Shown piece by piece: positions 1-64,000 of a stretch of 64,000 nucleotides of DNA. Origin of the DNA: a virus. Positions within the stretch are counted from its first letter, which is position 1. Each line of letters starts with the position of its first letter. The stretch lies in IMG/VR virus record IMGVR_UViG_3300049489_001113, positions 1 to 64,000 of that record. One strand, written 5' to 3'. The notes under the pieces were generated by a model. It saw only the letters and a program-made list of their open reading frames with translations. It was not told where the DNA came from and did not search any database. Position numbers and translations under genes: made by a program.

Positions 1-663
1 GGGACCATCGACCCCGACAAGGTTCGGAAGGACAAGGCCAGCGTGATCTCCCGGGAGAAGGTGCTCGAATGGTACGAGCCCGACCCGATGGGACTTGAAG
101 GCGTGGGTGGACTCGGGGGCCTGAAGGACTGGCTTCGGCAACGACGCACGGCATTCTCACCCGCCGCCCGGGACTACGGGTTGCCGACCCCAAAGGGGGT
201 CATGCTCGTGGGCATCCCCGGCTGTCTGCATGGAGACACCGTGATTCACGATCCGGTGACTGGGACGACCGAGACGGTGCGAGAGCGGCACCAACGAGGG
301 GAGCGTTTCCACGTGTGGTCGCTACACCCGAACGGTGAACCTGTGATTGCCGCGGCGGAACGTCCACATAAGTACGACCCGGCACAGATGGTCGAGATCG
401 AATTCGAAAACGGTGAGACGATCCGCGTCACCCTTGGACACCGTTTCTGGGACGGGGAGAAGTGGATCACTGCTTCCGAGGTTTACGAGCGGCTGCAGCG
501 ATCCGAGCCCGTCCTTCTCCCGACCAATGCGGACACCGACCTTGCAGTTCGTGCCGAAGATGCTCTCCGTTGGTCTGAAACAACTCCAGGTTCTCTGGTC
601 GATTGTCGGAGCGATCTCCGTTCCTGTGGTGCACCACCTCCCCTGGTCGAAGACGACGATTGA
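1..663 (+). CDS. Ycf46-like AAA+ ATPase, N-terminal half fused to split-intein N fragment (partial)
   Basis: The reading frame is open through the left edge; the first in-window start is a GTG at 43. From that GTG, residues 1-60 are the N-extein. It ends in KGVMLVGIPG, the front of a Walker A loop, after a GLGGLKDWLRQR...YGLPTPKG stretch typical of cyanobacterial Ycf46-type AAA+ ATPases. Cys61 begins intein block A (CLHGDTVIHDP) and VTLGHRFW resembles block B. The frame stops at 661-663 without the rest of the ATPase; that follows at 1183 after an antisense HNH gene. Trans-splicing with the 1183 product would rebuild GIPG-TGKS, a perfect P-loop. The protein's cellular role is unknown. The residues beyond about 142 are antisense to HNH coding sequence, so the exact functional end of the intein fragment is uncertain. 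Confidence 0.85.
   Translation, partial: GTIDPDKVRKDKASVISREKVLEWYEPDPMGLEGVGGLGGLKDWLRQRRTAFSPAARDYGLPTPKGVMLVGIPGCLHGDTVIHDPVTGTTETVRERHQRGERFHVWSLHPNGEPVIAAAERPHKYDPAQMVEIEFENGETIRVTLGHRFWDGEKWITASEVYERLQRSEPVLLPTNADTDLAVRAEDALRWSETTPGSLVDCRSDLRSCGAPPPLVEDDD
223..660 (+). other. Split intein, N-terminal fragment (IntN)
   Basis: It starts at Cys (codon 223-225) directly after the GIPG of the P-loop. Up to 146 residues are encoded. Visible motifs are block A (CLHGDTVIHDP), the nucleophile Cys1, and a block-B-like T..H motif in VTLGHRFW. No endonuclease domain is present in frame. It pairs with the 37-residue IntC at 1183-1293. Confidence 0.82.
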
Positions 664-1129
664 GCACCGTCTCCATGACGAGACGGTGCTCTCGGACACA
701 GCCACTCCTACGCCCAGCTTCGGGGTGACCAGGCATCCACAACAACACGTACCCACTCTTGTCGATTCGTCGCCCACCGCGCCAAGCCGTGTTGCCGGAG
801 CCCGCCGATCTCTCTGCTGTGAAGCGCGCATCGGCTACAGTACCCCCGGCACTGCGGATCGCATCGGCGACACGGTGTGTGCTTGAGCTGAGACGTGCCG
901 CAACCACCCCGAGCGTTAGGCCCGTCTCGTAAAGTGCTCGAGCTTCCAAGGCACGAGACTGCGTCCACCGCTGGTTGCGACTTCCCCAACCCAGTCGACG
1001 ACGGTAGTTGTTGATCGTTGCGAGGCTCACCTTGAAACGCTTCGCCAGATCCGCCAGCTCTACCTCCCCTTGGAGGTAGGCATCCCGCAAGTTGGCAATC
1101 TCGTCGTCCGTCAGGCAACGCGGGGCCAT
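467..1129 (-). CDS. HNH homing endonuclease lying antisense between split-intein halves
   Basis: This 220-residue protein has two helix-turn-helix-like segments in its N-terminal half (LADLAKRFKVSLATINNY; LTLGVVAARLSSSTHRV). A C-terminal HNH nuclease follows (GEVVHHRNGDRSDNRPENL). The start was set at 1129 because AGGAG lies just upstream; an in-frame upstream start at 1162 lacks this. The gene runs opposite to the ATPase and its 3' end overlaps the IntN frame by about 200 bases. Its position between the intein halves suggests a free-standing nuclease that spreads the broken gene by cutting intein-less alleles. That role is inferred from the arrangement. Confidence 0.85.
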   Translation of the reverse strand: MAPRCLTDDEIANLRDAYLQGEVELADLAKRFKVSLATINNYRRRLGWGSRNQRWTQSRALEARALYETGLTLGVVAARLSSSTHRVADAIRSAGGTVADARFTAERSAGSGNTAWRGGRRIDKSGYVLLWMPGHPEAGRRSGCVREHRLVMETVLNRRLRPGEVVHHRNGDRSDNRPENLELFQTNGEHLRHELQGRCPHWSGEGRARIAAAARKPRKQ

Positions 1130-1182
1130 ACTTACTCCTGGGTTACACGGTATACCTAACACTAAACAAAGAGGTCGTCAAC

Positions 1183-1293
1183 ATGGACAAGATCGCAGTT
1201 CGATCCGTGAAGCTCGTGGATGTCGAGCCCTACTACGACTTTCACGTCCCTGTGTTCAACAACTATTGGGCGCATGGCGTGTGGCACCACAAC
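1183..1293 (+). other. Split intein, C-terminal fragment (IntC)
   Basis: The fragment is 37 residues, close to the 35-40 of known natural IntC pieces. It contains the block F/G signature VPVFNNYWAHGVWHHN ending in Asn37 with penultimate His, followed by Thr as the +1 extein nucleophile. The ATG at 1183 has its own ribosome binding site AAAGAGG at 1168-1174, so the fragment is translated independently. Confidence 0.85.
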
Positions 1294-2010
1294 ACCGGAA
1301 AGAGCCTCGCCGCCAAGGCCATCGCCACCACGTGGGGTATGCCCCTGCTCCGCCTCGATCTCGGGGCGCTCAAGTCGAAGTGGGTGGGTGAGTCGGAAGC
1401 GAACATCCGGAAGGCGCTACGGGTCGCCGAGTCGGTCGCACCGTGCATCCTGTGGTGCGACGAGATCGAGAAGAGCCTGGACGGTGCGACGAGTGGAGCC
1501 GCCGACGGTGGGGTGTCCGCCGACACGCTCGGAACCATCCTCACCTTCATGCAAGAACGACAGGGCGCCGTGTTCGTCCTGGCCACGGCCAACGACGTGA
1601 GCAAGCTACCGCCCGAGCTTCTCCGCAAGGGACGGTTCGACGAGATGTTCTTCGTCGACCTCCCGAAGTTCAACGAGCGGCGAGAGGTGGCGGCGGTCAC
1701 GCTGCGCAGGTTCAAGCGTGACCCCGACGGGTTCGACCTCGACGCCATAGCCTCAGCGACCGACGAGTTCACCGGCGCCGAGATCGCCGCGACCGTGCCG
1801 GAAGCCTTGTTCTCCGCCTTCGCCGCCTCCCGAGAGGTGACGACCGAGGACATCGTGGCGAGCGCCCGCACCGTGGTTCCCCTGGCGAAGAGCGCCAGCG
1901 AGAAGATCAAGGCACTCCGCACGTGGGCGCAGGGACGGTGCCGACCGGCCGCGCCGCCCACCCAGGACACCGAGGCGATCCCCGGGTTGGGGCGCGCCAT
2001 CATCGAGTGA
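1183..2010 (+). CDS. IntC fused to Ycf46-like AAA+ ATPase, C-terminal half
   Basis: Residues 1-37 are IntC. The C-extein starts at Thr38 and supplies TGKS of Walker A. AAA+ landmarks follow: Walker B CILWCDEIEK (D93, E94), sensor 1 ATAND (N137), an Arg-finger region LLRKGRFDE, and a small helical lid domain. The core resembles cyanobacterial Ycf46 (MPLLRLDLG, VGESEANIRKAL). Without trans-splicing neither half can hold ATP, since the P-loop is split exactly between GIPG and TGKS. It is followed by a promoter-operator and a separate downstream operon. Confidence 0.88.
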   Translation: MDKIAVRSVKLVDVEPYYDFHVPVFNNYWAHGVWHHNTGKSLAAKAIATTWGMPLLRLDLGALKSKWVGESEANIRKALRVAESVAPCILWCDEIEKSLDGATSGAADGGVSADTLGTILTFMQERQGAVFVLATANDVSKLPPELLRKGRFDEMFFVDLPKFNERREVAAVTLRRFKRDPDGFDLDAIASATDEFTGAEIAATVPEALFSAFAASREVTTEDIVASARTVVPLAKSASEKIKALRTWAQGRCRPAAPPTQDTEAIPGLGRAIIE

Positions 2011-2044
2011 CTTCTAGGGCGCGAGAAAAAAGTTTTTGAGGGGA

Positions 2045-2074
2045 TTGACATGTGCATGGTGCATATGTCATAGT
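2045..2074 (+). promoter_or_regulatory. Promoter with overlapping palindromic operator
   Basis: A perfect TTGACA (2045-2050) precedes CATAGT (2069-2074) with 18-base spacing. Over it lies an inverted repeat, TGACATGTGCA (2046-2056) and TGCATATGTCA (2060-2070), with one mismatch and a 3-base centre. Its position over the -35 and spacer suggests a repressor site. It sits 22 bases before the start of the 2096 gene. Confidence 0.55.
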
Positions 2075-2095
2075 AGCACAAGAAAGGGGAAACCA

Positions 2096-2923
2096 ATGAC
2101 GATCAAGATCAAGCCTGGGTTGCTCGTGAGCCTGTCCGTCCGCTCCCGTGGTGGGGTCACCTACCAGAAGAAGGACCTCCTCCGCACCGTCGAGGAGGCC
2201 ACCGAGGTGAAGGCGTGGGAGACGACGCGCATCATCGCCGACACCGAGGAGCACGAGCGCGCCACCAAGGTGCGGGGGGCGGCACGCTCCACCATCGCCA
2301 AGGTGTGCACGCACTCCGCCTTCGGGCTGCTCTGCCCCGAGGCGGACGAGTCCAACCTGGACGCGGCCATCGCCGCCGCCCGGAAGCTGGCCGAGGAGTT
2401 CAACGCCACGGCGAAGCACACGCAACTGGGGGTGTACGTCCTGAAAGGACGAGTCGCCGCTACCGACGCCGAGGCGGCCGCCGCCATCGCCGACGAGGTG
2501 AAGGGGCTGCTCGCCGAGATGGAACGGGCGTGCAAGGCCGCCGATGTCGAGGCCATCCGCGAGGCGGCGAGCCGAGCGAAGGGGCTCGGGGAAGTGCTCG
2601 ACGGACCCGCCGCCTACACGGTGGGGGAGGCGGTGAAGGCCGCCCGAGCGGTGGCCCGTGCCGTGGTCAAGCGGGTGGAGAAGGAAGGCGAGAGCGCCGA
2701 GCAGGTGCTCCGCACGATCTCCCTCGCCCCCATCGAGGTGGCTCGGTTCATGTTCGAGGACGACACGCCCGCCACCACGGTCGAGGGAACCGAGCTTCCG
2801 GCGGTGGATGTGCGCCGCTTCACCGACGACATGGGTGGGGATCCCGAGCCCACCGTGGACGAGCCTTCCACGGGAGAGGTGAAGGTCGCCGCCATCGACA
2901 CGCAGCCCATGATGGAGGTGTGA
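2096..2923 (+). CDS. Conserved hypothetical early protein (275 aa)
   Basis: Start chosen at ATG 2096 with AGAAAGGGG upstream; a longer frame from 2036 would overlap the promoter. The protein is alpha-helical and Ala/Glu-rich. It has a Tyr-Gln-Lys-Lys stretch near the N-terminus, long Ala-rich helices in the middle and an acidic C-terminal tail. It is the first gene after the operator-promoter. I do not recognise the family. Confidence 0.75.
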   Translation: MTIKIKPGLLVSLSVRSRGGVTYQKKDLLRTVEEATEVKAWETTRIIADTEEHERATKVRGAARSTIAKVCTHSAFGLLCPEADESNLDAAIAAARKLAEEFNATAKHTQLGVYVLKGRVAATDAEAAAAIADEVKGLLAEMERACKAADVEAIREAASRAKGLGEVLDGPAAYTVGEAVKAARAVARAVVKRVEKEGESAEQVLRTISLAPIEVARFMFEDDTPATTVEGTELPAVDVRRFTDDMGGDPEPTVDEPSTGEVKVAAIDTQPMMEV

Positions 2924-2924
2924 C

Positions 2925-3086
2925 ATGCCGATTGACCACAGGGGTGTCTTCGTGAGCTTCAACGACCGATGTGCGCGTTGCTCGTGCACGTACAAGGAGC
3001 ACGGCAACACTGGGCGTTGCCCCCACGGGGCGACACGCTACGCGCACTTCATCCCTCGTCCGAAGGAGGTGCACCCTGCCGTGTGA
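2925..3086 (+). CDS. Small cysteine-rich protein (53 aa)
   Basis: ATG 2925 starts one base after the stop of the previous gene; the stop is TGA at 3084-3086. It carries Cys at residues 16, 19, 21 and 33 plus nearby His, a possible small zinc-binding fold (CARCSCTYKEHG...RCPHG). It looks like a translationally coupled early phage gene. Function unknown. Confidence 0.6.
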   Translation: MPIDHRGVFVSFNDRCARCSCTYKEHGNTGRCPHGATRYAHFIPRPKEVHPAV

Positions 3087-3408
3087 TTCCACCCGGTCCC
3101 CCGGCCAGTCGGCCGCCGACCGTCAACGACAGATCGACGAGGCCGTGAAGCGCCTCGAGAACGCACTGCGGGATCGCTCCGCCAAGGTGGTCATCGCACA
3201 GAACGGTGCCATCGCCTTCACCGGCGACTGGGATCGCTCCGGGGTGGGCGACGTGTGCGCCTACCGGCGCCTCGTGGTCGACGGTTCTTTCGCACTCCGC
3301 ACGGCGGTCGCCGCCGCCGAGGCGCAGAGCGGACGCAAGGTGAACGAGGCGGCCGTGGCCGCCGGGTTCCACAGCCACGACAAGGGCAAGACCTGGGGGA
3401 GGGACTGA
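3076..3408 (+). CDS. Hypothetical protein, uncertain (possibly CTG) start
   Basis: The frame is open from further upstream, but the likely coding part is the DEAVKRLENALRDRSAK... segment. The only strong ribosome site, AAGGAGGT at 3063-3070, is spaced for an in-frame CTG at 3076. The alternative is a GTG near 3145 with a weaker site. The protein contains VVIAQNGAIAFTGDWDRSG and a helical C-terminus ending in HSHDKGKTWGRD. Its stop overlaps the next ATG (TGATG). Family not recognised. Confidence 0.5.
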   Translation: MPCDSTRSPGQSAADRQRQIDEAVKRLENALRDRSAKVVIAQNGAIAFTGDWDRSGVGDVCAYRRLVVDGSFALRTAVAAAEAQSGRKVNEAAVAAGFHSHDKGKTWGRD

Positions 3409-3668
3409 TGAGGTTGCCAAGTGCCACGGTCCGCAAGACCAACGCCAACAACCCCGACACACGCACCGTCGAGGTGTTCTACCCCGGCGGGCGCGGCTTC
3501 CTGCTGCACCTGTGGGTGCGCCACGATGGCACACCGATCGCCAGTGTCGAGCGCGCCGATCCCGGCATCGTCGTCATGGTACCGGCGAACGCCCAACACG
3601 GTGCGCAACTGGGTGATTCGATCGACAGCCACGCCTTCACCACCACCGACAAGCCTTTGAGGCGCTGA
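3408..3668 (+). CDS. Hypothetical protein (86 aa)
   Basis: ATG 3408 overlaps the previous stop and its own TGA overlaps the next ATG, so it is coupled on both sides. It is a beta-rich short protein (TVEVFYPGGRGFLLHLWVRH...). No known motif was recognised. Confidence 0.6.
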   Translation: MRLPSATVRKTNANNPDTRTVEVFYPGGRGFLLHLWVRHDGTPIASVERADPGIVVMVPANAQHGAQLGDSIDSHAFTTTDKPLRR

Positions 3669-3907
3669 TGCTTGAACAATCCGAGCTTGCGTGCGGCGCC
3701 TGTGGTTGCGCGGAGCATCGCATCCGTGGTGTGCAGCACCCGACACGCCGTTCCTTTGTCGAGCTGGTGACCGTGTGCTGTGGCTGCGAGAGCGTGACGC
3801 ACGTGCGCCTCGAACCACCCTCCCTGGAGTTCGACTGGGGTGACCCCGACTACGGGGAAAAGAACGACGGCATCCTGTGCATGATGCGGTGGCCCGAGAA
3901 GAAGTAA
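3668..3907 (+). CDS. Zinc-ribbon-like small protein (79 aa)
   Basis: Two Cys pairs, ACGACGC near the N-terminus and CCGC around residues 38-41, form a plausible zinc ribbon. The C-terminal half is acidic. It is the last gene of the coupled cluster that begins at 2096; a 348-base gap follows. Confidence 0.6.
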   Translation: MLEQSELACGACGCAEHRIRGVQHPTRRSFVELVTVCCGCESVTHVRLEPPSLEFDWGDPDYGEKNDGILCMMRWPEKK

Positions 3908-4255
3908 TTCCGCTGCCCACCTGCTTCCACGAGTGGCCGCAGACGAGCGGAGACGGCGGGCGGTCCGACCGTTGGGCGAAACAGGACCGTGGGTAGGTGC
4001 TCGCCCTAAGTAGTGCACGCACGTTCTCTGCTACGTCCCGTGCCTAAAATCAGACCAGCGAGGGTGCGGCCGGCATCCTTTCCCGTAGGGAGAAGTGGTT
4101 ACCCCCACACCCGGCCACCTCTTCAAGTGCGCGGCCTCCGAGTTGCTTCCGTTTCCCCGGCAGTTCTCGTCGAGGCCGCGCCTTTCCTCATCCGTGACCG
4201 GACCGGTTCGTCCGGCGCCTCGTCGCAGGCACCACGCGGCACCAAGGAGAAGGAC
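3908..4255. other. Intergenic region without a supported gene
   Basis: This 348-base gap separates two small-gene clusters. I see no open frame with a credible ribosome site and no tRNA cloverleaf. The last bases (4243-4252, AAGGAGAAGG) are the ribosome site of the 4256 gene. A promoter may lie here but none matches consensus well. Confidence 0.4.
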
Positions 4256-4645
4256 ATGCCCAAGCGCACCATCACCATGACCGGCCGTCCGCCGATCCAG
4301 ATCGCGGAGGAAGACTGGCCCATCATCGCCAGCTCGAAGCACACACCTGGATCGTTCGTGAACGGCACGCCACGCCCGAAGTACGAACACGACACGTACA
4401 AGATCATGGTGCGTGCCCACAAGGATGGGCGGACCATCGTGTACGGCATCCTCGACGGGGCCACCGCCTGGACCGGGACCGAGGACAGGCGGGCCGGGTA
4501 CCTGCTCGACCGGGAGGCTGCGACAGCCGCGGGCATCGTCCACGCCATCCGCGCCGTGGCCAAGGTGCTCGGCCAGTACGACGACGAGGACGACACCGCA
4601 CTTGTGGCCGACTGCATCGCCGACCTGCCGGCTGAGGAGGTGTGA
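4256..4645 (+). CDS. Hypothetical protein (129 aa)
   Basis: Start ATG 4256 follows AAGGAGAAGG. The protein reads ITMTGRPPIQIAEEDWPIIA...; a segment around YKIMVRAHKDGRTIVYGI suggests a small alpha/beta fold, and the C-terminus is acidic. Its stop lies three bases before the start of the next gene. I recall similarly arranged small phage proteins but cannot name a family. Confidence 0.65.
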   Translation: MPKRTITMTGRPPIQIAEEDWPIIASSKHTPGSFVNGTPRPKYEHDTYKIMVRAHKDGRTIVYGILDGATAWTGTEDRRAGYLLDREAATAAGIVHAIRAVAKVLGQYDDEDDTALVADCIADLPAEEV

Positions 4646-4647
4646 TC

Positions 4648-5034
4648 ATGCTCCGCTACATGCTGAAGTCGGTACCTGACCAGGACGAAATCAAGGAGTT
4701 CGTGCTCCGCATCGCCGCCTCAGCCGAGGACCTGGATGAGGAGGTTGTGCGGGGATTCCTCCGAGCCTACGCCCAGGTGGAGGACGTGGAAATCCTATCC
4801 GCCGAAGAGGCGCACGCTCTGTGGCATCGAGTCTACATGCGCGAGTACGCACGGCGAACCAAGCCGCGGGACCGCGACACGTGGATGCCCGATGCACTCC
4901 ATTTCGATGGTGTGCCGAAGGACTGCGTGATCCACTCGGCACTCGTCGATGCGAGCAAGAACCTCACCATCGAGCGCCAACTCCGCTCCGAGTACGAACA
5001 GATCTTGGCGAAGCGAAAGGGGGGGCCGTCGTGA
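4648..5034 (+). CDS. Hypothetical protein (128 aa)
   Basis: ATG 4648 was chosen over GTG 4642 because AGGAGG at 4635-4640 fits it best. It is a helical, charged protein containing ARRTKPRDRDTWMPDALHFD. Its stop overlaps the GTG of the next gene. No recognised function. Confidence 0.6.
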   Translation: MLRYMLKSVPDQDEIKEFVLRIAASAEDLDEEVVRGFLRAYAQVEDVEILSAEEAHALWHRVYMREYARRTKPRDRDTWMPDALHFDGVPKDCVIHSALVDASKNLTIERQLRSEYEQILAKRKGGPS

Positions 5035-5822
5035 AGCACGCAGGACGGAAGATGTGGCGCGCGTTCGTCCGCGCCGAGGGGTTCCCGACGGCGAACGGCG
5101 CCGTGCTGTGGGAGGGCCCGAGCGAGATCGACGGGGCGCCCATCGTGCTCATCGTGACAGGGCTCGCGAAGGTGTCGAAGAACAACAAGACCGACGACAT
5201 GCTACAGACGTGGATCCTGCGGCAGGACATCGCGCCGCACGAGGCCGCGCGTTCCGGGGCGGACGAGTCGATCTGTGGGGACTGCGCGCACCGCCCCTCG
5301 GTCATCGAAGAGACGGGCGAGACGCGTTGCTACGTGCAAGTACACAAGGCACCGCTCGCTGTGTGGAAGGCGTACATCGCGGGGCACTACCCCAAGGTGG
5401 GGGCAGACCAGATTCCCGTTGGGTTCGACTGGCGGATGGGCTCCTACGGGGACCCCGCCGCACTGCCCGCCGGTGTGTGGGCGCCCTTCGTCGCCCGCGC
5501 CAGGGGACGAACCGGGTACACGCACCGATGGCAGCACCTCGAGGTGCAGGCCGACCCACGGTGGGCGCTCTGGCTCATGGCGTCGGTCGACTCCGTGAAG
5601 GAGATGTTCCGCGCCCGACGGGTGGGATTCCGTACGTTCCGCGTCGGTGACGACGACTCCACTCCGGTGGCAGGGGAGAAGGCGTGCCCGGCCGCCGCCG
5701 AGATGGGACGGCTTCTCTCGTGCGCGGCGTGCAAGCAGTGCGATGGGAACGAGCGGGGCGCCGACCGTCCAGGGAGACACATCAACCACCACGGACCCGG
5801 TGTCCGGAAGGAAGCAGCATGA
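5031..5822 (+). CDS. Conserved phage/plasmid protein of unknown function with CxxC motif
   Basis: GTG 5031 overlaps the previous stop. The 263-residue protein carries NKTDDMLQTWILRQD, then ESICGDCAHRP, then RCYVQVHKAPLAVWKAY. I recognise this signature from many phage and plasmid hypothetical proteins with no known activity. A second Cys cluster near the C-terminus (CAACKQCDGN) could bind zinc. The stop overlaps the next ATG (ATGA). Confidence 0.72.
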   Translation: MKHAGRKMWRAFVRAEGFPTANGAVLWEGPSEIDGAPIVLIVTGLAKVSKNNKTDDMLQTWILRQDIAPHEAARSGADESICGDCAHRPSVIEETGETRCYVQVHKAPLAVWKAYIAGHYPKVGADQIPVGFDWRMGSYGDPAALPAGVWAPFVARARGRTGYTHRWQHLEVQADPRWALWLMASVDSVKEMFRARRVGFRTFRVGDDDSTPVAGEKACPAAAEMGRLLSCAACKQCDGNERGADRPGRHINHHGPGVRKEAA

Positions 5823-6043
5823 ACAACTACCGCTGCCCCAAGTGCGGGGACGATACGAGCCTCCGGGCATACGAAGAGGTCGACCGCATCTGGGACGTCG
5901 AGGTGCAGCCAGACGGCACACTGCACTTCTTCTTCACCGGCGAGACCACCGACGGAATCGGAGAGTACGACATCACCTGCCGGTGTGGCCACAAGTTCGG
6001 GAAGCTGCCCGACGGTGTGGAGATCGAGTACGACCCGGCGTAG
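5819..6043 (+). CDS. Zinc-ribbon protein (74 aa)
   Basis: It begins MNNYRCPKCGDD and ends with CRCGHKFGKLPDG, giving a CxxC...CxC(G) zinc ribbon around an acidic middle. It is coupled to the preceding gene by ATGA. An HNH remnant on the other strand starts three bases after its stop. Confidence 0.65.
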   Translation: MNNYRCPKCGDDTSLRAYEEVDRIWDVEVQPDGTLHFFFTGETTDGIGEYDITCRCGHKFGKLPDGVEIEYDPA

Positions 6044-6045
6044 TC

Positions 6046-6168
6046 TCACTTGCTGGGTGTGAGGTGCCGCCATGTGCGGCGCTTGCGTATGTCGCACACA
6101 GTCGGGTTGGAGATCCCATAGCGCCGCGCGAGCACACACCCCGGGTCGGCAGAGTCAAGAATAATGTG
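6046..6168 (-). pseudogene. HNH endonuclease remnant, C-terminal helix-turn-helix part
   Basis: The minus-strand frame ending at 6046 encodes DPGCVLARRYGISNPTVCDI followed by RKRRTWRHL. This is the DNA-binding tail usual for HNH homing endonucleases. No nuclease domain precedes it; upstream the frame reads antisense to the 6265 gene leader. A second remnant with the HNH half lies at 6830-7062. Confidence 0.55.
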
Positions 6169-6264
6169 GCTCGAACTCGAGGGCCAACGGCAACCCATCG
6201 TGATGCTCCGCCGTCGCAACTCACGGATCATCGACGTTTCACCAGTCAACATCAGGAGGTCAAC

Positions 6265-6605
6265 ATGAAGGCGAAGACGAAGGCGAAGACGAAGGCACCG
6301 ACCACGGCCAAGGCGCGCAAGACCGGCCCGCCCACCCGCGTGGTGGTGCGTGGGTCCGAGTGCGGGGTGTGGATGGGCACCTTGGTGCAGGTCACCACCG
6401 AGCGGACGGTGGTGCTTTCCGACGCGCGCCGTGCGTGGTCCTGGACGGGTGCCACAGAGTGTGCGGGGCTTGCAGTGCGCGGTCCCGGTGGGGGCAAGAT
6501 CACACCATCGGTCCAGACCGTGACCCTGTTCGGCGTGTGCGAGGTGTTGGAGGCAACACCCGCTGCGGTGGAGGCATGGGGCCAGGTGGCGCCGTGGCGC
6601 GTGTA

Positions 6606-6606
<1 letters not shown>
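6265..6606 (+). CDS. DUF6948-like protein (113 aa)
   Basis: ATG 6265 follows AGGAGGT. After a Lys/Ala/Thr-rich N-terminus (KAKTKAKTKAP) comes VVVRGSECGVWMGTLV and VVLSDARRAWSWTGATEC. This matches from memory a small phage/bacterial family numbered DUF6948, of unknown function. The frame stops at TAG 6604-6606, exactly where a Gly-Ser/Asp/Tyr repeat starts in the -1 frame. Relatives I recall can end in such Gly-rich repeats, so this gene may have lost or may frameshift into its tail. Confidence 0.65.
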
Positions 6607-6821
<215 letters not shown>

Positions 6822-6829
6822 CCACCCCG

Positions 6830-7062
6830 GGGGATCTCCCGGGGGTGGGGTCCCACCCCAACAAGACTATGGCCTGCGCGATCTCCGTCGTGATCTTGGC
6901 ACTCCCCATCATCTCCCCGTGGGCGTGCCGCCCCTTTGCGTGCATGTCCCGCACATTGTCCTGGGGTGTGCCGAGGAACAGGTGATCCGGTCTGACGCAC
7001 GAAGGTACATCGCATCGGTGAAGCACACACATCCCGCCAGGAACCTTACAGGAGAATGCCAA
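6830..7062 (-). pseudogene. HNH endonuclease remnant, nuclease half
   Basis: The minus-strand frame encodes CVLHRCDVPSCVRPDHLFLG, then QDNVRDMHAKGRHAHGE and an AKITTEIAQAIV helix. This is the H..C....C..P.HL..GT..N..D signature of phage HNH endonucleases. The expected N-terminal W/Y-rich half is missing because the frame is cut at the start of the 7062 gene. The C-terminus runs into the hexamer array. It is a decayed element. Confidence 0.7.
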
Positions 7063-8423
7063 TGCGTGTACCGTTGACCATATCGACCGAATACGTCCCG
7101 GAGTGGGGCGTGTTCGAGGGGCTGCGAGAACTCTGCCAGAACTGGATCGACTCGTCTGACCTGATCGAGCGCGGCTCGATCGTCAACAGCGCCAGATTCT
7201 CAGGCATTGAAGGTGGTGCAAGCACTCGCTCCACCGTCTCCTACTCACGCTCCAACGGCGGCACCGTGGTGTTCGACAACCCCGGCGCCGACATGGCCCG
7301 CGATGTTCTACTCCTCGGCGTGTCCACGAAGCGCGACGACGAGGCCATGCGTGGCCAGTACGGAGAGGGCCAAAAACTGGGGGTGCTGGCGCTGCTGCGC
7401 TCCGGCAAGTCGGTGCGCATCGAGACGCCGACCGAGATCTGGACGGCGCGGATCGAGGAGCACGAGTCCTTCCCGGGCCGCAACGTGCTCGTGTTCAACA
7501 CGAGGGCGCGCACCACCATCGGGACGGGTGTGCGCGTCGAGGTGAGCGGCATCGAGCGGGAGGAGTACGAGCGGATGCGGCAGAGCTTCCTCTGCTTCGA
7601 CCCGCCCAAGGCTTCGTACACGGAGCCCTACTACGGCACCGTCATCTTCGACCCTGCTCGCAAGGGGCAGGTGTTCGTGAAGGGGGTGCTCGTGTCCACC
7701 GACGCGACCCTCGCCTTCGGGTACGACCTGTCCCGCGCCAAGGTGGATCGCGACCGCAAGATGGTCGACCAGTGGGACGCGCGGTACGCGATGGCCGCCA
7801 TCCTCTCGGTGGCGCGCAAGCAGTCCGATAGGGTGAACATCCTCGAGATGATGGAGTCCGACGCGCCGGAGATGCGCGAGGCGCAGTACCAGTCGTCGAT
7901 CCAAACAAGCGTCGTAGAGGGATTCCAGGCGAAGTACGGCGAGGGCACCTACCCGTGCGCGTCCATGGCCGAAGCGCAGGACCTCGAACACGCCGGGGTA
8001 AAGGCCGTCCCGGTACCGAAGGTTCTCCTCGAGACGCTCAAGGCGGGGGGCCTCGACGCCAACGTGGCGAAGGAGAAAAACCTCCGCTCCCCGTCGAGGG
8101 TGTGGGCGCTGCAGGATCTCACGGTGCCCGAGCGCGCATCCCTGCAGTGGGCTGTGCGCATGGCGGCTCACGCCTGTGGGTGCGAGCCTTCGGCGCTGTT
8201 CGAGAGACTTCGCGTGGTCGACTTCCCCGCACCCGCCCTGCTCGGACTGCACCGCGGTGACGACGTGTGTGTCGCCCGGAAGCTGCTCGGCGACCGCTTC
8301 GAACTGCTCGCCACGCTCATCCACGAGTACGGACACGATTTTGCACCAGACGGCAAGGGCCACGTCGCAGCCATCGAGAGGATGTGGACGCGGCTCACCA
8401 TGAAGATCACGGAGGGTAAGTGA
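7062..8423 (+). CDS. GHKL-type ATPase with C-terminal HExxH metalloprotease motif
   Basis: ATG 7062 was preferred over 7056 because AGGAG at 7050-7054 is then correctly spaced. The N-terminal half has the GHKL nucleotide-binding motifs: ELCQNWIDS (N box), VVFDNPGADM (G1) and GQYGEGQKLG (G2). The C-terminal part contains LIHEYGHDF, a zinc-protease HExxH motif. At 453 residues it is too small for a topoisomerase or HSP90, and no histidine-kinase phosphoacceptor domain is seen. The role is unknown; an ATP-gated protease or a self-processing factor is possible. It heads a coupled cluster (8420, 8680). Confidence 0.78.
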   Translation: MRVPLTISTEYVPEWGVFEGLRELCQNWIDSSDLIERGSIVNSARFSGIEGGASTRSTVSYSRSNGGTVVFDNPGADMARDVLLLGVSTKRDDEAMRGQYGEGQKLGVLALLRSGKSVRIETPTEIWTARIEEHESFPGRNVLVFNTRARTTIGTGVRVEVSGIEREEYERMRQSFLCFDPPKASYTEPYYGTVIFDPARKGQVFVKGVLVSTDATLAFGYDLSRAKVDRDRKMVDQWDARYAMAAILSVARKQSDRVNILEMMESDAPEMREAQYQSSIQTSVVEGFQAKYGEGTYPCASMAEAQDLEHAGVKAVPVPKVLLETLKAGGLDANVAKEKNLRSPSRVWALQDLTVPERASLQWAVRMAAHACGCEPSALFERLRVVDFPAPALLGLHRGDDVCVARKLLGDRFELLATLIHEYGHDFAPDGKGHVAAIERMWTRLTMKITEGK

Positions 8424-8683
8424 CCACGATCAAGATGCGGTCCAGGTTGGACGGTACGCACGTGCAGACCCACGTGTACATGGGACCTGACGACGACCAC
8501 CTCGTCTACTGCGGGGCGCTCGTACAGGAGATCGGCCACTGGCAGTGGTTCGGCGCCATGCTCTCGCTCGGCGCCAGGAACGCGAGGGGCTACACGAAGG
8601 TGATCCATGAGGGGGACGAGCAGATCATCCGCGACCTCGCCGCCAGGGGTGACGCGCGCGCCACCGAGGAGGGCGGAAAATGA
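8420..8683 (+). CDS. Hypothetical protein (87 aa)
   Basis: GTG 8420 overlaps the previous stop (GTGA). It contains VYMGPDDDHLVYCGALV and an acidic tail. Coupled downstream by ATGA. No recognised domain. Confidence 0.6.
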   Translation: MTTIKMRSRLDGTHVQTHVYMGPDDDHLVYCGALVQEIGHWQWFGAMLSLGARNARGYTKVIHEGDEQIIRDLAARGDARATEEGGK

Positions 8684-8937
8684 ACCACCTCAAGTTCGAC
8701 CCGTACAGCCGTCAACCACTTGAGGTGGCCCTGCGCGCCCTCGCGGACGGGTCCAGGCTGGCAGGCGTGACCTTGTTCCGCCGTGAGGGCGCCCCCGCAC
8801 TCCAGGCACGCCTGGAAGCCGTCCAGGAGGCGCTGCACCGGGCGGTCACCCTGGGTGTCCCGCAGGAACACCCCGAGGTGTGGGCCGCCGTCCGTCACAT
8901 CAGGCAGATCGAGGCGCACCTTCCGCATATGCGGTAG
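8680..8937 (+). CDS. Hypothetical helical protein (85 aa)
   Basis: It is coupled to 8420 through ATGA. The sequence is amphipathic and helical (LQARLEAVQEALHRAV). Its last codons and TAG overlap the CATATG palindrome upstream of the ribbon-helix-helix genes. Confidence 0.6.
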   Translation: MNHLKFDPYSRQPLEVALRALADGSRLAGVTLFRREGAPALQARLEAVQEALHRAVTLGVPQEHPEVWAAVRHIRQIEAHLPHMR

Positions 8938-8958
8938 TATGTTGGCGGTACCGTCAAC
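8923..8958 (+). promoter_or_regulatory. Two adjacent palindromes upstream of ribbon-helix-helix genes
   Basis: CCGCATATGCGG (8923-8934) is a perfect 12-base palindrome. GTTGGCGGTACCGTCAAC (8941-8958) is palindromic except for one base pair. They lie 22-57 bases before the start of the first ribbon-helix-helix gene and flank TAGTAT (8935-8940), a possible -10. Autoregulation by these proteins is a reasonable inference. Confidence 0.5.
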
Positions 8959-8979
8959 AACTATTACGAGGGGCATCAC

Positions 8980-9204
8980 ATGCACGACGACAACACCACG
9001 CTCCCGGCCTTCCCGAAGGGAAGCGACGGGGCGCAGCGCCGCAAGCGAGCCGACGACCTGCACGGCAACCGCCACCTGGTCACCTTCCGCGACGCGGAGG
9101 AGAGCCTCGTGACCTCAGCCGCCGACCACCTCGGCATGCCGCTCGCGGTCTTCCTGCGGAACTCGGCCATCGTCGCGGCCCGCAAAGCCTTGGAGGACAA
9201 GTAG
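8980..9204 (+). CDS. Ribbon-helix-helix DNA-binding protein, copy 1 (74 aa)
   Basis: The C-terminal half RHLVTFRDAEESLVTSAADH followed by LGMPLAVFLRNSAIVAARKA is a beta-strand plus two helices, typical of Arc/MetJ-like or DUF1778-like proteins. The N-terminus is unstructured and basic. GAGGGG precedes ATG 8980. The next gene is a paralog. Confidence 0.72.
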   Translation: MHDDNTTLPAFPKGSDGAQRRKRADDLHGNRHLVTFRDAEESLVTSAADHLGMPLAVFLRNSAIVAARKALEDK

Positions 9205-9432
9205 ATGAGCGACTTCCCCACCCGACCCACCACCGAACCCGGCCCCGCTCGACAGGGGCGCCCGCCTGCCCCACCCGAGGAGCGACGGAGCGAGATCCTC
9301 AAGGTGTCCCTCAAGCTGGACGAGCGTGCGCTCCTCGAGGAGGCCGCCTCTGAGTCCGGTATGCCGATCACCGTCTTCATCCGCAGCGCGGCCATCGTGG
9401 CTGCGCGCAAGCTCCTGGAGGAGGCCAAGTAG
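9205..9432 (+). CDS. Ribbon-helix-helix DNA-binding protein, copy 2 (75 aa)
   Basis: ATG 9205 directly follows the previous TAG. KVSLKLDERALLEEAASESG then MPITVFIRSAAIVAARKLLE aligns throughout with copy 1, so this is a tandem duplication with diverged operator-contacting strand (KVSLKL versus RHLVTF). The N-terminal 25 residues are Pro-rich linker. The two may form a heterodimer or read different sites. Confidence 0.72.
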   Translation: MSDFPTRPTTEPGPARQGRPPAPPEERRSEILKVSLKLDERALLEEAASESGMPITVFIRSAAIVAARKLLEEAK

Positions 9433-10056
9433 ATGACCACCGCCCTGGATCCGAACTACGCCGACATCGTGACGGGCGCGCCCCCCGAGTTCTGGGAGCA
9501 GCTACCCCACGGTCCGACGCCGAGGCACCGCAGGCACGGCAAGATGGCCGCCCCCCTGTCGGCGCTCACCGATCCGGACTCGTTCGTCCGGGGTAGTGCG
9601 CTCACGCAGGCCGTCATCTTCGGCGGCCTCAGCTTCCTGTTCACGTCGTTCATGTGCGGCATCGGTGCCATCCCCGGCGCCATCTGGGGTCACCACTTCG
9701 GCATCCGGGTGGGCAACCACATGGTGGAGAACCTGTGGGACAAACTCCACGAGGAGCGCGCCAAGTTCCTCGCCCTCGAGGAGAAGGACCGCAAGCGGGC
9801 GGACCAAGCTCTGGTGCAGGCACAGCGCGAGCGTGCCCGCGCCGAGCGTGAGGCGGTCAAGGCGGCGAAGCAGGCGGAACGCGACCGCGTCGCGGCGGAG
9901 AAGCTCGACACCGAGGACCCGCTGTTCCACGGGCTGCTCGGCCTCGGCTACACGAGGGAAGAATGCCTGCCCGCCGTGCGTGCCACGAAGAGCGTGCCGG
10001 ACATGGGCGCCCGACTCCGTGGTGCCCTCAACCTGCTCGGCAAGAAGACCGCATGA
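9433..10056 (+). CDS. Membrane protein with coiled coil and RuvA-C-like end (207 aa)
   Basis: About residues 55-95 hold two hydrophobic stretches (LTQAVIFGGLSFLFTSFMCG; IGAIPGAIWGHHFG), a likely membrane hairpin. A long Lys/Arg/Glu/Ala coiled coil follows. The end reads LLGLGYTREECLPAV, reminiscent of a RuvA domain-III/UBA-like helical bundle. It is coupled to the RHH gene upstream and to a tiny membrane protein downstream. Function unknown. Confidence 0.65.
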   Translation: MTTALDPNYADIVTGAPPEFWEQLPHGPTPRHRRHGKMAAPLSALTDPDSFVRGSALTQAVIFGGLSFLFTSFMCGIGAIPGAIWGHHFGIRVGNHMVENLWDKLHEERAKFLALEEKDRKRADQALVQAQRERARAEREAVKAAKQAERDRVAAEKLDTEDPLFHGLLGLGYTREECLPAVRATKSVPDMGARLRGALNLLGKKTA

Positions 10057-10223
10057 CACCATGCCCCAAATATCGAGTGGGGGCGCACCGCCTTGACTGG
10101 ACGGACTGGAGAGTCGTGCTTCGCACGAACTGGTACATGGTGGCCCTGCTCTACGCAATCGCGATTGTCGTACGCGATCCTTGGGTCGCAGCGAATGTGG
10201 AAACCAAACCCAAACTGCCGTGA
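10053..10223 (+). CDS. Small membrane protein (56 aa)
   Basis: It overlaps the previous stop (ATGA). One transmembrane segment, WYMVALLYAIAIVV, is flanked by charged ends. It may act with the 9433 membrane protein. Confidence 0.55.
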   Translation: MTPCPKYRVGAHRLDWTDWRVVLRTNWYMVALLYAIAIVVRDPWVAANVETKPKLP

Positions 10224-10236
10224 AGGGAAGACAGCC

Positions 10237-10725
10237 ATGTGCACAGAGAACAAACCCTGCATCCTCCACACGATGAGCACCGTCGCCGCCGCCATCGGCG
10301 GAAGACTCGTGCCCGTCGAGCACACACGCCTCGGCACCGTGCCAAAGATCGCGCGCGGTGTCACCATCGGGAAGGCGAAGATCTACGACCTCGAGATCGC
10401 GCTCGTCGAGACGAGCGAAGACCGCTGGTCCTTGCGTGCCACGGTGAGCATGCACGCGTTGACCATCTCCGACGCACGCGTCTCCACGGCGATGGCCAGC
10501 GAAATCGCCGACCTGCGCGACGGACTCAACCACTTCGAACTCCTCGTGGCGCAGCACAGCTCCGGCGTGGGGGGGCTGTGGTCCACGACCGAGATCCGCG
10601 AGACGATCGATGCGCGCCTGCGGGAGAACGCGGAGTTCGCGGCGCAGCTCGCGTCGCTGCTCGAGGAGGCGATGGGGCGGGGACACGGTCAGGTCCTCCC
10701 CTCCGGTGCCGTGGGTGAGGCATGA
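10237..10725 (+). CDS. Hypothetical protein (162 aa)
   Basis: ATG 10237 has GAAGGGA upstream. Residues 1-10 are Cys-containing (MCTENKPCIL). The rest is soluble alpha/beta, with a helical C-terminus AQLASLLEEAMGRG. The stop overlaps the next ATG. Not recognised. Confidence 0.6.
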   Translation: MCTENKPCILHTMSTVAAAIGGRLVPVEHTRLGTVPKIARGVTIGKAKIYDLEIALVETSEDRWSLRATVSMHALTISDARVSTAMASEIADLRDGLNHFELLVAQHSSGVGGLWSTTEIRETIDARLRENAEFAAQLASLLEEAMGRGHGQVLPSGAVGEA

Positions 10726-10979
10726 TCGCGCTTCTCGTGTCCCTCGCCGCGCATGCAAGCTGCACGGTGCGCAACGAGACGGAACTCCGCTTCGTGGTGA
10801 AGTCCGAGGACGGCATCCGCACCACGACCAACCAGGTCCTGCAGGCACACACGACGAGGTCCCTCGAGCCCGGCACCCTCACCTTCGTGTCCGGTCAGAT
10901 CGCGCTGCTCGCCCCGTGCGACGGGTCGCTCCGCATCGTGAGTAGGCAGGGCGCGATCGGAATCGAAGGCGGAGGGTGA
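10722..10979 (+). CDS. Small exported protein (85 aa)
   Basis: It begins MIALLVSLAAHASC, a short hydrophobic signal without basic N-region; a Cys follows but the lipobox is imperfect (HASC). The mature part is beta-rich with one further Cys. Probably secreted or periplasmic; role unknown. Confidence 0.5.
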   Translation: MIALLVSLAAHASCTVRNETELRFVVKSEDGIRTTTNQVLQAHTTRSLEPGTLTFVSGQIALLAPCDGSLRIVSRQGAIGIEGGG

Positions 10980-11201
10980 ATGGATCAGTTCGAGGACAAG
11001 CTGCGCTTGAGTGTGGCGAGAGGCGTCGCCCGCACACTGTGGTCCGACTGTGAGAAGACGCGCCTCCAGGAGATCGAGATGAACGCTCGACTCGGCCACC
11101 CGCCCGACTACATGAGGGGCTCACTCGTCGTGCAGGTGCGGTGGGACAAGCTCCAACTGCTATGCGAGGCACTGCTCGGGGTGGACAGCGGCCATGGCTG
11201 A
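10980..11201 (+). CDS. Hypothetical protein (73 aa)
   Basis: ATG 10980 directly follows the previous TGA, with GGAGGG just upstream. It is a helical protein with VQVRWDKLQLLCEALLG. The end overlaps the next gene by 8 bases. Confidence 0.55.
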   Translation: MDQFEDKLRLSVARGVARTLWSDCEKTRLQEIEMNARLGHPPDYMRGSLVVQVRWDKLQLLCEALLGVDSGHG

Positions 11202-11478
11202 TCACGATCCAAAGTGCCACCTCCTCACGTACGGGGCTGGCCCCGGTGTCTGCGACTGCGGGCTGCAAGCACGGCTCGCGCAGGCGGCACATGATCGCTG
11301 CAAGCACCACTGGACAGTGACCAGCGAGTGCCCAAAGTGCCTACGTGAGGAGGTCGACAGACTGCGTGCACAGGTGGCACGCCTACAAGACGACGCGATG
11401 ATGGCGTGTGAGCAGCCACCACCCGACTGCGGTTGTTCGGGCTGCTCCTACGCACGAGAGGTTGGGGGCGCGCAGTGA
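11194..11478 (+). CDS. Cysteine-rich protein with coiled coil (94 aa)
   Basis: Three Cys clusters (CDCG, CKHHWTVTSECPKC, CGCSGC) surround a short coiled coil LREEVDRLRAQVARLQ. This looks like a zinc-binding phage protein. Translationally coupled on both sides. Confidence 0.58.
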   Translation: MADHDPKCHLLTYGAGPGVCDCGLQARLAQAAHDRCKHHWTVTSECPKCLREEVDRLRAQVARLQDDAMMACEQPPPDCGCSGCSYAREVGGAQ

Positions 11479-11714
11479 CCCTGCACATCTTCACGGCCGG
11501 CAAGCAGCCGGCCACCCGGTGGGTTGCCATCGACGGCACCCTCATCGAGTGGCCCGCCCACAGACTCGCGTACTGCACGTCGTGCGGACGCCGGCGGCGG
11601 CTCCGCAACATGTCGATCTGCGCCTACTACGACACGCTCCACCTCTCGTGCGCACCCGAGTGTGCACCCAAGAAGAGACGTTCACGTAGGCGGAAGCTCA
11701 AGACCCCACGCTGA
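11475..11714 (+). CDS. Basic zinc-binding-like protein (79 aa)
   Basis: GTG 11475 overlaps the previous stop (GTGA). It contains CTSCGRRRRL and a later CAPEC, then a strongly basic tail (KKRRSRRRKLK), suggesting nucleic-acid binding. It is the last gene of the rightward early block and overlaps the 3' end of the convergent methyltransferase gene by 33 bases. Confidence 0.58.
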   Translation: MTLHIFTAGKQPATRWVAIDGTLIEWPAHRLAYCTSCGRRRRLRNMSICAYYDTLHLSCAPECAPKKRRSRRRKLKTPR

Positions 11715-12257
11715 CCACCCCGGTGTCCTGCGGCGGGCGAAGAGTTCCACCCGTGGGACGGGGCCGAGCAGCCCCTCGATGCGACGGCGCACCTCCTCCG
11801 GCTTCTCGGAGTGCGCACCCCTCGGCGCGAGCACGACCTGCCCCTGCGCCTCGGTGAGCAGAGGCAGCGGCCTGCCCCGCTTGCACGTGGTCCCCGCCAG
11901 CACCAGCTCCGTGGTCGGCTTCACGAGCGTGGGGCGCACGCCCTGCCCCTCGATGATCTTCCCGGCCTTGGTGGTCTTCACCCACACGTAGGCCACACCA
12001 CGGAAGTGTAGACCCCACGCCTTCATGACCTCGACCGCAGCGTCGAGGCGCGGGCACGTGGCCCACATGAAGAGCGCGCCGTTGGCGCCGAGCAGGTCTC
12101 GCACCGGCAGTGCCTTGAGCGCGTCATCCGACATCAGCTCGTAGTGCTTCCCTGCCGCCTGGTCCTTGTTGGGATCACCCCACATCATCCACGGCGGGTC
12201 GGCATACACGACGGAGAAGGTACCGGGCTCGAGCCCGTGGAAAGGCCAGGGGTTCAC
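11682..12257 (-). CDS. MT-A70 family DNA N6-adenine methyltransferase
   Basis: The 191-residue protein has the catalytic motif VVYADPPW near residue 20, GALFMWATC, and the C-terminal EKPEEVRRRIEGLLGP with VELFARRRTPGW. These are hallmarks of MT-A70-type adenine methyltransferases. The start was set at GTG 12257, overlapping the dCTP deaminase stop (GTGA); the longer frame is antisense noise. No cognate restriction gene is nearby, so host-defence evasion is more likely than restriction-modification. A second MT-A70 gene lies at 38846. Confidence 0.82.
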   Translation of the reverse strand: MNPWPFHGLEPGTFSVVYADPPWMMWGDPNKDQAAGKHYELMSDDALKALPVRDLLGANGALFMWATCPRLDAAVEVMKAWGLHFRGVAYVWVKTTKAGKIIEGQGVRPTLVKPTTELVLAGTTCKRGRPLPLLTEAQGQVVLAPRGAHSEKPEEVRRRIEGLLGPVPRVELFARRRTPGWSAWGLELPPT

Positions 12258-12886
12258 AGGTGGATCTTCGACGCCGTTGGTTCGACCTGGTTCTGGTAGC
12301 GCCCGGCGTAGGGCGCAACCTCGCCGAGGGCCGTGGAGAAGGTGACCTGAAAGTAGCGGCCGCCTGGGTAGAGGATCACCGGCTCCACGACCGCAAGCTC
12401 GAGGGTCCACGTCCCGTTGAACCCGACGTCGCCGAGCCCGGCGGTCACGTGGCAGAAGACCCCCAGCCTCCCGAGCGAACTGCGCCCGGCTATGGCCGGC
12501 GCGCAGTCGGGAGAGAAGGTGCGCTCCCTCGTGCGCCCGATGTAGAGCACACCGGGCTTGAGCAACCAGCCACCCTCGCAGTCCCCAGCCTCGATCAGGG
12601 GTACCTCCACGAGGTCAGGTGGGAAACGGGAGTCGATGGCACCACCGTAGCTGCCCACTGACGCACGTTGCCCACGGAACTCCCGGATCAACCCACCGTC
12701 GTCGGCCGTCCACACCTTGTAGAGGCGCTCCTCCGCACCCTCACCCAAGCGTGCGTACCGCATGAGCGTGTCGCCCATGTGCAGGTCGTAGCTGTTGGGC
12801 CCGGCGAACTTCGGATCGAACGGATCGATCTCAAGCTGCCCAGCCTCGACGCGACGGACGATCTCCTTCCCTGTGAGGTACGCCAT
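12254..12886 (-). CDS. dcd: dCTP deaminase
   Basis: This 210-residue protein contains GRSSLGRLGV and HVTAGLGDVGFNG followed by TLELAV, the active-site signature of Dcd. It converts dCTP to dUTP and so feeds dTMP synthesis, consistent with the phage ThyX at 40997. Coupled to the PadR gene upstream (TGATG) and the methyltransferase downstream (GTGA). Confidence 0.88.
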   Translation of the reverse strand: MAYLTGKEIVRRVEAGQLEIDPFDPKFAGPNSYDLHMGDTLMRYARLGEGAEERLYKVWTADDGGLIREFRGQRASVGSYGGAIDSRFPPDLVEVPLIEAGDCEGGWLLKPGVLYIGRTRERTFSPDCAPAIAGRSSLGRLGVFCHVTAGLGDVGFNGTWTLELAVVEPVILYPGGRYFQVTFSTALGEVAPYAGRYQNQVEPTASKIHL

Positions 12887-13224
12887 CAGACGCCCCCGAA
12901 CAGCTTGAGGACCACTTCCCTGTTCTCCGCCGCCTTCTCCCGTCCCTTCCGCGTGATCTTGTAGACCCTGCGTGTGCGCCCAGACTCGCCCGCCTTCGGC
13001 TGCCCGACGGACTCGATGAGTCCATCCTCCTCAAGGTGCGCGAGCGCGGGGTACATCGAACCCCACCGGGCCATCACCTTGTTGTTGGTGCGCTCCCGAA
13101 TGCTGTCGAGGAGGCGCTGGCCGTACGAGTCACCCTCGGCGTCGAGGAGGTGTAGGACCACCGCCGGGATCGTGACGGGGTTGGTGAGCACCGGCTTGCG
13201 TCGCACTTTGACCTTGGATGGCAT
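12886..13224 (-). CDS. PadR-family transcriptional regulator (112 aa)
   Basis: Winged-helix pattern: VTIPAVVLHLLDAEGDSYGQ, RWGSMYPALAHLEEDGLIES, then RRVYKITRKGREK. This is characteristic of PadR-like repressors. It leads a three-gene unit with dcd and the methyltransferase. A TACACT about 10 bases before the start could be a -10. It may regulate its own unit. Confidence 0.82.
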   Translation of the reverse strand: MPSKVKVRRKPVLTNPVTIPAVVLHLLDAEGDSYGQRLLDSIRERTNNKVMARWGSMYPALAHLEEDGLIESVGQPKAGESGRTRRVYKITRKGREKAAENREVVLKLFGGV

Positions 13225-13394
13225 GTCCCGAGTGTAGCATCAATCCTTGAGGCTGACTACCCTCGGGGAAGGGCACGACCGGTCCGCCCTCCCTGTCCGG
13301 GCACAGTGCGCACGGTCCGGGGGGCCAGTCACAGGGGGTACCATCACCTACGCACAGTGGATCGCCCCTCTCGTCTCGCGGCCGGAGATCCACC

Positions 13395-13655
13395 TCAGCC
13401 ACCCTCCAGAAGCAGCGCCAGCTTCTCCCGCTCGATCGCGCAGACGAGATGCGCAACGTCGGCCTCACCGATGCAGTGCGCCCGCAGCGTCTCGTGCGCG
13501 CTGGTTTGCCCGGCGAACACGAACCCCCGCAGGTACCCACTGCGGGCATCCTCGAGCAACCCCTCAAGCAGCTCGATCACGGCGGGCACCGGAGCGGACC
13601 GCACCTTGGAGAGAGCCACCGGCGGGGGCAACTCCTGCGGAGCGTCGTGCTTCAC
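13395..13655 (-). CDS. Hypothetical protein (86 aa)
   Basis: GTG 13655 overlaps the previous gene's stop (GTGTGA), so this shorter start was preferred to ATG 13715. The protein has a helical core (PAVIELLEGLLEDARSGYL) and a C-terminal VAHLVCAIEREKLALLLEGG. I do not recognise it. Confidence 0.55.
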   Translation of the reverse strand: MKHDAPQELPPPVALSKVRSAPVPAVIELLEGLLEDARSGYLRGFVFAGQTSAHETLRAHCIGEADVAHLVCAIEREKLALLLEGG

Positions 13656-14101
13656 ACGAACCTCGGCGGCGACGCGCCCAACTTCTTCAGCAGGCCACCG
13701 ATGAGCTGCCGCCATTCGCGGAGTCGACGACGACGGGGCTCGAGCCCGCCCTTCACGATGGCGTTCGCGATCACGTGGGGGATCGCCGCGGCGGCCACGT
13801 CGTTGAGGCCGTGGAACTGCACCACCATCTCCGGGTCACCGGAGAGGCGCCAGTACGCATGCTCAGGCCCGGTCGACTCCGGCACCGGGAAGATCTGAAG
13901 CTCGTGGGTGGCACCGGCGTAGACCCGCTGCCCACCGTTCGCGAGGCTCACGCACGCCACGCCGAAGGTCCCCTGCTCGAAGCTGATCCCCTTGAACCGC
14001 ACGAGCCAAGCGGACAGCCCGTACATCTGATCCATGCTCACGGGCGGCTGCTTCCGCATCCACGCCCGACCGAAGGTTCCACGGGTATCCGGCTCACGCA
14101 C
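13652..14101 (-). CDS. Hypothetical protein (149 aa)
   Basis: GTG 14101 is preceded by GAGGTGAG. The protein has beta-rich stretches (GTFGVACVSLANGGQRVY) and a basic helical C-terminus. It lies between two unknown genes in the leftward operon. Confidence 0.58.
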   Translation of the reverse strand: MREPDTRGTFGRAWMRKQPPVSMDQMYGLSAWLVRFKGISFEQGTFGVACVSLANGGQRVYAGATHELQIFPVPESTGPEHAYWRLSGDPEMVVQFHGLNDVAAAAIPHVIANAIVKGGLEPRRRRLREWRQLIGGLLKKLGASPPRFV

Positions 14102-14109
14102 AGCTCACC

Positions 14110-14565
14110 TCACTCGTCGCACGCTGGTACCTTGCCGTCGTCGAGGAGGCGACGCCACACGCCCTCGACGAGCGCGTTCTCCTCCACCCGCAGAGCACGC
14201 GCATTCTCTCGGGTGAGGCGCTCGCTGATCCTGACCTGCCGCCAGACGAGGAGGATCGCCTCCGCTGCGGCTTCCATGTTCTCGGTGTTGCACCGTGTCC
14301 CCGCCACCCACGAGCCGCCGTAGTCGCGGACCACGAGCGCCCCCGAGACGAGCGACACGGAGTAGCCGCGCCGCGCGAGATCCCACACCGCCACGAACCC
14401 GTCCGCGTGGGCGGGGTTGCACTTCCCCTGCTCCTCCCTCCGCTGCGTGTAGCAGTCCTGGCACACCGTGGTGTCGTGCTGCCGCGTGCTCAGGTCCGGG
14501 ATGAGTCCGGTCTCCACGCGGGACCACTGTTGACCGCAGCTCTCACACAGACGGATGACCCTCAA
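14110..14565 (-). CDS. Zinc-binding hypothetical protein, TTG start (151 aa)
   Basis: Two CxxC pairs near the N-terminus (LCESCGQQW; VCQDCY) suggest a zinc site. The remainder is alpha/beta with a helical end. No ATG or GTG exists between the preceding gene and the Cys motif, so TTG 14565 is the likely start. A strong hairpin (14570-14633) ends four bases before it, which may control initiation. Confidence 0.55.
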   Translation of the reverse strand: MRVIRLCESCGQQWSRVETGLIPDLSTRQHDTTVCQDCYTQRREEQGKCNPAHADGFVAVWDLARRGYSVSLVSGALVVRDYGGSWVAGTRCNTENMEAAAEAILLVWRQVRISERLTRENARALRVEENALVEGVWRRLLDDGKVPACDE

Positions 14566-14569
14566 GACA

Positions 14570-14633
14570 GCACCGCTGGGCCGGGGTGACCCGAAGGGAA
14601 AACGCGAAGGGCCGTAGGCCGGCGCAGCGGTGC
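14570..14633 (-). promoter_or_regulatory. Long RNA hairpin in the leader of the 14110 gene
   Basis: GCACCGCTGGGCCGG (14570-14584) pairs with CCGGCGCAGCGGTGC (14619-14633), 14 of 15 bases, enclosing a 34-base loop that contains its own small CCCGAAGGG hairpin. It fills the 70-base gap between two leftward genes and abuts the TTG start. It could be a cis-regulatory RNA, a processing site or an intrinsic-terminator-like stem; there is no U tract. Confidence 0.6.
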
Positions 14634-14635
14634 CA

Positions 14636-16090
14636 TCAGGACTTGTCTCCGGGTTCGACCGGCACGGGCTCGGCGGTGCGGACCGTGCGGATGGGTGGTT
14701 CGATGTCGACGACGTCGATCGTGCGCACCGGGGTGGCGGCCCGCTCGACGACACCCTCGCGCGCGTTCGAGATCAGGGAACCGAAGACACGGGAGATCAC
14801 CCCCTGCCCCTTCGCCGTGACGGTGACCTCGGCGGTGGGGGTGGTCAGCTTCTGCAGGCTCTCGAGCAGGCCCATGAACATCTGGATGTTCTGCGACACG
14901 TCGCGGGTGAGGAACCCCCCGTTGAGCCGCTCCACCATGGCCGCGAACTGGACGCGGTCGAGCTGCAGCGCAAGCAGATCCTTGACCGCGGCCATCACGT
15001 CGTCGCGCCCCTCGATGGGGCGTAGCTGGCTGAGGGTACACTCCCCGCCGGGGCGGTAGACTGGGCACTTGTCGGACACGGCACACGAGTCGCAGTACCG
15101 ACCCACCTGCAGGGCCGGGGATGCCTGCCTGCTGTTGGTGAGATCCCCGGCGAACGTGCCGGTGTTCCCGCCGACGACGAGGGCCGTGCGGTTGGACTCG
15201 CGCCGCCGGGCGACAAGCTCCCGCTTCTCCTGGTCGGAGAGCCAGTAGGCGTTGCCCACCTGCGTCTCCATGTGCCTCTGGAGCTGCACCCACTGGAGTG
15301 CGTTCCAGCGGTCGACCGCCCACCCGTCGAGACGGCGGAGGTCGTCGCTCAGGTTGTACTTGTCGGCCTCCTCCCACACGTTGCGCCGCTCGAACTCGCG
15401 AAGGCGGAGCTGGTTCTTCGCGTCGGCGTCGCCGGCCTCCGGCTGAGGGAACACCTCGAGGCGCGTGGCCGCCATGTTCCAGAAGTAGATGTGCCCCCAC
15501 CGACCCCAGGCGGTCCACGTGGTTGAGTCGACGGCAAACCACGGAAGCTGAAGCACGGTGGCCCGGGTGACGCCGCGCCCGTACACACGGACGCCGACGT
15601 CCCGCAGAGCGGACAGGTTCTCACGGAAGAACTTCGAGTAGTACGAGTCGGCCTCGCCGGCGGTGAGGCCGATGTGCTTGTACGTCCCGTCGAGGATCTC
15701 GTCCTCGCCGTGGAACATCACGACCAGTCGGTCGAGGAGCCCAGCGTCCTTCCACCTGTTGCGCCACGCCCGGATCGTGTCGAGCTGCACGTAGGCGATC
15801 GGGTCGAACTCGACCCACACGTCGAGCTGTTCCTTGTGTCGGTCGACGAAGCGCACGTACCGTTCGAGGTAGTCCTCGAGGTTGTCGGCGTCATCACCGG
15901 AGACAGACTGGGCACCGGAGTCGAGCATGACCCAGGCGCCCGCCTGCTTGTAGGTGTTGAGCAGATCGTCGACCTCCCCCCTCTTGCGCCGCGCGAGCTG
16001 CGCGTAGGGCAGACACACCGCCCGCACACCGAGGGACGCGAGCGCGTCCGCCCAGTTCTGCCTCGCCATCGCCGAGAGAGCGACGAACAT
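14636..16090 (-). CDS. TIM-barrel protein resembling phage tRNA-guanine transglycosylase/DpdA, fused to a Cys-rich region
   Basis: The start is ATG 16090, just after the upstream stop. The N-terminal 250 residues contain WVMLDSGAQSVSG, then a YLERYVRFVDRHKEQLDVWV segment, LLDRLVVMFHGE, and WFAVDSTTWTAWGRWGHIYF. This pattern of 'LDSGA' and 'vDSTsW' is what I recall from phage TGT-like proteins (DpdA type) that act on guanine in DNA or tRNA. The second half has YCDSCAVSDKCPVYRPGGEC, a likely metal site, and a disordered acidic tail. No 7-deazaguanine synthesis genes are in the window, so the activity is not settled. Confidence 0.5.
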   Translation of the reverse strand: MFVALSAMARQNWADALASLGVRAVCLPYAQLARRKRGEVDDLLNTYKQAGAWVMLDSGAQSVSGDDADNLEDYLERYVRFVDRHKEQLDVWVEFDPIAYVQLDTIRAWRNRWKDAGLLDRLVVMFHGEDEILDGTYKHIGLTAGEADSYYSKFFRENLSALRDVGVRVYGRGVTRATVLQLPWFAVDSTTWTAWGRWGHIYFWNMAATRLEVFPQPEAGDADAKNQLRLREFERRNVWEEADKYNLSDDLRRLDGWAVDRWNALQWVQLQRHMETQVGNAYWLSDQEKRELVARRRESNRTALVVGGNTGTFAGDLTNSRQASPALQVGRYCDSCAVSDKCPVYRPGGECTLSQLRPIEGRDDVMAAVKDLLALQLDRVQFAAMVERLNGGFLTRDVSQNIQMFMGLLESLQKLTTPTAEVTVTAKGQGVISRVFGSLISNAREGVVERAATPVRTIDVVDIEPPIRTVRTAEPVPVEPGDKS

Positions 16091-16091
16091 G

Positions 16092-16397
16092 TCAGCCCGT
16101 CTTCCTCTGCTGCGCCTGAAGGACGGCAGCCTGTTGCATGACGGACGCCGCACGCATCTGCTGCGCGATCTGCATCTGCCGTCCGGTCACAGCCGCGGCG
16201 ACCTTCTGTACGAGCGCCTCGGTCGACGCCCGGTGCAACAGGTAGTCCACGTCGTGGACGTTCACGTCCCGCTTGGATTCTCCCGACTGCTTCACACGGA
16301 TGGTCCCGTCTTCGAGCATGTCGATGACGATGCCGAAAGCGACCTCCGGTGCCTTGGGCTGTGCGGTCTGCTGGTCCTGTTCGTTGGTCTGTTCCAC
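16092..16397 (-). CDS. Hypothetical protein (101 aa)
   Basis: GTG 16397 follows AAAGGGAGAACAC. The first residues are Gln/Glu-rich, then VAFGIVIDMLEDGTIRVKQS (a small beta unit) and a helical Gln/Ala-rich end. Its leader and first codons (GGGAGAACRCGTGGAACAG) match those of the 38846 methyltransferase. Confidence 0.58.
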   Translation of the reverse strand: MEQTNEQDQQTAQPKAPEVAFGIVIDMLEDGTIRVKQSGESKRDVNVHDVDYLLHRASTEALVQKVAAAVTGRQMQIAQQMRAASVMQQAAVLQAQQRKTG

Positions 16398-16409
16398 GTG
16401 TTCTCCCTT

Positions 16410-16691
16410 TCAGAAACGAAGGTGCGCCGGTGTCGAATACTTCCTGTGCAGAGCCATCTTCTCTGCCCATCTGGCCTGCGTGGCGGGCATGTCGCGGGTC
16501 GCCACACCGAGCCGGTTGACCGCCCGGCACACGGTGGCGACGCAGCATCCGATCCGGATGGCCCACTCCTCGGCGGTGAGATCCCCGGCCATCTCGAGCA
16601 GCACGGTATCCCACCCGTGATCGATGACGTAGGGTGCGCGCCCACCGGCGGACGGAATGAACCGGGGGAGCGGCCCACTACGCTTGCTCAT
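16410..16691 (-). CDS. Helix-turn-helix-like protein (93 aa)
   Basis: LTAEEWAIRIGCCVATVCRA followed by VNRLGVATRD fits a helix-turn-helix of the type seen in homing endonuclease tails and phage regulators. No nuclease domain is present. It overlaps the SpoVS-like gene upstream by 14 bases. Confidence 0.55.
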   Translation of the reverse strand: MSKRSGPLPRFIPSAGGRAPYVIDHGWDTVLLEMAGDLTAEEWAIRIGCCVATVCRAVNRLGVATRDMPATQARWAEKMALHRKYSTPAHLRF

Positions 16692-17034
16692 CGATCACTC
16701 CGGGGCGGGGCACAGCCGCCGACAGCGAACGCACCAGGAAGTAGAACCGCACGAGCGTGCGCGTCTCGTTGTTGATCACCACGTCCTCGAACGTCGGTAC
16801 AAGGTGGACGTCCTTCCCGTGCCCAGCCGCCATCATGCGGGTGACGATGGCGGCCTTCACCGCCTGGCTGATGGCCCCGGCTCCCATGGCCCGGAGATCG
16901 ACGGAGTAGCCCTCCTGCACGAACTTCCACACGGCGCCCGCAAGACGACGGACCGGCGTGTCCCCTGAGACAGGAAGTGAGGCGGTCATCGTTCGCTTGT
17001 CGACGGCATTACCGCCGATCTGGGTCTTGCTCAT
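16678..17034 (-). CDS. SpoVS-like protein (118 aa)
   Basis: The start is ATG 17034 with TGGGAG upstream. The core VRRLAGAVWKFVQEGYSVDL then RAMGAGAISQAVKAAIVTRM and VHLVPTFEDVVINNETRTLV matches the SpoVS fold (AGAL...IGAGA.NQAVKA...P.F..I..). In bacteria SpoVS affects sporulation or development; a phage copy could act as a nucleic-acid-binding regulator. The upstream HNH stop overlaps its ATG. Confidence 0.75.
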   Translation of the reverse strand: MSKTQIGGNAVDKRTMTASLPVSGDTPVRRLAGAVWKFVQEGYSVDLRAMGAGAISQAVKAAIVTRMMAAGHGKDVHLVPTFEDVVINNETRTLVRFYFLVRSLSAAVPRPGVIDEQA

Positions 17035-17543
17035 GTTGTGGCTCCCACATCTTTCCACGATCTACCTGACAACAACAGGTGCATGTTCCGATTGGACACA
17101 CCGTATATCTGTGCCAGTAGCGCACAACTCCACCCGAAGTCGCGCTGAAGGGCGCGCGCTGTGCGCACGTGCTGCACTGTCAGTTTTGCACTTGCCCCAG
17201 CCCGTCGGTACTGTCGCCCGCGGCTGACCTTGTCGTCCATGTTCCGCTGCTGAGTGCCAGCGTAAAGATGATCGAGGCGAACACAACCTGGGTTGTCACA
17301 ATGGTGCAGCGCATGCTCGCCCACCCCCAGCGGACGCCCAGCCAGCGCAAGTGCAACGTGCGTAGCAGGAACCATTCGCCCGGCACATGCGATCTTAGCG
17401 TACCCCCTGCTGTGCCCGCCTCTCCACAACCAGCATGGCGTGCCCATGTTCGGCGCAGTGGGACCGTTCCTGTCTACCTTCACCCAGAAGCGCTCCGCCA
17501 GATCGATCGGCACATCCACCACAGATAAGGAGCGAAGGGGCAT
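17031..17543 (-). CDS. HNH homing endonuclease (170 aa)
   Basis: The start is ATG 17543. Features: ERFWVKVDRNGPTAPNMGTP with CWLW near the N-terminus, HALHHCDNPGCVRLDHLYAG, QQRNMDDKVSRGRQ, and a C-terminal helix-turn-helix (LLAQIYGVSNRNMHLLLSG). This is a complete free-standing phage HNH endonuclease. It is inserted between the resolvase-like gene and the SpoVS-like gene, overlapping the latter's ATG. Its AT content appears higher than its neighbours, consistent with recent arrival. Confidence 0.88.
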   Translation of the reverse strand: MPLRSLSVVDVPIDLAERFWVKVDRNGPTAPNMGTPCWLWRGGHSRGYAKIACAGRMVPATHVALALAGRPLGVGEHALHHCDNPGCVRLDHLYAGTQQRNMDDKVSRGRQYRRAGASAKLTVQHVRTARALQRDFGWSCALLAQIYGVSNRNMHLLLSGRSWKDVGATT

Positions 17544-17551
17544 TGTGCGGC

Positions 17552-18106
17552 TCACGTGAAGTCGAGAGGTCTGTCGGGGGCCGTGTCGACCTTCCGTGCT
17601 CCTGGTGTGGTCGAGATCAGGGTCTTCACCCTGTCCGGCGACACCCTCGCGAAGAAGGTCTCGAGGCTCATAATCGCCCACCTCGGCGACGGCACGCAAA
17701 CCGGAACGTCGGTGAGCTGGGTCCACCCGAGCGCCACGAGGTCCTCCCCACGCAGGACGATGAGGGCCGGCACGCGGTTGCGGTGCAGCACCAGCATGGG
17801 ACGGAGCCCACTGTCCTTCGCGCGCTCCTCGATCTCGTCGATCCACTTCATCACCGGGCCGGTGCCCTCGAACAACTGCTCGAGATGCCAGTTCTCCCGG
17901 TTCCGGATCTCCACCTCGAAGGGCCACGGGTCGACGAACATCAGGTCACCGGCGAGGCGCCACTCCGGAGCATAGGCACCAGAGAGCGGAGTGCGCTGCA
18001 CCTGCCCGCCCCACCACGCGGCGAATAGGCGGGCACACTTCCGCTCGAACGTGACGCCTTTCCTCCTGGACATAGCGCCGCTTTTGCTGTCTCCCTTGGC
18101 CGCCAT
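17552..18106 (-). CDS. PD-(D/E)XK nuclease, putative Holliday-junction-resolvase-like (184 aa)
   Basis: RRKGVTFERKCARLFAAWWG, then TPLSGAYAPEWRLAGDLMF and PWPFEVEIRNRE form the E...GD...ExxR/K pattern of phage resolvase-like PD-(D/E)XK nucleases. The last motif has Arg where Lys is usual. It sits at the end of the recombination gene block. A VSR-like or RecU-like role is equally possible. Confidence 0.6.
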   Translation of the reverse strand: MAAKGDSKSGAMSRRKGVTFERKCARLFAAWWGGQVQRTPLSGAYAPEWRLAGDLMFVDPWPFEVEIRNRENWHLEQLFEGTGPVMKWIDEIEERAKDSGLRPMLVLHRNRVPALIVLRGEDLVALGWTQLTDVPVCVPSPRWAIMSLETFFARVSPDRVKTLISTTPGARKVDTAPDRPLDFT

Positions 18107-18292
18107 CTACTTCTCCCCGACGGCGCGGGCTTCGAGCTGCCCCCGCACGTTCTCAAGTTCGGCGTCGAGCATCACGATCTGCGACTCGAGTTCGTGTCCC
18201 TGCAACCGCAGGGACTCGAGCTGTAGCCGCATCGCGTGCCGCTTCCGCATCAGATCGGTGTGCTTCTTGTCGAGCGGAGTATCGGCGCTCAC
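18107..18292 (-). CDS. Small coiled-coil protein (61 aa)
   Basis: GTG 18292 overlaps the previous TGA (GTGA). The sequence MRLQLESLRLQGHELESQIV followed by MLDAELENVRGQLEA is one long coiled coil. Function unknown. Confidence 0.6.
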   Translation of the reverse strand: MSADTPLDKKHTDLMRKRHAMRLQLESLRLQGHELESQIVMLDAELENVRGQLEARAVGEK

Positions 18293-18471
18293 TTCTTCTT
18301 CCCCGCCCGCTTGTACCCGCCCTTCGGTCCGAGACGCCCAGCCTTCGACATGGAGAGGGCCGTGGCCACCGCCTGCTTGAGCGGCATCTTCTCCTCGCGC
18401 ACGAGCTTGGAGATCTTCTTCGAGGTGGCCGCGCGTTTCTCGGCCGCCTTCTTCACGCGACTCTTCGCCAT
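18289..18471 (-). CDS. Small basic protein, DUF6496-like (60 aa)
   Basis: ATG 18471 overlaps the previous stop. It is Lys-rich with MPLKQAVATALSMSKAGRLG and a GGYKRAGKKK tail. This recalls small phage proteins of the DUF6496 kind (KQAIAIGLSEARKAG); the match is from memory. Possibly nucleic-acid-associated. Confidence 0.58.
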   Translation of the reverse strand: MAKSRVKKAAEKRAATSKKISKLVREEKMPLKQAVATALSMSKAGRLGPKGGYKRAGKKK

Positions 18472-18722
18472 CACCGCCTCCACTTCTCGGCACCGTCGGC
18501 CATGTTCCTGATCGCCTCGACCATCCGAGGCGTCACCCTGGCGTTCTTCGTAGCCCAGTCCCTCATCCCCTCGACCTTGCTGCGCACCGAGTCGACGAAG
18601 TCCTCGGCCTTCTCGGGCAGATCGTCGAGCACATCGAGCAGGTCGTCGCACTCCTTCACGAAGTCGTCGATCTCACCAGCATCGTCTCCGCTGAAACCAC
18701 TGCTGTGCCAGTCCGACATCAT
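18471..18722 (-). CDS. Acidic helical protein (83 aa)
   Basis: The N-terminal half is strongly acidic (DDAGEIDDFVKECDDLLDVL) and the C-terminal half more basic. It is coupled on both sides by TGATG overlaps. No recognised domain. Confidence 0.55.
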   Translation of the reverse strand: MMSDWHSSGFSGDDAGEIDDFVKECDDLLDVLDDLPEKAEDFVDSVRSKVEGMRDWATKNARVTPRMVEAIRNMADGAEKWRR

Positions 18723-18898
18723 GCACCATCCTCGTCGTCATCGCGACGCCGATCGATGTCGTCCGAGATGGCATCGATCATCGCCTGCAGTTCTTCCTGC
18801 AACACCTGAAGGTTCGACGCCGCGTCCTCGAGGGACATCGGCTGTGCGATCTTCTCGTTCGCCAGCTTGAGCAGATCCGACCAGTCGACTTCCACCAT
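18719..18898 (-). CDS. Small helical protein (59 aa)
   Basis: The start is ATG 18898; GGAGTG precedes it. The sequence is helical (SNLQVLQEELQAMIDAISDD) with an acidic/basic tail RRRDDDEDGA. The longer frame upstream is antisense noise over the next gene. Confidence 0.55.
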   Translation of the reverse strand: MVEVDWSDLLKLANEKIAQPMSLEDAASNLQVLQEELQAMIDAISDDIDRRRDDDEDGA

Positions 18899-18900
18899 GG

Positions 18901-19200
18901 TCACTCCTGTTCGACGACGCGCACGCCGTCTCTGTTGAACTCGAGGGCGGCCACCCAACCGAAGGCGCATGTTTCCCAGTCCTCGCCGTACATCTCGAGC
19001 GCCCTCGCCCTGTAGCCAGCGAGCCATCGCTGCGTGTTCTCCGGCCGGACCCACTCCGGTGCGGTCATGTGGTCGCGCTTGGATGGCCCACCGGTGGAAC
19101 CGAAGGGGGCGTTCTCGCACTGATCCATCGTGCAGTTGAAGCGCCCATCCTCGAACGGATCGGTCTTCGCCAGCTCCGCGCTTACGGGGTGGATCTGCAT
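18901..19200 (-). CDS. Hypothetical protein (99 aa)
   Basis: ATG 19200 overlaps the previous stop. The protein contains two Cys near residues 23-28 and an amphipathic C-terminal half (TQRWLAGYRARALEMYGEDW). Not recognised. Confidence 0.55.
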   Translation of the reverse strand: MQIHPVSAELAKTDPFEDGRFNCTMDQCENAPFGSTGGPSKRDHMTAPEWVRPENTQRWLAGYRARALEMYGEDWETCAFGWVAALEFNRDGVRVVEQE

Positions 19201-19715
19201 CAGACCTTCCTCTCACGCTGCGACATCCGCCTGGTGATTTCCCTGGAAATAGCCTGGTATTTCATGGACAGCCCCTCGAGCACCGCCTGCATCACACGGT
19301 AGCGGGTGTCCACACGAAGCTGCTCTTCCGTGGCAAGGACCACGCTGCGCTCACCCTCAGCCTGCGCGCGCGCGACGGTGACGTTGTCCTCGTACACGCC
19401 CACGAGCGCCTCGTTGTACAGCTTCGTCCGCTGCCAGTCGAGGACCTTGCGGTCCGAATCCTGGATCGCCACGTGGTACGACGCGTACGCCACCATGGAT
19501 GCCCAGTAGCTCATGTGCTCGCCGAGGTCCTCGTCGGACACGTCAGCGAGGTTGTGGGGCCACTCTGGGGCGTCCCCAGGGGGCTTGTCGGGCGGGGGGA
19601 ACGGGATGGCGGCGAGCAACTCTGCCACCGAGTCCCGCACAATCCCGGAGTTGGCGAGCGGCTCCACCTTCTCCGCGGCCCGCACAGGTTTCAGGTTCTT
19701 CGCCACGTCGCCCAT
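19200..19715 (-). CDS. Hypothetical helical protein (171 aa)
   Basis: ATG 19715 overlaps the nuclease stop (TGATG). After a Pro-rich linker (IPFPPPDKPPGDAPEW) the protein is a long helical bundle ending in SREITRRMSQRERKV. The position after a RecB-like nuclease suggests a recombination accessory factor, but nothing in the sequence proves it. Confidence 0.58.
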   Translation of the reverse strand: MGDVAKNLKPVRAAEKVEPLANSGIVRDSVAELLAAIPFPPPDKPPGDAPEWPHNLADVSDEDLGEHMSYWASMVAYASYHVAIQDSDRKVLDWQRTKLYNEALVGVYEDNVTVARAQAEGERSVVLATEEQLRVDTRYRVMQAVLEGLSMKYQAISREITRRMSQRERKV

Positions 19716-20698
19716 CAATCCTCCACCGCGAAGCATGCGTCGCAACCGGCGCAGTCCTTCGCTCGCTTGGTGGTGGGTGAACCGCAGTCCTCGTGTCGCT
19801 CCGGCAGGGGTACCTTGCCGTCGGCGAGGCACTTCTCGAGGAGCAGCGTGTCCGCCAACTCGTCTTCGATCAAGGATCTGTTGTAGTCGAACCAGAAGTC
19901 CGCGATCTTACCGTTGTTCTTGCAGACGTACAGCAGCACACCGCGCTTCTTCCCGAGCCCGTGCATGTACAGGTTCACCTGCTTCATGTTCTGGGTGGAG
20001 GGACCTGTTGCTGTGAGGGCGCCGAACCTGCGCTCGTTGGCGGTCTTCACGTCCACCACGATGTCTGGCTTCCCGTCCTCGTCGATGAGTAGTCCGTCGG
20101 TGTGTCCATAGATGTTGTGCCCGGGGATCCGAACGGTGGTCTCAATGAACTCCCACCGACCCCACTTCGAGCAGTGCAGGCACCCACCTCGCCGCCCCAC
20201 CTCCTGCATCAGTCGCCCCCGCGAGTCATCCTCAGGATCTGGGTCGACGGCGCTACACGTCTCGACGCAGGTGGCGGGGGTCAGGTCTGGCCCCTCCTTG
20301 TCCTCGCTGCTCCCCCACTGGCAGAACTCGCACGAGTCCTTTGGCATCACCCCCTGCACCACGGTCAGACAGCGGGAGCAGCGCCAGTTCCCCCACAGGA
20401 TGCCCATAGGCCCGAGGTACCGCTCCTGGTACCAGTGGTGCACGGCGTGGCCGACGTCGAAGATGCGCTCCATCTCCACGTCGACCGTCTTCTTGGCGAT
20501 CGGCAACTTCTGCCGACGCCGGAGGACCTCGAACCGGGGACAGAACCCGTCGGACACGATCTCGCTCGGGTGCCACACACCCTTCTTCCTCTCGGACGGA
20601 CGTGCGGCACGCTTCACGATGAACCGGTCGAGTTCACGCACGAGGCTCGGCTTCGGCTTCGTCTCGCGCGCCTCCCGGATGAGGTCCTTCAGGCCCAT
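19715..20698 (-). CDS. RecB/Cas4-like PD-(D/E)XK exonuclease (327 aa)
   Basis: Motifs in order: GHAVHHWYQE, IYGHTDGLLID (motif II Asp), PDIVVDVKTA (motif III D-x-K), and QVNLYMHGL (QxxxY). These define the Cas4/AddB-like RecB nuclease family. Cys clusters in the middle (CSRCLTV; CEFCQW; CLHC) and at the C-terminus (CAGCDACF) suggest zinc or an iron-sulfur cluster. It probably processes DNA ends for the RecA-like recombinase in the same operon. Confidence 0.75.
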   Translation of the reverse strand: MGLKDLIREARETKPKPSLVRELDRFIVKRAARPSERKKGVWHPSEIVSDGFCPRFEVLRRRQKLPIAKKTVDVEMERIFDVGHAVHHWYQERYLGPMGILWGNWRCSRCLTVVQGVMPKDSCEFCQWGSSEDKEGPDLTPATCVETCSAVDPDPEDDSRGRLMQEVGRRGGCLHCSKWGRWEFIETTVRIPGHNIYGHTDGLLIDEDGKPDIVVDVKTANERRFGALTATGPSTQNMKQVNLYMHGLGKKRGVLLYVCKNNGKIADFWFDYNRSLIEDELADTLLLEKCLADGKVPLPERHEDCGSPTTKRAKDCAGCDACFAVED

Positions 20699-21090
20699 CA
20701 GTCGACGACCTTCGCGACGTCAGGATCCGCACCGCCGTTGACGGGGGCAGAGGGAAACGGCGTAGTCGTCGGGGCCGCGGTGGCCTTGGGCTTCCGGGTG
20801 CGCTTGGCCTTCGGCGCATCCTTCGGCTTCCGACCCCGCTTGCGGGTGAGCAGGATGTAGTCGAGCTGCTTCCGCACGTAGACGTCGCACGACTCGCAGA
20901 CGTCGTAATAGTCGGTGGCCTTGAGCACGAGCGACCCGTCGTCGTTGCCCGTGGCAGACAGCCGCTGAAGGCGGAACTTCGGCAGCACCTCGGGAGCGTC
21001 CGAATCCACCTTGTCGGAGACCCGGCTCGGTCCCTCCATCTTCTTCCCGCAACGATCGCACTTGACGATCTCAATCACTTCCTTCGCCAT
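20698..21090 (-). CDS. Zinc-finger protein with basic tail (130 aa)
   Basis: ATG 21090 was chosen after the upstream stop. CDRCGKK at the N-terminus and CESCDVYV in the middle can form a treble-clef or zinc-ribbon site. RKRGRKPKDAPKAKRTRKPK resembles AT-hooks, so DNA binding is likely. It precedes the RecB-like nuclease in the operon. Confidence 0.62.
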   Translation of the reverse strand: MAKEVIEIVKCDRCGKKMEGPSRVSDKVDSDAPEVLPKFRLQRLSATGNDDGSLVLKATDYYDVCESCDVYVRKQLDYILLTRKRGRKPKDAPKAKRTRKPKATAAPTTTPFPSAPVNGGADPDVAKVVD

Positions 21091-21091
21091 C

Positions 21092-21433
21092 TCACACCTC
21101 TCCGCGCAACAGCGCACTGAATGTTTCTTTCTCGATCACGACCCAATCCTTCGGCACCGGCGTCTCCGCACTCTCCATCGTGACGACCACTGCGGCCAGG
21201 TGCCCGGTGGAGGTGGCCTCCCGCCAGATCTTCGAGAGCACCTTGATGTCCACCGGCACCTGCTTCTTCGCGGTGGTCTTCATCTCGTACCGGAACTTCG
21301 CATCGACGGCGTCACCCTTTGCGATCGTCGTAGCACCACTGTTCGGTGTGAGGCGTGCCCCGAGTTCCGCAGCGATCCGCCGTTCCTGTCGCTGGGAGTG
21401 GAGACGCATGGCCCGACCCTTCGACTTGGACAT
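21092..21433 (-). CDS. PD-(D/E)XK resolvase-like nuclease (113 aa)
   Basis: QERRIAAELGARLTPNSGAT, KGDAVDAKFRYEMKTTAKKQ and later AAVVVTME fit the E...GD.D...E-x-K-T core of small Holliday-junction-resolvase-like nucleases. It lies directly after recA (TGATG overlap), a sensible place for a recombination nuclease. GTG 21436 is an alternative start. Confidence 0.62.
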   Translation of the reverse strand: MSKSKGRAMRLHSQRQERRIAAELGARLTPNSGATTIAKGDAVDAKFRYEMKTTAKKQVPVDIKVLSKIWREATSTGHLAAVVVTMESAETPVPKDWVVIEKETFSALLRGEV

Positions 21434-22659
21434 CACGCAACCCCCTTGTTCAACGACGCAGTCTCAGAGGCGATGATCCCTGCGTAGACCGCATCGTAGA
21501 GATCCGGATCCTGCGCGAGAGCCTGCCCAGCCTGGTTCGCACCCTGCCCGAGGACGCGATCCCCGAAGCGGTAGTGCGCTCCGTTCCGTTGGAGCACACC
21601 CACCCGAGCCGCAGCGTAGACCACCTGCTGGAACACGTTCGTGGTCGCCTTGTGGATCTCCGCCCCCGTCACCGGGTCGGAGACGCGCGCCGTGTAGAAC
21701 TTGAACTCCCCGAACCGGTACGGGGTATTGGTCTTGTTCTTCACCACGTCGAAGTGGAAGGTGCGCCCGACGACGAGGGCTTCCTTGCTCTTCGGCCGCG
21801 CCCCGCTGTCCTCCTCCCCGTCCCCCGGCGTGTACCAGATCTTCGGCCCCGCGCGCATGTGCACGATGCAGGACCCGGCGAAGAGCTGCCCCTGCCCACC
21901 GGGCATCACCTTGTCCATGCCCGTGGAGATGGACGAACGGAACTGCTGCACGATCACGATGGTGGGACCACCGGTGAGGAACTCGTTCGAGGCCGTGTTC
22001 GCTCCAGCCTGGAGCGAGCGGAAGCCCTTGTTCGCGATGCGTGCCATGAGCCCCTGCTGCCACTCGACGAAGGACGACTCGATCTCCGACTTCGGCGTGA
22101 GCTGCGCGAAGCTGTCCACGACGATGAGCCCGTTCGGCATCACCCGCACGAACTCGGCGAGCATGTCGAGGGTCTGCTCCATGTTCTCCGACGGGTGGAC
22201 GAGAACCGCGTTCACGTTCACGCCGTTGAACTCGGCCCACGCCTTGTCCCACGACTTCTCCGCGTCGACGTAGATCACCGGCTCACCGCGGTTCTGGAAC
22301 TCGCGCATCAGCCACAGGCACACGAGGGTCTTGCAGCTCGACTCCATCCCGGCGAGCAGCGTGATCCTCCCTCGAGGGAACCCGACCTCACTCCCGGTGG
22401 CCCCGAGGGCAAGGTCGAGCGCGAAGATGCCGCACGGCACGCGGTCCAGATCTGGGAAGTCGGAACCGGCGCGGAGTCTGCTGTCGCCGTGGTCCTTGCG
22501 TATGCTCGCCACCGTGGCGTTGAACCGGGATAGCACGTCCACTGGCTCGGCCTTCTTCGCCCTGGTGCGGGCGTGTTCCTTCTCCTCGGACTTCGCGAGG
22601 GCAACCTTGACCTCAGCATCACGGATGGCCGCCGGCCTCTTCTTTCCTCTACCTGCCAC
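21433..22659 (-). CDS. RecA/UvsX-like recombinase with altered P-loop (408 aa)
   Basis: GTG 22659 follows GGGAGGTAAGC. Landmarks: GMESSCKT at about 104-111 (Walker A, where RecA has GPESSGKT), VIYVDAEKSW, GLIVVDSFAQL (Walker B), and PTIVIVQQFR in the L2 region. A basic 60-residue N-terminal extension precedes the core. The conserved Gly before the P-loop Lys is Cys109, which is unusual. It should drive strand exchange in phage recombination-dependent replication, with the SF2 helicase and nucleases of the operon. Confidence 0.85.
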   Translation of the reverse strand: MAGRGKKRPAAIRDAEVKVALAKSEEKEHARTRAKKAEPVDVLSRFNATVASIRKDHGDSRLRAGSDFPDLDRVPCGIFALDLALGATGSEVGFPRGRITLLAGMESSCKTLVCLWLMREFQNRGEPVIYVDAEKSWDKAWAEFNGVNVNAVLVHPSENMEQTLDMLAEFVRVMPNGLIVVDSFAQLTPKSEIESSFVEWQQGLMARIANKGFRSLQAGANTASNEFLTGGPTIVIVQQFRSSISTGMDKVMPGGQGQLFAGSCIVHMRAGPKIWYTPGDGEEDSGARPKSKEALVVGRTFHFDVVKNKTNTPYRFGEFKFYTARVSDPVTGAEIHKATTNVFQQVVYAAARVGVLQRNGAHYRFGDRVLGQGANQAGQALAQDPDLYDAVYAGIIASETASLNKGVA

Positions 22660-23011
22660 GCTTACCTCCCTCGTCGCCGTCGTTCCGCACGGTGCGAATC
22701 TGGGCTCGAATCTCACGCTCGGCGACAGCCCACGCGAGACCGTACGCGTCAGGGACCTCAGCCAGACGGCAGGGCAGCTCGACTCCGACGTCGACGCGCG
22801 CGGACTCGTAGTTCCCGAGGTTGATGGTCATGCCGAGCCCGACCTTCACGACGGCGAGCTTCTCACCGTCCTCCTCGATCACCTTTGGCACGGTGTCTTC
22901 CTTCCCGGGGTACCACTCCTCCTCGTAGAACTCCGCGTCGCTCTGGTTCATGTCGACGCGCTTCGGGTACGTCCGACGAACCCACACCTTGCCATCAACG
23001 CTGCGTGCCAT
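22649..23011 (-). CDS. Hypothetical protein (120 aa)
   Basis: ATG 23011 has AGAAGGGAGAG upstream. The protein is a beta-rich domain with LAVVKVGLGMTINLGNYESA and VDVGVELPC, followed by an amphipathic helix and basic tail. This looks like an OB-like or regulatory domain. It overlaps recA by 11 bases, so it may be a recombination partner. Confidence 0.58.
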   Translation of the reverse strand: MARSVDGKVWVRRTYPKRVDMNQSDAEFYEEEWYPGKEDTVPKVIEEDGEKLAVVKVGLGMTINLGNYESARVDVGVELPCRLAEVPDAYGLAWAVAEREIRAQIRTVRNDGDEGGKRGR

Positions 23012-23549
23012 ATTGCTCTCCCTTCTTGAGGAAACTCGATCCCGCGCGGTGCCGCTTCCTTGACGCGACCCCACCCACGTTACCCACGTGCTCCCACCCC
23101 GCCGCGATCTCCGCCTGCACGTTGCCGGTGGACCACGCGATCCGACCATCCACCCGGTGCTTGTCCACCACCCGGAGGATCAACTCCACCTGCGACTTGG
23201 TCCACAGTCGCTTGCCGTCGAGGCCCCGAAAGGGCGACTCCGGGATGTACCCGGCCGTGATCCACTTGGTGAAAGTGCGCAGGTAGATCCCCAGCCCAGA
23301 GATGAGCACCTCGGACGTGTACAACCACTCCATGCGCTCGTTGCCGTTGGCGTCCTCCACCGTGAATAGCCTCGGCGCGGCGACCCCCTTGTACTCCGGC
23401 GCGAAGGCCCCGATGCGGAGGCGATGGTCACGCTCGTTCTTCCATCGGGTCTTCCACGACTTCACCTCGACCTCGAGCGCGCGCACCTTGAGGGTGAGGG
23501 CTACGACCTCCTCCTCGAGGGTCTCGTGCTGGGACCAGGTGTCTGTCAC
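22995..23549 (-). CDS. Coiled-coil plus MerR/excisionase-like DNA-binding protein (184 aa)
   Basis: GTG 23549 overlaps the previous stop. An N-terminal coiled coil (LEEEVVALTLKVRALEVEV) is followed by LYTSEVLISGLGIYLRTFTK, then WITAGYIPESPFR and LWTKSQVELILRVV, a MerR/Xis-type winged helix. The C-terminal tail is basic. It may regulate or bind phage DNA; partner unknown. Confidence 0.62.
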   Translation of the reverse strand: MTDTWSQHETLEEEVVALTLKVRALEVEVKSWKTRWKNERDHRLRIGAFAPEYKGVAAPRLFTVEDANGNERMEWLYTSEVLISGLGIYLRTFTKWITAGYIPESPFRGLDGKRLWTKSQVELILRVVDKHRVDGRIAWSTGNVQAEIAAGWEHVGNVGGVASRKRHRAGSSFLKKGEQYGTQR

Positions 23550-24070
23550 TTCGACCCCCCAAGGAGACGGTCTGCCGTGACGCCCATCGCGTAGCCCTTC
23601 ACGCTCACGCTCGGCGTGGACTCCGTCTCCGTGGTGAACGAGCGCAACTCCTCGGCGCTGAACACGTCCCCGGCGACGGCCTGCTCGAGTCTGGCGCTGT
23701 CGAGCACCAGCACCTGCCGGAAGCACAACGTCTCGGGGTCGAGTCCCTTCTTTGAGAGAAGCGCGAGAAGCGCCACCTCGTTGACCTTCACGGTGGTCTT
23801 CTTCTTCGTGACCTGGATCTTCACACCACCATGCTCGACGGTCTTCGACGTTCCGGCCTCGAGGTCAGACGCCTCGTCGAGACGGACCTGCGCCTTGAGC
23901 TGGTCGAGGCGCTTCTCGAACGCCTTTCCACCGGCATCCAGGATGGACACGGCCACGAACCTCTCGTCCGTGGACAACTCGGATACCTCCGTGCGTAGGA
24001 GTCGCCCCCAGTCGACCTCCACACCATGCTCCCCTACGCGGAGAAGATCCGTCGACCCGTGCTCAGACAT
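23546..24070 (-). CDS. Hypothetical protein (174 aa)
   Basis: The first 20 residues are variable, then helical segments, a beta-hairpin (GGVKIQVTKKKTTVKVNEVA) and a C-terminal alpha/beta part. It lies between the helicase-associated small gene and the MerR-like gene. I do not recognise a family. Confidence 0.58.
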   Translation of the reverse strand: MSEHGSTDLLRVGEHGVEVDWGRLLRTEVSELSTDERFVAVSILDAGGKAFEKRLDQLKAQVRLDEASDLEAGTSKTVEHGGVKIQVTKKKTTVKVNEVALLALLSKKGLDPETLCFRQVLVLDSARLEQAVAGDVFSAEELRSFTTETESTPSVSVKGYAMGVTADRLLGGSK

Positions 24071-24281
24071 GACCGCGCTCCTTCTTGGCCTCGCGCTTCG
24101 CGCGACGCCGCTGCGCCCTGTTGGCGTGCTGTTGCTTCTTGGCCCACACGACGCGCTCCTCCGGTGTCATCGCCTCGAGCTTCGCCTTCAGGAACATGTC
24201 CCGGATGGGGACGGTGAACCCGTTGGCACTGGCCTCCTCCTCGGAGATGAACTCGCGAATCTCTCCCGTGTCCGGATTCAT
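24063..24281 (-). CDS. Small basic protein (72 aa)
   Basis: It begins MNPDTGEIREFISEEEA and ends in a very basic helix (NRAQRRRAKREAKKERG). It is coupled to the SF2 helicase upstream by a 4-base overlap. Likely nucleic-acid binding. Confidence 0.58.
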   Translation of the reverse strand: MNPDTGEIREFISEEEASANGFTVPIRDMFLKAKLEAMTPEERVVWAKKQQHANRAQRRRAKREAKKERGHV

Positions 24282-25651
24282 GCGGCCTTCCTGCGCTCGA
24301 TGCCGAGCTTCGTGTAGGTGCGGGACCGCGCGCGGAACATCCCCATGCAGATCCCCACCTGGTGATCAACGTAGTCGACGACGAGCGGCTGCTTCTTGTC
24401 CGGGCTCACCCGGAGAATGCGGCCAACCGCCTGCTCCACCGACGCCTGCGGCGTGGTGAGGAACAACGTGTCCAACTCCGGGCAGTCGAAGCCCTCCTGC
24501 ACCATGGCAAAGGTGCCCACGATGACGTCCCCGTCCGCGGCGTACTTCTGCTGGGCCTCGGTCATCCCACCCACGAGCTTCCGCACGTCCACACCGTCCG
24601 ATGCGAGGGCGCGCACGAACTCGTCGACATGCTCGAGCCGGTGAGAGAGCACCAGCACACGGCGTCCTGCCTCGACTGCTCCGCGGATGTCGCGCAGGAT
24701 CCGAGCGGTGCGGTCCTTCCGCTCGACGAGCGCGTTGATGAGCTTCGGCACGTTCGGCTTGCGCTGCCCACCGCGCCACATCATGTAGGAGGACGGGTCC
24801 ACGGGGTATGACAGGTTCCGAACCTCGAGCCGGGGTTGAAGACGCTCCGCCTTCCCCTGGTGGCAGATCTCTCCGAAGTTCGAGAGGAACACGGAGGAGA
24901 GGCCGTCCCGACGATCCGGTGTGGCGGTGAGCCCGAGACGGAACTTCGCCGGGAACATGGAGGCCGCGCGCTGCCACTCGGGGGCGGAAGCGCGGTGCAC
25001 CTCATCGGCGATGAGAAGCCCGAAGGTGTCGAACACCTCTTGGGGGTAGTCGCGGGCCAGCAGCGACTGGACCATGCAGATCACCACGTCGTGCGTGTCG
25101 CCCGTGTCGAGCTGGTTGCCCTGGATGCGCCCGACCCGCGCCTCGGGAATGAAGGTGCGAACCTCATCCTCCCACTGCGTGGCGAGGAAGTTCTTGTGCA
25201 CGAGCACCGCCGTGCTGCGTCCGAGGCGACGGATCACCTCGACACCGCAGGTGGTCTTCCCGAACCCACAGTCCGCCTGGAGCGTGGTGCCGTTCGCTAC
25301 CGACAGCAGAGCGAACAGCGTGTCGGCCACCGCCTCCTGCTGCCCGTTGCGGAACTTGAGCACCTGCTCGGAAGCCCGGAGGGCCCGACCCTCCGACCGC
25401 AGGTCCGTGTAGACCCAACCCTCCTGCAGTGCGAGGTCGTGCACCGCCGTGCGGGGGAACCCGAACCACCCATCCTTCTCCTGCCACAGGAGCAACTCGG
25501 GCTCGATGCCCTTCGTGGACGCGCCCATCTCCTTCGCCCCGGCGTACGCCGGGTTGGTGTGCGTGAAGCGAGCGCACAGCCGGCGTACATCCGCCGCGTC
25601 CGCGGGGAACTCGGGTAGGAGCCAGAACAGGGAATCGCATCGCGCTTGCAT
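24278..25651 (-). CDS. SF2 DNA helicase, UvsW/XPB-like (457 aa)
   Basis: ATG 25651 follows the polymerase stop. Motif I is DCGFGKTT, motif II is LLIADEVHRA (DEVH), motif III is LGLTATP, and motif VI-like QAVGRILR lies near the C-terminus. A 100-residue N-terminal domain precedes the helicase core. The DEVH box and size fit phage UvsW-type branch-migration helicases, which work with UvsX/RecA. Confidence 0.86.
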   Translation of the reverse strand: MQARCDSLFWLLPEFPADAADVRRLCARFTHTNPAYAGAKEMGASTKGIEPELLLWQEKDGWFGFPRTAVHDLALQEGWVYTDLRSEGRALRASEQVLKFRNGQQEAVADTLFALLSVANGTTLQADCGFGKTTCGVEVIRRLGRSTAVLVHKNFLATQWEDEVRTFIPEARVGRIQGNQLDTGDTHDVVICMVQSLLARDYPQEVFDTFGLLIADEVHRASAPEWQRAASMFPAKFRLGLTATPDRRDGLSSVFLSNFGEICHQGKAERLQPRLEVRNLSYPVDPSSYMMWRGGQRKPNVPKLINALVERKDRTARILRDIRGAVEAGRRVLVLSHRLEHVDEFVRALASDGVDVRKLVGGMTEAQQKYAADGDVIVGTFAMVQEGFDCPELDTLFLTTPQASVEQAVGRILRVSPDKKQPLVVDYVDHQVGICMGMFRARSRTYTKLGIERRKAA

Positions 25652-25652
25652 C

Positions 25653-27761
25653 TCAGTGGACCTCGAGCCAGGTGTGGCCGACGGCGGGGTCGGCGACGAT
25701 GGGGACACGCAGCTTCACCGCGTGCTCGAACTCGCGCTTCATCATCTTGGCCGCCTCCTGCGCGTAGTCCTCGGTGGCCTCACAGATCAACTCGTCGTGC
25801 ACGGTGGACAAGATCCGAAACCGCTTGTCGAGTTCGCCCGACTCAAGGGCCGCACGGTGCACGTTGCGCATGGCGATCTTCATCAGGTCGGCGGCGCTGC
25901 CCTGGATGATGGTGTTGATCGCGGCGCGGATCGTGTGCCCGTACTTCCCCTTCGGGCGCCCGTCGTCATCGCGGTCCACTTGCACCTTGTCGAAGCGCCG
26001 GTGTCGCCCCGTCATGGTGCGCACATACCAGTCGTCGAGGAACTTCTTCTCGACCCTGCGATGGAACTGCTGCACCCCCTGGTACACGTTGAAATACCTG
26101 TTCACGTACCGCTGTGCCTCGTCGATCGATACGCCCAAAGTATTACCCAGGAGCCAAGCCGACATTTGGTAACAAAGCCCAAAATTCACCACCTTGGCCT
26201 GCTGCCTGTCGCAGCCCACCTCCTGAGCGGTGAGCTGGTGGATGTCCATCCCGAGGCAGAAGCAGCCGGGGTGAGGGACGCCGTCGAGGGACATCTTCGC
26301 CTTCTTGATCTTGCCGTCCTTCTCGTAGGTCTCCCCCGCACCACAGTTCGGGCAGTCGTACCGGACAACATCCACTTCTCCGGTCGCCCCGCAGGCGCCG
26401 CAGCGCCACGTCCTGTACGCTGCGATTAGCTTCGGGTCGCGCGAGTAGTGGGCCATGAACCGCAACTCGATCTGGGAGAAGTCGATGTCCACCATCTTCC
26501 ACCCCGGTGCCGACACGAAGGCCCCTCGGATCTTCGGTAGCTTCCGCAACCACACGTCCTTCGAGTCGTCATCCGATGGGCGCGGGATGTTCTGCAGGTT
26601 CGGGTTGTTCGACGACGCCCTGCCCGTGTCCGTCCCGGTCTGGTTGAAGTTGGCCCGGATGCGACCGTCTACGTCCGCGAGATCGACGAGGCTCAGCGTG
26701 TACCGCGCCCGCATCGTCTCGAGCTTCCGCCACCGCAGCAGCAGGATGGCCACCTCTTTGCCGCGCCTGTCCCGCGCGATCTTGAGCTGGTTGAGGAGCG
26801 TCTCCTCGTCCGTGCTGTAGAAACCGACAGGGTCATCCTTGGCGCGTGCCGTACCCCTCTCCAACCCGGCGGGGTTCCACCACGAGAGCGTGTCGAACAT
26901 CAGCCTGGACAGCTTCTGCGTCTTCGACGTGGGGAACTCGCCCTCGACCAACGAGTCGAGCTTCTTCTGGATCTCGACCTGCTCCTGCTCTACCTCGCCG
27001 TGGCACTTCGTCAGGATGTCGCGGTCGATGAGCATTCCCGCCCTGCGCATGTGCGCGTAGACCCGGACAACGGGGCACTCCAGCTCGAGGAACTCACGCA
27101 GGAACCCGGCCTCGCCCCACTCCTCGCGCATCTCCTTCTCGTACCGGTGCCACAGGCGCAGCGTGCTCCTCGCGTCGTCCGCCGCGTACGCAGCGGCGGC
27201 CTCGGGGTCGCTGTACTGGATGCCTCGCGGATCCGCGACCTCCTCGAACTCGGTCATCTCGTAGCCGAGATCCTTCCTGGCGAGGGTCTTCAGCCCGAAC
27301 GGCTTGTTGCCCAGCGGGCGCATCCCACGGCAGAGCAACCACTTCGCCACACGAGTGCACACCACCTCGTTCCTGTCGAAGAGCCACCCCTCCCTGTAGG
27401 CCAAGGAGAGATCGAACGCGGCGTTGTGCATGGCGACGCGTCTGCCACTCTCGGCGACGGCACGCATGATCGTGTGCGCCACGTCCATCGACAGGTTGAG
27501 GGGATGAGGCTCGGACCGCAGTACACGTGGCGGCCCGAGCTTCTTCCGCCCCTGCTTGACCTGCACTTCCTCCTCGAGGATGCGCTCGTGTCGGAGCGGC
27601 ACGTACACGCCGTGACGGTTCCCGCACGAGATCGAGAACCCCACGATGTGGTGGGCCACAGGAGAGAGTCCCGTGGTCTCCGTGTCGAACGCGAGGGGCT
27701 CCTCGCGGTCGGACATGATGCGGTCGACGAGATCGCCGACCGTCTCGTTTGTAACGAGCAT
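25653..27761 (-). CDS. polA: Family A DNA polymerase with zinc-ribbon insertion (702 aa)
   Basis: 3'-5' exonuclease motifs are FDTET (25-29), HNAAFD (112-117) and YAADD (192-196). Polymerase motif A is DFSQIELR (from D427), motif B is RQQAKVVNFG (519-528), motif C is VHDE (654-657). Between motifs A and B about 55 residues (451-505) form a zinc ribbon, CGAC and CPNC, which ordinary PolA lacks at this place. There is no 5'-3' exonuclease domain, as is typical for phage replicative PolA. F527 keeps the usual O-helix Phe. Confidence 0.92.
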   Translation of the reverse strand: MLVTNETVGDLVDRIMSDREEPLAFDTETTGLSPVAHHIVGFSISCGNRHGVYVPLRHERILEEEVQVKQGRKKLGPPRVLRSEPHPLNLSMDVAHTIMRAVAESGRRVAMHNAAFDLSLAYREGWLFDRNEVVCTRVAKWLLCRGMRPLGNKPFGLKTLARKDLGYEMTEFEEVADPRGIQYSDPEAAAAYAADDARSTLRLWHRYEKEMREEWGEAGFLREFLELECPVVRVYAHMRRAGMLIDRDILTKCHGEVEQEQVEIQKKLDSLVEGEFPTSKTQKLSRLMFDTLSWWNPAGLERGTARAKDDPVGFYSTDEETLLNQLKIARDRRGKEVAILLLRWRKLETMRARYTLSLVDLADVDGRIRANFNQTGTDTGRASSNNPNLQNIPRPSDDDSKDVWLRKLPKIRGAFVSAPGWKMVDIDFSQIELRFMAHYSRDPKLIAAYRTWRCGACGATGEVDVVRYDCPNCGAGETYEKDGKIKKAKMSLDGVPHPGCFCLGMDIHQLTAQEVGCDRQQAKVVNFGLCYQMSAWLLGNTLGVSIDEAQRYVNRYFNVYQGVQQFHRRVEKKFLDDWYVRTMTGRHRRFDKVQVDRDDDGRPKGKYGHTIRAAINTIIQGSAADLMKIAMRNVHRAALESGELDKRFRILSTVHDELICEATEDYAQEAAKMMKREFEHAVKLRVPIVADPAVGHTWLEVH

Positions 27762-27784
27762 GGTCAGCCTCCGTGGTGTTCACG

Positions 27785-27808
27785 GGGGCCCGGGTTGTTC
27801 CGGGTCCC
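27785..27808 (-). terminator. Hairpin between ssb and polA
   Basis: GGGGCCCGG and CCGGGTCCC pair across a 6-base loop in the 48-base gap after the SSB stop. There is no U tract, so it may be an attenuator or RNA-processing stem rather than a full terminator; polA downstream must still be transcribed. Confidence 0.4.
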
Positions 27809-28540
27809 TTACTTCCAGTCGACGTCACCACCGTCCGAGTCGTCGGAGCCGCCCTCATCCTCGCGACCCTTCGACCGCTCCTCGTCGGGCTCGTCGGCCA
27901 TGCCACGGACGATGCGCTTCAGCTCGTCGTTGTCCTTCGGCTCGAAGACCTCGATCCATGTCTCCGTGGTCACGGCACCCCAGTCACGACCGATGTTCTC
28001 ACCCTTGTCGCCCTTCTTCTGCTTGGGCCACCACCTCAGGGTCTTGATCGTGTCCTCGCTGTACTTCTCCTCGGCATCGATCTGGTCGCCGGTGGAGTAG
28101 CTGAACCCAGCGCCGGTGCGCTCGACTTCGACGCGCAGGCCACGCAGACCACCGTTCTTCTCGCGGAGCTTCTTGAGGCGCAGCGCGGGCTTAGCCTTGC
28201 ACACGAAGAGGCGCACCTCGTCCTTGTGCTGGTTGCCCTTCTTGTCGGACCACGCGGTGTGATCGACGATGACCCACGCGTACATCTTGGCCGCCTGGTT
28301 CCCGGCCTTGCACAGCGGACAGTCCTTCCGCTTGCACGTGAACCAGTTCTGCCACCTGCCGTTGATCTTGACCTGGTGCTCGTAGTACGAGAATGGCAAG
28401 TCGGTCACGAAGGTGATCTGCGTGCTCGTGTTCGGGCGCATCCAGAACCGGAACGGGGTGAAGGACCCTTGCTTCTTGGCTTCCTTCTCCGCATCGTCCA
28501 TTCCCTCGCTGTACCAAGGGACGGCTGTATTCTCGCTCAT
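27809..28540 (-). CDS. Single-stranded DNA-binding protein, gp32-like (243 aa)
   Basis: ATG 28540 was chosen over GTG 28543 by spacing to AGGAG. A zinc motif CKRKDCPLC sits near residue 70-80 within an OB-like domain (FTPFRFWMRPNTSTQITFVT). The C-terminal 30 residues are very acidic (EERSKGREDEGGSDDSDGGD) and end in DVDWK. This architecture matches T4 gp32-type SSBs whose acidic tail recruits partners. It is the first gene of the leftward replication operon. Confidence 0.78.
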   Translation of the reverse strand: MSENTAVPWYSEGMDDAEKEAKKQGSFTPFRFWMRPNTSTQITFVTDLPFSYYEHQVKINGRWQNWFTCKRKDCPLCKAGNQAAKMYAWVIVDHTAWSDKKGNQHKDEVRLFVCKAKPALRLKKLREKNGGLRGLRVEVERTGAGFSYSTGDQIDAEEKYSEDTIKTLRWWPKQKKGDKGENIGRDWGAVTTETWIEVFEPKDNDELKRIVRGMADEPDEERSKGREDEGGSDDSDGGDVDWK

Positions 28541-28617
28541 CACTACTCCTGTTGTTGCTTGCCCGTTCTACGTCGGGCTGGTTGGGTCAGACGGCGGCAC
28601 TGTGTCCACCAGCACCA

Positions 28618-28646
28618 TCAATAGCTGAGGACCGGTCCGCTGTCAA
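28618..28646 (-). promoter_or_regulatory. Leftward promoter of the replication operon
   Basis: On the minus strand a perfect TTGACA (28646-28641) is followed after 17 bases by TATTGA (28623-28618). GGACCGGTCC, a 10-base palindrome, lies in the spacer. It is placed about 80 bases before the SSB start and can drive the genes from 28.5 kb down to 11.7 kb. Confidence 0.5.
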
Positions 28647-28690
28647 GTGGGGTAGGATCGCGAAGTCTCCGTGTCCCCCAGGAGGTGCGC

Positions 28691-29050
28691 TTGAACAGGC
28701 AAGGTACGAAGATCTACACCGGCACGGTGGGCGCAGTGGGGACCTCCTACGTGCCCGTGACCGTCGCCGGTCTCCCAAGGGCGGGGTGGATCGAACGGAT
28801 CACGATCGAAGCCACGGCTGGCCCTGGTGGGGCGGCGAGGATCCTGATCCTCGATCCGACCACCTCCGACACCCTCGTCGAGTACGACGACCCGGACAAC
28901 CCCGGGGATCCGATCACCTTCCCCTTCGACGTGGGGGATACGGCGGTCTGGTTCGAGCGCGGCACACTCGCGCTGCTGGTGTCTGTGGCCTGCGACGACG
29001 GCACGAACGCCACGACGCTCTCCGTCTCGCTCTCGGTGCGCGCCCCCTGA
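28691..29050 (+). CDS. Putative virion protein (119 aa)
   Basis: TTG 28691 is correctly spaced from AGGAGG (28680-28685); GTG 28685 overlaps that site. The protein is a small beta-rich domain (YTGTVGAVGTSYVPVTVAGL; ITIEATAGPGGAARILILDP). It opens the rightward structural block and resembles small capsid or tail decoration proteins in composition. It shares general layout with the 47730 protein. Confidence 0.5.
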   Translation: MNRQGTKIYTGTVGAVGTSYVPVTVAGLPRAGWIERITIEATAGPGGAARILILDPTTSDTLVEYDDPDNPGDPITFPFDVGDTAVWFERGTLALLVSVACDDGTNATTLSVSLSVRAP

Positions 29051-29074
29051 CCTGACGCACCAGGAGGAATTCGA

Positions 29075-30010
29075 ATGACGGAGTTACGCCGAAGTCCGCG
29101 GTCGGTAGGTTACCGACGCAGCCCGCGCCAGTATTCCAGGGGTGGAGGTGGCGGCACGGCCCAGGAAACCGCGACGTACGTTGAGATGGGCGCGGCGGAG
29201 TTCGTCGGAGAACTCATCGTCCAGGCTCCGGCCTTCACGACTCCGGATGCCCTGACGTTCGAGAGCATCGAGGGTTGGGGGGAGGTGGAGTCTCCTGCCA
29301 CGACCTACGAGGCGGCCGAATCCTACACACCCTCGGACCTCCTACTGCACTTCGATGGCGGTGACGGATCGACGAGCTTCGAGGACTCCTCTCTCGGCTT
29401 CTACGGTGATGGGGACAAGACCGTCACGACCTTCGGCGGGATCGCCCAGGCGGCATCCGCGGCTGTGTTCGGTGTCTCGGGGTGCATCTTCGACGGCGTG
29501 GACGACTACCTGAGTCTCGCGGACAGCGCGGCATGGGACATCCTCGCGAGCCCAGAGTTCTTCATCGAGATGCGCCTGAATCCGGACACTGGAAACCTCG
29601 CTGGGTCGAACGCGGCCATCTTCGCCTACCACTACCAGGACGCCAACAACCGCTGGATCCTGTACCACGACAACGACGGGAACTCCGGCAGCGTGACATT
29701 CAAGGTCATCTCGGCAGGTTCCACGGTCTGCAACGTCGTGGCTGGTGCCGGGTCGCTCGCGGAGGGCACCTACCAGACGCTCGCAGTCGAACGCTACAGC
29801 GGCACGGTCCGCCTCTTCGTCGACGGCGTCATTGTCGCGAGCGCGGCCTTTGCTGGAGCGCAGACGTTCACCGGCACGTTCTACATCGGGGCGGACCACA
29901 CCGGCACATCACGCTTCAAAGGTCAGATGGACGAGTTCGTTATTCGCAGGCCGTACTCGCCTGCGAACGGCGCCAACTACACCCCGGCCGTTGCCGCCTA
30001 CCTCGATTAG
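29075..30010 (+). CDS. LamG-like lectin-fold virion protein, cassette 1 (311 aa)
   Basis: AGGAGGAATTCGA precedes ATG 29075. The N-terminus TELRRSPRSVGYRRSPRQYS is shared with 31354 and 34887. Residues 90-300 form a concanavalin-A/laminin-G-like domain: DLLLHFDGGDGSTSFEDSSL, FDGVDDYLSLADS, FFIEMRLN, and RLFVDGVIVA. Such domains bind glycans or decorate virions. It starts the first of three repeated cassettes. Confidence 0.72.
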   Translation: MTELRRSPRSVGYRRSPRQYSRGGGGGTAQETATYVEMGAAEFVGELIVQAPAFTTPDALTFESIEGWGEVESPATTYEAAESYTPSDLLLHFDGGDGSTSFEDSSLGFYGDGDKTVTTFGGIAQAASAAVFGVSGCIFDGVDDYLSLADSAAWDILASPEFFIEMRLNPDTGNLAGSNAAIFAYHYQDANNRWILYHDNDGNSGSVTFKVISAGSTVCNVVAGAGSLAEGTYQTLAVERYSGTVRLFVDGVIVASAAFAGAQTFTGTFYIGADHTGTSRFKGQMDEFVIRRPYSPANGANYTPAVAAYLD

Positions 30011-30018
30011 GATGTTCC

Positions 30019-31080
30019 ATGCCTTCACTTCAGCAGACCTTCGACCTCACCCCGCAGACGACGCCCGCCACGGCGAGTGCGATGGGCGACCTGATCGACT
30101 CGATCAACACGCTCATCACGACCTACACGAACTGGCGTGTGCAGGCCATCGACGGGGCGAGCCCCAAGAAGTACATCAACCTGGCTCCTCCGCTCGGTTC
30201 TCCGATGGAGAAGATGCGGGTCCTGATCGCCGGTGACGTGACGACGCCTCCGAACGGGGCCCAGGTCAACTCCCCTCATACGGCGGTCGCGACCAACCAG
30301 TGCTACGTCGGTGTCGGTGTGGCGGCGACCGCAGGGGCCACCGCCCCCGATAACGCCTGGGATTCGGCATCGGCCCAGTTCACGGCCTTCTGGTCCAAGT
30401 ACGTCCGGGGTCCGACGACGACGCACTGGGACCGTGTCTGGCTCGTGGTGAGCGACGACATCCTGGAGCTGTGGACCTACAAGACATCGGACGACACGGT
30501 CCGCGGGTTCCGGGTTGGGGCCATCGGCATTGCCCCCACGACAGGAACAGGGCACCAGGGCACCACCCGTCGGATCCTCGGCGTGATGACCACCGGCACG
30601 TATTCGATCTCGAACGACTGGCACTACGAGGTCTCCACGAGCGTCGCCTACTGGATGAACTTCGCCAACGAGGACACGGTAGGGAATCGAGTCGCGCAGC
30701 CTCTCTGCTTCATCATCCACCCGTTGACCGGTGTGGCGACGCGTTGTGAGAGGCGGTCTGGCATCTTCACGGGAGAGCCGGAGGGATCCGGCGACCCACT
30801 TACAGCTACGAACCTCGAATGGAGCACGCCAGGGGCGTTCCCACGTCGGTTCTTCGATACTATCGCGCTGCATGGGTACGCGAATCTCGGTCCGAACATC
30901 CGGTTCGGATGGTTCAGGCAGTTCTACATGTACGGCAAGGGATTGGCTGGGCAGGTCGTCAGGGACTCGAGCAACAACGTCGTGGGGTATCTGACGTCGG
31001 GCTCGAGAGCCACGGCGTACCCAGCGACGATCACAAGCGACCAGGTGATGCTCACGGGCATCGAAGACGCGGTGGAGTAG
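30019..31080 (+). CDS. Putative virion protein, large family A copy 1 (353 aa)
   Basis: ATG 30019 follows the LamG gene. The pattern LITTYTNWRVQAIDGASPKK then KMRVLIAG, DRVWLVVSDDILELWTYKTS and a conserved C-terminal part aligns loosely with the 32359 and 33499 proteins. The family is beta-rich, secreted-looking but without signal peptide, as for virion parts. I do not know a named homolog. Confidence 0.6.
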   Translation: MPSLQQTFDLTPQTTPATASAMGDLIDSINTLITTYTNWRVQAIDGASPKKYINLAPPLGSPMEKMRVLIAGDVTTPPNGAQVNSPHTAVATNQCYVGVGVAATAGATAPDNAWDSASAQFTAFWSKYVRGPTTTHWDRVWLVVSDDILELWTYKTSDDTVRGFRVGAIGIAPTTGTGHQGTTRRILGVMTTGTYSISNDWHYEVSTSVAYWMNFANEDTVGNRVAQPLCFIIHPLTGVATRCERRSGIFTGEPEGSGDPLTATNLEWSTPGAFPRRFFDTIALHGYANLGPNIRFGWFRQFYMYGKGLAGQVVRDSSNNVVGYLTSGSRATAYPATITSDQVMLTGIEDAVE

Positions 31081-31083
31081 GCC

Positions 31084-31347
31084 ATGCAGAAGATCACGAT
31101 CACGACAGACAGTGGCGACTGGTGGCTCGTCTTCGAGGCCGCGAATCGGATCATCGGCGCCGCCGGGAAGGCACGCGCCAAGGTCATGTCCAAGGACTTC
31201 AACGAACCGACGAGCATGGAGATCGTCCTGGACTTCTACACCAGCACGGTAAGCCCGAACGACGAGGCCGTCAGCATCGCCAACGACGGTCTCAGCACCT
31301 ACGGTGGTGCGCACCTTGTGACGGTCGCCATCGAGCCGGTGGAGTAG
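31084..31347 (+). CDS. Small protein closing cassette 1 (87 aa)
   Basis: ATG 31084 lies three bases after the previous stop. It is an alpha/beta protein (DWWLVFEAANRIIGAAGKAR; MEIVLDFYTSTVSP). Proteins of nearly identical size close the other two cassettes (34620, 37453) though sequence similarity is weak. Possibly a chaperone or connector. Confidence 0.6.
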   Translation: MQKITITTDSGDWWLVFEAANRIIGAAGKARAKVMSKDFNEPTSMEIVLDFYTSTVSPNDEAVSIANDGLSTYGGAHLVTVAIEPVE

Positions 31348-31353
31348 TCCGCG

Positions 31354-32349
31354 ATGGCCGACCTCCGGCGAAACCCCAAAGCCGTAGGGCACCGGAGGTC
31401 TCCGAGGCAGAGTTTCCGGAGCACCGGCACGGGCTCACCCCCGTTGTACAGTCAGACTGTCCCGGATGTCACGGCGGGGCCGTACCTCGGATCTCCAGGT
31501 CCATTCACTGCGGGGCAAACCGGTGCGCCGGTCGAGCGGATCGCCGTAGCGGACCCGCTGCTGCAACCGGGACCGTTCCAGGTTCAGAGTGTGATCGGGA
31601 CCCCGTTGGAGCAGATCGCCACGGCGGACCCGCTGCTTCAGCCTGGGCCCAAGCGAGTGGATCAGACGTGGCACGAGCACGACTCGGACCTCTTGCTGCA
31701 CTTCGACGACGGGGAGGGTTCGGGCACCTTCATCGACGACTCTGTGGGTCTCGTTTCAGTAGGCGGGAAGACAGTCACCGCGAATGGAGGCATGGTTCAA
31801 AGAACGGCCTCGGCGGCCCTTGGTTCGACAAGCGGTGGCGAGTTCGACGGCACAGATGATTTCCTGAGCCTCGCGGACGATCCGGCGTGGGACATCCTTC
31901 AGGGCGGTGGAGACTTCTTCATTGAGGCGCGAGTCAAGCACGACGCCTTCGGCGGCGGCTGCTACGTCGCACACGCGGCCAGCGCCACGAACCAGTGGAA
32001 CTTCTTCCAGCGCACGTCGGTAGCGGGGGCCATCGGGTTCTATGTGGTTGTCGGTGGTACGCCCTACACGGTGCTCCAGGCAACCGGGACGATGAGCACG
32101 GGGACGTTCTACACCGTGGCTGTCGAGAGGTGGCTCGGGGTGGTGTACCTCTACATCGACGGGGTGATCGTAGCGTCAGGTGCTCTGACGAACACGGACG
32201 TGTTCACTGGCACATTGTACGTCGGCGGTGGAGGCGCAGGCCCGAGCCTGGACTGGTTCAATGGCGACATGGATGAGCTGCGCATCCAGCGAGGCCCCGG
32301 CCCCCGCGGTAGAAACTACACTCCGAAGACCGTGAACTGGACCCACTGA
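31354..32349 (+). CDS. LamG-like lectin-fold virion protein, cassette 2 (331 aa)
   Basis: The N-terminus ADLRRNPKAVGHRRSPRQSF matches 29075. A linker with two diverged repeats (AVADPLLQPGPFQV; ATADPLLQPGPKRV) follows, then a LamG-like domain (LLLHFDDGEGSGTFIDDSVG; FDGTDDFLSLADDPAWDILQ; YLYIDGVIVASG). It is a clear paralog of 29075 with a longer linker. Probably exposed on the virion. Confidence 0.72.
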   Translation: MADLRRNPKAVGHRRSPRQSFRSTGTGSPPLYSQTVPDVTAGPYLGSPGPFTAGQTGAPVERIAVADPLLQPGPFQVQSVIGTPLEQIATADPLLQPGPKRVDQTWHEHDSDLLLHFDDGEGSGTFIDDSVGLVSVGGKTVTANGGMVQRTASAALGSTSGGEFDGTDDFLSLADDPAWDILQGGGDFFIEARVKHDAFGGGCYVAHAASATNQWNFFQRTSVAGAIGFYVVVGGTPYTVLQATGTMSTGTFYTVAVERWLGVVYLYIDGVIVASGALTNTDVFTGTLYVGGGGAGPSLDWFNGDMDELRIQRGPGPRGRNYTPKTVNWTH

Positions 32350-32358
32350 GAGGACACG

Positions 32359-33495
32359 ATGCCTGCACCCACGATGACCTGGAACCAGACGCCTATCGAG
32401 ACGTTCGCGAGTGGGATCACAAGTCTCAGTGACTTCTTCACGAAGCTCGACGCGCACCTCACGGCGTACTCGACTCTGTGGGAGACGAGCGTGCTCGACC
32501 CAGCGGGCACGAAGGAGTACCTGGAGATCAAGCGGCAGGCCGGGGTCGCTGCCGTCATGCAGAACTTCCGCATGTTCCTCTGTGGGAGCACGGCGGGCTC
32601 GAAGCCACCCACGGGGAACCAGGTCTTCCCGCACAGCAACAACAACACCACGACCGAGAGCACGGTCTTCATGTGCTTCGCCCCGGACGTAGGCGGCACC
32701 TTCCCCAACACCGGGCTCGATACGAAGTGGGAGACCGGGTACCCCTACGCGGGCGACGCGAACCCGTCGCAGATCCCGTACATCAAGGCGAGCCAGCGTC
32801 TCGGCGTCGACATCATCTTCGACCAGATGTACCTCTTGGAGTGCGAGGACATGCTGTTCGTGGTCCTGATCAGACGGTCGGACCAGAAGGTTGCGTTCTT
32901 CGGCTGCGGTGGGATGTTCCTGGCCCCGACGGTTGCTCTTGGAGATCCGATCCGCGGCGACGAGGTGGTCTGGGGTATGGTCTCGACGGCGGGTCGAGAC
33001 CTTGGGTCGAATGGTGGGTACAACATCCACGCCATCGAAGGATCGGGCACTGACCGAAACAACTACACACCGTTCAACGGACAGTTGTCGCAAAACGCCT
33101 CGACGCAGAACCGCCAGTCGCTGTGCTGCCTTCTGACACCCATCGGGCGAACAACGTCCACCGTCTCCGGTGGTCGCGTGTACAGGATCTACGGAACCAA
33201 CAGCTACCAGAACGAATTCATCAGCGGGAACGAAGATGAGAGTGGGTACTGGAACACCGTCGAGTACCTCGACGGATCGAGAGCCTGCGACCCCATCGCG
33301 TACCAGTACGTGGACCAGTCGAACCGCACTCGCATGGGCGAGCTGAGGCAGATTCACCCGGTGTGGGAGTCGCTGGCCCACAAGGAAGTACGCGACGCGG
33401 CGGGGAACCTCAAGGGCTACGACCTGTGTGGCCAGACCAGCTTCGCCGGTACGTCAGGCTACTTCTTCTCCAACGACCCGAACCCCGGACCCTGA
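32359..33495 (+). CDS. Putative virion protein, large family A copy 2 (378 aa)
   Basis: It starts MPAPTMTWNQTPIETFASGI and contains HLTAYSTLWETSVLDPAGTK, GGTFPNTGLDTKW, and LGDPIRGDEVVWG. The downstream 33499 protein matches it over its whole length, so the two are a recent tandem duplication. Contents suggest a beta-rich tail or capsid fibre part. Confidence 0.62.
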   Translation: MPAPTMTWNQTPIETFASGITSLSDFFTKLDAHLTAYSTLWETSVLDPAGTKEYLEIKRQAGVAAVMQNFRMFLCGSTAGSKPPTGNQVFPHSNNNTTTESTVFMCFAPDVGGTFPNTGLDTKWETGYPYAGDANPSQIPYIKASQRLGVDIIFDQMYLLECEDMLFVVLIRRSDQKVAFFGCGGMFLAPTVALGDPIRGDEVVWGMVSTAGRDLGSNGGYNIHAIEGSGTDRNNYTPFNGQLSQNASTQNRQSLCCLLTPIGRTTSTVSGGRVYRIYGTNSYQNEFISGNEDESGYWNTVEYLDGSRACDPIAYQYVDQSNRTRMGELRQIHPVWESLAHKEVRDAAGNLKGYDLCGQTSFAGTSGYFFSNDPNPGP

Positions 33496-33498
33496 ACC

Positions 33499-34620
33499 AT
33501 GGCTCCTCCATTGATGACGTGGGCCCAGACGCCGATGGACGTGTTCCCCGCGGGGATCACCTCCGCCTCGGACTTCTTCGTGAAGCTCGCGGCGCACATC
33601 ACGGCCTACTCGACGTACTGGCAGACCTCGGTGCTCGACTCCGCCGGCACCAAACGGTACTACGAGATCAAGCGCAAGGGCACACCGGCAGCGGTGATCG
33701 CGAACGCGCGAATCTTCCTGTGCAGTGATGCGGCTTCGGGCCCCCCGAACGCGAACGTGATCGGGCCGCACAACAGCACGACGAACCCAGGCAACGTGGT
33801 GTTCGGATCGTTCGCGCCGAATGTGGGAGGCACCTTCCCCAACACCGGGCTCGACACGAAATGGTTGTCGGGTCTGCCATACGCAGGCGACGCCAACAAC
33901 GGCGGACTCGGTGGCTACGTGAGGTGCTCGCATCGCATGGGCGTCGATCACGTCATGGACGCCATGTGGATCATCGAGAACGAGGACTGCCTCTACGTCG
34001 TGACGATGCGCCGCTCCGATCAACTCACGAGCGTGTTCGGCATGGGCGGGATCTTCCAGGCCCCGACCGTGGGTCTCGGTGATCCTGTTCGCGGGGATGA
34101 GGTGGTCTGGGGTGTGATGACCACCGGGTACTGGTACCTGCACAACGAAGTGAACATGCACTACTCGCACGCCAGCAGCACCGCGCAATCCCGCAGTGCC
34201 GGTTTCGTCAACGGCCAGCTCTGCGACTCCGGCGAGAGGTACAGGCAGGGGATGATCTGGGCGATCAACCCGACGAGCAGGACCATCACGACGGGCTCGC
34301 CCATTCGGGTACTGAGGATCTACGGGGTCCACGACTTCGGGAACGAGGTCTCGGCCATCAACAACGGGAATTGGAACACGTCGGAGTATCCGACGGGGGC
34401 CAAGGCCGGTGACCCTGTGAGCTACTCGAAGGTGGATGGGGGGAGCCGATTCCGCCTCGGGTCCCTGCGACAGATCCGGGCCTTCCACGGCGGGCTCTCG
34501 CGCAGGGCCATCGCCAACGATGTCGGCTCTGTGAAGGGCTTCCTACTCGCCCCTTACCTCACGTTCGACGACAACCACGCTCTCCTGTTCAGCCAGGAAG
34601 CGAACCCAGGAGTTGGATGA
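33499..34620 (+). CDS. Putative virion protein, large family A copy 3 (373 aa)
   Basis: MAPPLMTWAQTPMDVFPAGI, HITAYSTYWQTSVLDSAGTK, GGTFPNTGLDTKW and LGDPVRGDEVVWG repeat the landmarks of 32359. Middle and C-terminal parts have diverged more, as expected for surface-exposed regions. Its stop overlaps the next start. Confidence 0.62.
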   Translation: MAPPLMTWAQTPMDVFPAGITSASDFFVKLAAHITAYSTYWQTSVLDSAGTKRYYEIKRKGTPAAVIANARIFLCSDAASGPPNANVIGPHNSTTNPGNVVFGSFAPNVGGTFPNTGLDTKWLSGLPYAGDANNGGLGGYVRCSHRMGVDHVMDAMWIIENEDCLYVVTMRRSDQLTSVFGMGGIFQAPTVGLGDPVRGDEVVWGVMTTGYWYLHNEVNMHYSHASSTAQSRSAGFVNGQLCDSGERYRQGMIWAINPTSRTITTGSPIRVLRIYGVHDFGNEVSAINNGNWNTSEYPTGAKAGDPVSYSKVDGGSRFRLGSLRQIRAFHGGLSRRAIANDVGSVKGFLLAPYLTFDDNHALLFSQEANPGVG

Positions 34621-34883
34621 TGGCAACAACGAACGTCAGCTTCCAGTGCACGTCGCAGTCCGACATGCCGTTCCAGTACGCCCTGACCGCGGCACAACTC
34701 TTTGTGGGGGAGGCGACGAAGGCGGGGCTCGTGGTGGACTCGGTGGACGAGAACCGCGAGACCGGGATCGTCTGGGTCCAGGTCTCCGAGAAGCCAGCGC
34801 CGGACTTCCTCACCACCGTCGATGGGGCACTCGAGGCAGCACTCGGCAGGTACCCGATCCAGATCGAAGCGCAGAGGGGGTAG
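34620..34883 (+). CDS. Small protein closing cassette 2 (87 aa)
   Basis: ATG 34620 gives better spacing to AGGAG (34608-34612) than ATG 34617. It is an alpha/beta protein with LTAAQLFVGEATKAGLVVDS. Same length and relative position as 31084 and 37453. Confidence 0.58.
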   Translation: MATTNVSFQCTSQSDMPFQYALTAAQLFVGEATKAGLVVDSVDENRETGIVWVQVSEKPAPDFLTTVDGALEAALGRYPIQIEAQRG

Positions 34884-34886
34884 TCC

Positions 34887-35189
34887 GTGGCCGAGTACCG
34901 CCGCCATCCGAAGTCGATCGGGTACCGCAGGTCACCTCTGCAGTCCTTCCGCGCGACGGGCAGCGGTGTCGACCCGTCCGCCGATCTCGCGCCGTGCCCC
35001 GAACCCGTGCTGGTGCTCGCGACGGAGGACACGGATACCTTCACGGCCGATCGCGTCGCCTACCAGGAGACCACCGCCGTGTACTTCAACATCGTGGGTG
35101 ATGCCCTGGGCATCAGGGACGGCGGGCCTGCCCCCGAAGCCTTCACGTCGGCGGGTGCTATCATCCCGCTCGGGAGTACCATCGTATGA
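34887..35189 (+). CDS. RRSP-adaptor protein without lectin domain, cassette 3 (100 aa)
   Basis: GTG 34887 starts AEYRRHPKSIGYRRSPLQSF, the same N-terminal peptide as 29075 and 31354, but only about 80 residues follow and no LamG domain is present. The C-terminus SAGAIIPLGSTIV recurs in the next gene. It may be the stripped-down anchor of this cassette. Confidence 0.6.
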   Translation: MAEYRRHPKSIGYRRSPLQSFRATGSGVDPSADLAPCPEPVLVLATEDTDTFTADRVAYQETTAVYFNIVGDALGIRDGGPAPEAFTSAGAIIPLGSTIV

Positions 35190-35389
35190 GCTGCCCGAAT
35201 CCCAACGGTCCCCTCGTCATCGCGGATGGTCGCCTCACGGAGATGCGCTCGCTCGGAGGCGGTGTCGTGATTCCGAGCTTCACGACCGCCGGACAGATGA
35301 TCCCCGCCGACATCACCGACTCAGCACCGCCCTCACCCGGCTTCACCAGCGCAGGGGACATCAAGCCCCTCGGGAGCACCATCGTATGA
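35186..35389 (+). CDS. Small protein with repeated C-terminus (67 aa)
   Basis: ATG 35186 overlaps the previous stop. It ends TSAGDIKPLGSTIV, nearly the end of the preceding protein. The following gene start is embedded in the same repeated DNA (CTCGGGAGnACCATCGTATG). It may be an anchor duplicate. Confidence 0.55.
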   Translation: MSCPNPNGPLVIADGRLTEMRSLGGGVVIPSFTTAGQMIPADITDSAPPSPGFTSAGDIKPLGSTIV

Positions 35390-36408
35390 GCCTGCCGAAC
35401 GTCAACTGGAAGAAGGGCAAGCGGTTCTGGGTGGCGGTCACGGACAACGTGCCACGTCGGTTCATGGACGCCCTGTACCTGGTCATGGGACCAGACACGA
35501 ACGTGGACCCCGCATCGGTGTCTGACCTCTACTACGACGACTCGGCACGCGTCTCCGGTGTAGGCAGTGCCGTCGGCAGCGTGAACAAGGACCAGTACGT
35601 GGGCGTCACCGAGGCCCTGTACTGGAGCTACGTCACGGGGGCCCTCAACCACCGCGGGATCATCGCGGGCCAGGGTACGGCGACCAAGAGCCCCACTATG
35701 GGTGTCAACGACAGCTTCGCGGCCAACCGCATCATGATGAACTGCACGAAGAATGCGGGCCCATTCACGACCTGGGATGCGGCCAACCCGTTCGGCGGAC
35801 AGAGCTTCGGCTACTGGCACCTGACTGGTGTGGTGGCAGCACCCGCCGTGATCGGTGCGGACTGGTATGAGTGCCAGGAGGCCATGCACATCGCGATCCG
35901 CACCACAGGTGGTGCGGACATGGGCGGGATGGGCGGAGCCATCACCGATCCGCAGAGCACGCTTGCCGCGGATGCGGAGAGCGATGGACGCAACTACGGC
36001 ATGATCACCGCCGCGGACGGCTTCAACACGGATTGGACGGATCAAGTCCAGATCCAATCCGGCTCTCTCGAGCGGGTCACGGAGCACCAACCGAGCAACG
36101 GGTCCAACCACGCTGGGATCCTCACGCCTGGTACGTCCTCGACCGAGACGCTGCGGCGCACCCAGGCGTACGCGAACCTCGGAGAGTCCTTCGGGACGAC
36201 CTACGGCGGTGCCATCGTGGGCTTCCTGGCGATCCCCTTCAGGCGCAGTGGTGACAACATCTTCCGGGGGAACTCGAGGCGGTGGGGTCCCACGAAGGCC
36301 GTGCCGTCCGGGGCTGTGTTCCAGAGCGGGGGCGCGGACGTGGCCTACGCCGGGTGGGCGAACAACATCTACAGCGTGGCCGGTTCGGCCTGCGCCTTCG
36401 CGGCATAG
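35386..36408 (+). CDS. Putative virion protein, large family B copy 1 (340 aa)
   Basis: It begins MSLPNVNWKKGKRFWVAVTD and ends with GAVFQSGGADVAYAGW and an Ala-rich tail. The next gene shares the WKK start, a WDAA..FG..... (F/Y)W core and the GAVFQSGG.DVAY end. No known family recognised; composition fits a capsid or fibre protein. Confidence 0.6.
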   Translation: MSLPNVNWKKGKRFWVAVTDNVPRRFMDALYLVMGPDTNVDPASVSDLYYDDSARVSGVGSAVGSVNKDQYVGVTEALYWSYVTGALNHRGIIAGQGTATKSPTMGVNDSFAANRIMMNCTKNAGPFTTWDAANPFGGQSFGYWHLTGVVAAPAVIGADWYECQEAMHIAIRTTGGADMGGMGGAITDPQSTLAADAESDGRNYGMITAADGFNTDWTDQVQIQSGSLERVTEHQPSNGSNHAGILTPGTSSTETLRRTQAYANLGESFGTTYGGAIVGFLAIPFRRSGDNIFRGNSRRWGPTKAVPSGAVFQSGGADVAYAGWANNIYSVAGSACAFAA

Positions 36409-36417
36409 GGAGATCAC

Positions 36418-37443
36418 ATGAGCACCCTCGCAACGCTGCACTGGAAGAAGTACGCACGGGTCTCCGTGGCTCTCACGGCGAACGCGCCTGCCGAGTCCCT
36501 GGACGCGATGTGGACGAGGCTGGACCCGGCCGCATCTGGGTTCTACTACGACGGCATCACGGTCCGGACACCGGGCGTCACCGGCCCCACCTGGAGCCGC
36601 TATCAGAACGCCGGCCCTACCACGACGGAGGCCCTCTACAGCTCGGCCTTCCCGGCGGGCGGTGTCGGTGTCTGCATCGCTGGCCAGGACCAGGTCGCGA
36701 ACCCGGTGAAGAGTCCAACGCGGCGCACCCCCGACACCACGAACAGTGCGAACATCCTCATCGCGAACGTGGCAGCCAACGCGGGCGCCTTCGCGTCGTG
36801 GGATGCGGCTGCCGTGTTCGGGGCGAGCGCCCGGCACTTCAACTACTGGAAGTGGGCGACGATGGGCATCGCCACCACGGTCAACTTCGACATGTACGAA
36901 TGCGAGGAGGCGTTCGCCGTCGCTGCCTTCGCGGCAGGAGCCCCTGTCGGGCTTCTCATCGGGGCCATCTACGACCAGCACAGCCAGCTCGGGGCCGACG
37001 CCGAGGTGGGGGGTGCCTCCGCTGGTCGGGTCATGGGCATGGTGACCGGAAACGCAAGCATTGCAACCAATTTCCTGTCGACCAGCGATGTGCTCAACGG
37101 CAACAACGTCGGGCAGTTCATGGACCACCACACGACCGAGGGACAGAACCACAACGGGATCCTGATCCCCGGGCAGACCGGCATTCGAGTCGCCGACAAG
37201 TACGGGAACACGGCCTACGACGGCAACACCTTCCGTACCCTCGGCGGGATCAACGTCATGCAGACCGGCTACCCGTTCTTCGAGAGCCAGGGCTCTCTCC
37301 TTCTTGGGACCTCCCGCCAGAGTGGCCCCTGCCCACAGACCACCCTCGGGGCCGTGTTCCAAAGTGGTGGAGTGGACGTGGCCTACACGGCATTCTCCGG
37401 CTCCCACATCAGCGCCCAGCAGGCGTGGGCCCTGGCGGCATAG
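36418..37443 (+). CDS. Putative virion protein, large family B copy 2 (341 aa)
   Basis: A GGGAGATCAC leader precedes ATG 36418. LHWKKYARVSVALTANAP at the start, SWDAAAVFGASARHFNYWKW in the middle and GAVFQSGGVDVAYTAF near the end pair it with 35386. The duplication is older than that of family A copies 2 and 3, judging by eye. Confidence 0.6.
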   Translation: MSTLATLHWKKYARVSVALTANAPAESLDAMWTRLDPAASGFYYDGITVRTPGVTGPTWSRYQNAGPTTTEALYSSAFPAGGVGVCIAGQDQVANPVKSPTRRTPDTTNSANILIANVAANAGAFASWDAAAVFGASARHFNYWKWATMGIATTVNFDMYECEEAFAVAAFAAGAPVGLLIGAIYDQHSQLGADAEVGGASAGRVMGMVTGNASIATNFLSTSDVLNGNNVGQFMDHHTTEGQNHNGILIPGQTGIRVADKYGNTAYDGNTFRTLGGINVMQTGYPFFESQGSLLLGTSRQSGPCPQTTLGAVFQSGGVDVAYTAFSGSHISAQQAWALAA

Positions 37444-37452
37444 GAAGCCCAC

Positions 37453-37722
37453 ATGCGCATCCACGACACCGGGTCCGACAACTATCTCGTCGAGTTGATG
37501 CAGTCCCCGCTGGCTGTCGTGGAGCGAGCCCGGGGCGCGCTGTCCATCACCCACCCGGTCTCGTCTGTTGAACTGTTCGGTGGGCGCGCGAAGATCTGGT
37601 TCTATGAGAACCGCGCTGCTCTCGACGCGGACATGGTCGAACTCGCGGCACTGACCTACGAGAACGCTGCTCAGGTGGTCGAAGTCGACAACGATGGAAC
37701 CTGCGTGGACGTCACGCCGTAG
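37453..37722 (+). CDS. Small protein closing cassette 3 (89 aa)
   Basis: It occupies the same slot as 31084 and 34620. Sequence: VELMQSPLAVVERARGALSI followed by a beta-hairpin (KIWFYEN) and an acidic end. Homology to the other two is not clear by eye. Confidence 0.56.
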   Translation: MRIHDTGSDNYLVELMQSPLAVVERARGALSITHPVSSVELFGGRAKIWFYENRAALDADMVELAALTYENAAQVVEVDNDGTCVDVTP

Positions 37723-37731
37723 GAGAAGAGA

Positions 37732-38124
37732 ATGTGGAACTGCCACCACTGCTCGAAGGCCGCCCTCGACACGGATGCTCGGTGCCCCCAGTGCGGAGCG
37801 CCGAGAGCCAGAAGCTCGCGGGCCGGAGGGTCTCCGGTGCCCGAGGCCGTCGCGATCAACCAGTGCACGAAGCTCAAGTTCGGTGACGGCAAGGCATTCG
37901 GCTACATGCGCTGGACCGAGGAGTTCGGCAGCGTGACGGACTCCCACCATCAGCTCGTGATGAACATGCGGGTGGAGCCGCCCGGTCTCGCCGAGCCCGA
38001 GGAGATGAAGCAACTCGGTGAGTGGGGCTGGGTCAAGGTCGCCCCGGGCCACTACCAGCGTGAACTGGAGCGAGCCCCGGTCATCACGTTCGAGGGTGAG
38101 AAGGCGAAGCATCTCCGGTTCTGA
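37732..38124 (+). CDS. Zinc-ribbon protein (130 aa)
   Basis: It begins MWNCHHCSKAALDTDARCPQ with CG following, a classical zinc ribbon, followed by a linker and a beta-rich domain (GWVKVAPGHYQRELERAPVI). It is the last gene of the rightward structural block and faces the leftward methyltransferase remnant. Confidence 0.62.
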   Translation: MWNCHHCSKAALDTDARCPQCGAPRARSSRAGGSPVPEAVAINQCTKLKFGDGKAFGYMRWTEEFGSVTDSHHQLVMNMRVEPPGLAEPEEMKQLGEWGWVKVAPGHYQRELERAPVITFEGEKAKHLRF

Positions 38125-38248
38125 GATCACCGGCGCAGAACTCGCGCACATCCTCACCGCTGCCGGCGCACTCGTACCCGACTGTCCGCCACCCCTCCCT
38201 GGGACGGCGTGCGAACATCTCGAGCTTCTCCATGCCCGGGAACATCAA
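38084..38248 (-). pseudogene. Displaced C-terminal fragment of the MT-A70 methyltransferase gene
   Basis: The minus-strand frame encodes MFPGMEKLEMFARRPREGW, then VGYECAGSGEDVREF. It aligns with the intact methyltransferase end MFVSLDKLELFARRDRPGW, VGNECPSTSGVDIRDW. It lies immediately after the HNH-AP2 gene stop, has no start of its own, and keeps the high-GC codon use of the phage. It looks like the original 3' end cut off by the HNH insertion. Confidence 0.78.
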
Positions 38249-38874
38249 CACCATGAACGCGCTTCGTTGACGTGCGTAAACAGCTCCGCACGTAGTTTCA
38301 CGGCGGCCGTGACGGCTGCCTCGAAAGAGTCGAAGCACCCCCCGTTGTGTCGAACTCCTTGGTGGCACACGCGAACCCTGAACCGCCCACCGTTCTCCAA
38401 GTACACGTTCCTATGTCCGGTGGACGACCTGCCACGCTGGTTCTGCACACTCTGCTGGGGAGTAACGACGCGGAGATTCGCGCGTCGATTGTTCAATCGG
38501 TTGCCGTCGATGTGGTCCACTGCAACCTCACGGCGCGTCTCTTGGAGCAGAAACCGGTGTAAGAACCCGCGCCTTGATCGCACGTAACCGTGCGTATTCA
38601 AACTCCAGCGCCCTGCTCTCATAAGAAGCGGAACATCAGCTATATCAACAATGGTCCTGCTGACCACCGCACCTCGCCGATTCGTGAGGAGAAGCCACAC
38701 ACCATCAACCGCCTCCACCAGATCATTGAAGCCGCGTGAAATGGCGCCAGCCTTTCGTCTACGTTTGGCGGCGTAATGCGTGTTGCACACACCGTTCGCG
38801 TACCTGGGTCGCGGGCACCCTGCGACCCCGCAAGGGGACCTACTCTTACTGTTTGACCCAGTCACGGATATCAA
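38245..38874 (-). CDS. HNH homing endonuclease with AP2-like DNA-binding domain (209 aa)
   Basis: The N-terminal CGVAGCPRPRYANGVCNTHY is a Cys/His element common in phage HNH proteins. VAVDHIDGNRLNNRRANLRV is the HNH nuclease. RNVYLENGGRFRVRV with FDSFEAAVTAAVKLRAELF is an AP2-like domain. The gene overlaps the 3' end of the methyltransferase by 29 bases and is AT-richer than its surroundings. It has inserted into the methyltransferase gene. Confidence 0.9.
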   Translation of the reverse strand: MISVTGSNSKSRSPCGVAGCPRPRYANGVCNTHYAAKRRRKAGAISRGFNDLVEAVDGVWLLLTNRRGAVVSRTIVDIADVPLLMRAGRWSLNTHGYVRSRRGFLHRFLLQETRREVAVDHIDGNRLNNRRANLRVVTPQQSVQNQRGRSSTGHRNVYLENGGRFRVRVCHQGVRHNGGCFDSFEAAVTAAVKLRAELFTHVNEARSWC

Positions 38875-39457
38875 CTCCAGATGTTGATGGGCACTCGTTA
38901 CCTACACAAGTCCATCCTGGTCTATCACGTCGGGCAAAGAGTTCCAACTTGTCTAAACTGACGAACATTGAGTCCAGCGCATCCTGCACGCACTCGGGCT
39001 TCGCGCTGTGCTTCAGGTTCGGTGCGAAGAACACGTTCCGCACCGACCTGTTCTCGAGCTTGTCGTACACCTTCCCTCGCGTACCCACGAGCATGAACTC
39101 GCACGCATTGCGGGCGAGCCGTCCCATCCCGAAGGCGATGTCGGACGCACCGATCTGAACGTCCTCGGCATCCACCTCGACGCCCTTGCCCGTCTTCACC
39201 CAAACCCATACCTGCTTCTGCTCGAACCCGTACGCGTCGACGGCGCACATCCCCGCGGAGATCATCGACGCCGGGCACCAGAGAACGAGCACGGCGTCGT
39301 CCGCCGCGACGTTCTTCACGGGCAGGGTCACAATGTCTCGGATCGACATCGTCGTGTAGTTCGACCCGGCCCCCCTCGGTACGTCGCTCATCGTGAGCTT
39401 GTCCCCGAATTGCCAAGCTGGATCCGAAACAATCACTCCATACTTCTTCTGTTCCAC
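38846..39457 (-). CDS. MT-A70 family DNA adenine methyltransferase with replaced C-terminus (203 aa)
   Basis: VIVSDPAWQF is the catalytic motif (DPAW in place of DPPW), followed by LVLWCPASM and the C-terminal DKLELFARRDRPGW. GTG 39457 follows AAGGGAGAACGC, the same leader as the 16092 gene. The last 40 codons are AT-richer than the rest, and a displaced homologous end lies beyond the HNH gene. The enzyme should still be active since the C-terminal signature was restored. Confidence 0.82.
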   Translation of the reverse strand: MEQKKYGVIVSDPAWQFGDKLTMSDVPRGAGSNYTTMSIRDIVTLPVKNVAADDAVLVLWCPASMISAGMCAVDAYGFEQKQVWVWVKTGKGVEVDAEDVQIGASDIAFGMGRLARNACEFMLVGTRGKVYDKLENRSVRNVFFAPNLKHSAKPECVQDALDSMFVSLDKLELFARRDRPGWTCVGNECPSTSGVDIRDWVKQ

Positions 39458-39468
39458 GCGTTCTCCCT

Positions 39469-40437
39469 TCACACCATCTCCGACTCGAGCAGCGCCGACA
39501 CCACGTCGGCACCCAGTGAGTCCGGATCTTTCCTGTCGTCACCCGAGTAGCGCGCAACCCACGAGGGTACGTGCTTCGCCACCGTGTCCGCGAGGATGTG
39601 CGTCCCCGTCGTCCCTGCCGGATCGTTGTCCAGAAAGAACGTGCACGAGGACGCAGCGCACAGAAGCTCGATCTGCCGGCGGCTCGGCTTGCTCCCCATG
39701 ATCGCCACGGGACACACCTCGCCGAGACGAGCATGCCCCCGCGTCTCCTGCCACACCCGCATCGCGTCGAAGGGTCCCTCGACCACCACGACGTGCGCTG
39801 CCTCCCGTGCCGCGAGGTGGGCGCCGAAGAGGTGGCGGGACTTCTTCGCGTTCCAGTACGTGTGCCACCGTTGCGGGTCGTCCCGCGTGGTGCGCCCGAG
39901 GGCGCCGGCGAGGCGCCCGTTGCGGTTGCGCAGAGGAACCGTGGCGCGGTGCCGTTCCTTGTCGAAGCCCACGGACCAGGCTTCCATCGCCTGGACGGTG
40001 AACCCCCGCCCCATCATGTAGTCGCGCGCCTCCTCGTGAAGCGGCGCGAACTTCTCGTACATCACGCCGGGCAGGAGGCCGTCATCGTCGTCCTTCGCGG
40101 GTGGCGCGTCGTAGTCCTCCACCGCTCGAACCGCGTCGAGGAGACCATCCTCCTCGAGTTCGATCACCTTCCACCTGATCTCGTCGAGGTCTGTGTCGGC
40201 GTGAAGCTCGAGCGCATCGAGAAGCTGCTCCACGGTGCCGCCGAACCCGCACCCGAAGCAGTTCACGAGGCTGCGCACCGTCTCGCCGTAGCTGATGCCC
40301 ATGGACGGGTGACGGTCGGTCCCCTTCTTGTGCCGCCACGGCGCGAGCAGGCACGAGAACTGGACGTTCCCGCCCCCCGTCACCACACGGCTGGCGCCGA
40401 GTTCGTCGGCTACCCAGAGGACGTCCTTCTCGATCAT
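39469..40437 (-). CDS. DnaG-type DNA primase (322 aa)
   Basis: ATG 40437 overlaps the kinase stop (TGATG); the longer frame is antisense noise. An N-terminal zinc finger uses C29, H36 or H43, C60 and C63 (VNCFGCGFGG). The TOPRIM catalytic part is HVVVVEGPFDAMRVW and FFLDNDPAGTTG. No helicase domain is fused; DnaB is encoded separately at 42832. Confidence 0.85.
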   Translation of the reverse strand: MIEKDVLWVADELGASRVVTGGGNVQFSCLLAPWRHKKGTDRHPSMGISYGETVRSLVNCFGCGFGGTVEQLLDALELHADTDLDEIRWKVIELEEDGLLDAVRAVEDYDAPPAKDDDDGLLPGVMYEKFAPLHEEARDYMMGRGFTVQAMEAWSVGFDKERHRATVPLRNRNGRLAGALGRTTRDDPQRWHTYWNAKKSRHLFGAHLAAREAAHVVVVEGPFDAMRVWQETRGHARLGEVCPVAIMGSKPSRRQIELLCAASSCTFFLDNDPAGTTGTHILADTVAKHVPSWVARYSGDDRKDPDSLGADVVSALLESEMV

Positions 40438-40997
40438 CAGCGCAACCCGAAGTCGCGGAGAATGACCGCGGTGGCTTCCTCGAGGCGCACCAGATCTCCG
40501 ACGTTCATGATCGTGGCGTCGGCCTCGATCGATCGCTGCTCCGTCTCCGAGGCGTGCCCGTCGCCGTCGTACCCGGGGCGAGACACACGCACCAACTTCC
40601 CTCCGATTGAGCGGATCATCTCCGCCTCGTTCGCAAACCACACATCCGGCACGAGCCACAGCCGCACACCCGCGTCGCCTTCGATCCTGCACCGCAGGTT
40701 CTTCACCCACACCTGCGGGTCGATGCTCCGCCCGACCTCGGTGCCGAGGAGCTGCATCAGTTGACGCGGGGTCTTGTCCCAGCGAGGGTCCACGACCTCC
40801 TTGTGCTTGGGGTTGTGCATCTGCGCGTGCGACAGGTCGAAGATGATCTGCGCCGCCTCCTTCAATGGGGCAGCGAAGTGCGTCACCTGCACGCCGTCAT
40901 CACCTGGCCGGTGCGTGAGCAGTTTCTTCGCGAGGCTGGCGAAGGTATCCTTGCCCGCCCCCTTGCTCCCAAGGATCCCGATCACACGAACGCTCAT
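40437..40997 (-). CDS. Deoxynucleoside monophosphate kinase (186 aa)
   Basis: The P-loop GILGSKGAGKDTFA opens the protein; later segments KEVVDPRWDKTPRQLMQLLG and a Trp/Asp-rich region fit phage dNMP kinases of the T4 gp1 kind. It phosphorylates dNMPs for DNA synthesis. ATG 40997 was chosen over GTG 41000. Sits between ThyX and primase, all coupled. Confidence 0.78.
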   Translation of the reverse strand: MSVRVIGILGSKGAGKDTFASLAKKLLTHRPGDDGVQVTHFAAPLKEAAQIIFDLSHAQMHNPKHKEVVDPRWDKTPRQLMQLLGTEVGRSIDPQVWVKNLRCRIEGDAGVRLWLVPDVWFANEAEMIRSIGGKLVRVSRPGYDGDGHASETEQRSIEADATIMNVGDLVRLEEATAVILRDFGLR

Positions 40998-42817
40998 CAC
41001 GACACCCTCCCTTGCGCGAACAACCCGAGCGTACGGGGGAACGCGTCTGACAAGATCCGTTGCACGACAAGGGCGAACTGCCTGATCTCAAACTGCGCGG
41101 CCTCATCGGTACGCAGCGCGAGGAAGGCGACCCACCCACGCAGGTTCGACGTCGCGCGCATGCGCGAGTACCGGCCCACGGGAAGGATCACACGCGCGAG
41201 TTCCTTCGGTACCCCATCGGAGAGGGCCGACTGATAGTCATCCTCGAGCTGCGCGTAGCGGGCCACCAACTTACGGCGGTACGCCTCCGCCGAGACCGCA
41301 TCGAGTTCGCGCGCACCGTGGATGCGGTTGGCCTGCTTGTTCGAGCCCGTCGCGTTCACCGTCAGCCGCTCGACGGTCGGGACGTAGTTCACGTCCGGCA
41401 GCGGGGTGTACCTGGCCGACATCTCGTTGTAGCCGAAGGGAACCCTGTGGCGGTGCCACTCGCGGAACACGAAGATGGGTGCCTGAACCTCGACGGTGAT
41501 CCCCGCCATCTCGAACGGCGTGTTCCCAGAGAGGACAACTTTCCCCCCGCGTCGCACAACCAGTACCCCAGTGCGGGTGTTTGCGCAGTACACGGTGCCC
41601 TCGTATGGAACCCACGACGTATTCACACGGCTCTGATTGATCACTGGCTCCGTCATCCGCGACAAGAACATCATCCGGTAGAGACCAACGTCCGATCTCC
41701 CAACCTGAACACACTCCCCGGCGTGGATCGCGATGCGTTGAACGGCATCTGCGAGCGGCGCCGACATGGTCGTGTACTCCCAGGCTCCGCGCTTCTCTGA
41801 ACCGTCCGAGTTGCGCAACCCATCAAGCAAGGCAGCCGCATCATCAGCACCAAGGTCCATCAGGAAGTCTGGAATACACTTGTCTCCATCTGGTGTATAG
41901 AACCACCGCCGAAATGCGGAGGTCAGCCCGTCGGCGCGCACAACACACGAAGACAACTCGTCGCAGGCCCAGCCTACCCCCGCGCACACTTCCTTCAGGT
42001 ACGCGATCTTCCGCTTCTTCCGAAGATGGAACTGGATCGAGTTGCGAACGGTGCCGTCGTCACGCCCAGCGAACCCATCACCAAGGAAGAACCCAATCAA
42101 CCGCAACAGCTCGCGCGAATCGTCGTGCTGCGGGAACCATTCCGATAAGTCCACATATGACCGCTTGCGCCGTGCATGCTTTCGATAGCGCACCATCGAA
42201 CGGAACCCAAGCTCCTCCACGGTCTCCAGGCGCCATGGAGACCACACCTGTCGGTTCTCGCCAACCACACTCACCTTCGTCTGCACGTACATGCGGTGCC
42301 CCGGCGTTACGAGCAAGTCCACTCCGCCATGATCGACACGGTACATGTTCCCTTTGAACGGATCGGCAACGAGCTGGAGCGGGGCCTCATACACCAGGGA
42401 CTCCGCAACAGGGTCCCAGCAACCGAGCAGGTCATCCTTCCGTACGTCTGGCCACGTCACGAAACCGCGCCGAGTCAGAACCTCGGTCGCCGCATCGTAG
42501 CAGTGGTGTTTGTGCTCCCACAGGTAGCGAAGGAGCTTTTCATCACCGGGCTTCGCGTCTTCGATTGCGACGTGCGCGCCACCGCGTTCCGTCGGGCAGT
42601 GGGTGTGTGGTAGACGACCTGTTGTACTCGACACGCCGCACGAGCAGCGAACCTCGCCCCATCCCTGGAACCCCTTGTTCGTGCTCATTCGTGCGGCCTC
42701 GATGATCTGCTCCTCCGAGCCCCACATCTCGATGAGCTTCACGAATCCGTGGTCGAGTACGGGAATCGGCTCCTCGTACTTCTCCATCAACTGCGTCTTG
42801 TGCAAGTCCACCCTCAT
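40997..42817 (-). CDS. thyX: Flavin-dependent thymidylate synthase ThyX with intein (606 aa)
   Basis: ATG 42817 was chosen; GAGGGAG precedes it. The exteins read LLRYLWEHKHH then TPFEMAGITVEVQAPIFVFR, and RHRVPFGYNEMSARY is the ThyX motif (RHR spaced eight residues from Ser rather than the usual seven). The intein interrupts between His105 and Thr433. A Cys-rich insert (CSCGVSSTTGRLPHTHC) lies before the intein, unusual for ThyX. It makes dTMP from dUMP with FAD and NADPH, in step with the phage dCTP deaminase. It is coupled to dNMP kinase. Confidence 0.9.
   Translation of the reverse strand: MRVDLHKTQLMEKYEEPIPVLDHGFVKLIEMWGSEEQIIEAARMSTNKGFQGWGEVRCSCGVSSTTGRLPHTHCPTERGGAHVAIEDAKPGDEKLLRYLWEHKHHCYDAATEVLTRRGFVTWPDVRKDDLLGCWDPVAESLVYEAPLQLVADPFKGNMYRVDHGGVDLLVTPGHRMYVQTKVSVVGENRQVWSPWRLETVEELGFRSMVRYRKHARRKRSYVDLSEWFPQHDDSRELLRLIGFFLGDGFAGRDDGTVRNSIQFHLRKKRKIAYLKEVCAGVGWACDELSSCVVRADGLTSAFRRWFYTPDGDKCIPDFLMDLGADDAAALLDGLRNSDGSEKRGAWEYTTMSAPLADAVQRIAIHAGECVQVGRSDVGLYRMMFLSRMTEPVINQSRVNTSWVPYEGTVYCANTRTGVLVVRRGGKVVLSGNTPFEMAGITVEVQAPIFVFREWHRHRVPFGYNEMSARYTPLPDVNYVPTVERLTVNATGSNKQANRIHGARELDAVSAEAYRRKLVARYAQLEDDYQSALSDGVPKELARVILPVGRYSRMRATSNLRGWVAFLALRTDEAAQFEIRQFALVVQRILSDAFPRTLGLFAQGRVS
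41522..42502 (-). other. Intein in ThyX with LAGLIDADG endonuclease
   Basis: The intein is 327 residues, from Cys106 (CYDAATEVLTRRGF) to Asn432, followed by Thr433. Block B is VTPGHRMYV. Endonuclease motifs are LIGFFLGDGF and LLDGLRNSDGS. The C-terminal splicing residues are SGN rather than the common HN. The insertion is at the conserved H-T-P-F-E segment of ThyX, a typical active-site homing position. GC is lower than in the exteins. Confidence 0.9.
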
Positions 42818-42831
42818 GTTGTCGTTCTCCC

Positions 42832-44109
42832 TCACTTGAAGATCACGGTCTCTGCGTCGAACCCATCGTCGTCACCGTCACCGTCGGGAGCGGCCACATC
42901 GGACAGCTCCTCGAAGTTCATCGTCTCGAGATCCCACCGGACCTTGAACTCGCCGGTGAGACCTTCGCGCTGCTTCAGCAGGCGAATCATCAACTCGTAG
43001 TTGTTGCGCATCTCGTCGGTCTGCAGGAGCCCGAGCACGAGGTCCGCGTCCTGCCCGATCGAATCGCTGAAGGCGAGCGAACTCAGGTCACCGCGGAGCC
43101 CCTTCGACTTCCGGTTGAGCTGCGTCGTCACGACCACCGGGATCCCGAGCCGGACGGCGAGGCGCTTGAGATCCCGGGTGATGTTGGTGATCCCCTCCCA
43201 CCCGGTCTCACCCTTGTCGTCGCGCATCAGGTAGAGACCGTCGAGGAACAGGATGTCCGGCTGGAACTGGTCGACCTTCGCGGCGAGACCGGTGACGCCC
43301 ATGGCCGCGTCGTCGGAGGACACCCAGAAGTCAGGCATGTCCGCGTACAGGCGGACGCTCTCGAAGAACCGCGCCTCCTGCTCCTGCGAGAGATCTCCGG
43401 ACCGGAGCCCGGCGTAGGGGATCTTCGCCCGAGCGGCGTCGACGCGGCGGGTGAACTGGTCGACGGCCATCTCGCGCGAGACGATGAGCGGGACCCGCTT
43501 GGCGACCCCGTGCACCTCGTTGGCGAGCAGGGTCATGAGCCACGACTTTCCGACACCGGGGCGCGCCGAGATCACGACAAGCTCACCGGGGCGGAACCCG
43601 AGCGTCCACCGGTTCAGCGTCGGCCACGGCGTGGGCATCCCGGTCATGCCGCCCATGGTCTTCAGGCGCTGGTACTGCTCGATGCGCTCCTCGAGCGCGG
43701 ACCGGAGGTTCACGTCCTGCGAGCTGCGGATGTCCTGCTGTGACAGGGCGGCCGCGTTCTCGATGACGCGCAGCGCCCCCCTCGGGTCCTTGTCCTTGAG
43801 CAAGTTCCCGGCCTCGACCGCCGCGTCCTTGATGCGGAAGTGCAGGCGCCGGTTCTTCAACTCCTGCAGGTAGTACGCGGCCGCGGCCGGCTGCTCGTCG
43901 TCCGCGAACAACGCGGGGAACTTCCGCTGCACCTCCTGCGCCGGCGGCATGCCCCCGAACTCGCGGTTGTAGCCCGCGATCCAGGTCCAGACCGCCCGTC
44001 GCCCCTCGTCGAGGAACAGGGACTCCTCGAGCCCCTGCTGGACCATCGCCAGGTAGACCGCCCGGTCTGCCCGCAGTATGTCCCTAAGAATGCCTGTTTC
44101 AATGTCCAT
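42832..44109 (-). CDS. dnaB: Replicative DNA helicase, DnaB-like (425 aa)
   Basis: An N-terminal helical domain of about 130 residues is followed by the RecA-type core: SARPGVGKSW (Walker A, 181-190), SREM after it, ILFLDGLYLM (Walker B, D290), and VVTTQLNRKSKG. This is the standard DnaB/gp41 layout. The C-terminal tail is acidic. It is encoded beside the helicase-loader-like protein and the initiator. Confidence 0.9.
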   Translation of the reverse strand: MDIETGILRDILRADRAVYLAMVQQGLEESLFLDEGRRAVWTWIAGYNREFGGMPPAQEVQRKFPALFADDEQPAAAAYYLQELKNRRLHFRIKDAAVEAGNLLKDKDPRGALRVIENAAALSQQDIRSSQDVNLRSALEERIEQYQRLKTMGGMTGMPTPWPTLNRWTLGFRPGELVVISARPGVGKSWLMTLLANEVHGVAKRVPLIVSREMAVDQFTRRVDAARAKIPYAGLRSGDLSQEQEARFFESVRLYADMPDFWVSSDDAAMGVTGLAAKVDQFQPDILFLDGLYLMRDDKGETGWEGITNITRDLKRLAVRLGIPVVVTTQLNRKSKGLRGDLSSLAFSDSIGQDADLVLGLLQTDEMRNNYELMIRLLKQREGLTGEFKVRWDLETMNFEELSDVAAPDGDGDDDGFDAETVIFK

Positions 44110-44573
44110 TATACGCGCTCCCGCTGTCCGACGTGCCCCACCCTATGCCCCTGCCCCTCGAACACCCGCGCCTCGACACCCCCGATCGTGGGGATGTCGA
44201 CCTCCTTCGGGACCAGGAACTCGATCAGCCTCGGAATCTGCCCCGCCGTCGAGCAGTACCCGGCCCAGGATTGCGTCCGGACGATCGAGCCGACCCAAGG
44301 ACGGTCCCGGGACACGAGCGATTGTAGGGCATCCTGGAGGACCGGACGACCAGGCACCACCACCTCGAAGAAGAACACCCCGGCCTGGGTGTTGACCCAA
44401 CGGGCGGTGTCCTCCCGCAACCGCAGGAGACGCACCACCAGGAAACCAAGGTCGAACCTCACTGCCTTCTCGAACAGCCAGAGGCGCAGCCCATCTTCCG
44501 GGGGTGCGTAAAGCAACCGCCAGTCCAGGTGAACCCTCGGCATGGGGTAGTTGGACAGGTCGCCCCTACGCAC
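44109..44573 (-). CDS. Hypothetical protein (154 aa)
   Basis: GTG 44573 overlaps the previous gene; ATG at residue 11 is an alternative start. The protein is alpha/beta with LRLWLFEKAVRFDLGFLVV and GVFFFEVVVPGRPVLQDAL. Its place between loader-like protein and DnaB suggests a replication accessory role, unproven. Confidence 0.58.
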   Translation of the reverse strand: MRRGDLSNYPMPRVHLDWRLLYAPPEDGLRLWLFEKAVRFDLGFLVVRLLRLREDTARWVNTQAGVFFFEVVVPGRPVLQDALQSLVSRDRPWVGSIVRTQSWAGYCSTAGQIPRLIEFLVPKEVDIPTIGGVEARVFEGQGHRVGHVGQRERV

Positions 44574-45156
44574 CGCGCACCTCCACGAGGTGGAGATGCT
44601 TGTCCCGCACCAGGGTGACCAGCACCGGGTACCGCGCGAACAGGTCGGTGAGAGGCAGGTACGACGTCACCAGGGTGGGCCGCCGGTTCTGCGCCCGCAC
44701 GTGCAGCAGGTTCTGCACGGCGCTCTTCACGAACGAATCCTCCTCGCGGTGGTACTCGAGCCCGAGCCCGCCGAGCCACAGGAAATCCACCCGCTCGACG
44801 TGGTCGGACGTGTGGACAGGGTCGCCGAACTCGTCCCGGGTCGCGAAGGCGTTGCGCACGATGGCGCGCTGCAGGTCGTTCACCTCGATGTGGTAGACCG
44901 TGAACCCCCCGCGGATCGCCGCCTTGAGCACCACGGAGATGCCGCGAGCCTGCTCCTCGGGGAAGGTGTCGCCGTGGGCCCCCACGAGCAGGAACCCCGA
45001 TCCGGCCCGACGAACCTTGGGCAGGTGCTCGACGTACCGACGCACCACACCCACGAACGTCTCGTCCGCGCGGATGTCGTCGACCTCGACACCCCAGTAC
45101 CCTTCCGGGATCTGGGCGTGCCGGAGCTGCTCCGATGTGGGAACCGGTGTCGTCAC
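44566..45156 (-). CDS. Helicase-loader-like protein with decayed ATPase motifs (196 aa)
   Basis: The layout is that of DnaC-type loaders: FLLVGAHGDTFPEEQARG where GxxGxGKT is expected, DFLWLGGLGLEY where LiiDDlG is expected, and TLVTSYLPLTDL as sensor. Walker A lacks Lys-Thr and Walker B lacks its acidic pair, so ATP hydrolysis seems lost. It lies between the lambda-O-like initiator unit and dnaB, as a loader should. Confidence 0.55.
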   Translation of the reverse strand: MTTPVPTSEQLRHAQIPEGYWGVEVDDIRADETFVGVVRRYVEHLPKVRRAGSGFLLVGAHGDTFPEEQARGISVVLKAAIRGGFTVYHIEVNDLQRAIVRNAFATRDEFGDPVHTSDHVERVDFLWLGGLGLEYHREEDSFVKSAVQNLLHVRAQNRRPTLVTSYLPLTDLFARYPVLVTLVRDKHLHLVEVRGA

Positions 45157-45500
45157 GAGGCACTCGGGAAAGGGGCGACCTTCGGCGTCTTCTCGTCCTG
45201 CACCTCGTCCTTCGCGGACCCGGGTGAGGGGGAGGTCTGCTCGTCGAGCGAGTGGAAGAACACGTTCCCGTTCGGGACGCGGAACTCACGGCAGTACCGC
45301 AACTTCAGGCGCTCGAGGTGATTCTCATGCACCGGGAACTCGCGGATGATCCGATCGCGGCCGAGGAAGACCTCGCGGATGACGACGCGGTAGCGCCCGA
45401 TCCCCTTCTTGTCGGGCCCCTCCTCGTAGACGTGAAGCTCACGCGGCTTGGTGACCGCTGTGGCCTTCTTCGGTGGGATCTTCGTGGGTTTCTCATTCAT
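45153..45500 (-). CDS. Hypothetical protein (115 aa)
   Basis: AAGGAGTGAGCACC precedes ATG 45500. A basic Pro/Lys N-terminus (KIPPKKATAVTKPRE) is followed by a beta-rich core GIGRYRVVIREVFLGRDRII and an acidic tail. Between initiator and loader-like gene; possibly a small DNA-binding accessory protein. Confidence 0.55.
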   Translation of the reverse strand: MNEKPTKIPPKKATAVTKPRELHVYEEGPDKKGIGRYRVVIREVFLGRDRIIREFPVHENHLERLKLRYCREFRVPNGNVFFHSLDEQTSPSPGSAKDEVQDEKTPKVAPFPSAS

Positions 45501-45505
45501 GGTGC

Positions 45506-46654
45506 TCACTCCTTGCCCTGTGAAATTGCTGCGTACTTGACCGGGTCCTTCTTCGCCAACTCCATGGTGAGGCGTGGATCCTTCAACCCAGGAAGCACGA
45601 GCAGCCCGGTCTTCGGGGGGACGATCGGGCGCCCGTTTCGGACCACGTCGAACACGGTCTCCTGTTGAGACTGCAGGAATCCGATGGTTGGACGCTCCTT
45701 GTCGTCCACCCAGTGGAATCGCTTCCGCCACTGGTCCCAGTCCTCGACGAAGCTCGAGAGCGCCTTCTCCACGTCGGACTGCCCGTAGTGGTCCACCAGC
45801 ACGTTCACGAGCTTGCGCTCCTTGCCGAGCCACAGGGCGGGGTGCTCGTTCGGCCAGCGCCGCCTCCAGGCGGAACGCCACGCACGCTGGGCCAGGGTCG
45901 ACGGGGTCGAGGGCTTACCCTCGTCCTGGTCATCCGGAGGACCGTGGGACCTCTGCCGGGGTGAGGCGGTCGGAACAGCTGGGGCTGCTCGACCGGTGGC
46001 ACGGTCGGACGGCCGGGTGTGCTGACGGGTCGGAACGGGTTCGACCGCCGGGTTGGATCCACCCTCGACCTCTGATCGATCTTCGTCGGAGGTTTTTTGC
46101 GCGGAGCGCAACTCCCTCTTCTCTCCCTTTTCTTCTCCCTCTTCTTCCCTATGTATCCTTTGCAGTGGGGGGGTTTGCACTGTGAGTGGGGGGGTTTCGC
46201 ACTGTGAGTGGGGGGGTTTCACACTGTGAGTGGGGGGGTTTCGAATATGCAAATAGTCCAAAACACCCCCACTCAATGGGGTGGTTTCTGTGCCTAAAAC
46301 ACCCCCACTCAATGGGGTGGTTTCTGTGCCTAAAACACCCCCACTCAATGGGGTGGTTTCTGTGCGAGCGGGCTCCTGCAACCACCCGTGGTTGATGTGG
46401 TACACGGCGGCCCTGCCCCGTCCACCACCCCGGTCCGTGGCTCGGATCGCGGCGCGGGCGATCAGTTTTCCGATGGTAGCTTGGAGCCAGTTCTTCGAGA
46501 GTCCAGTCTCAAGCAGCAGTGTCGCTACGCCTGGGTAGGACGCCCCCGTCTCAGAATTCTCGTGGTGTGCCAGTACAACAAGCACGAGTCGCTCCGCTGC
46601 TGACAGCGGTTTGCGTGTTCGCAGTACGTTGCGGAGCCTGTCCGACGGTAGCAT
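45506..46654 (-). CDS. Replication initiator, lambda-O-like, with repeats inside the gene (382 aa)
   Basis: Residues about 15-95 form a winged helix (LSAAERLVLVVLAHHENSET; LLETGLSKNWLQATIGKLIA). Residues 98-165 are encoded by two tandem repeat blocks (TETTPLSGGVLG three times, then Pro-rich). A low-complexity linker follows, then a C-terminal domain with WRSAWRRRWPNEHPALWLG and GQSDVEKALSSFVEDW. DNA-binding N-terminus, repeat-bearing middle and C-terminal partner domain resemble lambda O, whose origin lies inside its gene. Neighbours are loader-like protein and DnaB. Confidence 0.72.
   Translation of the reverse strand: MLPSDRLRNVLRTRKPLSAAERLVLVVLAHHENSETGASYPGVATLLLETGLSKNWLQATIGKLIARAAIRATDRGGGRGRAAVYHINHGWLQEPARTETTPLSGGVLGTETTPLSGGVLGTETTPLSGGVLDYLHIRNPPTHSVKPPHSQCETPPLTVQTPPLQRIHREEEGEEKGEKRELRSAQKTSDEDRSEVEGGSNPAVEPVPTRQHTRPSDRATGRAAPAVPTASPRQRSHGPPDDQDEGKPSTPSTLAQRAWRSAWRRRWPNEHPALWLGKERKLVNVLVDHYGQSDVEKALSSFVEDWDQWRKRFHWVDDKERPTIGFLQSQQETVFDVVRNGRPIVPPKTGLLVLPGLKDPRLTMELAKKDPVKYAAISQGKE
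46164..46244 (-). repeat. Four tandem 21-22 bp repeats inside the initiator gene
   Basis: AGTGGGGGGGTTT begins at 46164, 46185, 46207 and 46229; full units are 21, 22 and 22 bases. Because 22 is not a multiple of three, successive copies are translated in different frames. An AT-rich segment (46241-46263) follows. The layout resembles origin iterons. Confidence 0.85.
46263..46370 (-). repeat. Three tandem 36 bp repeats inside the initiator gene
   Basis: Copies start at 46263, 46299 and 46335. Each contains CACCCC...GGGGTG, a 6-base-pair inverted repeat around CACTCAAT. In protein they give three TETTPLSGGVLG units. They lie across the AT-rich segment from the 22-base repeats. Confidence 0.88.
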
Positions 46655-46668
46655 GCTGTACCCCGCCG

Positions 46669-46956
46669 TTAGGCCACTGAGCTGTCCGTTGTGAAAAGAC
46701 GCTCTGGGTGGAAGGTGTAGCGGGTGGGGGAGGGACCCGCGGCTCCGCTGCGGAGGCGCGACAAGATACCGGCCGCCACCAGTTCTTGGATGATCGCATT
46801 CACGCTCTGCGTTGTGAGCTTCGTCTCCTGCGCGATCTGGTTCTGGGATGCTTCCCAGTTCAGATCCTGCAGGAGTTGAAGGACGATCTTCTGCGCGGGG
46901 CGTAGGTGCGTCCGCGCGAATGAGAGTGGATCCACGGCGGGCGTCGAAGGCTCCAT
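46669..46956 (-). CDS. Winged-helix regulator (95 aa)
   Basis: AQKIVLQLLQDLNWEASQNQ, then IAQETKLTTQSVNAIIQELV and AAGILSRL form a MarR-like winged helix-turn-helix. ATG 46956 has CCGGAG upstream. A 14-base palindrome lies 50 bases ahead of the start, so the protein may repress its own transcription and that of the initiator gene downstream. Confidence 0.68.
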   Translation of the reverse strand: MEPSTPAVDPLSFARTHLRPAQKIVLQLLQDLNWEASQNQIAQETKLTTQSVNAIIQELVAAGILSRLRSGAAGPSPTRYTFHPERLFTTDSSVA

Positions 46957-46977
46957 GAACAGCTCCGGGTTCCGGAG

Positions 46978-47019
46978 AGACTATTCATGCAGCGTGCCTA
47001 AGTCAAGTGAATATTCACT
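46978..47019 (-). promoter_or_regulatory. Leftward promoter with palindromic operator
   Basis: TTGACT (47006-47001) with a weak TAGTCT (46983-46978) 17 bases on. AGTGAATATTCACT (47006-47019) is a perfect 14-base palindrome touching the -35 element and covering the stop of the 47015 gene. It can control the regulator-initiator-helicase unit. Confidence 0.5.
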
Positions 47020-47464
47020 CGCTGAGCTGGTCAAGACCCCAGGCCGTCGCTCCTACCACTACGAGGACGGATGCGCCCCCGACGGTGCGCTGCACCCATG
47101 GTTGATCCCAGAACTTCACCTGTTGCGCCTCTTCGAGGCGGGCCGCGTACCAGTCCCGCTCGGCCTCGGCGATCCGGACCTGTCCCTGCAGGTACACCGT
47201 GTCGAGGCGGTACCTGGCTTCCAGGGCGTCGGACCACGCCTCGTGCTGGAGTCCGTCGGCGACCGCCGAGAGGGGCACGGCGACCGCCCCGCAGGCCACC
47301 TTGCCGCCGGACACCAGGACCGCCGGGACGGGCTCACCCACGTCGAGCCCGATCGCCTCGGCGCACTCTCCCTCGACCGGTGGGATCGGGGAGGGACGCT
47401 CGGGGAGCGGGGGGAGTGGCTCCGCACCGAGCGCCGGCAGGAGTAGGCCGAGCGCGAGGATCAC
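47015..47464 (-). CDS. Exported/membrane protein with C-terminal TM segment (149 aa)
   Basis: MILALGLLLPALGA is a signal sequence. A Pro-rich stretch, a helical part (YLQGQVRIAEAERDWYAARL) and a second hydrophobic segment (GGASVLVVVGATAWGL) follow. It pairs with the 47461 membrane protein by ATGA overlap. A spanin-like or tail-injection role is possible; not proven. Confidence 0.55.
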   Translation of the reverse strand: MILALGLLLPALGAEPLPPLPERPSPIPPVEGECAEAIGLDVGEPVPAVLVSGGKVACGAVAVPLSAVADGLQHEAWSDALEARYRLDTVYLQGQVRIAEAERDWYAARLEEAQQVKFWDQPWVQRTVGGASVLVVVGATAWGLDQLSE

Positions 47465-47730
47465 TTCCGCTTCCGGTTCAGGATGGCGGCGAGCGCGGAG
47501 CCCGGCTTCGACGCGGCGGCGGCGACCTTCACCTCCGCCTTCTCGTCCTCGAGCTTCGCGTCGACCTGCTTCGCCGCTTCGGCGTGCACCTCGGCGGCGA
47601 CCGCCTTCGCGGTGTCGGTGGGTGGCGCGGGGGGCGTGACGACCTGTTTCCGCTTCCCGAGGAAACGGAGCAGGAGCGTCGCGGCCACCCCGAGCGCGGC
47701 CCCGAGGACCGCGATCAGGGGTGAGTCCAC
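47461..47730 (-). CDS. Small membrane protein (89 aa)
   Basis: The N-terminal segment SPLIAVLGAALGVAATLLLR is a transmembrane helix; the rest is Ala/Lys/Glu-rich helical (VAAEVHAEAAKQVDAKLEDE) with a basic end. It is coupled to its neighbours and could be a holin or inner-membrane spanin. Confidence 0.55.
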   Translation of the reverse strand: MDSPLIAVLGAALGVAATLLLRFLGKRKQVVTPPAPPTDTAKAVAAEVHAEAAKQVDAKLEDEKAEVKVAAAASKPGSALAAILNRKRK

Positions 47731-48050
47731 TACGGGATGACCTTCATCACGTGGTACGCGACATCGGTGTCAGCGCCGGGGACGGCGTCGACCGAAATCG
47801 TGAGCAGGCCGGTTCCGTTCCACGAGTACCACAGCTTCGCCGCGGTGCCGGGGTTCTCGGCGAAGGTGAGCTGCACGAACGCACCGTCCCACGCGGCGGG
47901 GAACTGCACGGTGGTCGAGGTGCCGGCCGCGAGGACGACGACGACACCGACCATGCCGATCGCGTCGGCGATGTCCTTGGCGGCGGTGCCCGCGGATCCG
48001 CCTGCGAGGACGGTGCGGGCCGGGATCTGACGGGCGGAGACTGCGGGCAT
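47730..48050 (-). CDS. Putative virion protein (106 aa)
   Basis: It begins MPAVSARQIPARTVLAGGSA and is beta-rich (VVVLAAGTSTTVQFPAAWDG; LLTISVDAVPGADTDVAY). Composition fits a small decoration or tail-spike-associated protein. It has the general style of the 28691 protein. Confidence 0.5.
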   Translation of the reverse strand: MPAVSARQIPARTVLAGGSAGTAAKDIADAIGMVGVVVVLAAGTSTTVQFPAAWDGAFVQLTFAENPGTAAKLWYSWNGTGLLTISVDAVPGADTDVAYHVMKVIP

Positions 48051-48088
48051 GGTTCACACTCCTGGGGAAAGGGTACGGACGGTGTCTA

Positions 48089-50716
48089 TCACGAGTCCTT
48101 GATGCCGATGGCCTCTTCGAGATCCTCGACCTGGGACCGGGTGCGGATGTAGAACAGGTTCGCATCCACAACACCGTTGAACTCGACGTGCAGGAGCACG
48201 TGTTGCGGCTCGAGCCCGGAGACGGTGACAGGGGTGGTGAGGTCGATGGTGACCTCGCGGATTCCCGCACCCGCGGTGGTTGTCTCGCCCGAGTTCGTTG
48301 AGACGAGCGTGACAGAGCCGTCGTTCTCGATCTTGTAGGCGAGAAGATCCCACGAACTCGATGCGGTGCTCACGCCGAGGACGACGCGCTCGAGCGTCTC
48401 TCCCGGGTTCAGCAGGATCTGGAAGAACCCGATCGACGGTGCGGACACCGTCCCCTCGTAGAGGGCAGCCGGCCAGTAGGCCACGCTGCCCGGGGGGTTC
48501 ACCGACGTGTACTTGGCGGGGTTGCCAGGGGATGCGCCCGTCGGCAGCCACTCCGCGAAGGGAGTGGCCCCCGTCGCCTCGTTGCGGTTCCACTGGTCCA
48601 TGTAGAACATGCGACGGAGCTTGCGCGCGGAGGCGAACTTGTACCGCTTGTTGTTCCCGAGGGTGACGTTCTCCTGGAGTGCGACCTCTCCCGCGAGCAG
48701 GATGTCGGTGGCGAAGAGGGTGACCATCTGCCCACCCTCGTCTGCCTCGACGTAGGTGGATGCGTCCTTGCCGATGCGCGAGAGCGCGCCCGCACTGTCG
48801 AGGAACAGCCCGGCGTCACCACTCGCAAGCGAGAAGTTCACCTGCCCCGTTGTGGCGCTGAACTGGAGTAGATTCGCGCTGTCGTCGAACCAGAAGGTCG
48901 GGGACCCAAGGGAGCCGAACTTCACGTCACCGGAGAGGACGTGCAGCGAGGTGTCGCCCTGCACCACGTGCGTGCCGGTTCCGGTGAACCCGGCGATCTT
49001 CAGGCCGGCGAACCCGTTCGTGACACCGGTGGGTGCGGCCAACTCGACGACGTAGGCCGACGTGACATCTGCGCCGGCGTCCTTGGTGAGCTGGAATCGG
49101 AAGGCGTGCGCCTGGTTGTCCCCGTCGTTCGGGAACAGGCCGAACGTGAGATGCCCGATGTCGGTGCCGTTCTGGCTGTAGTTCGCGTTCAGCGTCAGCT
49201 CGGACAGGAAGTCCGCGGTGGCGCCCGCGTCGTCGGCGAAGAACTGGATCCACGCCTTGCCCTCGGCCTGGGTGGGGACGAGGAATCCGGAGAGCGAGGT
49301 GGTCACCTCCTCGGTGGTGGCGCCGAGGTACAGGTAGCCGTTGTTGCCCGCCTGCTGGCTGCGCGCGATGAGCGCGTTCGCGAACACGGCCGCCCCCCAG
49401 CCGGATCCGAAGTCGGTGCTTTTCCAGCCTGCCGCATCGAGGAGCGGGAAGGACGTGGCCCCGTCCCACACGTTGAGGTCGATGAAGGGGGACAAGGCGT
49501 TCGCGGCGAGGGCCGGGAAGCGGATGCCCTCCGTGCTCGTGCGGATGATCGGGTGCTGGTTCGCGGCGAGCGACGCACCGGGTCCGACGTCGTCGGCGAA
49601 CTGGATGTCCTTCCACTTCCCGCTCCCCAGGTCGAACTTCGACTTGAGGATGTGGGTGAGCGGCCCGAGCGGGGCCATCTCGTAGTGGCCCGGCGTCGTG
49701 TACACGATGTTCGCCGGCACGATCGTCGGGGCGCCAGCACCGGGCGTGATCGTGGCGATGTGGATCCAGTAGACCTTCTCCTCGTGTCCCTGCGGGGCGA
49801 GGTCCGGGTAGTCCGGCCGGTCGGCGCTCGTGGGGAGGTTCGCGCCGGTGCGGAAGATGCGGTGGAAGTAGCGGACGCGGAGTCGGTGCGACGGCTCCAG
49901 GAGCATCGTCGGCTCCTCGAGGTCGGGATCCTCCTCCATGTCCTGGTCCTCGACCCACACTCCGAGCCACACCTTCTCGACCTGCCCGTTCACGAAGGTG
50001 ACGCTGTTCGGCAGCACGAGGTACTCGTCGCCGATCGCCGGACCGCCGGCGCTGTAGGGGCCGGTGACCGTGAGGCGCGCCGAGGTGGGCACGGCGGAGA
50101 TCGTGTACGTGTTCCCAGCCTCCGCGCCGGTGACGAACCGCACGCGGGCGTGACGGTCGGTACCGTTGCCGACGCCGCCGGAGGGGGCGACCAGGTGCAG
50201 ACTGCCCGTTGCGGGGGTGAAGTCCTTGCTGTCGTCCTCGAACGTGGTGCCGCCGGGGAGGGCGGTGACCTTGCCGCTCGTGATGACGTGCCCCAGGTCC
50301 GAGTAGAGCCCGGCCGGTCCACGGGAGTCGCTGTCCTCGACGAAGAGGCCCTGCACCCAAGACGGGCCCCACATCACGTAGAAGTCGTTCGAGAGCCCGG
50401 CGGTGTGCACCCAGGGCCGCATCGAACCGGGGAACCAGGACGTCGGGGTCGCGGCCACGGTCGGCGCGTCGGCGGGCCACGTCTTCGTCGGGTCCACAGG
50501 GTGGACGAACTCGTAGAGCGCGTCATCGACCGTGACCTGCGTGGTGTCGAAGCCGATGAGCGTGTCGATGGCGCGCGACGTGCGCCAATCGAGCAGGTCC
50601 TGCAACTCGTTGATGTCGGCGTCCGTGATGGGCACACCCTGCTGGAGCAGCATGCGCAGGTAGCTCTTGTTCGCGTCGAAGGTCTTCCGCGAGACGTTGG
50701 CGGTTGGCGTACCCAT
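48089..50716 (-). CDS. Large baseplate/tail-fibre protein (875 aa)
   Basis: ATG 50716 overlaps the previous stop. The N-terminus FDANKSYLRMLLQQGVPITD then ADINELQDLLDW is the signature of baseplate-attached fibre proteins (DUF6519-like, from memory), followed by several beta-rich domains. The last 250 residues look like a jelly-roll binding domain. It is the largest gene in the window and probably the main fibre or baseplate hub extension. Confidence 0.68.
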   Translation of the reverse strand: MGTPTANVSRKTFDANKSYLRMLLQQGVPITDADINELQDLLDWRTSRAIDTLIGFDTTQVTVDDALYEFVHPVDPTKTWPADAPTVAATPTSWFPGSMRPWVHTAGLSNDFYVMWGPSWVQGLFVEDSDSRGPAGLYSDLGHVITSGKVTALPGGTTFEDDSKDFTPATGSLHLVAPSGGVGNGTDRHARVRFVTGAEAGNTYTISAVPTSARLTVTGPYSAGGPAIGDEYLVLPNSVTFVNGQVEKVWLGVWVEDQDMEEDPDLEEPTMLLEPSHRLRVRYFHRIFRTGANLPTSADRPDYPDLAPQGHEEKVYWIHIATITPGAGAPTIVPANIVYTTPGHYEMAPLGPLTHILKSKFDLGSGKWKDIQFADDVGPGASLAANQHPIIRTSTEGIRFPALAANALSPFIDLNVWDGATSFPLLDAAGWKSTDFGSGWGAAVFANALIARSQQAGNNGYLYLGATTEEVTTSLSGFLVPTQAEGKAWIQFFADDAGATADFLSELTLNANYSQNGTDIGHLTFGLFPNDGDNQAHAFRFQLTKDAGADVTSAYVVELAAPTGVTNGFAGLKIAGFTGTGTHVVQGDTSLHVLSGDVKFGSLGSPTFWFDDSANLLQFSATTGQVNFSLASGDAGLFLDSAGALSRIGKDASTYVEADEGGQMVTLFATDILLAGEVALQENVTLGNNKRYKFASARKLRRMFYMDQWNRNEATGATPFAEWLPTGASPGNPAKYTSVNPPGSVAYWPAALYEGTVSAPSIGFFQILLNPGETLERVVLGVSTASSSWDLLAYKIENDGSVTLVSTNSGETTTAGAGIREVTIDLTTPVTVSGLEPQHVLLHVEFNGVVDANLFYIRTRSQVEDLEEAIGIKDS

Positions 50717-51327
50717 CACTGCACCTCGAACGTGAACCGGATCGACCGGTCGATGGAGATCGAACTCGTCTTGTCGATCCTACTGTGGACGATCCAGTCG
50801 GTCATCAGGCCGGAGTTCGCGACCCCCGTGGCGTTCCCACTGAACACCCCGAACTCGCGGAGCGCGGAGCCATTAGCCTCGCCGAGGGCGAGCGTGGTGT
50901 CCACCTGGATGACGTTCGACGGGGTCGGATCGATGTTGACCCCGGAGACGGGGTTGCGGAAGGTGATGGCCACCGCGGGGATCGCCTTCCGGAACACCTC
51001 CGTGGTGAGAGTGGTGTCGGCGAAGGGCTGGGTCGGCGCTGCCGAGTCCCAGGCGGGCAACCCGGTCCCGAAGGCGAAGTACAGGAACCCCGTGTAGCCC
51101 ACGCGGTTCTTGCACAGCGAGGCGAGGAGCACGGCGTTCGTGTTCTGCACTTGGTTGTGCTGCCAACCAGTGTCCTCGACGATGTTCCCTCGCTCATCGC
51201 GGATGATGTCCCGCCACTCCCCCTTCATGCGAAGGAGTCCCTTCGTCGGATCGATTCCCTCCACGACACGACGGACAGGTTCCCGCACGGGGGGAGGTTG
51301 CAAGAGGATCGATGGGTCTCGGTGCAT
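50716..51327 (-). CDS. Tail protein, fibre-associated (203 aa)
   Basis: WRDIIRDERGNIVEDTGWQH then NQVQNTNAVLLASL and LYFAFGTGLPAWD follow a pattern seen in phage tail-fibre-associated proteins (rD..G.v...gw..N). Beta-rich remainder. It sits between the tail protein I-like and large fibre genes. Confidence 0.6.
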   Translation of the reverse strand: MHRDPSILLQPPPVREPVRRVVEGIDPTKGLLRMKGEWRDIIRDERGNIVEDTGWQHNQVQNTNAVLLASLCKNRVGYTGFLYFAFGTGLPAWDSAAPTQPFADTTLTTEVFRKAIPAVAITFRNPVSGVNIDPTPSNVIQVDTTLALGEANGSALREFGVFSGNATGVANSGLMTDWIVHSRIDKTSSISIDRSIRFTFEVQ

Positions 51328-51336
51328 CGTCGGATC

Positions 51337-52131
51337 CTACGGGTAGGGGGCGGGTGGGGGTGTGCCAGCGTATCCGAGCGCCTCGTGGTGCGTGCGGACC
51401 GTGGTGGTGTTGGTGGTACGGGCAGCGACGTTGGAGACCATGAGCAGGATCCCAGGGCCCCAGGTGCCAGAGGCCGACTCTTCCGGCGCGCCGAGCGTCT
51501 CGATGTAGTTGAGCGTCTCCGCGAAGAAGTCCTCCCCCATCGGAACGATGGTCTCGAGGATGGTCGGGGGGCGCAGGATGACGGCGATCTTGGCCCACGA
51601 TGTCTTCAGCTCGTCAGGGACGATGCGATCGATCTTGTTGATCGTGATCCTGGTCAGCTCGTCCGACACGTCTCCGACCGGCTCGAGCACCAGCACGAGC
51701 CCGTTGAGGCAGTGCCAGTTCTCCTGGGTCGGCGTGTACTTCAGCTCGTCGCCGATGGTGCCGATGAGGCCCACGTCCACCGATCCGACGTCCGGCGTGG
51801 TGCAGCGGGTGTCGTTGGAGAACATGACGTAGCGCCAACCCTCGTGGGCGGTGACGTCCCATTCGGCCACGCTCTCGACGAACGCTGTGATCGCGTCCGC
51901 CCGTCCCTTGCGCTTGTACAGGGAGACCGCGTTGAGCGTCTCCTTCCGGCGCTTGCCCTCCGGCAGCTCGAAGTTCGTCGGCCAGCCGATGAGCCAGTCG
52001 ATGTACGGGAGCAGCTCGGCCTCGACGGTGTCGACCTTGTAGTTGTCGAGCAGGCGCTCGATGTCGGTCTTCACCGAGTCGGCGACGGTACCGAAGATCT
52101 GCAGGAAGCGTTCGAGTGGGGAGGCGCTCAC
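51337..52131 (-). CDS. Phage tail protein I-like baseplate protein (264 aa)
   Basis: GTG 52131 overlaps the previous stop. LERFLQIFGTVADSVKTDIE, then ELLPYIDWLIGWPTNFELPE and KRRKETLNAVSLYKRKGRAD are the landmarks of P2 gpI-type tail proteins, which sit at the baseplate periphery. The C-terminal part is beta-rich. Neighbour of the J-like gene in other contractile phages. Confidence 0.72.
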   Translation of the reverse strand: MSASPLERFLQIFGTVADSVKTDIERLLDNYKVDTVEAELLPYIDWLIGWPTNFELPEGKRRKETLNAVSLYKRKGRADAITAFVESVAEWDVTAHEGWRYVMFSNDTRCTTPDVGSVDVGLIGTIGDELKYTPTQENWHCLNGLVLVLEPVGDVSDELTRITINKIDRIVPDELKTSWAKIAVILRPPTILETIVPMGEDFFAETLNYIETLGAPEESASGTWGPGILLMVSNVAARTTNTTTVRTHHEALGYAGTPPPAPYP

Positions 52132-53228
52132 GGCAGATCTCCGTCGATGACCTGCCAAGCCTGGGGCATCAGGTCGTAGAGCTTCGAGGAGTGCCCGTAC
52201 CTTCCGTAGGCGAAGGAGCGAGCGAAGGTGGCGTTGTCGGCGTACGCCCAGAACCAGTCAGGGTTCTCCGCACTCGGGGGCACGAGGATGAACAGCGTGT
52301 AGTACCGGAACTGCCGCTCGACGCGGTCGGCGTCGTCGTAGTCCTCGTGGTGCTGGTCACCGGGCACCTTCCGGTCGGTGAACACGGGCGAGGTGATCGA
52401 GCCGTCGACGAACCCGTCGTGGATCTGGTCGGCCTGTGCGTCGTCGCTGTCGCGGGGGTACTCGATCGGCTTCGCAACCAGCCTGTACCGCCGCACGTTG
52501 TTGAGGATCGCGAGGTCGTACGGGCTCTCGTTGAGCTGGTCAGCGAAGTCCGCGACGAGCGATTCGTTCACGTCCACGGTCAGCGCGGCGCCCGTGACTT
52601 CTGGGTCGACGTCGAAGTCATAGGTCTGCCGCGCCGTCACGAGTGGCTCCCACCCGTACCGCTCCGCCTGCCGACGGAACTTGTAGAAGTCGTCGCGCAT
52701 GTTCACGCTGCGCGCGTCGTCCACCACGGTGAAGGACACGGTCTCCGTGATGGTCGCACCGTCGCAATCCTCGATCGAGATCTCGAGCGTGCCTGTGCTT
52801 CCTGGGAGGAGTCCGAACAGCGGCTGCACCACGACGGTGGCCTGTTGCCCCTCCTCGTAGTCGAACAGCTCGATGCTGCTCGCGATGCCGTCGAAGCCGG
52901 GTTGGAAGGTGGTGCCTGTCACGACGTCCACCCAGCCGTCAGGGCTCTCCGCCGGGTAGGGTTGCTGCCGGTACCGGATCAGCAGCGTGGCCATCTCGAG
53001 TGGGAGGTTCCCGTCCCGCAACCGGACTCGGAACCGCGCGGAACGGGGCACGTCGGTGGCCATGTGCACGGGGGCGAGAGGGGTGATCTCCACCGCCGGT
53101 ACGGCGTACTCCGGCTCACCGCCGAAGAGCCCGAACGTGCCGCGCACCTCGCCCGCGTCCGGGTCGCCGGAGGACATGCCTCTGGTGACCCAGGCGAGAC
53201 CGATGCGGGCCCCGGGATTGCAGGCCAC
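52128..53228 (-). CDS. Baseplate/tail-associated protein (366 aa)
   Basis: GTG 53228 follows the previous stop. Ig-like beta segments (VRLRDGNLPLEMATLLIRYR; TGTLEISIEDCDGATITETV) occupy the first half. The second half has DDFYKFRRQAERYGWEPL and Tyr/Asp-rich stretches. Likely virion component; not further recognised. Confidence 0.55.
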   Translation of the reverse strand: MACNPGARIGLAWVTRGMSSGDPDAGEVRGTFGLFGGEPEYAVPAVEITPLAPVHMATDVPRSARFRVRLRDGNLPLEMATLLIRYRQQPYPAESPDGWVDVVTGTTFQPGFDGIASSIELFDYEEGQQATVVVQPLFGLLPGSTGTLEISIEDCDGATITETVSFTVVDDARSVNMRDDFYKFRRQAERYGWEPLVTARQTYDFDVDPEVTGAALTVDVNESLVADFADQLNESPYDLAILNNVRRYRLVAKPIEYPRDSDDAQADQIHDGFVDGSITSPVFTDRKVPGDQHHEDYDDADRVERQFRYYTLFILVPPSAENPDWFWAYADNATFARSFAYGRYGHSSKLYDLMPQAWQVIDGDLP

Positions 53229-53231
53229 GGC

Positions 53232-53834
53232 CTACTCCGCCTTGAACGTCGCCAAGTTCCCGTCGACGTCGTACGTCATCGTGACGTCGATCTGCCCGAT
53301 GCGGTTCGTGTCGGCGGAGACATCTGCGCTGGACGGGTAGGCGACGTGCCGCGCGGTGAGCAGGCGGCCCTCGGCGTCGTAGACGGGGTTCGGCCCAGCC
53401 TGGCCCATGATGCGGGACCAGAACTGCCCGCCGATGCCGAGCGCCATCGCGGCGCGCTGCCCGAAGGTGCCGGCGCCGACGTACTCGGTGACCAGGTCCT
53501 CCCAGGGCGACCGACGTTGCTGGAGTATGAACCCGTTCTCGAGCGTGAGAGACGTCGACTCGTAGACGCGAAACCGGTACCCCCTGAGCCCGAGGGTGTG
53601 ATTGAGCTGGCCGGCGAGCACCGCGGCCTCGTAGACACCGGGGAAATTGGTCGCGTCAACCGCGGTCATCGCGACCGTGGTGGCGCCGACCTGCCAGTTC
53701 GTGCCGTTCCAATACTGACTGTCGACCACGCGTTGGATGGTGGCGACGGGAGACAGGCCCGTCACGCCCGCGCCCGACAGGAGAACCTCGAGTCTGGCGG
53801 TGATGGCGTTCCAGGGTTGTGTCTCGGCGCGCAT
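53232..53834 (-). CDS. Tail-associated protein (200 aa)
   Basis: ATG 53834. Beta-rich central part (YWNGTNWQVGATTVAMTAVD; GYRFRVYESTSLTLENGF) and a helical segment FGQRAAMALGIGGQFWSRIM. The C-terminal ADTNRIGQIDVTMTYDVDGN resembles tail-fibre attachment repeats. Virion role inferred from neighbours. Confidence 0.52.
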   Translation of the reverse strand: MRAETQPWNAITARLEVLLSGAGVTGLSPVATIQRVVDSQYWNGTNWQVGATTVAMTAVDATNFPGVYEAAVLAGQLNHTLGLRGYRFRVYESTSLTLENGFILQQRRSPWEDLVTEYVGAGTFGQRAAMALGIGGQFWSRIMGQAGPNPVYDAEGRLLTARHVAYPSSADVSADTNRIGQIDVTMTYDVDGNLATFKAE

Positions 53835-53843
53835 CGACGTCCC

Positions 53844-54203
53844 CTACTTCGTGGTGGTCGTATCCGTCGACGGCTCGGGTGTCGCGGGGGCAGGGGCTTT
53901 CGGGCAGTCGCACGTGGCAAGGCACGCGGGGAGGGGCACCGCGGTTGGGTCCGCGGCGTAGGCTTCCGCCGTCGGTGCGATCCAGTCGCGGGGCGGCAGA
54001 CAGCCCTTCGCGACCGCCTCGGCCAGGACCTTCTGGTCCGCGACCATGCGCGCCAGGGCGGCCACCTTGTCGTGGAGTCCGGCCGCCATCTGGACCTGCG
54101 CGCTGTCCTGCCGCACCTCCTCGACTTCCTCGGGCGTGGCGCCCACGTCGGCGGGCTCCTCGGCGACAACGGATCGGGCGAACAGCAGAGAGAGCAGGAC
54201 CAT
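53844..54203 (-). CDS. Secreted protein, lysis candidate (119 aa)
   Basis: MVLLSLLFARSVVAEEPADV is a signal peptide with likely cleavage after AVA-type Ala. The middle is helical (EVRQDSAQVQMAAGLHDKVA); several Cys (CLPPRDW; CLATCDC) lie in the C-terminal half. It is coupled to the 54203 membrane protein (TGATG). This could be an outer spanin-like partner although it lacks a lipobox. Confidence 0.5.
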   Translation of the reverse strand: MVLLSLLFARSVVAEEPADVGATPEEVEEVRQDSAQVQMAAGLHDKVAALARMVADQKVLAEAVAKGCLPPRDWIAPTAEAYAADPTAVPLPACLATCDCPKAPAPATPEPSTDTTTTK

Positions 54204-54397
54204 CACTTCAACCCCATGTCGGTCAGAGCTTTGTCGATGCCGTGTAGTTCGACCTGCACGAGGGCCAGCTCGAGGCGTAGGCGCTGCACCTCCTCGTGCT
54301 GCTGCCACCCCCAACCCGTGAGTGCCATGACGGCTGCGACGAGCCCGCCGATGACCCAGCGGGCAAAGCTCTCGGAGATTACGGGATGTTCCGGCAT
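54203..54397 (-). CDS. Small membrane protein with coiled coil (64 aa)
   Basis: One TM segment (WVIGGLVAAVMALTGWGW) then a coiled coil (VQRLRLELALVQVELHGIDK). This is the shape of an inner-membrane spanin or small holin. It is next to the secreted protein 53844 and the patatin-like gene. Confidence 0.55.
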   Translation of the reverse strand: MPEHPVISESFARWVIGGLVAAVMALTGWGWQQHEEVQRLRLELALVQVELHGIDKALTDMGLK

Positions 54398-54401
54398 GCC
54401 G

Positions 54402-55271
54402 TCACAGTATCACGGGGCGGTCGATGTCCTCACGCCCAGCCTGGGTCCGGCGGGCGATCGTCCGGGCACTGGCATCCAGCATGCCACCCAGGGACTTCGT
54501 CGGCGCCCAGACCCGCACCTTCTTCCCCGCGGCGGCGAGTTCCCGCAGGTCCTCGAGGTCCTCGAGTGCCGTGTTGTGCAACGCCACCTCGATCCCCCAC
54601 AGCAGGTTCGACAGTGCACCACCCTCCGGGTCTGGCAGCGCGCCCTCATCGAGGACCTGACAGAACACCACGTCGATCTCCTTCACAGTGTGGAGCCATC
54701 GCTCCGGGATCGTTGGGATCACATGTTTGTGTCCGCCGTCGACGAGTGCCTCACTCCCAAGCCCGCACCGGATGGGTGCCATGATCCCGCACATGGCTGA
54801 TGAAGCGAGGATGTGGTCATGCAGCTTCTGCACGGTATCCGAGTGTCTGCCGTGGATCGCGGTGATGTGCTTCCCCTCGTCGCGGATGACGATGCCGCAC
54901 CCGTAGACACACCGGAACTGTGTGGGGTCCACATGTTTCTCAAGAAGCGCACGCACTGGTTCGATCGAGAATAGCCCCTCCGGTCGCTCGGCGAACGGGA
55001 TGAGCGCCTTCCACCACAGGGGCTTCAGGAAACCGGGGATGCCGAGCCACGGGTCTTTCGTGTCGAGGTCATCCCAGAACCCCTCGAGCACGTCGAACTT
55101 GTCCTGCGCCGCGAGCGAGAGGTTGATCGACCCGACCGAGGTGCCGAGCATAGCGTCGTAGGCACCACGCTCGGTGAGTGCGCGCAGGATCGGTACCTGG
55201 TAGGCGCCCTTGAACGCACCGCCGCTGGCAATGAGGAGACGTTGGACATGGGGCTCGGTGTCCTCGATCAT
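54402..55271 (-). CDS. Patatin-like phospholipase (289 aa)
   Basis: SGGAFKGAYQ (16-25) is the oxyanion/glycine-rich motif, GTSVG (43-47) carries the nucleophile Ser45, and VDGG (177-180) carries Asp178 of the Ser-Asp dyad. This is a complete patatin-like lipase fold. The protein has no signal peptide. It lies between small membrane/secreted proteins and tail genes, so membrane damage during lysis or entry is plausible. Confidence 0.82.
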   Translation of the reverse strand: MIEDTEPHVQRLLIASGGAFKGAYQVPILRALTERGAYDAMLGTSVGSINLSLAAQDKFDVLEGFWDDLDTKDPWLGIPGFLKPLWWKALIPFAERPEGLFSIEPVRALLEKHVDPTQFRCVYGCGIVIRDEGKHITAIHGRHSDTVQKLHDHILASSAMCGIMAPIRCGLGSEALVDGGHKHVIPTIPERWLHTVKEIDVVFCQVLDEGALPDPEGGALSNLLWGIEVALHNTALEDLEDLRELAAAGKKVRVWAPTKSLGGMLDASARTIARRTQAGREDIDRPVIL

Positions 55272-55582
55272 GCTTCCTCCTCACCGGCCTTCGAGCCTGG
55301 CTGTTCGACCGGGCGCATGGTCACCGGATCAATGAGTCCTTTCGCCGGATCACCGTCACGCCACGGCTTTGCGACATTCGGGGTGCGCCCCAGATCCGTA
55401 GCCTTCTGGCCGTTCACGATGATCTTGTCCTGCGTCAAGTCCTTGGGGATCGGCATCGGTTTCTCCTCATAGAAGTGCCAGTAGGCCCCGAAGAGGTATG
55501 GGTCCATGCACCTGTGAGAGCCGGGGTGGCCATCCTTCTCGTAGCACTGGCCACCAAGGGGGTGCTCCACCTTGCATCTCAT
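55268..55582 (-). CDS. Small Cys-rich protein (104 aa)
   Basis: ATG 55582 overlaps the previous stop (ATGA). The N-terminus MRCKVEHPLGGQCYEKDGHP then GSHRC is a possible zinc knuckle. The remainder is Pro/Lys-rich and charged. Coupled to the patatin gene. Confidence 0.55.
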   Translation of the reverse strand: MRCKVEHPLGGQCYEKDGHPGSHRCMDPYLFGAYWHFYEEKPMPIPKDLTQDKIIVNGQKATDLGRTPNVAKPWRDGDPAKGLIDPVTMRPVEQPGSKAGEEEA

Positions 55583-56307
55583 TTCGTCGCCATGATGAGC
55601 GACGCCTTCATCGTGAAGTCGCCCGTCGTGTTCGCGTTGTACATGACCACCCGGAAGTAGTAGCCCCCTGGCACCGGCTTGGAACCACCCGGCTGAATCA
55701 GCACCGGGATGATCGGCGAGCCCTCGGGGTGGTAGATCCACTCGTCCTTGAGGAAAGGCTTCCGCAGGGGCAGCACGTCGCCCTCGTCGAAGGGAGTCGT
55801 GCCGTCGAGCACCGCTGTGGCTCCCGAGGTCTGGCCCGTGATCGTCTCGCCAGCCGTGAAGGCATGGTCGTTGCCGCTGGAGTCCTCGACGAAGAACCGC
55901 ACGTCGAGCGATGAGGCCCCGACGGCGAGTACCTTCGTCTTGGCTCCCGATGTCCCGCCTACCACGTACTCGCCCACCTGGAACGTGCCGGTGATGCTCG
56001 TAAGTCCAGGGAGCTTCGAGGTCACAAACCCGATGTAGGGAAACACACCCGAGTTGTTGTCGCGGTCCACCATAAGGAACTGGACGACAGAGCCCCGGTC
56101 AGCCTTCGTCCAGATTTCATAGGCGCCACCCGCCATGAAGCAGATGTTCTCCGGCCCCACGAGATCGCCGCCGATCCAGATGTCGCGCACGAACAGCGTC
56201 TCGGGCGGGCAGTCGATCAACCACGTCGCACGAATGTCCTCGGCCTCCTCGGGGTAGTTGAGGAGGGTCCAGACCGGGAATCCGAAAGCAGTCTTTGGAA
56301 CGGCCAT
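55579..56307 (-). CDS. Putative virion protein (242 aa)
   Basis: ATG 56307. Beta-rich, with a repeat-like segment (TFQVGEYVVGGTSGAKTKVL; FTAGETITGQTSGATAVL) seen in many phage structural proteins. C-terminal GGYYFRVVMYNANTTGDFTM fits a jelly-roll end. Tail or decoration part by context. Confidence 0.55.
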   Translation of the reverse strand: MAVPKTAFGFPVWTLLNYPEEAEDIRATWLIDCPPETLFVRDIWIGGDLVGPENICFMAGGAYEIWTKADRGSVVQFLMVDRDNNSGVFPYIGFVTSKLPGLTSITGTFQVGEYVVGGTSGAKTKVLAVGASSLDVRFFVEDSSGNDHAFTAGETITGQTSGATAVLDGTTPFDEGDVLPLRKPFLKDEWIYHPEGSPIIPVLIQPGGSKPVPGGYYFRVVMYNANTTGDFTMKASLIMATK

Positions 56308-57353
56308 TAGATGTTCGCCTGCGTGAACACGAAGATGACATCGAATGAGCCAGCGGTCGAGGCTGTGATCTGCTTGAGATGGATGCCCTGACCTGGTCGG
56401 ATGGTGAAAGGCTTGAGCACCGCGTCGCGTTTCGCGCGTGCGGGCAGGTAGTTCGCGATGCTCTGCTGCTGGCTCTCCACGTCCGCCGTACCCGTGCCCC
56501 ACTCGTCGCTGGAGATCCGCATGATGTCGAGAGGCACCGTCTCCTCAGTGCCACCCAGCGTGCCGCCTGTCCTCACGTCGATGCCAGCGCCCAACGTGTC
56601 GTTCGTGTCGTGGAGGGCGGGGGTGATCGCTGTGCCCGCAGTAGGCGCTGTGGTGTGCGCCCACCGGAGGAGTTGGAACTGTGCAACCACACCTGTCACG
56701 GCGGTGGTCTGCGCGTTGCGGATGTAGACCTCGCGCAGCTTGAGGATCTTCGTGCTGGCGGTGGGGTTGTAGATCGACAGCATCGACTTGTTCGTGCCGA
56801 TGGCCGTCACGAGCGACGTGGCGGTGAAGGTCGCCTCCTCGCTCGCCTGCTGGGTCACAGGCACGGCAGGCTGGTCGCTTGCCAGGGTCGTCGGCACCGA
56901 GTTCGCCATCGTCTTCTGGCCGACGGTCGGTGCCGTCGAGCCGAGCCACGCGCCGATGTTGCTGTCGAGGCGGCCTCCGACGAGCGCAGTCGGAAGGCGC
57001 GTGAGGAGCTGCTTGAGGCGACCGATCACGGTGAGCGCGGTGTCGGCGTCCGCCGTGGACCCTATGCTCGCGCTGTGCCCGTCCGCCTGCGACCCGACCG
57101 CGTTCGTGGTCCCGCCGATCACGTTGGTGCCCGTGGGGAGTGGGTCGGTGATCTTCTTGATGCCGTCCGTGTCCTTGATGGCGGCGAGCGTGGCCTCGGT
57201 TGCCGCCCCCGCCGGCAGCGGCAGGGACGACGCGCTCACTGGTTGGGTGGTCGTGCCCGTCGGATCCACGCGCAACGGATCCGTGCCGGTCCCCACTTCG
57301 GTGCCATCGCTCTTGCGGAGCGTGACATCGCCCTCGACGACGACGAAACTCAC
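56307..57353 (-). CDS. Putative virion protein (348 aa)
   Basis: GTG 57353. A first half rich in Thr/Ala with ATEATLAAIKDTDGIKK-type helices (common in phage fibre shafts) precedes a beta-sandwich half (ILKLREVYIRNAQTTAVTGV; VLKPFTIRPGQGIHLKQI). Reads as a fibre or collar protein; exact place not known. Confidence 0.58.
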   Translation of the reverse strand: MSFVVVEGDVTLRKSDGTEVGTGTDPLRVDPTGTTTQPVSASSLPLPAGAATEATLAAIKDTDGIKKITDPLPTGTNVIGGTTNAVGSQADGHSASIGSTADADTALTVIGRLKQLLTRLPTALVGGRLDSNIGAWLGSTAPTVGQKTMANSVPTTLASDQPAVPVTQQASEEATFTATSLVTAIGTNKSMLSIYNPTASTKILKLREVYIRNAQTTAVTGVVAQFQLLRWAHTTAPTAGTAITPALHDTNDTLGAGIDVRTGGTLGGTEETVPLDIMRISSDEWGTGTADVESQQQSIANYLPARAKRDAVLKPFTIRPGQGIHLKQITASTAGSFDVIFVFTQANI

Positions 57354-57808
57354 GACTGCACCGCGTCGATGCTCGCAACCTGCCCGCTGCTACGGGTCAC
57401 CGTCCTCGTGATCGTCTGGTTCGCGATCAACACGCCGGCAGCGTCGTACTGCTTGGTGACGATGGTATCCACCTGGCCGCCGCTCCTCGTGATGTTGGTC
57501 TCACGCACCTTCTTCAGCTTCGCCGACGTCTCCCACACGATGATGTCGGTGACGCGCCCGAGGGATCGTACCACCTCCGTCCAGCATGTCTCGGCGATCT
57601 CGTGTACGAGCGTGTCGAGGTTCTCGTGCTGCCCCTCGGTGAGCCCGGACCCGCCCGACCGGGGGTTGAACGGCCCGGTGGCGTCCCGCATCTGAAAGGA
57701 CGAGCCATCGTAGGCCAACTCTCCCGGGTTCTCCGCGGAGGCGGCGTCCTCGAAGATGATCTTCGTCTCGCGACGAGGACCATCACTTCGGTCAGGTGTT
57801 CTTCCCAC
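57350..57808 (-). CDS. Hypothetical virion-associated protein (152 aa)
   Basis: GTG 57808 was chosen: AAGAGG precedes it and it overlaps the upstream gene by 17 bases. Core: ETKIIFEDAASAENPGELAY, MRDATGPFNPRSGGSG, then a helical DTLVHEIAETCWTEVVRS and a beta-rich end. Not recognised. Confidence 0.55.
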   Translation of the reverse strand: MGRTPDRSDGPRRETKIIFEDAASAENPGELAYDGSSFQMRDATGPFNPRSGGSGLTEGQHENLDTLVHEIAETCWTEVVRSLGRVTDIIVWETSAKLKKVRETNITRSGGQVDTIVTKQYDAAGVLIANQTITRTVTRSSGQVASIDAVQS

Positions 57809-58310
57809 GCGGCCTCTTGCTCGCCTTCTTCGTCTCCGCGAGGCGTTGAGCTTTGAGGGTGGGGCCGGGGTGCTTCCCCGCACCGTTGACCGGCCCCTCG
57901 GCGGAAGGGGCAGCAGCTTGCTCGCCGGTGCGCATCTGGATGGCCAGCGTCTTCTCGTGGTCGTGGTACTTCTTCACGTTCCCGACAGCGAGGCGCACAC
58001 CCGCGGCCTTGCCTTCGGCCTGGAGCTGGGACACCTCGGCCCGGACGGCGAGGTTCTCGATGATGCCGACGTCGCGGGCGAGGTACCTGCGGATGCGGTC
58101 GGCATCCTCGAGCGAGAGCTTGCCCTCGTCGATGTCCTTGTCGATGTGCTCCTTGTGGTACTGGTTGAGCGCCACGACAGCCTGCCGCAGCCCTTCCTTG
58201 GCGCCGCGATACTGCTGCGCCTCGACCAGAACAGCCTCGAGCATGTCGTCGAGGCCGACCCCGAGTTCGTGGGCCACCAGCGCCTTGATTTCCGCCTTCT
58301 CGCTACCCAT
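57792..58310 (-). CDS. Hypothetical helical protein (172 aa)
   Basis: It is largely alpha-helical (LVAHELGVGLDDMLEAVLVE; LSLEDADRIRRYLARDVGII) with a basic tail ending in KKASKRPRGKNT. Flanked by virion genes; a scaffolding or chaperone role is possible. Confidence 0.52.
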   Translation of the reverse strand: MGSEKAEIKALVAHELGVGLDDMLEAVLVEAQQYRGAKEGLRQAVVALNQYHKEHIDKDIDEGKLSLEDADRIRRYLARDVGIIENLAVRAEVSQLQAEGKAAGVRLAVGNVKKYHDHEKTLAIQMRTGEQAAAPSAEGPVNGAGKHPGPTLKAQRLAETKKASKRPRGKNT

Positions 58311-58335
58311 GCGGGCCTCCGTCAGGCGTCAGGTA

Positions 58336-60249
58336 CTACGGCTCGCCCCACACGACCATCGTGATGACGTCGGGGCTGCCGCCCGCCTTGAGGGCGTACT
58401 CGAACTTGAGGTGCCCACTCGCCGGCGTGGTACCGGGGTACACGTCGTGGTTGGCCGACGCGTCCGCGCCGTTCCGCTGGAGTACGCCGTTCACGTACAC
58501 ATCGACGTCGTCCACGAAGGACGCGACGTGGTCGTAGGCGGGGAGGACGGCGTCGATGTTGGTCGGGTTCTCGACGTTGGTGTCGGCGGGGATGGCGTTC
58601 GTGACCACCGCGACACCCTTGGTGCGGTTCTCCTTCTTCTTCGCCTGCACGATGGCGCTGAGGAGCGAGACCTCACCGAAGGCGGTCTCGTAGGCGTCCC
58701 ACTCGGCGGAGGTGTCCGACAGCTTGAGCTGGCCCGAGTAGGTCGATCCCGCCTTGTTCCCGTCGACGAACGCGAACTCGGCGAACGCGGTGAGCCCGAG
58801 GTCACCGGCGGTGGTCTCGATCACTCCGTCCGTGGAACCGACCCGGATGGGGCGGGTGCCGGCCGTGTTGACACGCACGCCGGTGCGGAAGTCGTTCACG
58901 ACCGCGTCGACGTTGAAGGTGTCCACGTCGGTACCGAGGTGGACCTCGCTCGTCCCGCCCGCGCTGCCCTCGACGACACGGAAGAGGTTGGCCTCGAGGT
59001 CGTCGCGAATGGCCCACACGAGCCCGGCACCCTCGAGATCGAGGGTGGCATTCGTGAGCAGGTTGACCGGCGTGGTGCCTTGATTGTCGTAGGCGACCTG
59101 CCGAGTGACCACAGCCGAGGACGGTGCGTCGACCACGGCGCCGGACAGGAAGTCGCGCCGGGTCAGGTCCTCGAGTCGGACCTGTTCGCGGGTCGCGTAG
59201 TTGATGGTCTTCCCGCCGATGTCGGCGGCAGGCACGGCCTCGAGGTCGTCGCCGGTCGAGTTCTGGCGCACGAACGAGATCTGGGCTCGGGTGGTCGTCG
59301 TGTCGGTGATGGTCGCACCGTCGACCACACCCGACTCACCCTGGAGCAGACCGTAGACGATGCGCCCGCCCGAGAGGATCTCGTCGCGCGTGGACCCGTC
59401 CACGATCAGCATCAGGTTGTCGGGGGACAGCGCGTTGGAGCCGGCCACCTCGGACAGCGCGTGCGTGCCGAAGGTGCCGCCGTGCGAAGCAACGATGGTG
59501 CCGAGCGTGTTGGTGATGCCGACGGACGCGGTGGTGTTCGCGGGTAGCTCACCGGCCGCGAGGACCTTCACGTCGCCCGCGCCGCCGGAGAGGGTCGCGC
59601 CACCCCAGGACAGGTTCGCGCCCGTCTCGGTCGTGGCGATGACGTTCCCGGCGGTGCCCGAGAGGATGGCCGTGACGACCACGGTGGTCGGGCTCTCGAC
59701 GGCCGTGACCTGCGTGTTGACGGGGGTGCCGGTGCCGTAGTTGGTGCCGGCCACGCCGTCGCCGTTGATCGCGCGGCGCAGGTTCTCGAGCGCCTGGGCG
59801 GTGGTGCCCGAGGCGTCGATGTTCCCGGACGCGTTCACGAACGGGCTCCGGAAGGTGTAGGTCTGCGCCCCGATGGTGACGGTCTCGCCATCCGAGATGG
59901 CGCCCGTCGAGGTCAGGGTCCCGACGGCAGCGGCGGCAGCAGGGACCGCGATGTCGGTGAGCTTGTGCACCTGCCGCAAGATGCGCTTCTTCTCGATGAG
60001 GTGCAGCGCGTCGTTCAGGGCACGGATGCCACGCTTGGTGCCTGTCTCGAGCGTGCTCGGGATGTTGATGTCGGCGTACCAGTCGCCGGCGACGTCCGCG
60101 TACAGGGCGCGCTTCGCCTGGGAGCGCAGAGCGTTGAGGTCACCCTCGATCGTCGTCTGCGTCTCGAGCGTGGCCCCGACGGAGAGCGTGTCGTCGTACA
60201 GGTCCGAGTTTCGGATCTGGGTGTCCTGCCGGACGAAGGTGCGACTCAT
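58336..60249 (-). CDS. Large virion protein, tail-fibre or baseplate type (637 aa)
   Basis: The N-terminal part (TQIRNSDLYDDTLSVGATLE; DWYADINIPSTLETGTKRGI) resembles fibre or baseplate attachment domains; an internal repeat ILSGTAGNVIATTETGANLS followed by WGGATLSGGA is common in phage surface proteins. The last 100 residues (DVDVYVNGVLQRNGADAS) form a likely binding or assembly tip. Second-largest virion gene here. Confidence 0.62.
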   Translation of the reverse strand: MSRTFVRQDTQIRNSDLYDDTLSVGATLETQTTIEGDLNALRSQAKRALYADVAGDWYADINIPSTLETGTKRGIRALNDALHLIEKKRILRQVHKLTDIAVPAAAAAVGTLTSTGAISDGETVTIGAQTYTFRSPFVNASGNIDASGTTAQALENLRRAINGDGVAGTNYGTGTPVNTQVTAVESPTTVVVTAILSGTAGNVIATTETGANLSWGGATLSGGAGDVKVLAAGELPANTTASVGITNTLGTIVASHGGTFGTHALSEVAGSNALSPDNLMLIVDGSTRDEILSGGRIVYGLLQGESGVVDGATITDTTTTRAQISFVRQNSTGDDLEAVPAADIGGKTINYATREQVRLEDLTRRDFLSGAVVDAPSSAVVTRQVAYDNQGTTPVNLLTNATLDLEGAGLVWAIRDDLEANLFRVVEGSAGGTSEVHLGTDVDTFNVDAVVNDFRTGVRVNTAGTRPIRVGSTDGVIETTAGDLGLTAFAEFAFVDGNKAGSTYSGQLKLSDTSAEWDAYETAFGEVSLLSAIVQAKKKENRTKGVAVVTNAIPADTNVENPTNIDAVLPAYDHVASFVDDVDVYVNGVLQRNGADASANHDVYPGTTPASGHLKFEYALKAGGSPDVITMVVWGEP

Positions 60250-60262
60250 GTTCTCTCCTCGT

Positions 60263-60715
60263 TCACGCTTGGTAGTAGGTCAACCAGAGCTTGTCGCCCG
60301 GCTTCGGCACGAAGCTGGTGGTGATTGTATCGAACCCGGTGCCGATCCCACCAGATTCGCTCACGACGTAGTCGTCGCCGGCGCCCTCGTCCTGCTCGAC
60401 ACCGTTGTAGGAAAGGACCTCGTCGTGCAGTCCGTCGTGGAGGAACTTCGTCGGGGAGACGAACACCGTGTTCACCCCGTCGATGGCGCCGACGAGGGGC
60501 TGACGGACACGTGGGAGGTACCCGATCGATGGCGGGACGGTGGACACCTCGACCACGACCGTCTGGACGGTGTCGACGAAGATCTCCGTGACGGGCGCGT
60601 CGATCACCGCCTCGATCACCGGTGACTCGAGCGCAACCTCGACCGGAGATAGGCCGATCTGCGCTTCCACGAGTCCCGTCGGGGTGACCAGGACCTGGAC
60701 CTGGCAATCGGCCAT
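60263..60715 (-). CDS. Putative tail/baseplate protein (150 aa)
   Basis: Beta-rich first half (VQVLVTPTGLVEAQIGLSPV; VQTVVVEVSTVPPSIGY). Second half GVNTVFVSPTKFLHDGLHDE and KPGDKLWLTYYQA matches the short domain often found as a repeat in phage fibres (VNG.dt.ft...v.....VY.NG..q). Neighbours are baseplate genes. Confidence 0.58.
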   Translation of the reverse strand: MADCQVQVLVTPTGLVEAQIGLSPVEVALESPVIEAVIDAPVTEIFVDTVQTVVVEVSTVPPSIGYLPRVRQPLVGAIDGVNTVFVSPTKFLHDGLHDEVLSYNGVEQDEGAGDDYVVSESGGIGTGFDTITTSFVPKPGDKLWLTYYQA

Positions 60716-60723
60716 GGTCTACC

Positions 60724-61107
60724 TCACGAGTGAGTCACGCCGTCGGACACCTCTACCTGGCCCTCGAGCAAGCGGTCCACCTGCCCCGAACCGTGTGTAG
60801 CGAGAAGGTCGTAGACTCCGAGTTTCTTCTCGAGGGTGGCGGTCTCCGCGGCCGTGAGGAGGATCTGGATCTGACCCTGCGTCAGGTCCACCGAGACGAT
60901 GCGCCCGTTTCCGGTCGTGAGTTCCATCAACACGGCGGGGAGCTGCTTGTTCTCCCGGATCTGCATCTTGAAGGTGGCGCCCGTGAAGTCGATGGGGTCC
61001 TGCGGCGGCGCCTTCTGCTTGAACTGCAGGGGGACGGAGAAGGTCGCGTACCTCTCGATCTGGAGGTTCAGCTTCCCGGCCTTGGTGACGACTGTGGAGG
61101 TGCTCAT
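60724..61107 (-). CDS. Small baseplate/tail protein (127 aa)
   Basis: DFTGATFKMQIRENKQLPAV then LTQGQIQILLTAAETATLEK and VDRLLEGQVEVSDGVT follow the pattern of N-terminal domains of baseplate-upper or tail-fibre connector proteins. Beta-sandwich inferred. Next to the J-like gene. Confidence 0.6.
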   Translation of the reverse strand: MSTSTVVTKAGKLNLQIERYATFSVPLQFKQKAPPQDPIDFTGATFKMQIRENKQLPAVLMELTTGNGRIVSVDLTQGQIQILLTAAETATLEKKLGVYDLLATHGSGQVDRLLEGQVEVSDGVTHS

Positions 61108-61113
61108 GCGACC

Positions 61114-62931
61114 CTACTTGATCCCGCCGGACAGCCCGGTCACCGAGATGTCCGCGTCATCCAACGTGGTGATCTCGTACTCCCCGACCTGCACATGTGT
61201 CACGACGGCACCCGATCCCACCGTGATGCGGTACCGGTTGCCGGCGTAGTTGGGGATCGCCCCCGCCGTGGCGAGGAGACGCAGGTTCCCGAGGTCGTTG
61301 GTCCACGTGGTTCCGACCGTGCCGAGGCTCGACTGATCACCGGTGGAGGCGCCGCGCACCCTGTACTGGGTCGGCGAGATGAACTCGACCTCGAGGACCT
61401 CCTGCAACGTCGGTTGGACGTCGGAGGTGAGTACGAACTGCTCGTGGTCGGTGTCGTCCGTGGTCGTGACGATCCACGTCGTGTCCGGCGTGTTGACGAC
61501 GAGGAACGGGTCGGGGTTCCGCAGCACGGCGGTGGGCTGCCTGCGGAACAGCGAGAACCGAACCTTGTTCACCCCGGCGAGGGACTCAAGTGCCCCCATC
61601 ACGTCGGAGAGCACAAGGTCCTCCCCCATCCGCGCGTTCTCAACGAGGTCGAGGATCGCCTGCCGAGCATCCACCTCGGTGTCGGCCTGGAAGAACCCGG
61701 CGTTGACGTCGATGGAGAAGGCCATCTCGAGGGGCACCTCGGAGGGCGGCCGCACCACGAGACGCGTGGGCGCGGCCTTCCTGACCACGAGGTACGAGCC
61801 GACCTGCCCGATGAGCCCGGTGCCCGTCTCGAGGATCGGATCCCACGTACCGGAGGCGATGGGGTTCGAGCCGGTGGCCGCCACGTAGACGACCTCCTCG
61901 AAGGGGCCCACTCCGTAGGTGGCCTTGGCCTGCGCCACTCCGGCGACCCCAGCCACGGCCAGCGCCTCGTAGTCGGCGTGGGTGACGGCACGGTCGAGCG
62001 CCTTCAGTGAGGCAGGGATGTTCGTCCGCGCCTCGTCGATTGACTCCTTGTCGCTCCCGCCCTGCGGCGTGTTGTTCCCGTTCGTGACGGAGGACACGAA
62101 CGCGAGGGTGTCGAGCAGCTTCGTGATTTGCCCCTTGCCGACGGAGTTACCGAACTCGCCGCCGCCCACGCGGTAGCTGGCCTTCACGTTGTTCGAGCCA
62201 CCGGCCGCGACACGGCCGTCTACGCCGTTACCGAATCGAACGGTCACCCGGTCGTCCTCGTCGATGCGCACCGTGTAGTGCCGGTCGAGGGGCTCGGAGT
62301 CGAGGAAGTTGGGGACCTCGGTGTAGAGCACGAACCCGGAGCCCTCGTCGACGTAGACGCGGAGCGAGGAGATCCCCGAGGGGTCATAGGACAAGGGCGT
62401 GCGATCGAGCTGGAACTCCTGGTCGGGCAGCGCGTTCCCCGAGCCCAGGATCTCGTCGGTGATCGACTGCCCCTCGATGCAGTCCACGGTCACCGTCCCC
62501 GGTCCGCCCACCGCCGTGGCCGTGGTCACCTCGTAGATGACCTGCTCCTCGCCGGTGAGCGTGGGATCGGTGGCGACCCTGGTGCCGGCCGGGATGGAGC
62601 CCGCGCCGGTGCACGTGAAGGACATCGAGACGATGGCGGATGTGGCCGGGCTCAGCTCGTAGCCGACGAGGCGACCGAGGTTGATGACGCTCCGCCGCTG
62701 CGTCGCGGTCGGCAGGTAGGTCTCGTTCGCGGCGCGGTCGATGTAGTAGCTGAGGTTGTCCCCGAGGTACGAGAACGCCTCGACGAGCACGACGCCGATG
62801 TCGGTCGGGTAGAAGTCCGTCCACTCGGGTGTGAGCGTGGGCGCCAGAGCGAGCAGGTCACTCCGGTACGACTCGTAGTCCCGACTCGAGTAGTCGATCG
62901 GGACGTTCACCCCTCCGAGAGACGTCGGCAA
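61114..62931 (-). CDS. Baseplate J-like wedge protein (605 aa)
   Basis: The pattern IDYSSRDYESYRSDLLALAP, DIGVVLVEAFSYLGDNLSYY, IDRAANETYLPTATQRRSVI and later VTVRFGNGVDGRVAAGG with HADYEALAVAGVAGVAQAKA is that of baseplate J/gp6-type proteins. These form the wedge ring of contractile-tail baseplates. Upstream lie gp25-like and a short gene, the same order as in many myophages. Confidence 0.88.
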   Translation of the reverse strand: MPTSLGGVNVPIDYSSRDYESYRSDLLALAPTLTPEWTDFYPTDIGVVLVEAFSYLGDNLSYYIDRAANETYLPTATQRRSVINLGRLVGYELSPATSAIVSMSFTCTGAGSIPAGTRVATDPTLTGEEQVIYEVTTATAVGGPGTVTVDCIEGQSITDEILGSGNALPDQEFQLDRTPLSYDPSGISSLRVYVDEGSGFVLYTEVPNFLDSEPLDRHYTVRIDEDDRVTVRFGNGVDGRVAAGGSNNVKASYRVGGGEFGNSVGKGQITKLLDTLAFVSSVTNGNNTPQGGSDKESIDEARTNIPASLKALDRAVTHADYEALAVAGVAGVAQAKATYGVGPFEEVVYVAATGSNPIASGTWDPILETGTGLIGQVGSYLVVRKAAPTRLVVRPPSEVPLEMAFSIDVNAGFFQADTEVDARQAILDLVENARMGEDLVLSDVMGALESLAGVNKVRFSLFRRQPTAVLRNPDPFLVVNTPDTTWIVTTTDDTDHEQFVLTSDVQPTLQEVLEVEFISPTQYRVRGASTGDQSSLGTVGTTWTNDLGNLRLLATAGAIPNYAGNRYRITVGSGAVVTHVQVGEYEITTLDDADISVTGLSGGIK

Positions 62932-62939
62932 CGGTCACC

Positions 62940-63308
62940 TCAGAGGACGCGCTTGCGCGCACGGGTGGCCTCGCCCTTGCGCTCGTCGGGGGACATCGTG
63001 TCCGTACGGTCGGCGCCGCTGGTCGCGATCTTGTCCGTGGGGTGGTTGTTGACGTCCTGGCTGTTCGTGCCGCCGTAGTACCCGTCCCAGGACGGGCGCA
63101 CCGCCGCGGAGTTGGCGCTGGCCACGCCTCGCGCCATGGCCGGGTACAGGTCGGGTCGCGTGGCCTGGTTCTTCGTGGGGGGCAGTGCGGGCTGTTCCGG
63201 CGGCGGCGCCGGGTAGCCGGCATCCGCCATCTCCCTGCGGAACCGCTTGTCTTCCTCGGAGCCCTTCCTGTTGAAAGGAGCACTGAATTCACGTCGGATG
63301 ACCGGCAT
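62940..63308 (-). CDS. Small hypothetical baseplate-region protein (122 aa)
   Basis: ATG 63308 follows GGGAGGTTCG. Disordered, Pro/Arg-rich (YPAPPPEQPALPPTKNQATR) and basic at the end (KGEATRARKRVL). Lies between gp25-like and J-like genes; possibly a baseplate connector. Confidence 0.5.
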   Translation of the reverse strand: MPVIRREFSAPFNRKGSEEDKRFRREMADAGYPAPPPEQPALPPTKNQATRPDLYPAMARGVASANSAAVRPSWDGYYGGTNSQDVNNHPTDKIATSGADRTDTMSPDERKGEATRARKRVL

Positions 63309-63318
63309 CGAACCTCCC

Positions 63319-63708
63319 TCAGACGTCGCCCCCGACCCGTAACTCGAAGGCTCCCTCGTGTTGCGTGTCCTTGACTCGGAACCAGATCTGCACGAACTGC
63401 GCGTTCCCGGTGGGGAGGCGCTTGGTGGTGATTGTGACACGCCGGACCAGAACGCGGGGCTCGAACTTCCCGATCGCGTCCTTGATGAGCGTCTCGAGGA
63501 GAACCTGCTGGGGGCCGCCGGTGTTGCGGAAGAGGCGCGAGAACCCCGCCGAACCCTTGTCCGGCTCCATCGGCAGCTCGCGCAGGCGGATGGTCATCAG
63601 CGACTTGAGGTTCGACACCAGCTTCTCGACGCCGTCGTCGCGCACGATGTGTCCGTTCGCACCGAAGCGGAACGGGAAGCTGATCCCCTTGACCTGACTG
63701 ACACCCAA
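63319..63708 (-). CDS. gp25-like baseplate wedge protein (129 aa)
   Basis: TTG 63708 follows GGGAGG; GTG 63720 is an alternative. KGISFPFRFGANGHIVRDDG, SLMTIRLRELPMEPDKGSAG, and RVTITTKRLPTGNAQFVQIW match the gp25/W family (IRFPF..d..G.......d.l.q.i...L.t..GER...P..G). It belongs to the baseplate wedge with the J-like protein. First gene of the leftward virion block. Confidence 0.78.
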   Translation of the reverse strand: MGVSQVKGISFPFRFGANGHIVRDDGVEKLVSNLKSLMTIRLRELPMEPDKGSAGFSRLFRNTGGPQQVLLETLIKDAIGKFEPRVLVRRVTITTKRLPTGNAQFVQIWFRVKDTQHEGAFELRVGGDV

Positions 63709-63739
63709 AACGCCTCCCACATGGTGTATTTGTGATTCT

Positions 63740-64000
63740 ATGCTGAGCACGAACTCGTGGGCACTGCCTGTAGATCGCTTCTGGGCTGGGGTCGACAAGA
63801 ACGGACCGATAGTACCGGGCTTGACCACTCCGTGCTGGTTGTGGCTGGGAAGCAGGAAAGCGCACCCTCAGCAAGACTACGGATTCTTCCAGATCCAGAA
63901 CCGACGCGTGGGCGTACACCGCTTCTCGTGGGAATTGCACTTCGGTCCCATACCCGACGGGCCGCACTGTGTTTGCCACAAGTGCGACAACCCACCGTGC
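63740..64000 (+). CDS. HNH homing endonuclease, truncated by window edge (87 aa visible)
   Basis: ATG 63740. DRFWAGVDKNGPIVPGLTTP with CWLW, RVGVHRFSWELHFGPIPDG and HCVCHKCDNPPC are the N-terminal half of the same HNH family as 17031. The gene runs divergently from gp25-like, 31 bases away, and continues past the edge. It probably arrived at the edge of the baseplate block. Confidence 0.85.
   Translation, partial: MLSTNSWALPVDRFWAGVDKNGPIVPGLTTPCWLWLGSRKAHPQQDYGFFQIQNRRVGVHRFSWELHFGPIPDGPHCVCHKCDNPPC

What the first reader, a model, noticed from the sequence alone, without database searches (positions are those of the whole stretch)
1..2010. Fractured AAA+ gene: split intein cut into the P-loop, with an antisense HNH gene between the halves
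The Ycf46-like ATPase is broken between GIPG and TGKS. The upstream frame ends in an intein N fragment starting at Cys; the downstream frame starts with a 37-residue intein C fragment ending HHN before Thr. Splicing in trans restores GIPGTGKS. A free-standing HNH endonuclease gene lies between, in reverse orientation. Split-intein genes with a free-standing nuclease between halves ('fractured genes') are known for a few phage enzymes such as helicase and ribonucleotide reductase; I know of no such case in a Ycf46-type ATPase. The nuclease may spread the whole arrangement.
Basis: partly seen in the sequence, partly recalled or inferred. Interest (0 to 1): 0.9.

Follow-up and report, generated by a model that had tools for sequence, protein, structure and literature searches.

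The report
Split intein from antisense-HNH intein family
A phage gene for an ATPase is cut in two by a protein-splicing element (intein) that has itself split, and its relatives show that the element belongs to a large, little-noticed family of inteins that carry their DNA-cutting "homing" gene backwards on the opposite DNA strand, so the window catches one of them after the contiguous form broke into two pieces.

Summary
An AAA+ ATPase (phrog_8638) is broken at Walker A (GIPG^TGKS) by an intein N half (223-663) and an intein C half (1183-1293) with its own start codon and ribosome-binding site. An HNH gene (1129-467, minus strand) lies between and overlaps the N-half frame. Uninterrupted homologues exist.

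The interpretation needs replacing. The HNH was not simply dropped between two halves: its closest relatives sit on the ANTISENSE strand inside contiguous inteins, mostly at P-loops of phage ATPases. I found 90 such clusters (80% identity). The intein frame stays open through the whole HNH gene, always in the same relative frame. Synonymous shuffles predict about 5 stops there; none is seen. Homologous HNHs outside inteins have about 5. The window keeps that frame relation but has 6 stops, as expected without constraint, and its HNH falls inside the contiguous clade. So a contiguous intein with an antisense HNH lost its open frame, gained an internal start and became a split intein. Trans-splicing is inferred, not shown.

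I found no report of this architecture, but one relevant 2025 preprint on "non-canonical" phage inteins could not be read.

The parts
1..222 (+). N-extein: N-terminal part of the AAA+ ATPase (phrog_8638) up to GIPG of Walker A; 5' end missing, cut off by the start of the record
223..540 (+). Intein N splicing half: Cys1, block A CLHGDT, block B VTLGHRF, about 106 codons
   Evidence: TIGR01445 32.3 bits; 53% to L055 mini-intein, E=9e-26
541..663 (+). Remnant of the intein spacer read as the tail of the N polypeptide, ending at the first stop 661-663
   Evidence: aligns with the spacers of L144 and L145
467..1129 (-). HNH homing-type endonuclease with N-terminal helix-turn-helix regions, 220 aa, ATG at 1129, antisense to the intein spacer
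   Evidence: PF13392 E=4.3e-9; all invariant HNH columns kept; AGGAG at 1139-1135
661..1035 (+). Broken intein spacer: in-frame stops at 661, 676, 820, 889, 1012 and 1033; same frame as both intein halves
1168..1174 (+). Ribosome-binding site AAAGAGG, 8 nt before the C-half start codon
   Evidence: sequence
1183..1293 (+). Intein C splicing half, 37 aa, from its own ATG to HHN
   Evidence: 60% to the L055 intein end, E=9e-13; profile built on relatives
1294..2010 (+). C-extein: rest of the AAA+ ATPase, from TGKS to the stop
   Evidence: PF00004 E=1.9e-26; phrog_8638 E=2.5e-96

Best explanation
This is a split (fractured) derivative of a family of inteins that encode their HNH homing endonuclease on the antisense strand of the intein spacer. 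In the ancestral contiguous form one sense frame reads N-extein, intein N, spacer, intein C, C-extein, while the opposite strand of the spacer encodes the HNH enzyme; selection removes every sense-frame stop from the spacer. In this phage the constraint was lost: six stops arose in the spacer, the N polypeptide now ends at 663, and the C polypeptide starts at a new ATG (1183) with its own ribosome-binding site. The two polypeptides would bind and trans-splice to restore GIPGTGKS. The HNH enzyme, made from the minus strand, would cut uninterrupted P-loop genes so that the whole unit is copied in. Shown: anatomy, homology, frame relation, stop statistics, tree position, empty sites in homologues. 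Inferred: trans-splicing, DNA cutting, homing, and the exact order of events.
For: Extein continuity and uninterrupted homologues. Intein residues Cys1, TxxH, penultimate His, Asn and +1 Thr all present. Relatives: contiguous inteins with an antisense homologous HNH. 77 of 78 clusters with both halves and an antisense HNH are contiguous at offset 2, mean expected stops 4.8, observed 0; window 6 against 6.3 expected; 90 contiguous clusters in the larger set. HNH relatives outside inteins average 5.4 stops at that offset. Window halves share one frame, 960 nt apart; stops only in the spacer. Window HNH groups with L144 and L145, both contiguous (98/89, 100/96). HNH more conserved than the spacer peptide in all pairs; relative's spacer predicted disordered between confident intein ends that match solved inteins. 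New ATG and ribosome-binding site exactly at the C half.
Against: No experiment; splicing of the split pair and HNH cutting are not shown. The window is a single metagenomic record without a close intein relative. Only one complete split case plus one probable case at a contig edge (L164). No sigma-70-like promoter was found for HNH or C half.
Confidence: 0.83

Rival explanations
1. Classical fractured gene: an already split intein into which a free-standing HNH gene later inserted, by chance in reverse. Works by trans-splicing plus homing in the same way.
For: The present-day layout is the same; fractured genes with a nuclease between the halves are described (PMC6892783).
Against: The same HNH family lies antisense at the same place and in the same relative frame inside 90 clusters of unbroken inteins, and the window HNH falls inside that clade. 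The two halves are still in one frame and the start of the spacer still aligns with contiguous relatives.
Confidence: 0.07
2. Decaying gene: the intein frame broke, the halves do not splice, and the AAA+ protein is lost.
For: Six stops in the intein frame; no expression data.
Against: No stop or frameshift in 220 codons upstream and 275 codons downstream; splice residues and AAA+ motifs intact; a start codon with ribosome-binding site exactly where a split C half needs it.
Confidence: 0.09
3. Assembly or sequencing artefact, or an RNA intron instead of an intein.
For: Metagenomic contig whose end lies in the gene.
Against: Six separate in-frame stops with the phase preserved are not an indel error; no Rfam match; clear intein halves.
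Confidence: 0.01

Closest known systems
Fractured genes with split inteins and a nuclease between the halves (Dassa et al. 2009, known to me by citation; phage MIJ3 PolB, PMC6892783)
   Same: Host gene in two pieces, split intein, nuclease gene between
   Different: Here the nuclease is antisense, overlaps the N half, and the relatives are contiguous inteins with the same antisense nuclease. I could not read Dassa 2009, so orientation in those cases is unchecked
Terminase P-loop inteins of phages (PMC5050341)
   Same: Inteins at Walker A of phage ATPases
   Different: Those are described as ordinary contiguous inteins; their TerL1-a site is between Lys and Thr, here it is before T of TGK; no antisense nuclease is described there
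ShiLan element: hidden HNH in a phage methylase (PMC11855218)
   Same: HNH of the same wider family hidden by overlap with an open host frame
   Different: Same strand, third frame, no intein detectable
Actinobacteriophage inteins with non-canonical architecture (bioRxiv 10.1101/2025.01.02.630785, not readable)
   Same: May describe overlapping or out-of-frame nucleases in inteins
   Different: Content unknown to me; the few actinophage HNH relatives I looked at were same-strand

Membership tests
Intein (class 1) | N-terminal Cys, block B Thr-x-x-His, C-terminal His-Asn, +1 Thr/Ser/Cys | tested here: met
   C1, TLGH, HHN, T present
Intein (class 1) | HINT fold | tested here: met
   Tested on relative L144 (43% N, 57% C identity): model matches RecA, DnaB and DnaE inteins, best E=6e-6; the window halves themselves were not folded
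Intein (class 1) | Protein splicing | not testable with these tools
   needs expression
Fractured gene / split intein | Host gene in two frames, intein halves at the break, extein continuous across it | tested here: met
Fractured gene / split intein | Nuclease gene between the halves | tested here: met
   HNH_3, minus strand
Fractured gene / split intein | Trans-splicing | not testable with these tools
   needs expression
Antisense-HNH intein family (defined here) | Homologous HNH antisense between intein halves at offset 2 | tested here: met
Antisense-HNH intein family (defined here) | Sense frame open through the HNH | tested here: not met
   6 stops in the window: it is a derivative of the contiguous form, not a contiguous member
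HNH homing endonuclease | HNH motif and DNA-binding region | tested here: met
   PF13392, conserved catalytic columns, HTH; I-HmuI is only a weak fold match
HNH homing endonuclease | Cuts the uninterrupted target and homes | not testable with these tools
   needs assay
Ycf46-type ATPase | Best match to the Ycf46 family | tested here: inconclusive
   Generic AAA and phrog_8638; NCBIfam CDC48/FtsH relatives all below cut-off

The most novel reading that the evidence does not exclude
There is a widespread, largely unannotated class of inteins in phages (some in bacterial genome contigs) whose homing endonuclease is encoded on the antisense strand of an otherwise disordered, stop-free intein spacer. 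The element has moved between P-loops of unrelated ATPases (terminases, helicases, SbcC-like, AAA+), and loss of the open sense frame turns it into a split intein, which gives a route for the origin of fractured genes.
Probability: 0.75. Interest if true: 0.87.

Novelty: new variant of a known kind. Interest (0 to 1): 0.8.

Why it matters
It shows a way of packing a homing nuclease into an intein that differs from the usual in-frame domain: two proteins from opposite strands of the same DNA, with little more than stop-avoidance on one of them. It offers a concrete evolutionary path, with contiguous, split and HNH-lost stages preserved, for how natural split inteins and fractured genes arise. 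The class also supplies new P-loop inteins, and helps explain why some phage terminase genes are annotated as truncated or hypothetical.

Tried and rejected
Direct relatives of the intein N half in IMG/VR and INPHARED: none. Rfam introns: none. Intein C model TIGR01443 on the genome: no hit, too short and divergent; replaced by comparison with P-loop inteins found by DNA pattern. Chance openness of the sense frame: rejected by synonymous shuffles and by HNH relatives outside inteins. Note on bias: a 'contiguous' call means zero stops by definition, but detection of N half, C half and HNH did not require contiguity. Missing 5' gene end at the far end of the record: not found. HNH fold search gave no significant whole-chain match. 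Intein relatives of L144 in cultured phages: none by tblastn. Dassa 2009 and the Gosselin preprint were not held.

Full report
THE LOCUS. The window is bases 1-64000 of a 100,478-bp IMG/VR virus record. The frame 1-663 is the N part of an AAA+ protein that runs off the record start; it reads MLVGIPG and then CLHGDTVIHDP..., an intein N half (TIGR01445, 32.3 bits against a cut-off of 24.5). The frame 1183-2010 starts MDKIAVRSVKLVDVEPYYDFHVPVFNNYWAHGVWHHN and continues with TGKS and the rest of the AAA+ domain. phrog_8638 matches N up to position 316 and C from 315, so removing the intein restores one protein. Relatives of the ATPase in other viral contigs are uninterrupted, for example VGLPGTGKS in L005 and L008. 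On the minus strand, 1129-467, lies a helix-turn-helix plus HNH protein (PF13392). The HNH and the C half each have a start codon with a good ribosome-binding site (AGGAG, 5 nt spacing; AAAGAGG, 8 nt spacing).

WHERE THE INTEIN COMES FROM. A DNA pattern for an intein end at a P-loop (GV..HN|TGK) retrieved contiguous phage inteins at the same Walker A position. One, L055, is a 141-aa mini-intein at a P-loop (GAIG^TGKT) in what looks like a phage large terminase, 53% identical to the window's N half and 60% to its C half (E=9e-26 and 9e-13). Many others had long low-complexity spacers. Their opposite strand holds an HNH gene homologous to the window HNH (E 5e-41 to 2e-13), while the sense intein frame runs through it without a stop.

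IS THE OPEN SENSE FRAME SELECTED? For 11 of these, shuffling synonymous codons of the HNH gave 2.9-7.8 stops on average in the intein frame, with P(0) of 0.000-0.025 each, but none was seen. An alignment of the HNHs was used to scan IMG/VR and GTDB genomes. Profiles for intein N and C halves, applied without requiring contiguity, found 78 HNH clusters (80% identity) with both halves on the opposite strand. Of these, 77 were contiguous, always at offset 2, with 0 stops against a mean expectation of 4.8; one was split, the window, with 6 stops against 6.3 expected. A larger repeat gave 90 contiguous clusters, the window as the one split cluster, one probable split at a contig edge (L164), two with only a C half detected, and 45 with no intein, whose stops at offset 2 average 5.4. 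The clusters share ancestry, so the multiplied probability (log10 about -205) means 'very strong', not an exact number. The HNH is the conserved product: 65% amino-acid identity where the sense spacer has 30%, changes concentrated on HNH codon position 3, HNH more conserved in all 4380 pairs. The predicted structure of the L144 intein has two confident ends that match RecA, DnaB and DnaE inteins, and a spacer with pLDDT below 50 over most of residues 115-253.

THE WINDOW AS A DERIVED FORM. The two halves of the window are still in one frame (960 nt apart), and the start of the spacer still aligns with L144 and L145. Stops at 661, 676, 820, 889, 1012 and 1033 fall only in the spacer. In a maximum-likelihood tree the window HNH pairs with L144 (98/89) and then L145 (100/96), inside a clade of contiguous antisense-HNH inteins; the bootstrap had not fully settled, so the values are rough. 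The split is therefore secondary. L055, which has lost the HNH but keeps a 27-aa antisense remnant like the HNH C-terminus (59%, E=9e-7), looks like the alternative outcome.

HOSTS AND SPREAD. Relatives of the window element sit at P-loops of different proteins: SbcC-like (L144), SF2 helicase (L145), phrog_5156 (L147, L173), a helicase (L054), terminases, and a strawberry-notch helicase (L219). In 67 of 78 clusters Gly-Lys follows within six residues of the site, and the +1 residue is Ser, Thr or Cys in 76. Cultured phages carry the contiguous form: Pectobacterium phage Abuela (771-aa frame around a CDS annotated hypothetical) and Pseudoalteromonas phage PHS3 (708-aa terminase frame, annotated as an HNH gene plus a shortened terminase). 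The hidden HNH of the ShiLan methylase element (PMC11855218) is a relative of the same nuclease family, but lies on the same strand and has no intein.

MECHANISM. Shown: the anatomy, the homology, the frame rule, its loss in the window, the empty sites. Inferred: trans-splicing of the two halves to rebuild the P-loop, expression of and cutting by the HNH, homing into empty P-loops. No sigma-70-like promoter was seen near the HNH or C-half starts, so how they are transcribed is open.

NOVELTY. Fractured genes with nucleases between the halves are known (Dassa 2009 through citations; phage MIJ3, PMC6892783), as are terminase P-loop inteins (PMC5050341). Ten literature searches (last) gave no description of an antisense nuclease within a contiguous intein. 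But the library is partial, and one preprint with 'Non-Canonical Architecture' in its title (10.1101/2025.01.02.630785) could not be read. I therefore file the window as a new variant of a known kind and put the wider class in the novel case.

Noticed in passing
window 38084-39472 (-): MT-A70-like methyltransferase (38846-39472) followed by an HNH gene (38245-38874) and a second copy of the methyltransferase tail (KLEMFARRPREGWRTVGYECAG in ORF 38084-38368): looks like an HNH insertion with a spare 3' end.
   Followed up: no
window about 6640-6820: Long tract of short repeats encoding (RS)n on the minus strand and (GS/GY)n on the plus strand, fused in frame to an HNH-like ORF 6046-7062 (-).
   Followed up: no
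window 578-688, 6949, 17238, 38449 and 63911: Five HNH_3 matches in one 100-kb phage record, four over the family cut-off.
   Followed up: partly
L164 (IMGVR_UViG_3300012894_000085), sense position 2618 to contig end: Second probable fractured case: intein N half, antisense HNH, 4 stops in the intein frame; the C half lies beyond the contig end; the host is another large protein.
   Followed up: partly
L092, 286-kb viral contig: Intein C half near the start of its own short frame (GVYVHN|TGKNARDSK) with no N half in the same frame nearby: possible unrelated split intein.
   Followed up: no
L108 and L135: Intein C end followed by TGK and then a stop, with an N-half-like hit about 1 kb upstream in another frame.
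   Followed up: no
L286 (Pseudoalteromonas phage PHS3) 1553-3676 (-): Public annotation shows an HNH gene and a shortened terminase; the open frame is a 708-aa terminase with a contiguous intein and an antisense HNH.
   Followed up: yes
L287 (Gordonia phage GAL1) 2751-3638 (+): HNH match (from 3001) out of frame with, and on the same strand as, a CDS annotated nucleotide kinase in one record: possible ShiLan-like hidden HNH.
   Followed up: no
L055, sense position about 3438: HNH-less mini-intein with a 27-aa antisense remnant similar to the HNH C-terminus.
   Followed up: partly

Follow-up and report, generated by a model that had tools for sequence, protein, structure and literature searches.

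How does a viral AAA+ ATPase gene come to be broken inside its Walker A motif, with one intein half on either side of the break and an HNH endonuclease gene running in the opposite direction between them? Here we report the analysis of such a locus, which lies at the left end of a linear viral contig of 100,478 bp; the first 64 kb of this contig are the stretch of DNA that was analysed (the window). In the reading that we prefer, with a probability of about 85%, a P-loop intein carried a homing endonuclease gene nested in antisense, and the loss of the sense frame in its disordered linker converted the host gene into a trans-splicing fractured gene.

Organization of the locus

The ATPase is encoded by two forward ORFs (1–663 and 1183–2010). 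The upstream ORF consists of the N-extein (1–222), which holds the last 74 AAA+ residues of the N part of the ATPase up to the ...MLVGIPG of Walker A, and the intein N fragment (223–663), which starts with Cys1, includes block A and a block B with the TxxH motif, and ends with the stop codon TGA at 661–663. Beyond its core of about 100 residues extends a tail that is homologous to the linker found in unbroken relatives. The downstream ORF opens with the intein C fragment (1183–1293; 37 residues), which contains blocks F (YYDFHVPV) and G (GVWHHN), and continues with the C-extein (1294–2010), comprising Thr+1, the GKS of Walker A, the remaining AAA+ domain and the lid. The first ~215 residues of the ATPase are missing solely because the contig starts inside the gene; the opposite contig end was also examined and does not contain the 5' end.

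The HNH gene (467–1129, minus strand; 220 amino acids) lies antisense within the intein interval, with a probable ATG at 1129, an alternative GTG start at 1162 and its stop at 467. It overlaps the upstream ORF tail-to-tail by 197 bp (467–663), and this overlap is free of stop codons, as it also is by chance in 44% of shuffled sequences. Judged by sequence, a Shine-Dalgarno-like AGGAG (1135–1139, minus strand) is located 5 nt before the ATG of the HNH gene, and an AAAGAGG of the same kind (1168–1174, plus strand) 8 nt before the ATG of the C half. The entire intein span (223–1293) measures 1071 nt, or 357 codons; its two halves share a frame and are separated by six in-frame stops (at 661, 676, 820, 889, 1012 and 1033). 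With so many stops, the notion that the halves are still read continuously, through a frameshift or by read-through, was rejected.

The ATPase gene is followed by a phrog_11021 gene (2096–2923, plus strand), as it is in intact relatives. A good sigma-70-like promoter (TTGACA-18-CATAGT; 2045–2074) is located just 5' of this conserved neighbour and is the only promoter-like site at the locus. A search of positions 1–3000 of the window against Rfam, introns included, yielded no match.

Identity of the ATPase and intact homologues

The C part of the host protein matched the Pfam AAA model (E = 1.9e-26). Both parts matched PHROG 8638, with model positions 249–316 in the N part and 315–547 in the C part (E = 2.5e-96 for the latter). 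The first-pass annotation had called the enzyme a Ycf46-type ATPase, a label that we could not confirm; the models matched were PHROG 8638 and general AAA+ models of the CDC48/FtsH-like kind, and no Ycf46 model was among them.

Homologues without the insert exist. When the two exteins are joined, they align without a gap across GIPGTGKS with the intact proteins of four viral contigs (L001–L004; 58–64% identity in the C part), and with 51% identity to the intact gp95 of Mycobacterium phage Dylan in an alignment that spans the junction. The phrog_11021 gene is conserved beside the intact homologues and in Dylan-like mycobacteriophages. The break between GIPG and TGKS that had been read from the sequence is therefore genuine, and so is the fractured-gene layout with a split P-loop intein: two ORFs of one enzyme gene join exactly at the intein borders, GIPG|TGKS.

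Evidence for the intein halves

An intein N fragment beginning at Cys, and a C fragment of 37 residues ending in HHN before Thr, had both been proposed from the letters alone, and profile searches recovered each of them. The NCBIfam model intein_Nterm (TIGR01445) matched the N half with 30.1 bits (E = 7e-7; curated cut-off 24.5 bits), and the match starts exactly at Cys75 of the ORF, that is, Cys1 of the intein (nt 223). HMMs made solely from inteins of other contigs matched the N half with E = 1.7e-31 and the C half with E = 5.5e-19; the matches are therefore not due to chance. The N half is 46% identical to the unbroken intein of locus L042 over 129 amino acids, and the C half is 62% identical to the inteins of L042 and L043. 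Four residues are invariant in 46 inteins of the family (C1, H72, D281 and N299), namely Cys1, the block B His, the block F Asp and the terminal Asn. The sequence features of a HINT domain are present in the window, with blocks A and B carrying Cys1 and His, and blocks F and G ending in Asn before Thr. With only the N half as query, a pattern search of viral contigs returned nothing, and tblastn in isolated phages, run with either the N half or the fused halves, gave no significant match, because the intein has diverged too far for searches with a single sequence.

The HNH endonuclease

The minus-strand gene forms an intact ORF between the intein halves, in the reverse orientation first described for it. 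Its product matched HNH_3 (E = 4.3e-9) and phrog HNH families, and is 54% identical to the HNH protein of L042. The AlphaFold model (pLDDT 85.5) combines a helical N-terminal DNA-binding bundle with an HNH domain, the two parts expected of an HNH homing endonuclease; among nucleases, I-HmuI was the best Foldseek match, with a probability of 0.99 but a weak E-value of 0.088. In a quick tree with many open branches, the HNH protein of the window groups with that of L042 (86) and then L043 (95), among the antisense members. HNH relatives in cellular genomes are mostly ordinary. The first-pass annotation had termed the nuclease free-standing; its position between the halves stands, but it is antisense, overlaps the N half by 197 bp and has its kin nested within unbroken inteins.

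Unbroken relatives

The first such relative was L028, whose HNH gene runs antisense within a single long terminase ORF that holds a complete P-loop intein. The same layout was found in L026 and in two isolated phages, Pectobacterium phage Abuela (OP748251.2; terminase ORF 984–3248, HNH gene 2357–3055) and Pseudoalteromonas phage PHS3 (KX912252.1). The HNH protein of Abuela is 94–100% identical in seven further records, Ymer among them. The PHS3 deposit lists a shortened terminase and an HNH gene, and its sequence is one open frame of 708 codons. In deposits of isolated phages, ORFs with an unbroken antisense-HNH intein are either named 'hypothetical protein' or cut into a short terminase and an HNH gene.

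The search was then widened with four aligned HNH proteins as the query, which gave 80 loci, ordered solely by the similarity of their HNH proteins. A long antisense ORF was present in all of them except L075, and its register relative to the HNH gene was the same in all but L046. HMMs of the intein ends located the N and C parts on a single ORF, running opposite to the HNH gene, at 83 loci, and on two ORFs in the window only; a search from the intein side added further unbroken antisense members and no other split one. In total, about 90 relatives retain the unbroken element. A match to the Pfam intein domain is present in 47 of the 57 non-redundant members. The host proteins are mostly terminases (Terminase_6N in 29), together with helicases, SMC/Rad50-like proteins and other P-loop proteins, and nearly all listed insertions are at or adjoining Walker A, with the position of Cys1 not assignable automatically in a few members. 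The P-loop is thus the usual site of this intein family and not a special choice in the window. The unbroken inteins are 269–358 codons long, and in 46 of the 48 members measured the intein encloses the whole HNH ORF, counted from the first ATG.

Several loci depart from this pattern. At L075 (1–1031), an HNH gene that belongs to the antisense clade, but has no open frame opposite it, adjoins an intein-N-like ORF (2–259, minus strand) that leaves the contig. At L046 (1565–2235), the register of the long antisense ORF is unlike all others, possibly owing to a frameshift in the HNH gene or to assembly. The host ORFs of L087, L094 and L105 also match LAGLIDADG_3 far downstream of the antisense-HNH intein, perhaps in a second intein; such matches were considered as the antisense region itself and rejected, as they belong to a separate downstream element. 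Five mini-inteins of the same family (L185, L193, L197, L198 and L202; 126–164 amino acids) have no HNH gene, and that of L185 (141 amino acids) is the closest match to the N half of the window (53%). In a MAG of Actinomycetes (L139), a distant intein at a non-P-loop site (2727–4271, minus strand; junction HN|C) has an antisense HNH gene (2916–3704, plus strand) in its loop, and the layout may therefore extend beyond P-loop sites.

Dual coding and its loss

Since the intein frame of nearly all relatives is unbroken through the antisense gene, one DNA segment encodes both the intein loop and the nuclease. This constraint was quantified by shuffling synonymous codons within each HNH gene and counting stops in the intein register. 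Among 55 non-redundant HNH genes, from loci that had not been picked for an antisense frame, no stops were seen where 350 were expected, and among all 82 loci none were seen against 548 expected. In the other two registers, stops were at or above expectation, and 28 free-standing HNH genes used as controls contained 207 stops against 230 expected. The shuffle preserves the protein and the codon usage but not the context of the codons, and the loci, being related, do not count as independent; even so, the contrast is large. The window has 6 stops in this register, against 6.7 expected, and the dual-coding constraint is gone there.

The segment that lost its frame corresponds to a part of the intein that lies outside the splicing fold. 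In the AlphaFold model of the unbroken L042 intein, residues 1–98 and 266–299 form a confident HINT fold (pLDDT ~95–98), and a Foldseek search of the PDB with this model matched inteins (NpuDnaB with TMt 0.83). Residues 99–262, which make up most of the region antisense to the HNH gene, are almost wholly disordered (pLDDT mostly <55).

An error of assembly or sequencing in a continuous intein is exceedingly unlikely as the cause of the stops. The gene lies at the left end of a single metagenomic contig, where such an error might be suspected, but the stops are six separate in-frame codons that agree in number with the expectation in the absence of constraint, and the HNH gene, read from the same bases, is intact through all its 220 codons. 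We also consider it very unlikely that the ATPase gene is dead, or that its halves work unspliced, with the intein remnants in decay. The six stops in the loop would fit such decay; against it, the splicing residues, both extein parts and the Walker A and B motifs are intact, as is the HNH ORF, the C half is provided with a ribosome-binding site and an ATG of its own, and the break lies in the disordered loop and not in the HINT domain. Without splicing, moreover, the gene would have no complete Walker A motif.

Origin of the split

The window shares with the antisense-HNH P-loop family the insertion in Walker A and the antisense HNH gene in the fixed register, and differs from it in that the intein frame is not open through the HNH gene but interrupted by six stops. 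It is related to this family by descent and probably represents a derived split form. Because the HNH relatives are nested antisense in unbroken inteins, the fracture is most likely the derived state.

A different course would be that of a classical fractured gene, in which a free-standing HNH gene invaded an intein that was already split, or a mini-intein, and took the reverse orientation by chance. The layout resembles that of published fractured genes, such as the PolB gene of Pseudomonas phage MIJ3, where the HNH gene orf154 lies between the halves of a split intein (PMC6892783), and the family does include mini-inteins without HNH, such as that of L185. Several observations nevertheless make this course improbable. 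The HNH protein of the window nests among those located antisense in inteins, and the N half, the C half and the HNH protein all have the same nearest relatives among the HNH-bearing loci, L042 and L043. The tail of the N half (RAEDALRWSETTPGS...) aligns with the antisense-coded loop of L042 and L043 (HAEDDLRWCEIIPDS...). Furthermore, the intein span is an exact multiple of three, its 357 codons fall within the range of the unbroken relatives, and the register is identical.

We therefore retain the descent from an unbroken intein with an antisense-nested nuclease. No unbroken version in the same ATPase gene was seen among the nearest relatives; their host ATPases differ, being Rad50/SMC-like in L042 and an SF2 helicase in L043. 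Since these hosts are not orthologous, it seems that the lineage can pass from one P-loop gene to another.

For the order of the fracture, and for splicing, cleavage and homing, we infer the following course from the sequences. The C part would first have gained its own start (ribosome-binding site and ATG), which would have left the disordered loop free to lose its frame and to accumulate the six stops. With the loop frame lost and the C part equipped with its own start, the ATPase is made as two polypeptides. These would associate through their intein halves and splice in trans by means of Cys1, the block B His, the terminal Asn and Thr+1, restoring GIPGTGKS. The HNH protein, in turn, would cleave those P-loop alleles of co-infecting phages that lack the intein, and through repair the 1.07-kb cassette would be copied in full, fracture included. 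Spread of the entire arrangement by the nuclease, as suggested in the first-pass annotation, is probable.

Relation to known systems

The fractured genes reported by Dassa et al. in 2009 are conserved enzyme genes, for the most part in phages, that are interrupted by a split intein and have an endonuclease gene located between the two halves; half of these loci reportedly have Vsr-like nucleases. The window is alike in having a conserved enzyme gene, a split intein and an endonuclease gene between the halves; it differs in that the gene is an AAA+ ATPase cut in Walker A, in that the HNH gene is antisense and overlaps the N half, and in that the relatives are unbroken with the nuclease nested in antisense. 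Inteins of actinobacteriophages with a 'non-canonical architecture' are reportedly the subject of a 2025 preprint by Gosselin, Arsenault and Gogarten, which, to judge by its title, may include inteins with an endonuclease in another frame.

Among individual systems, MIJ3 PolB shares with the window an HNH gene between split-intein halves and differs in the host gene (PMC6892783). The ShiLan element, a hidden out-of-frame HNH gene in a phage methylase, is likewise a homing element whose HNH gene overlaps an open host frame (PMC11855218). P-loop inteins are described in mycobacteriophage terminases, so that Walker A of phage ATPases is a target common to both, and the excerpted text of that report mentions neither an antisense HNH gene nor a split (PMC5050341). 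No description of antisense-nested endonucleases in inteins was found in the open-licence literature. Fractured genes as such are known, and their antisense-nested origin may be new, although the preprint of 2025 could already describe the antisense class.

Implications

The absence of stops in the intein register (0 versus 350) makes this family a clear case of a long antiparallel gene overlap held by selection. Its genes often bear the annotation 'hypothetical protein' or pass for truncated terminases. For protein engineering, the element points to new homing nucleases specific to P-loops and to new split-intein pairs. The chances are about even that these elements constitute a widespread, unrecognised class of phage inteins whose homing endonuclease is encoded opposite their own disordered loop, and that losing the loop frame of such an element leads directly, in nature, to split inteins and fractured genes, a step that the window would exemplify. 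Work on fractured genes had raised the question of how natural split inteins, and the free-standing nucleases between gene halves, originate. The antisense-HNH intein family provides a concrete intermediate, in which the loop can be broken without harm to the splicing fold or the nuclease, and its unbroken and split forms together suggest how trans-splicing broken genes arise.
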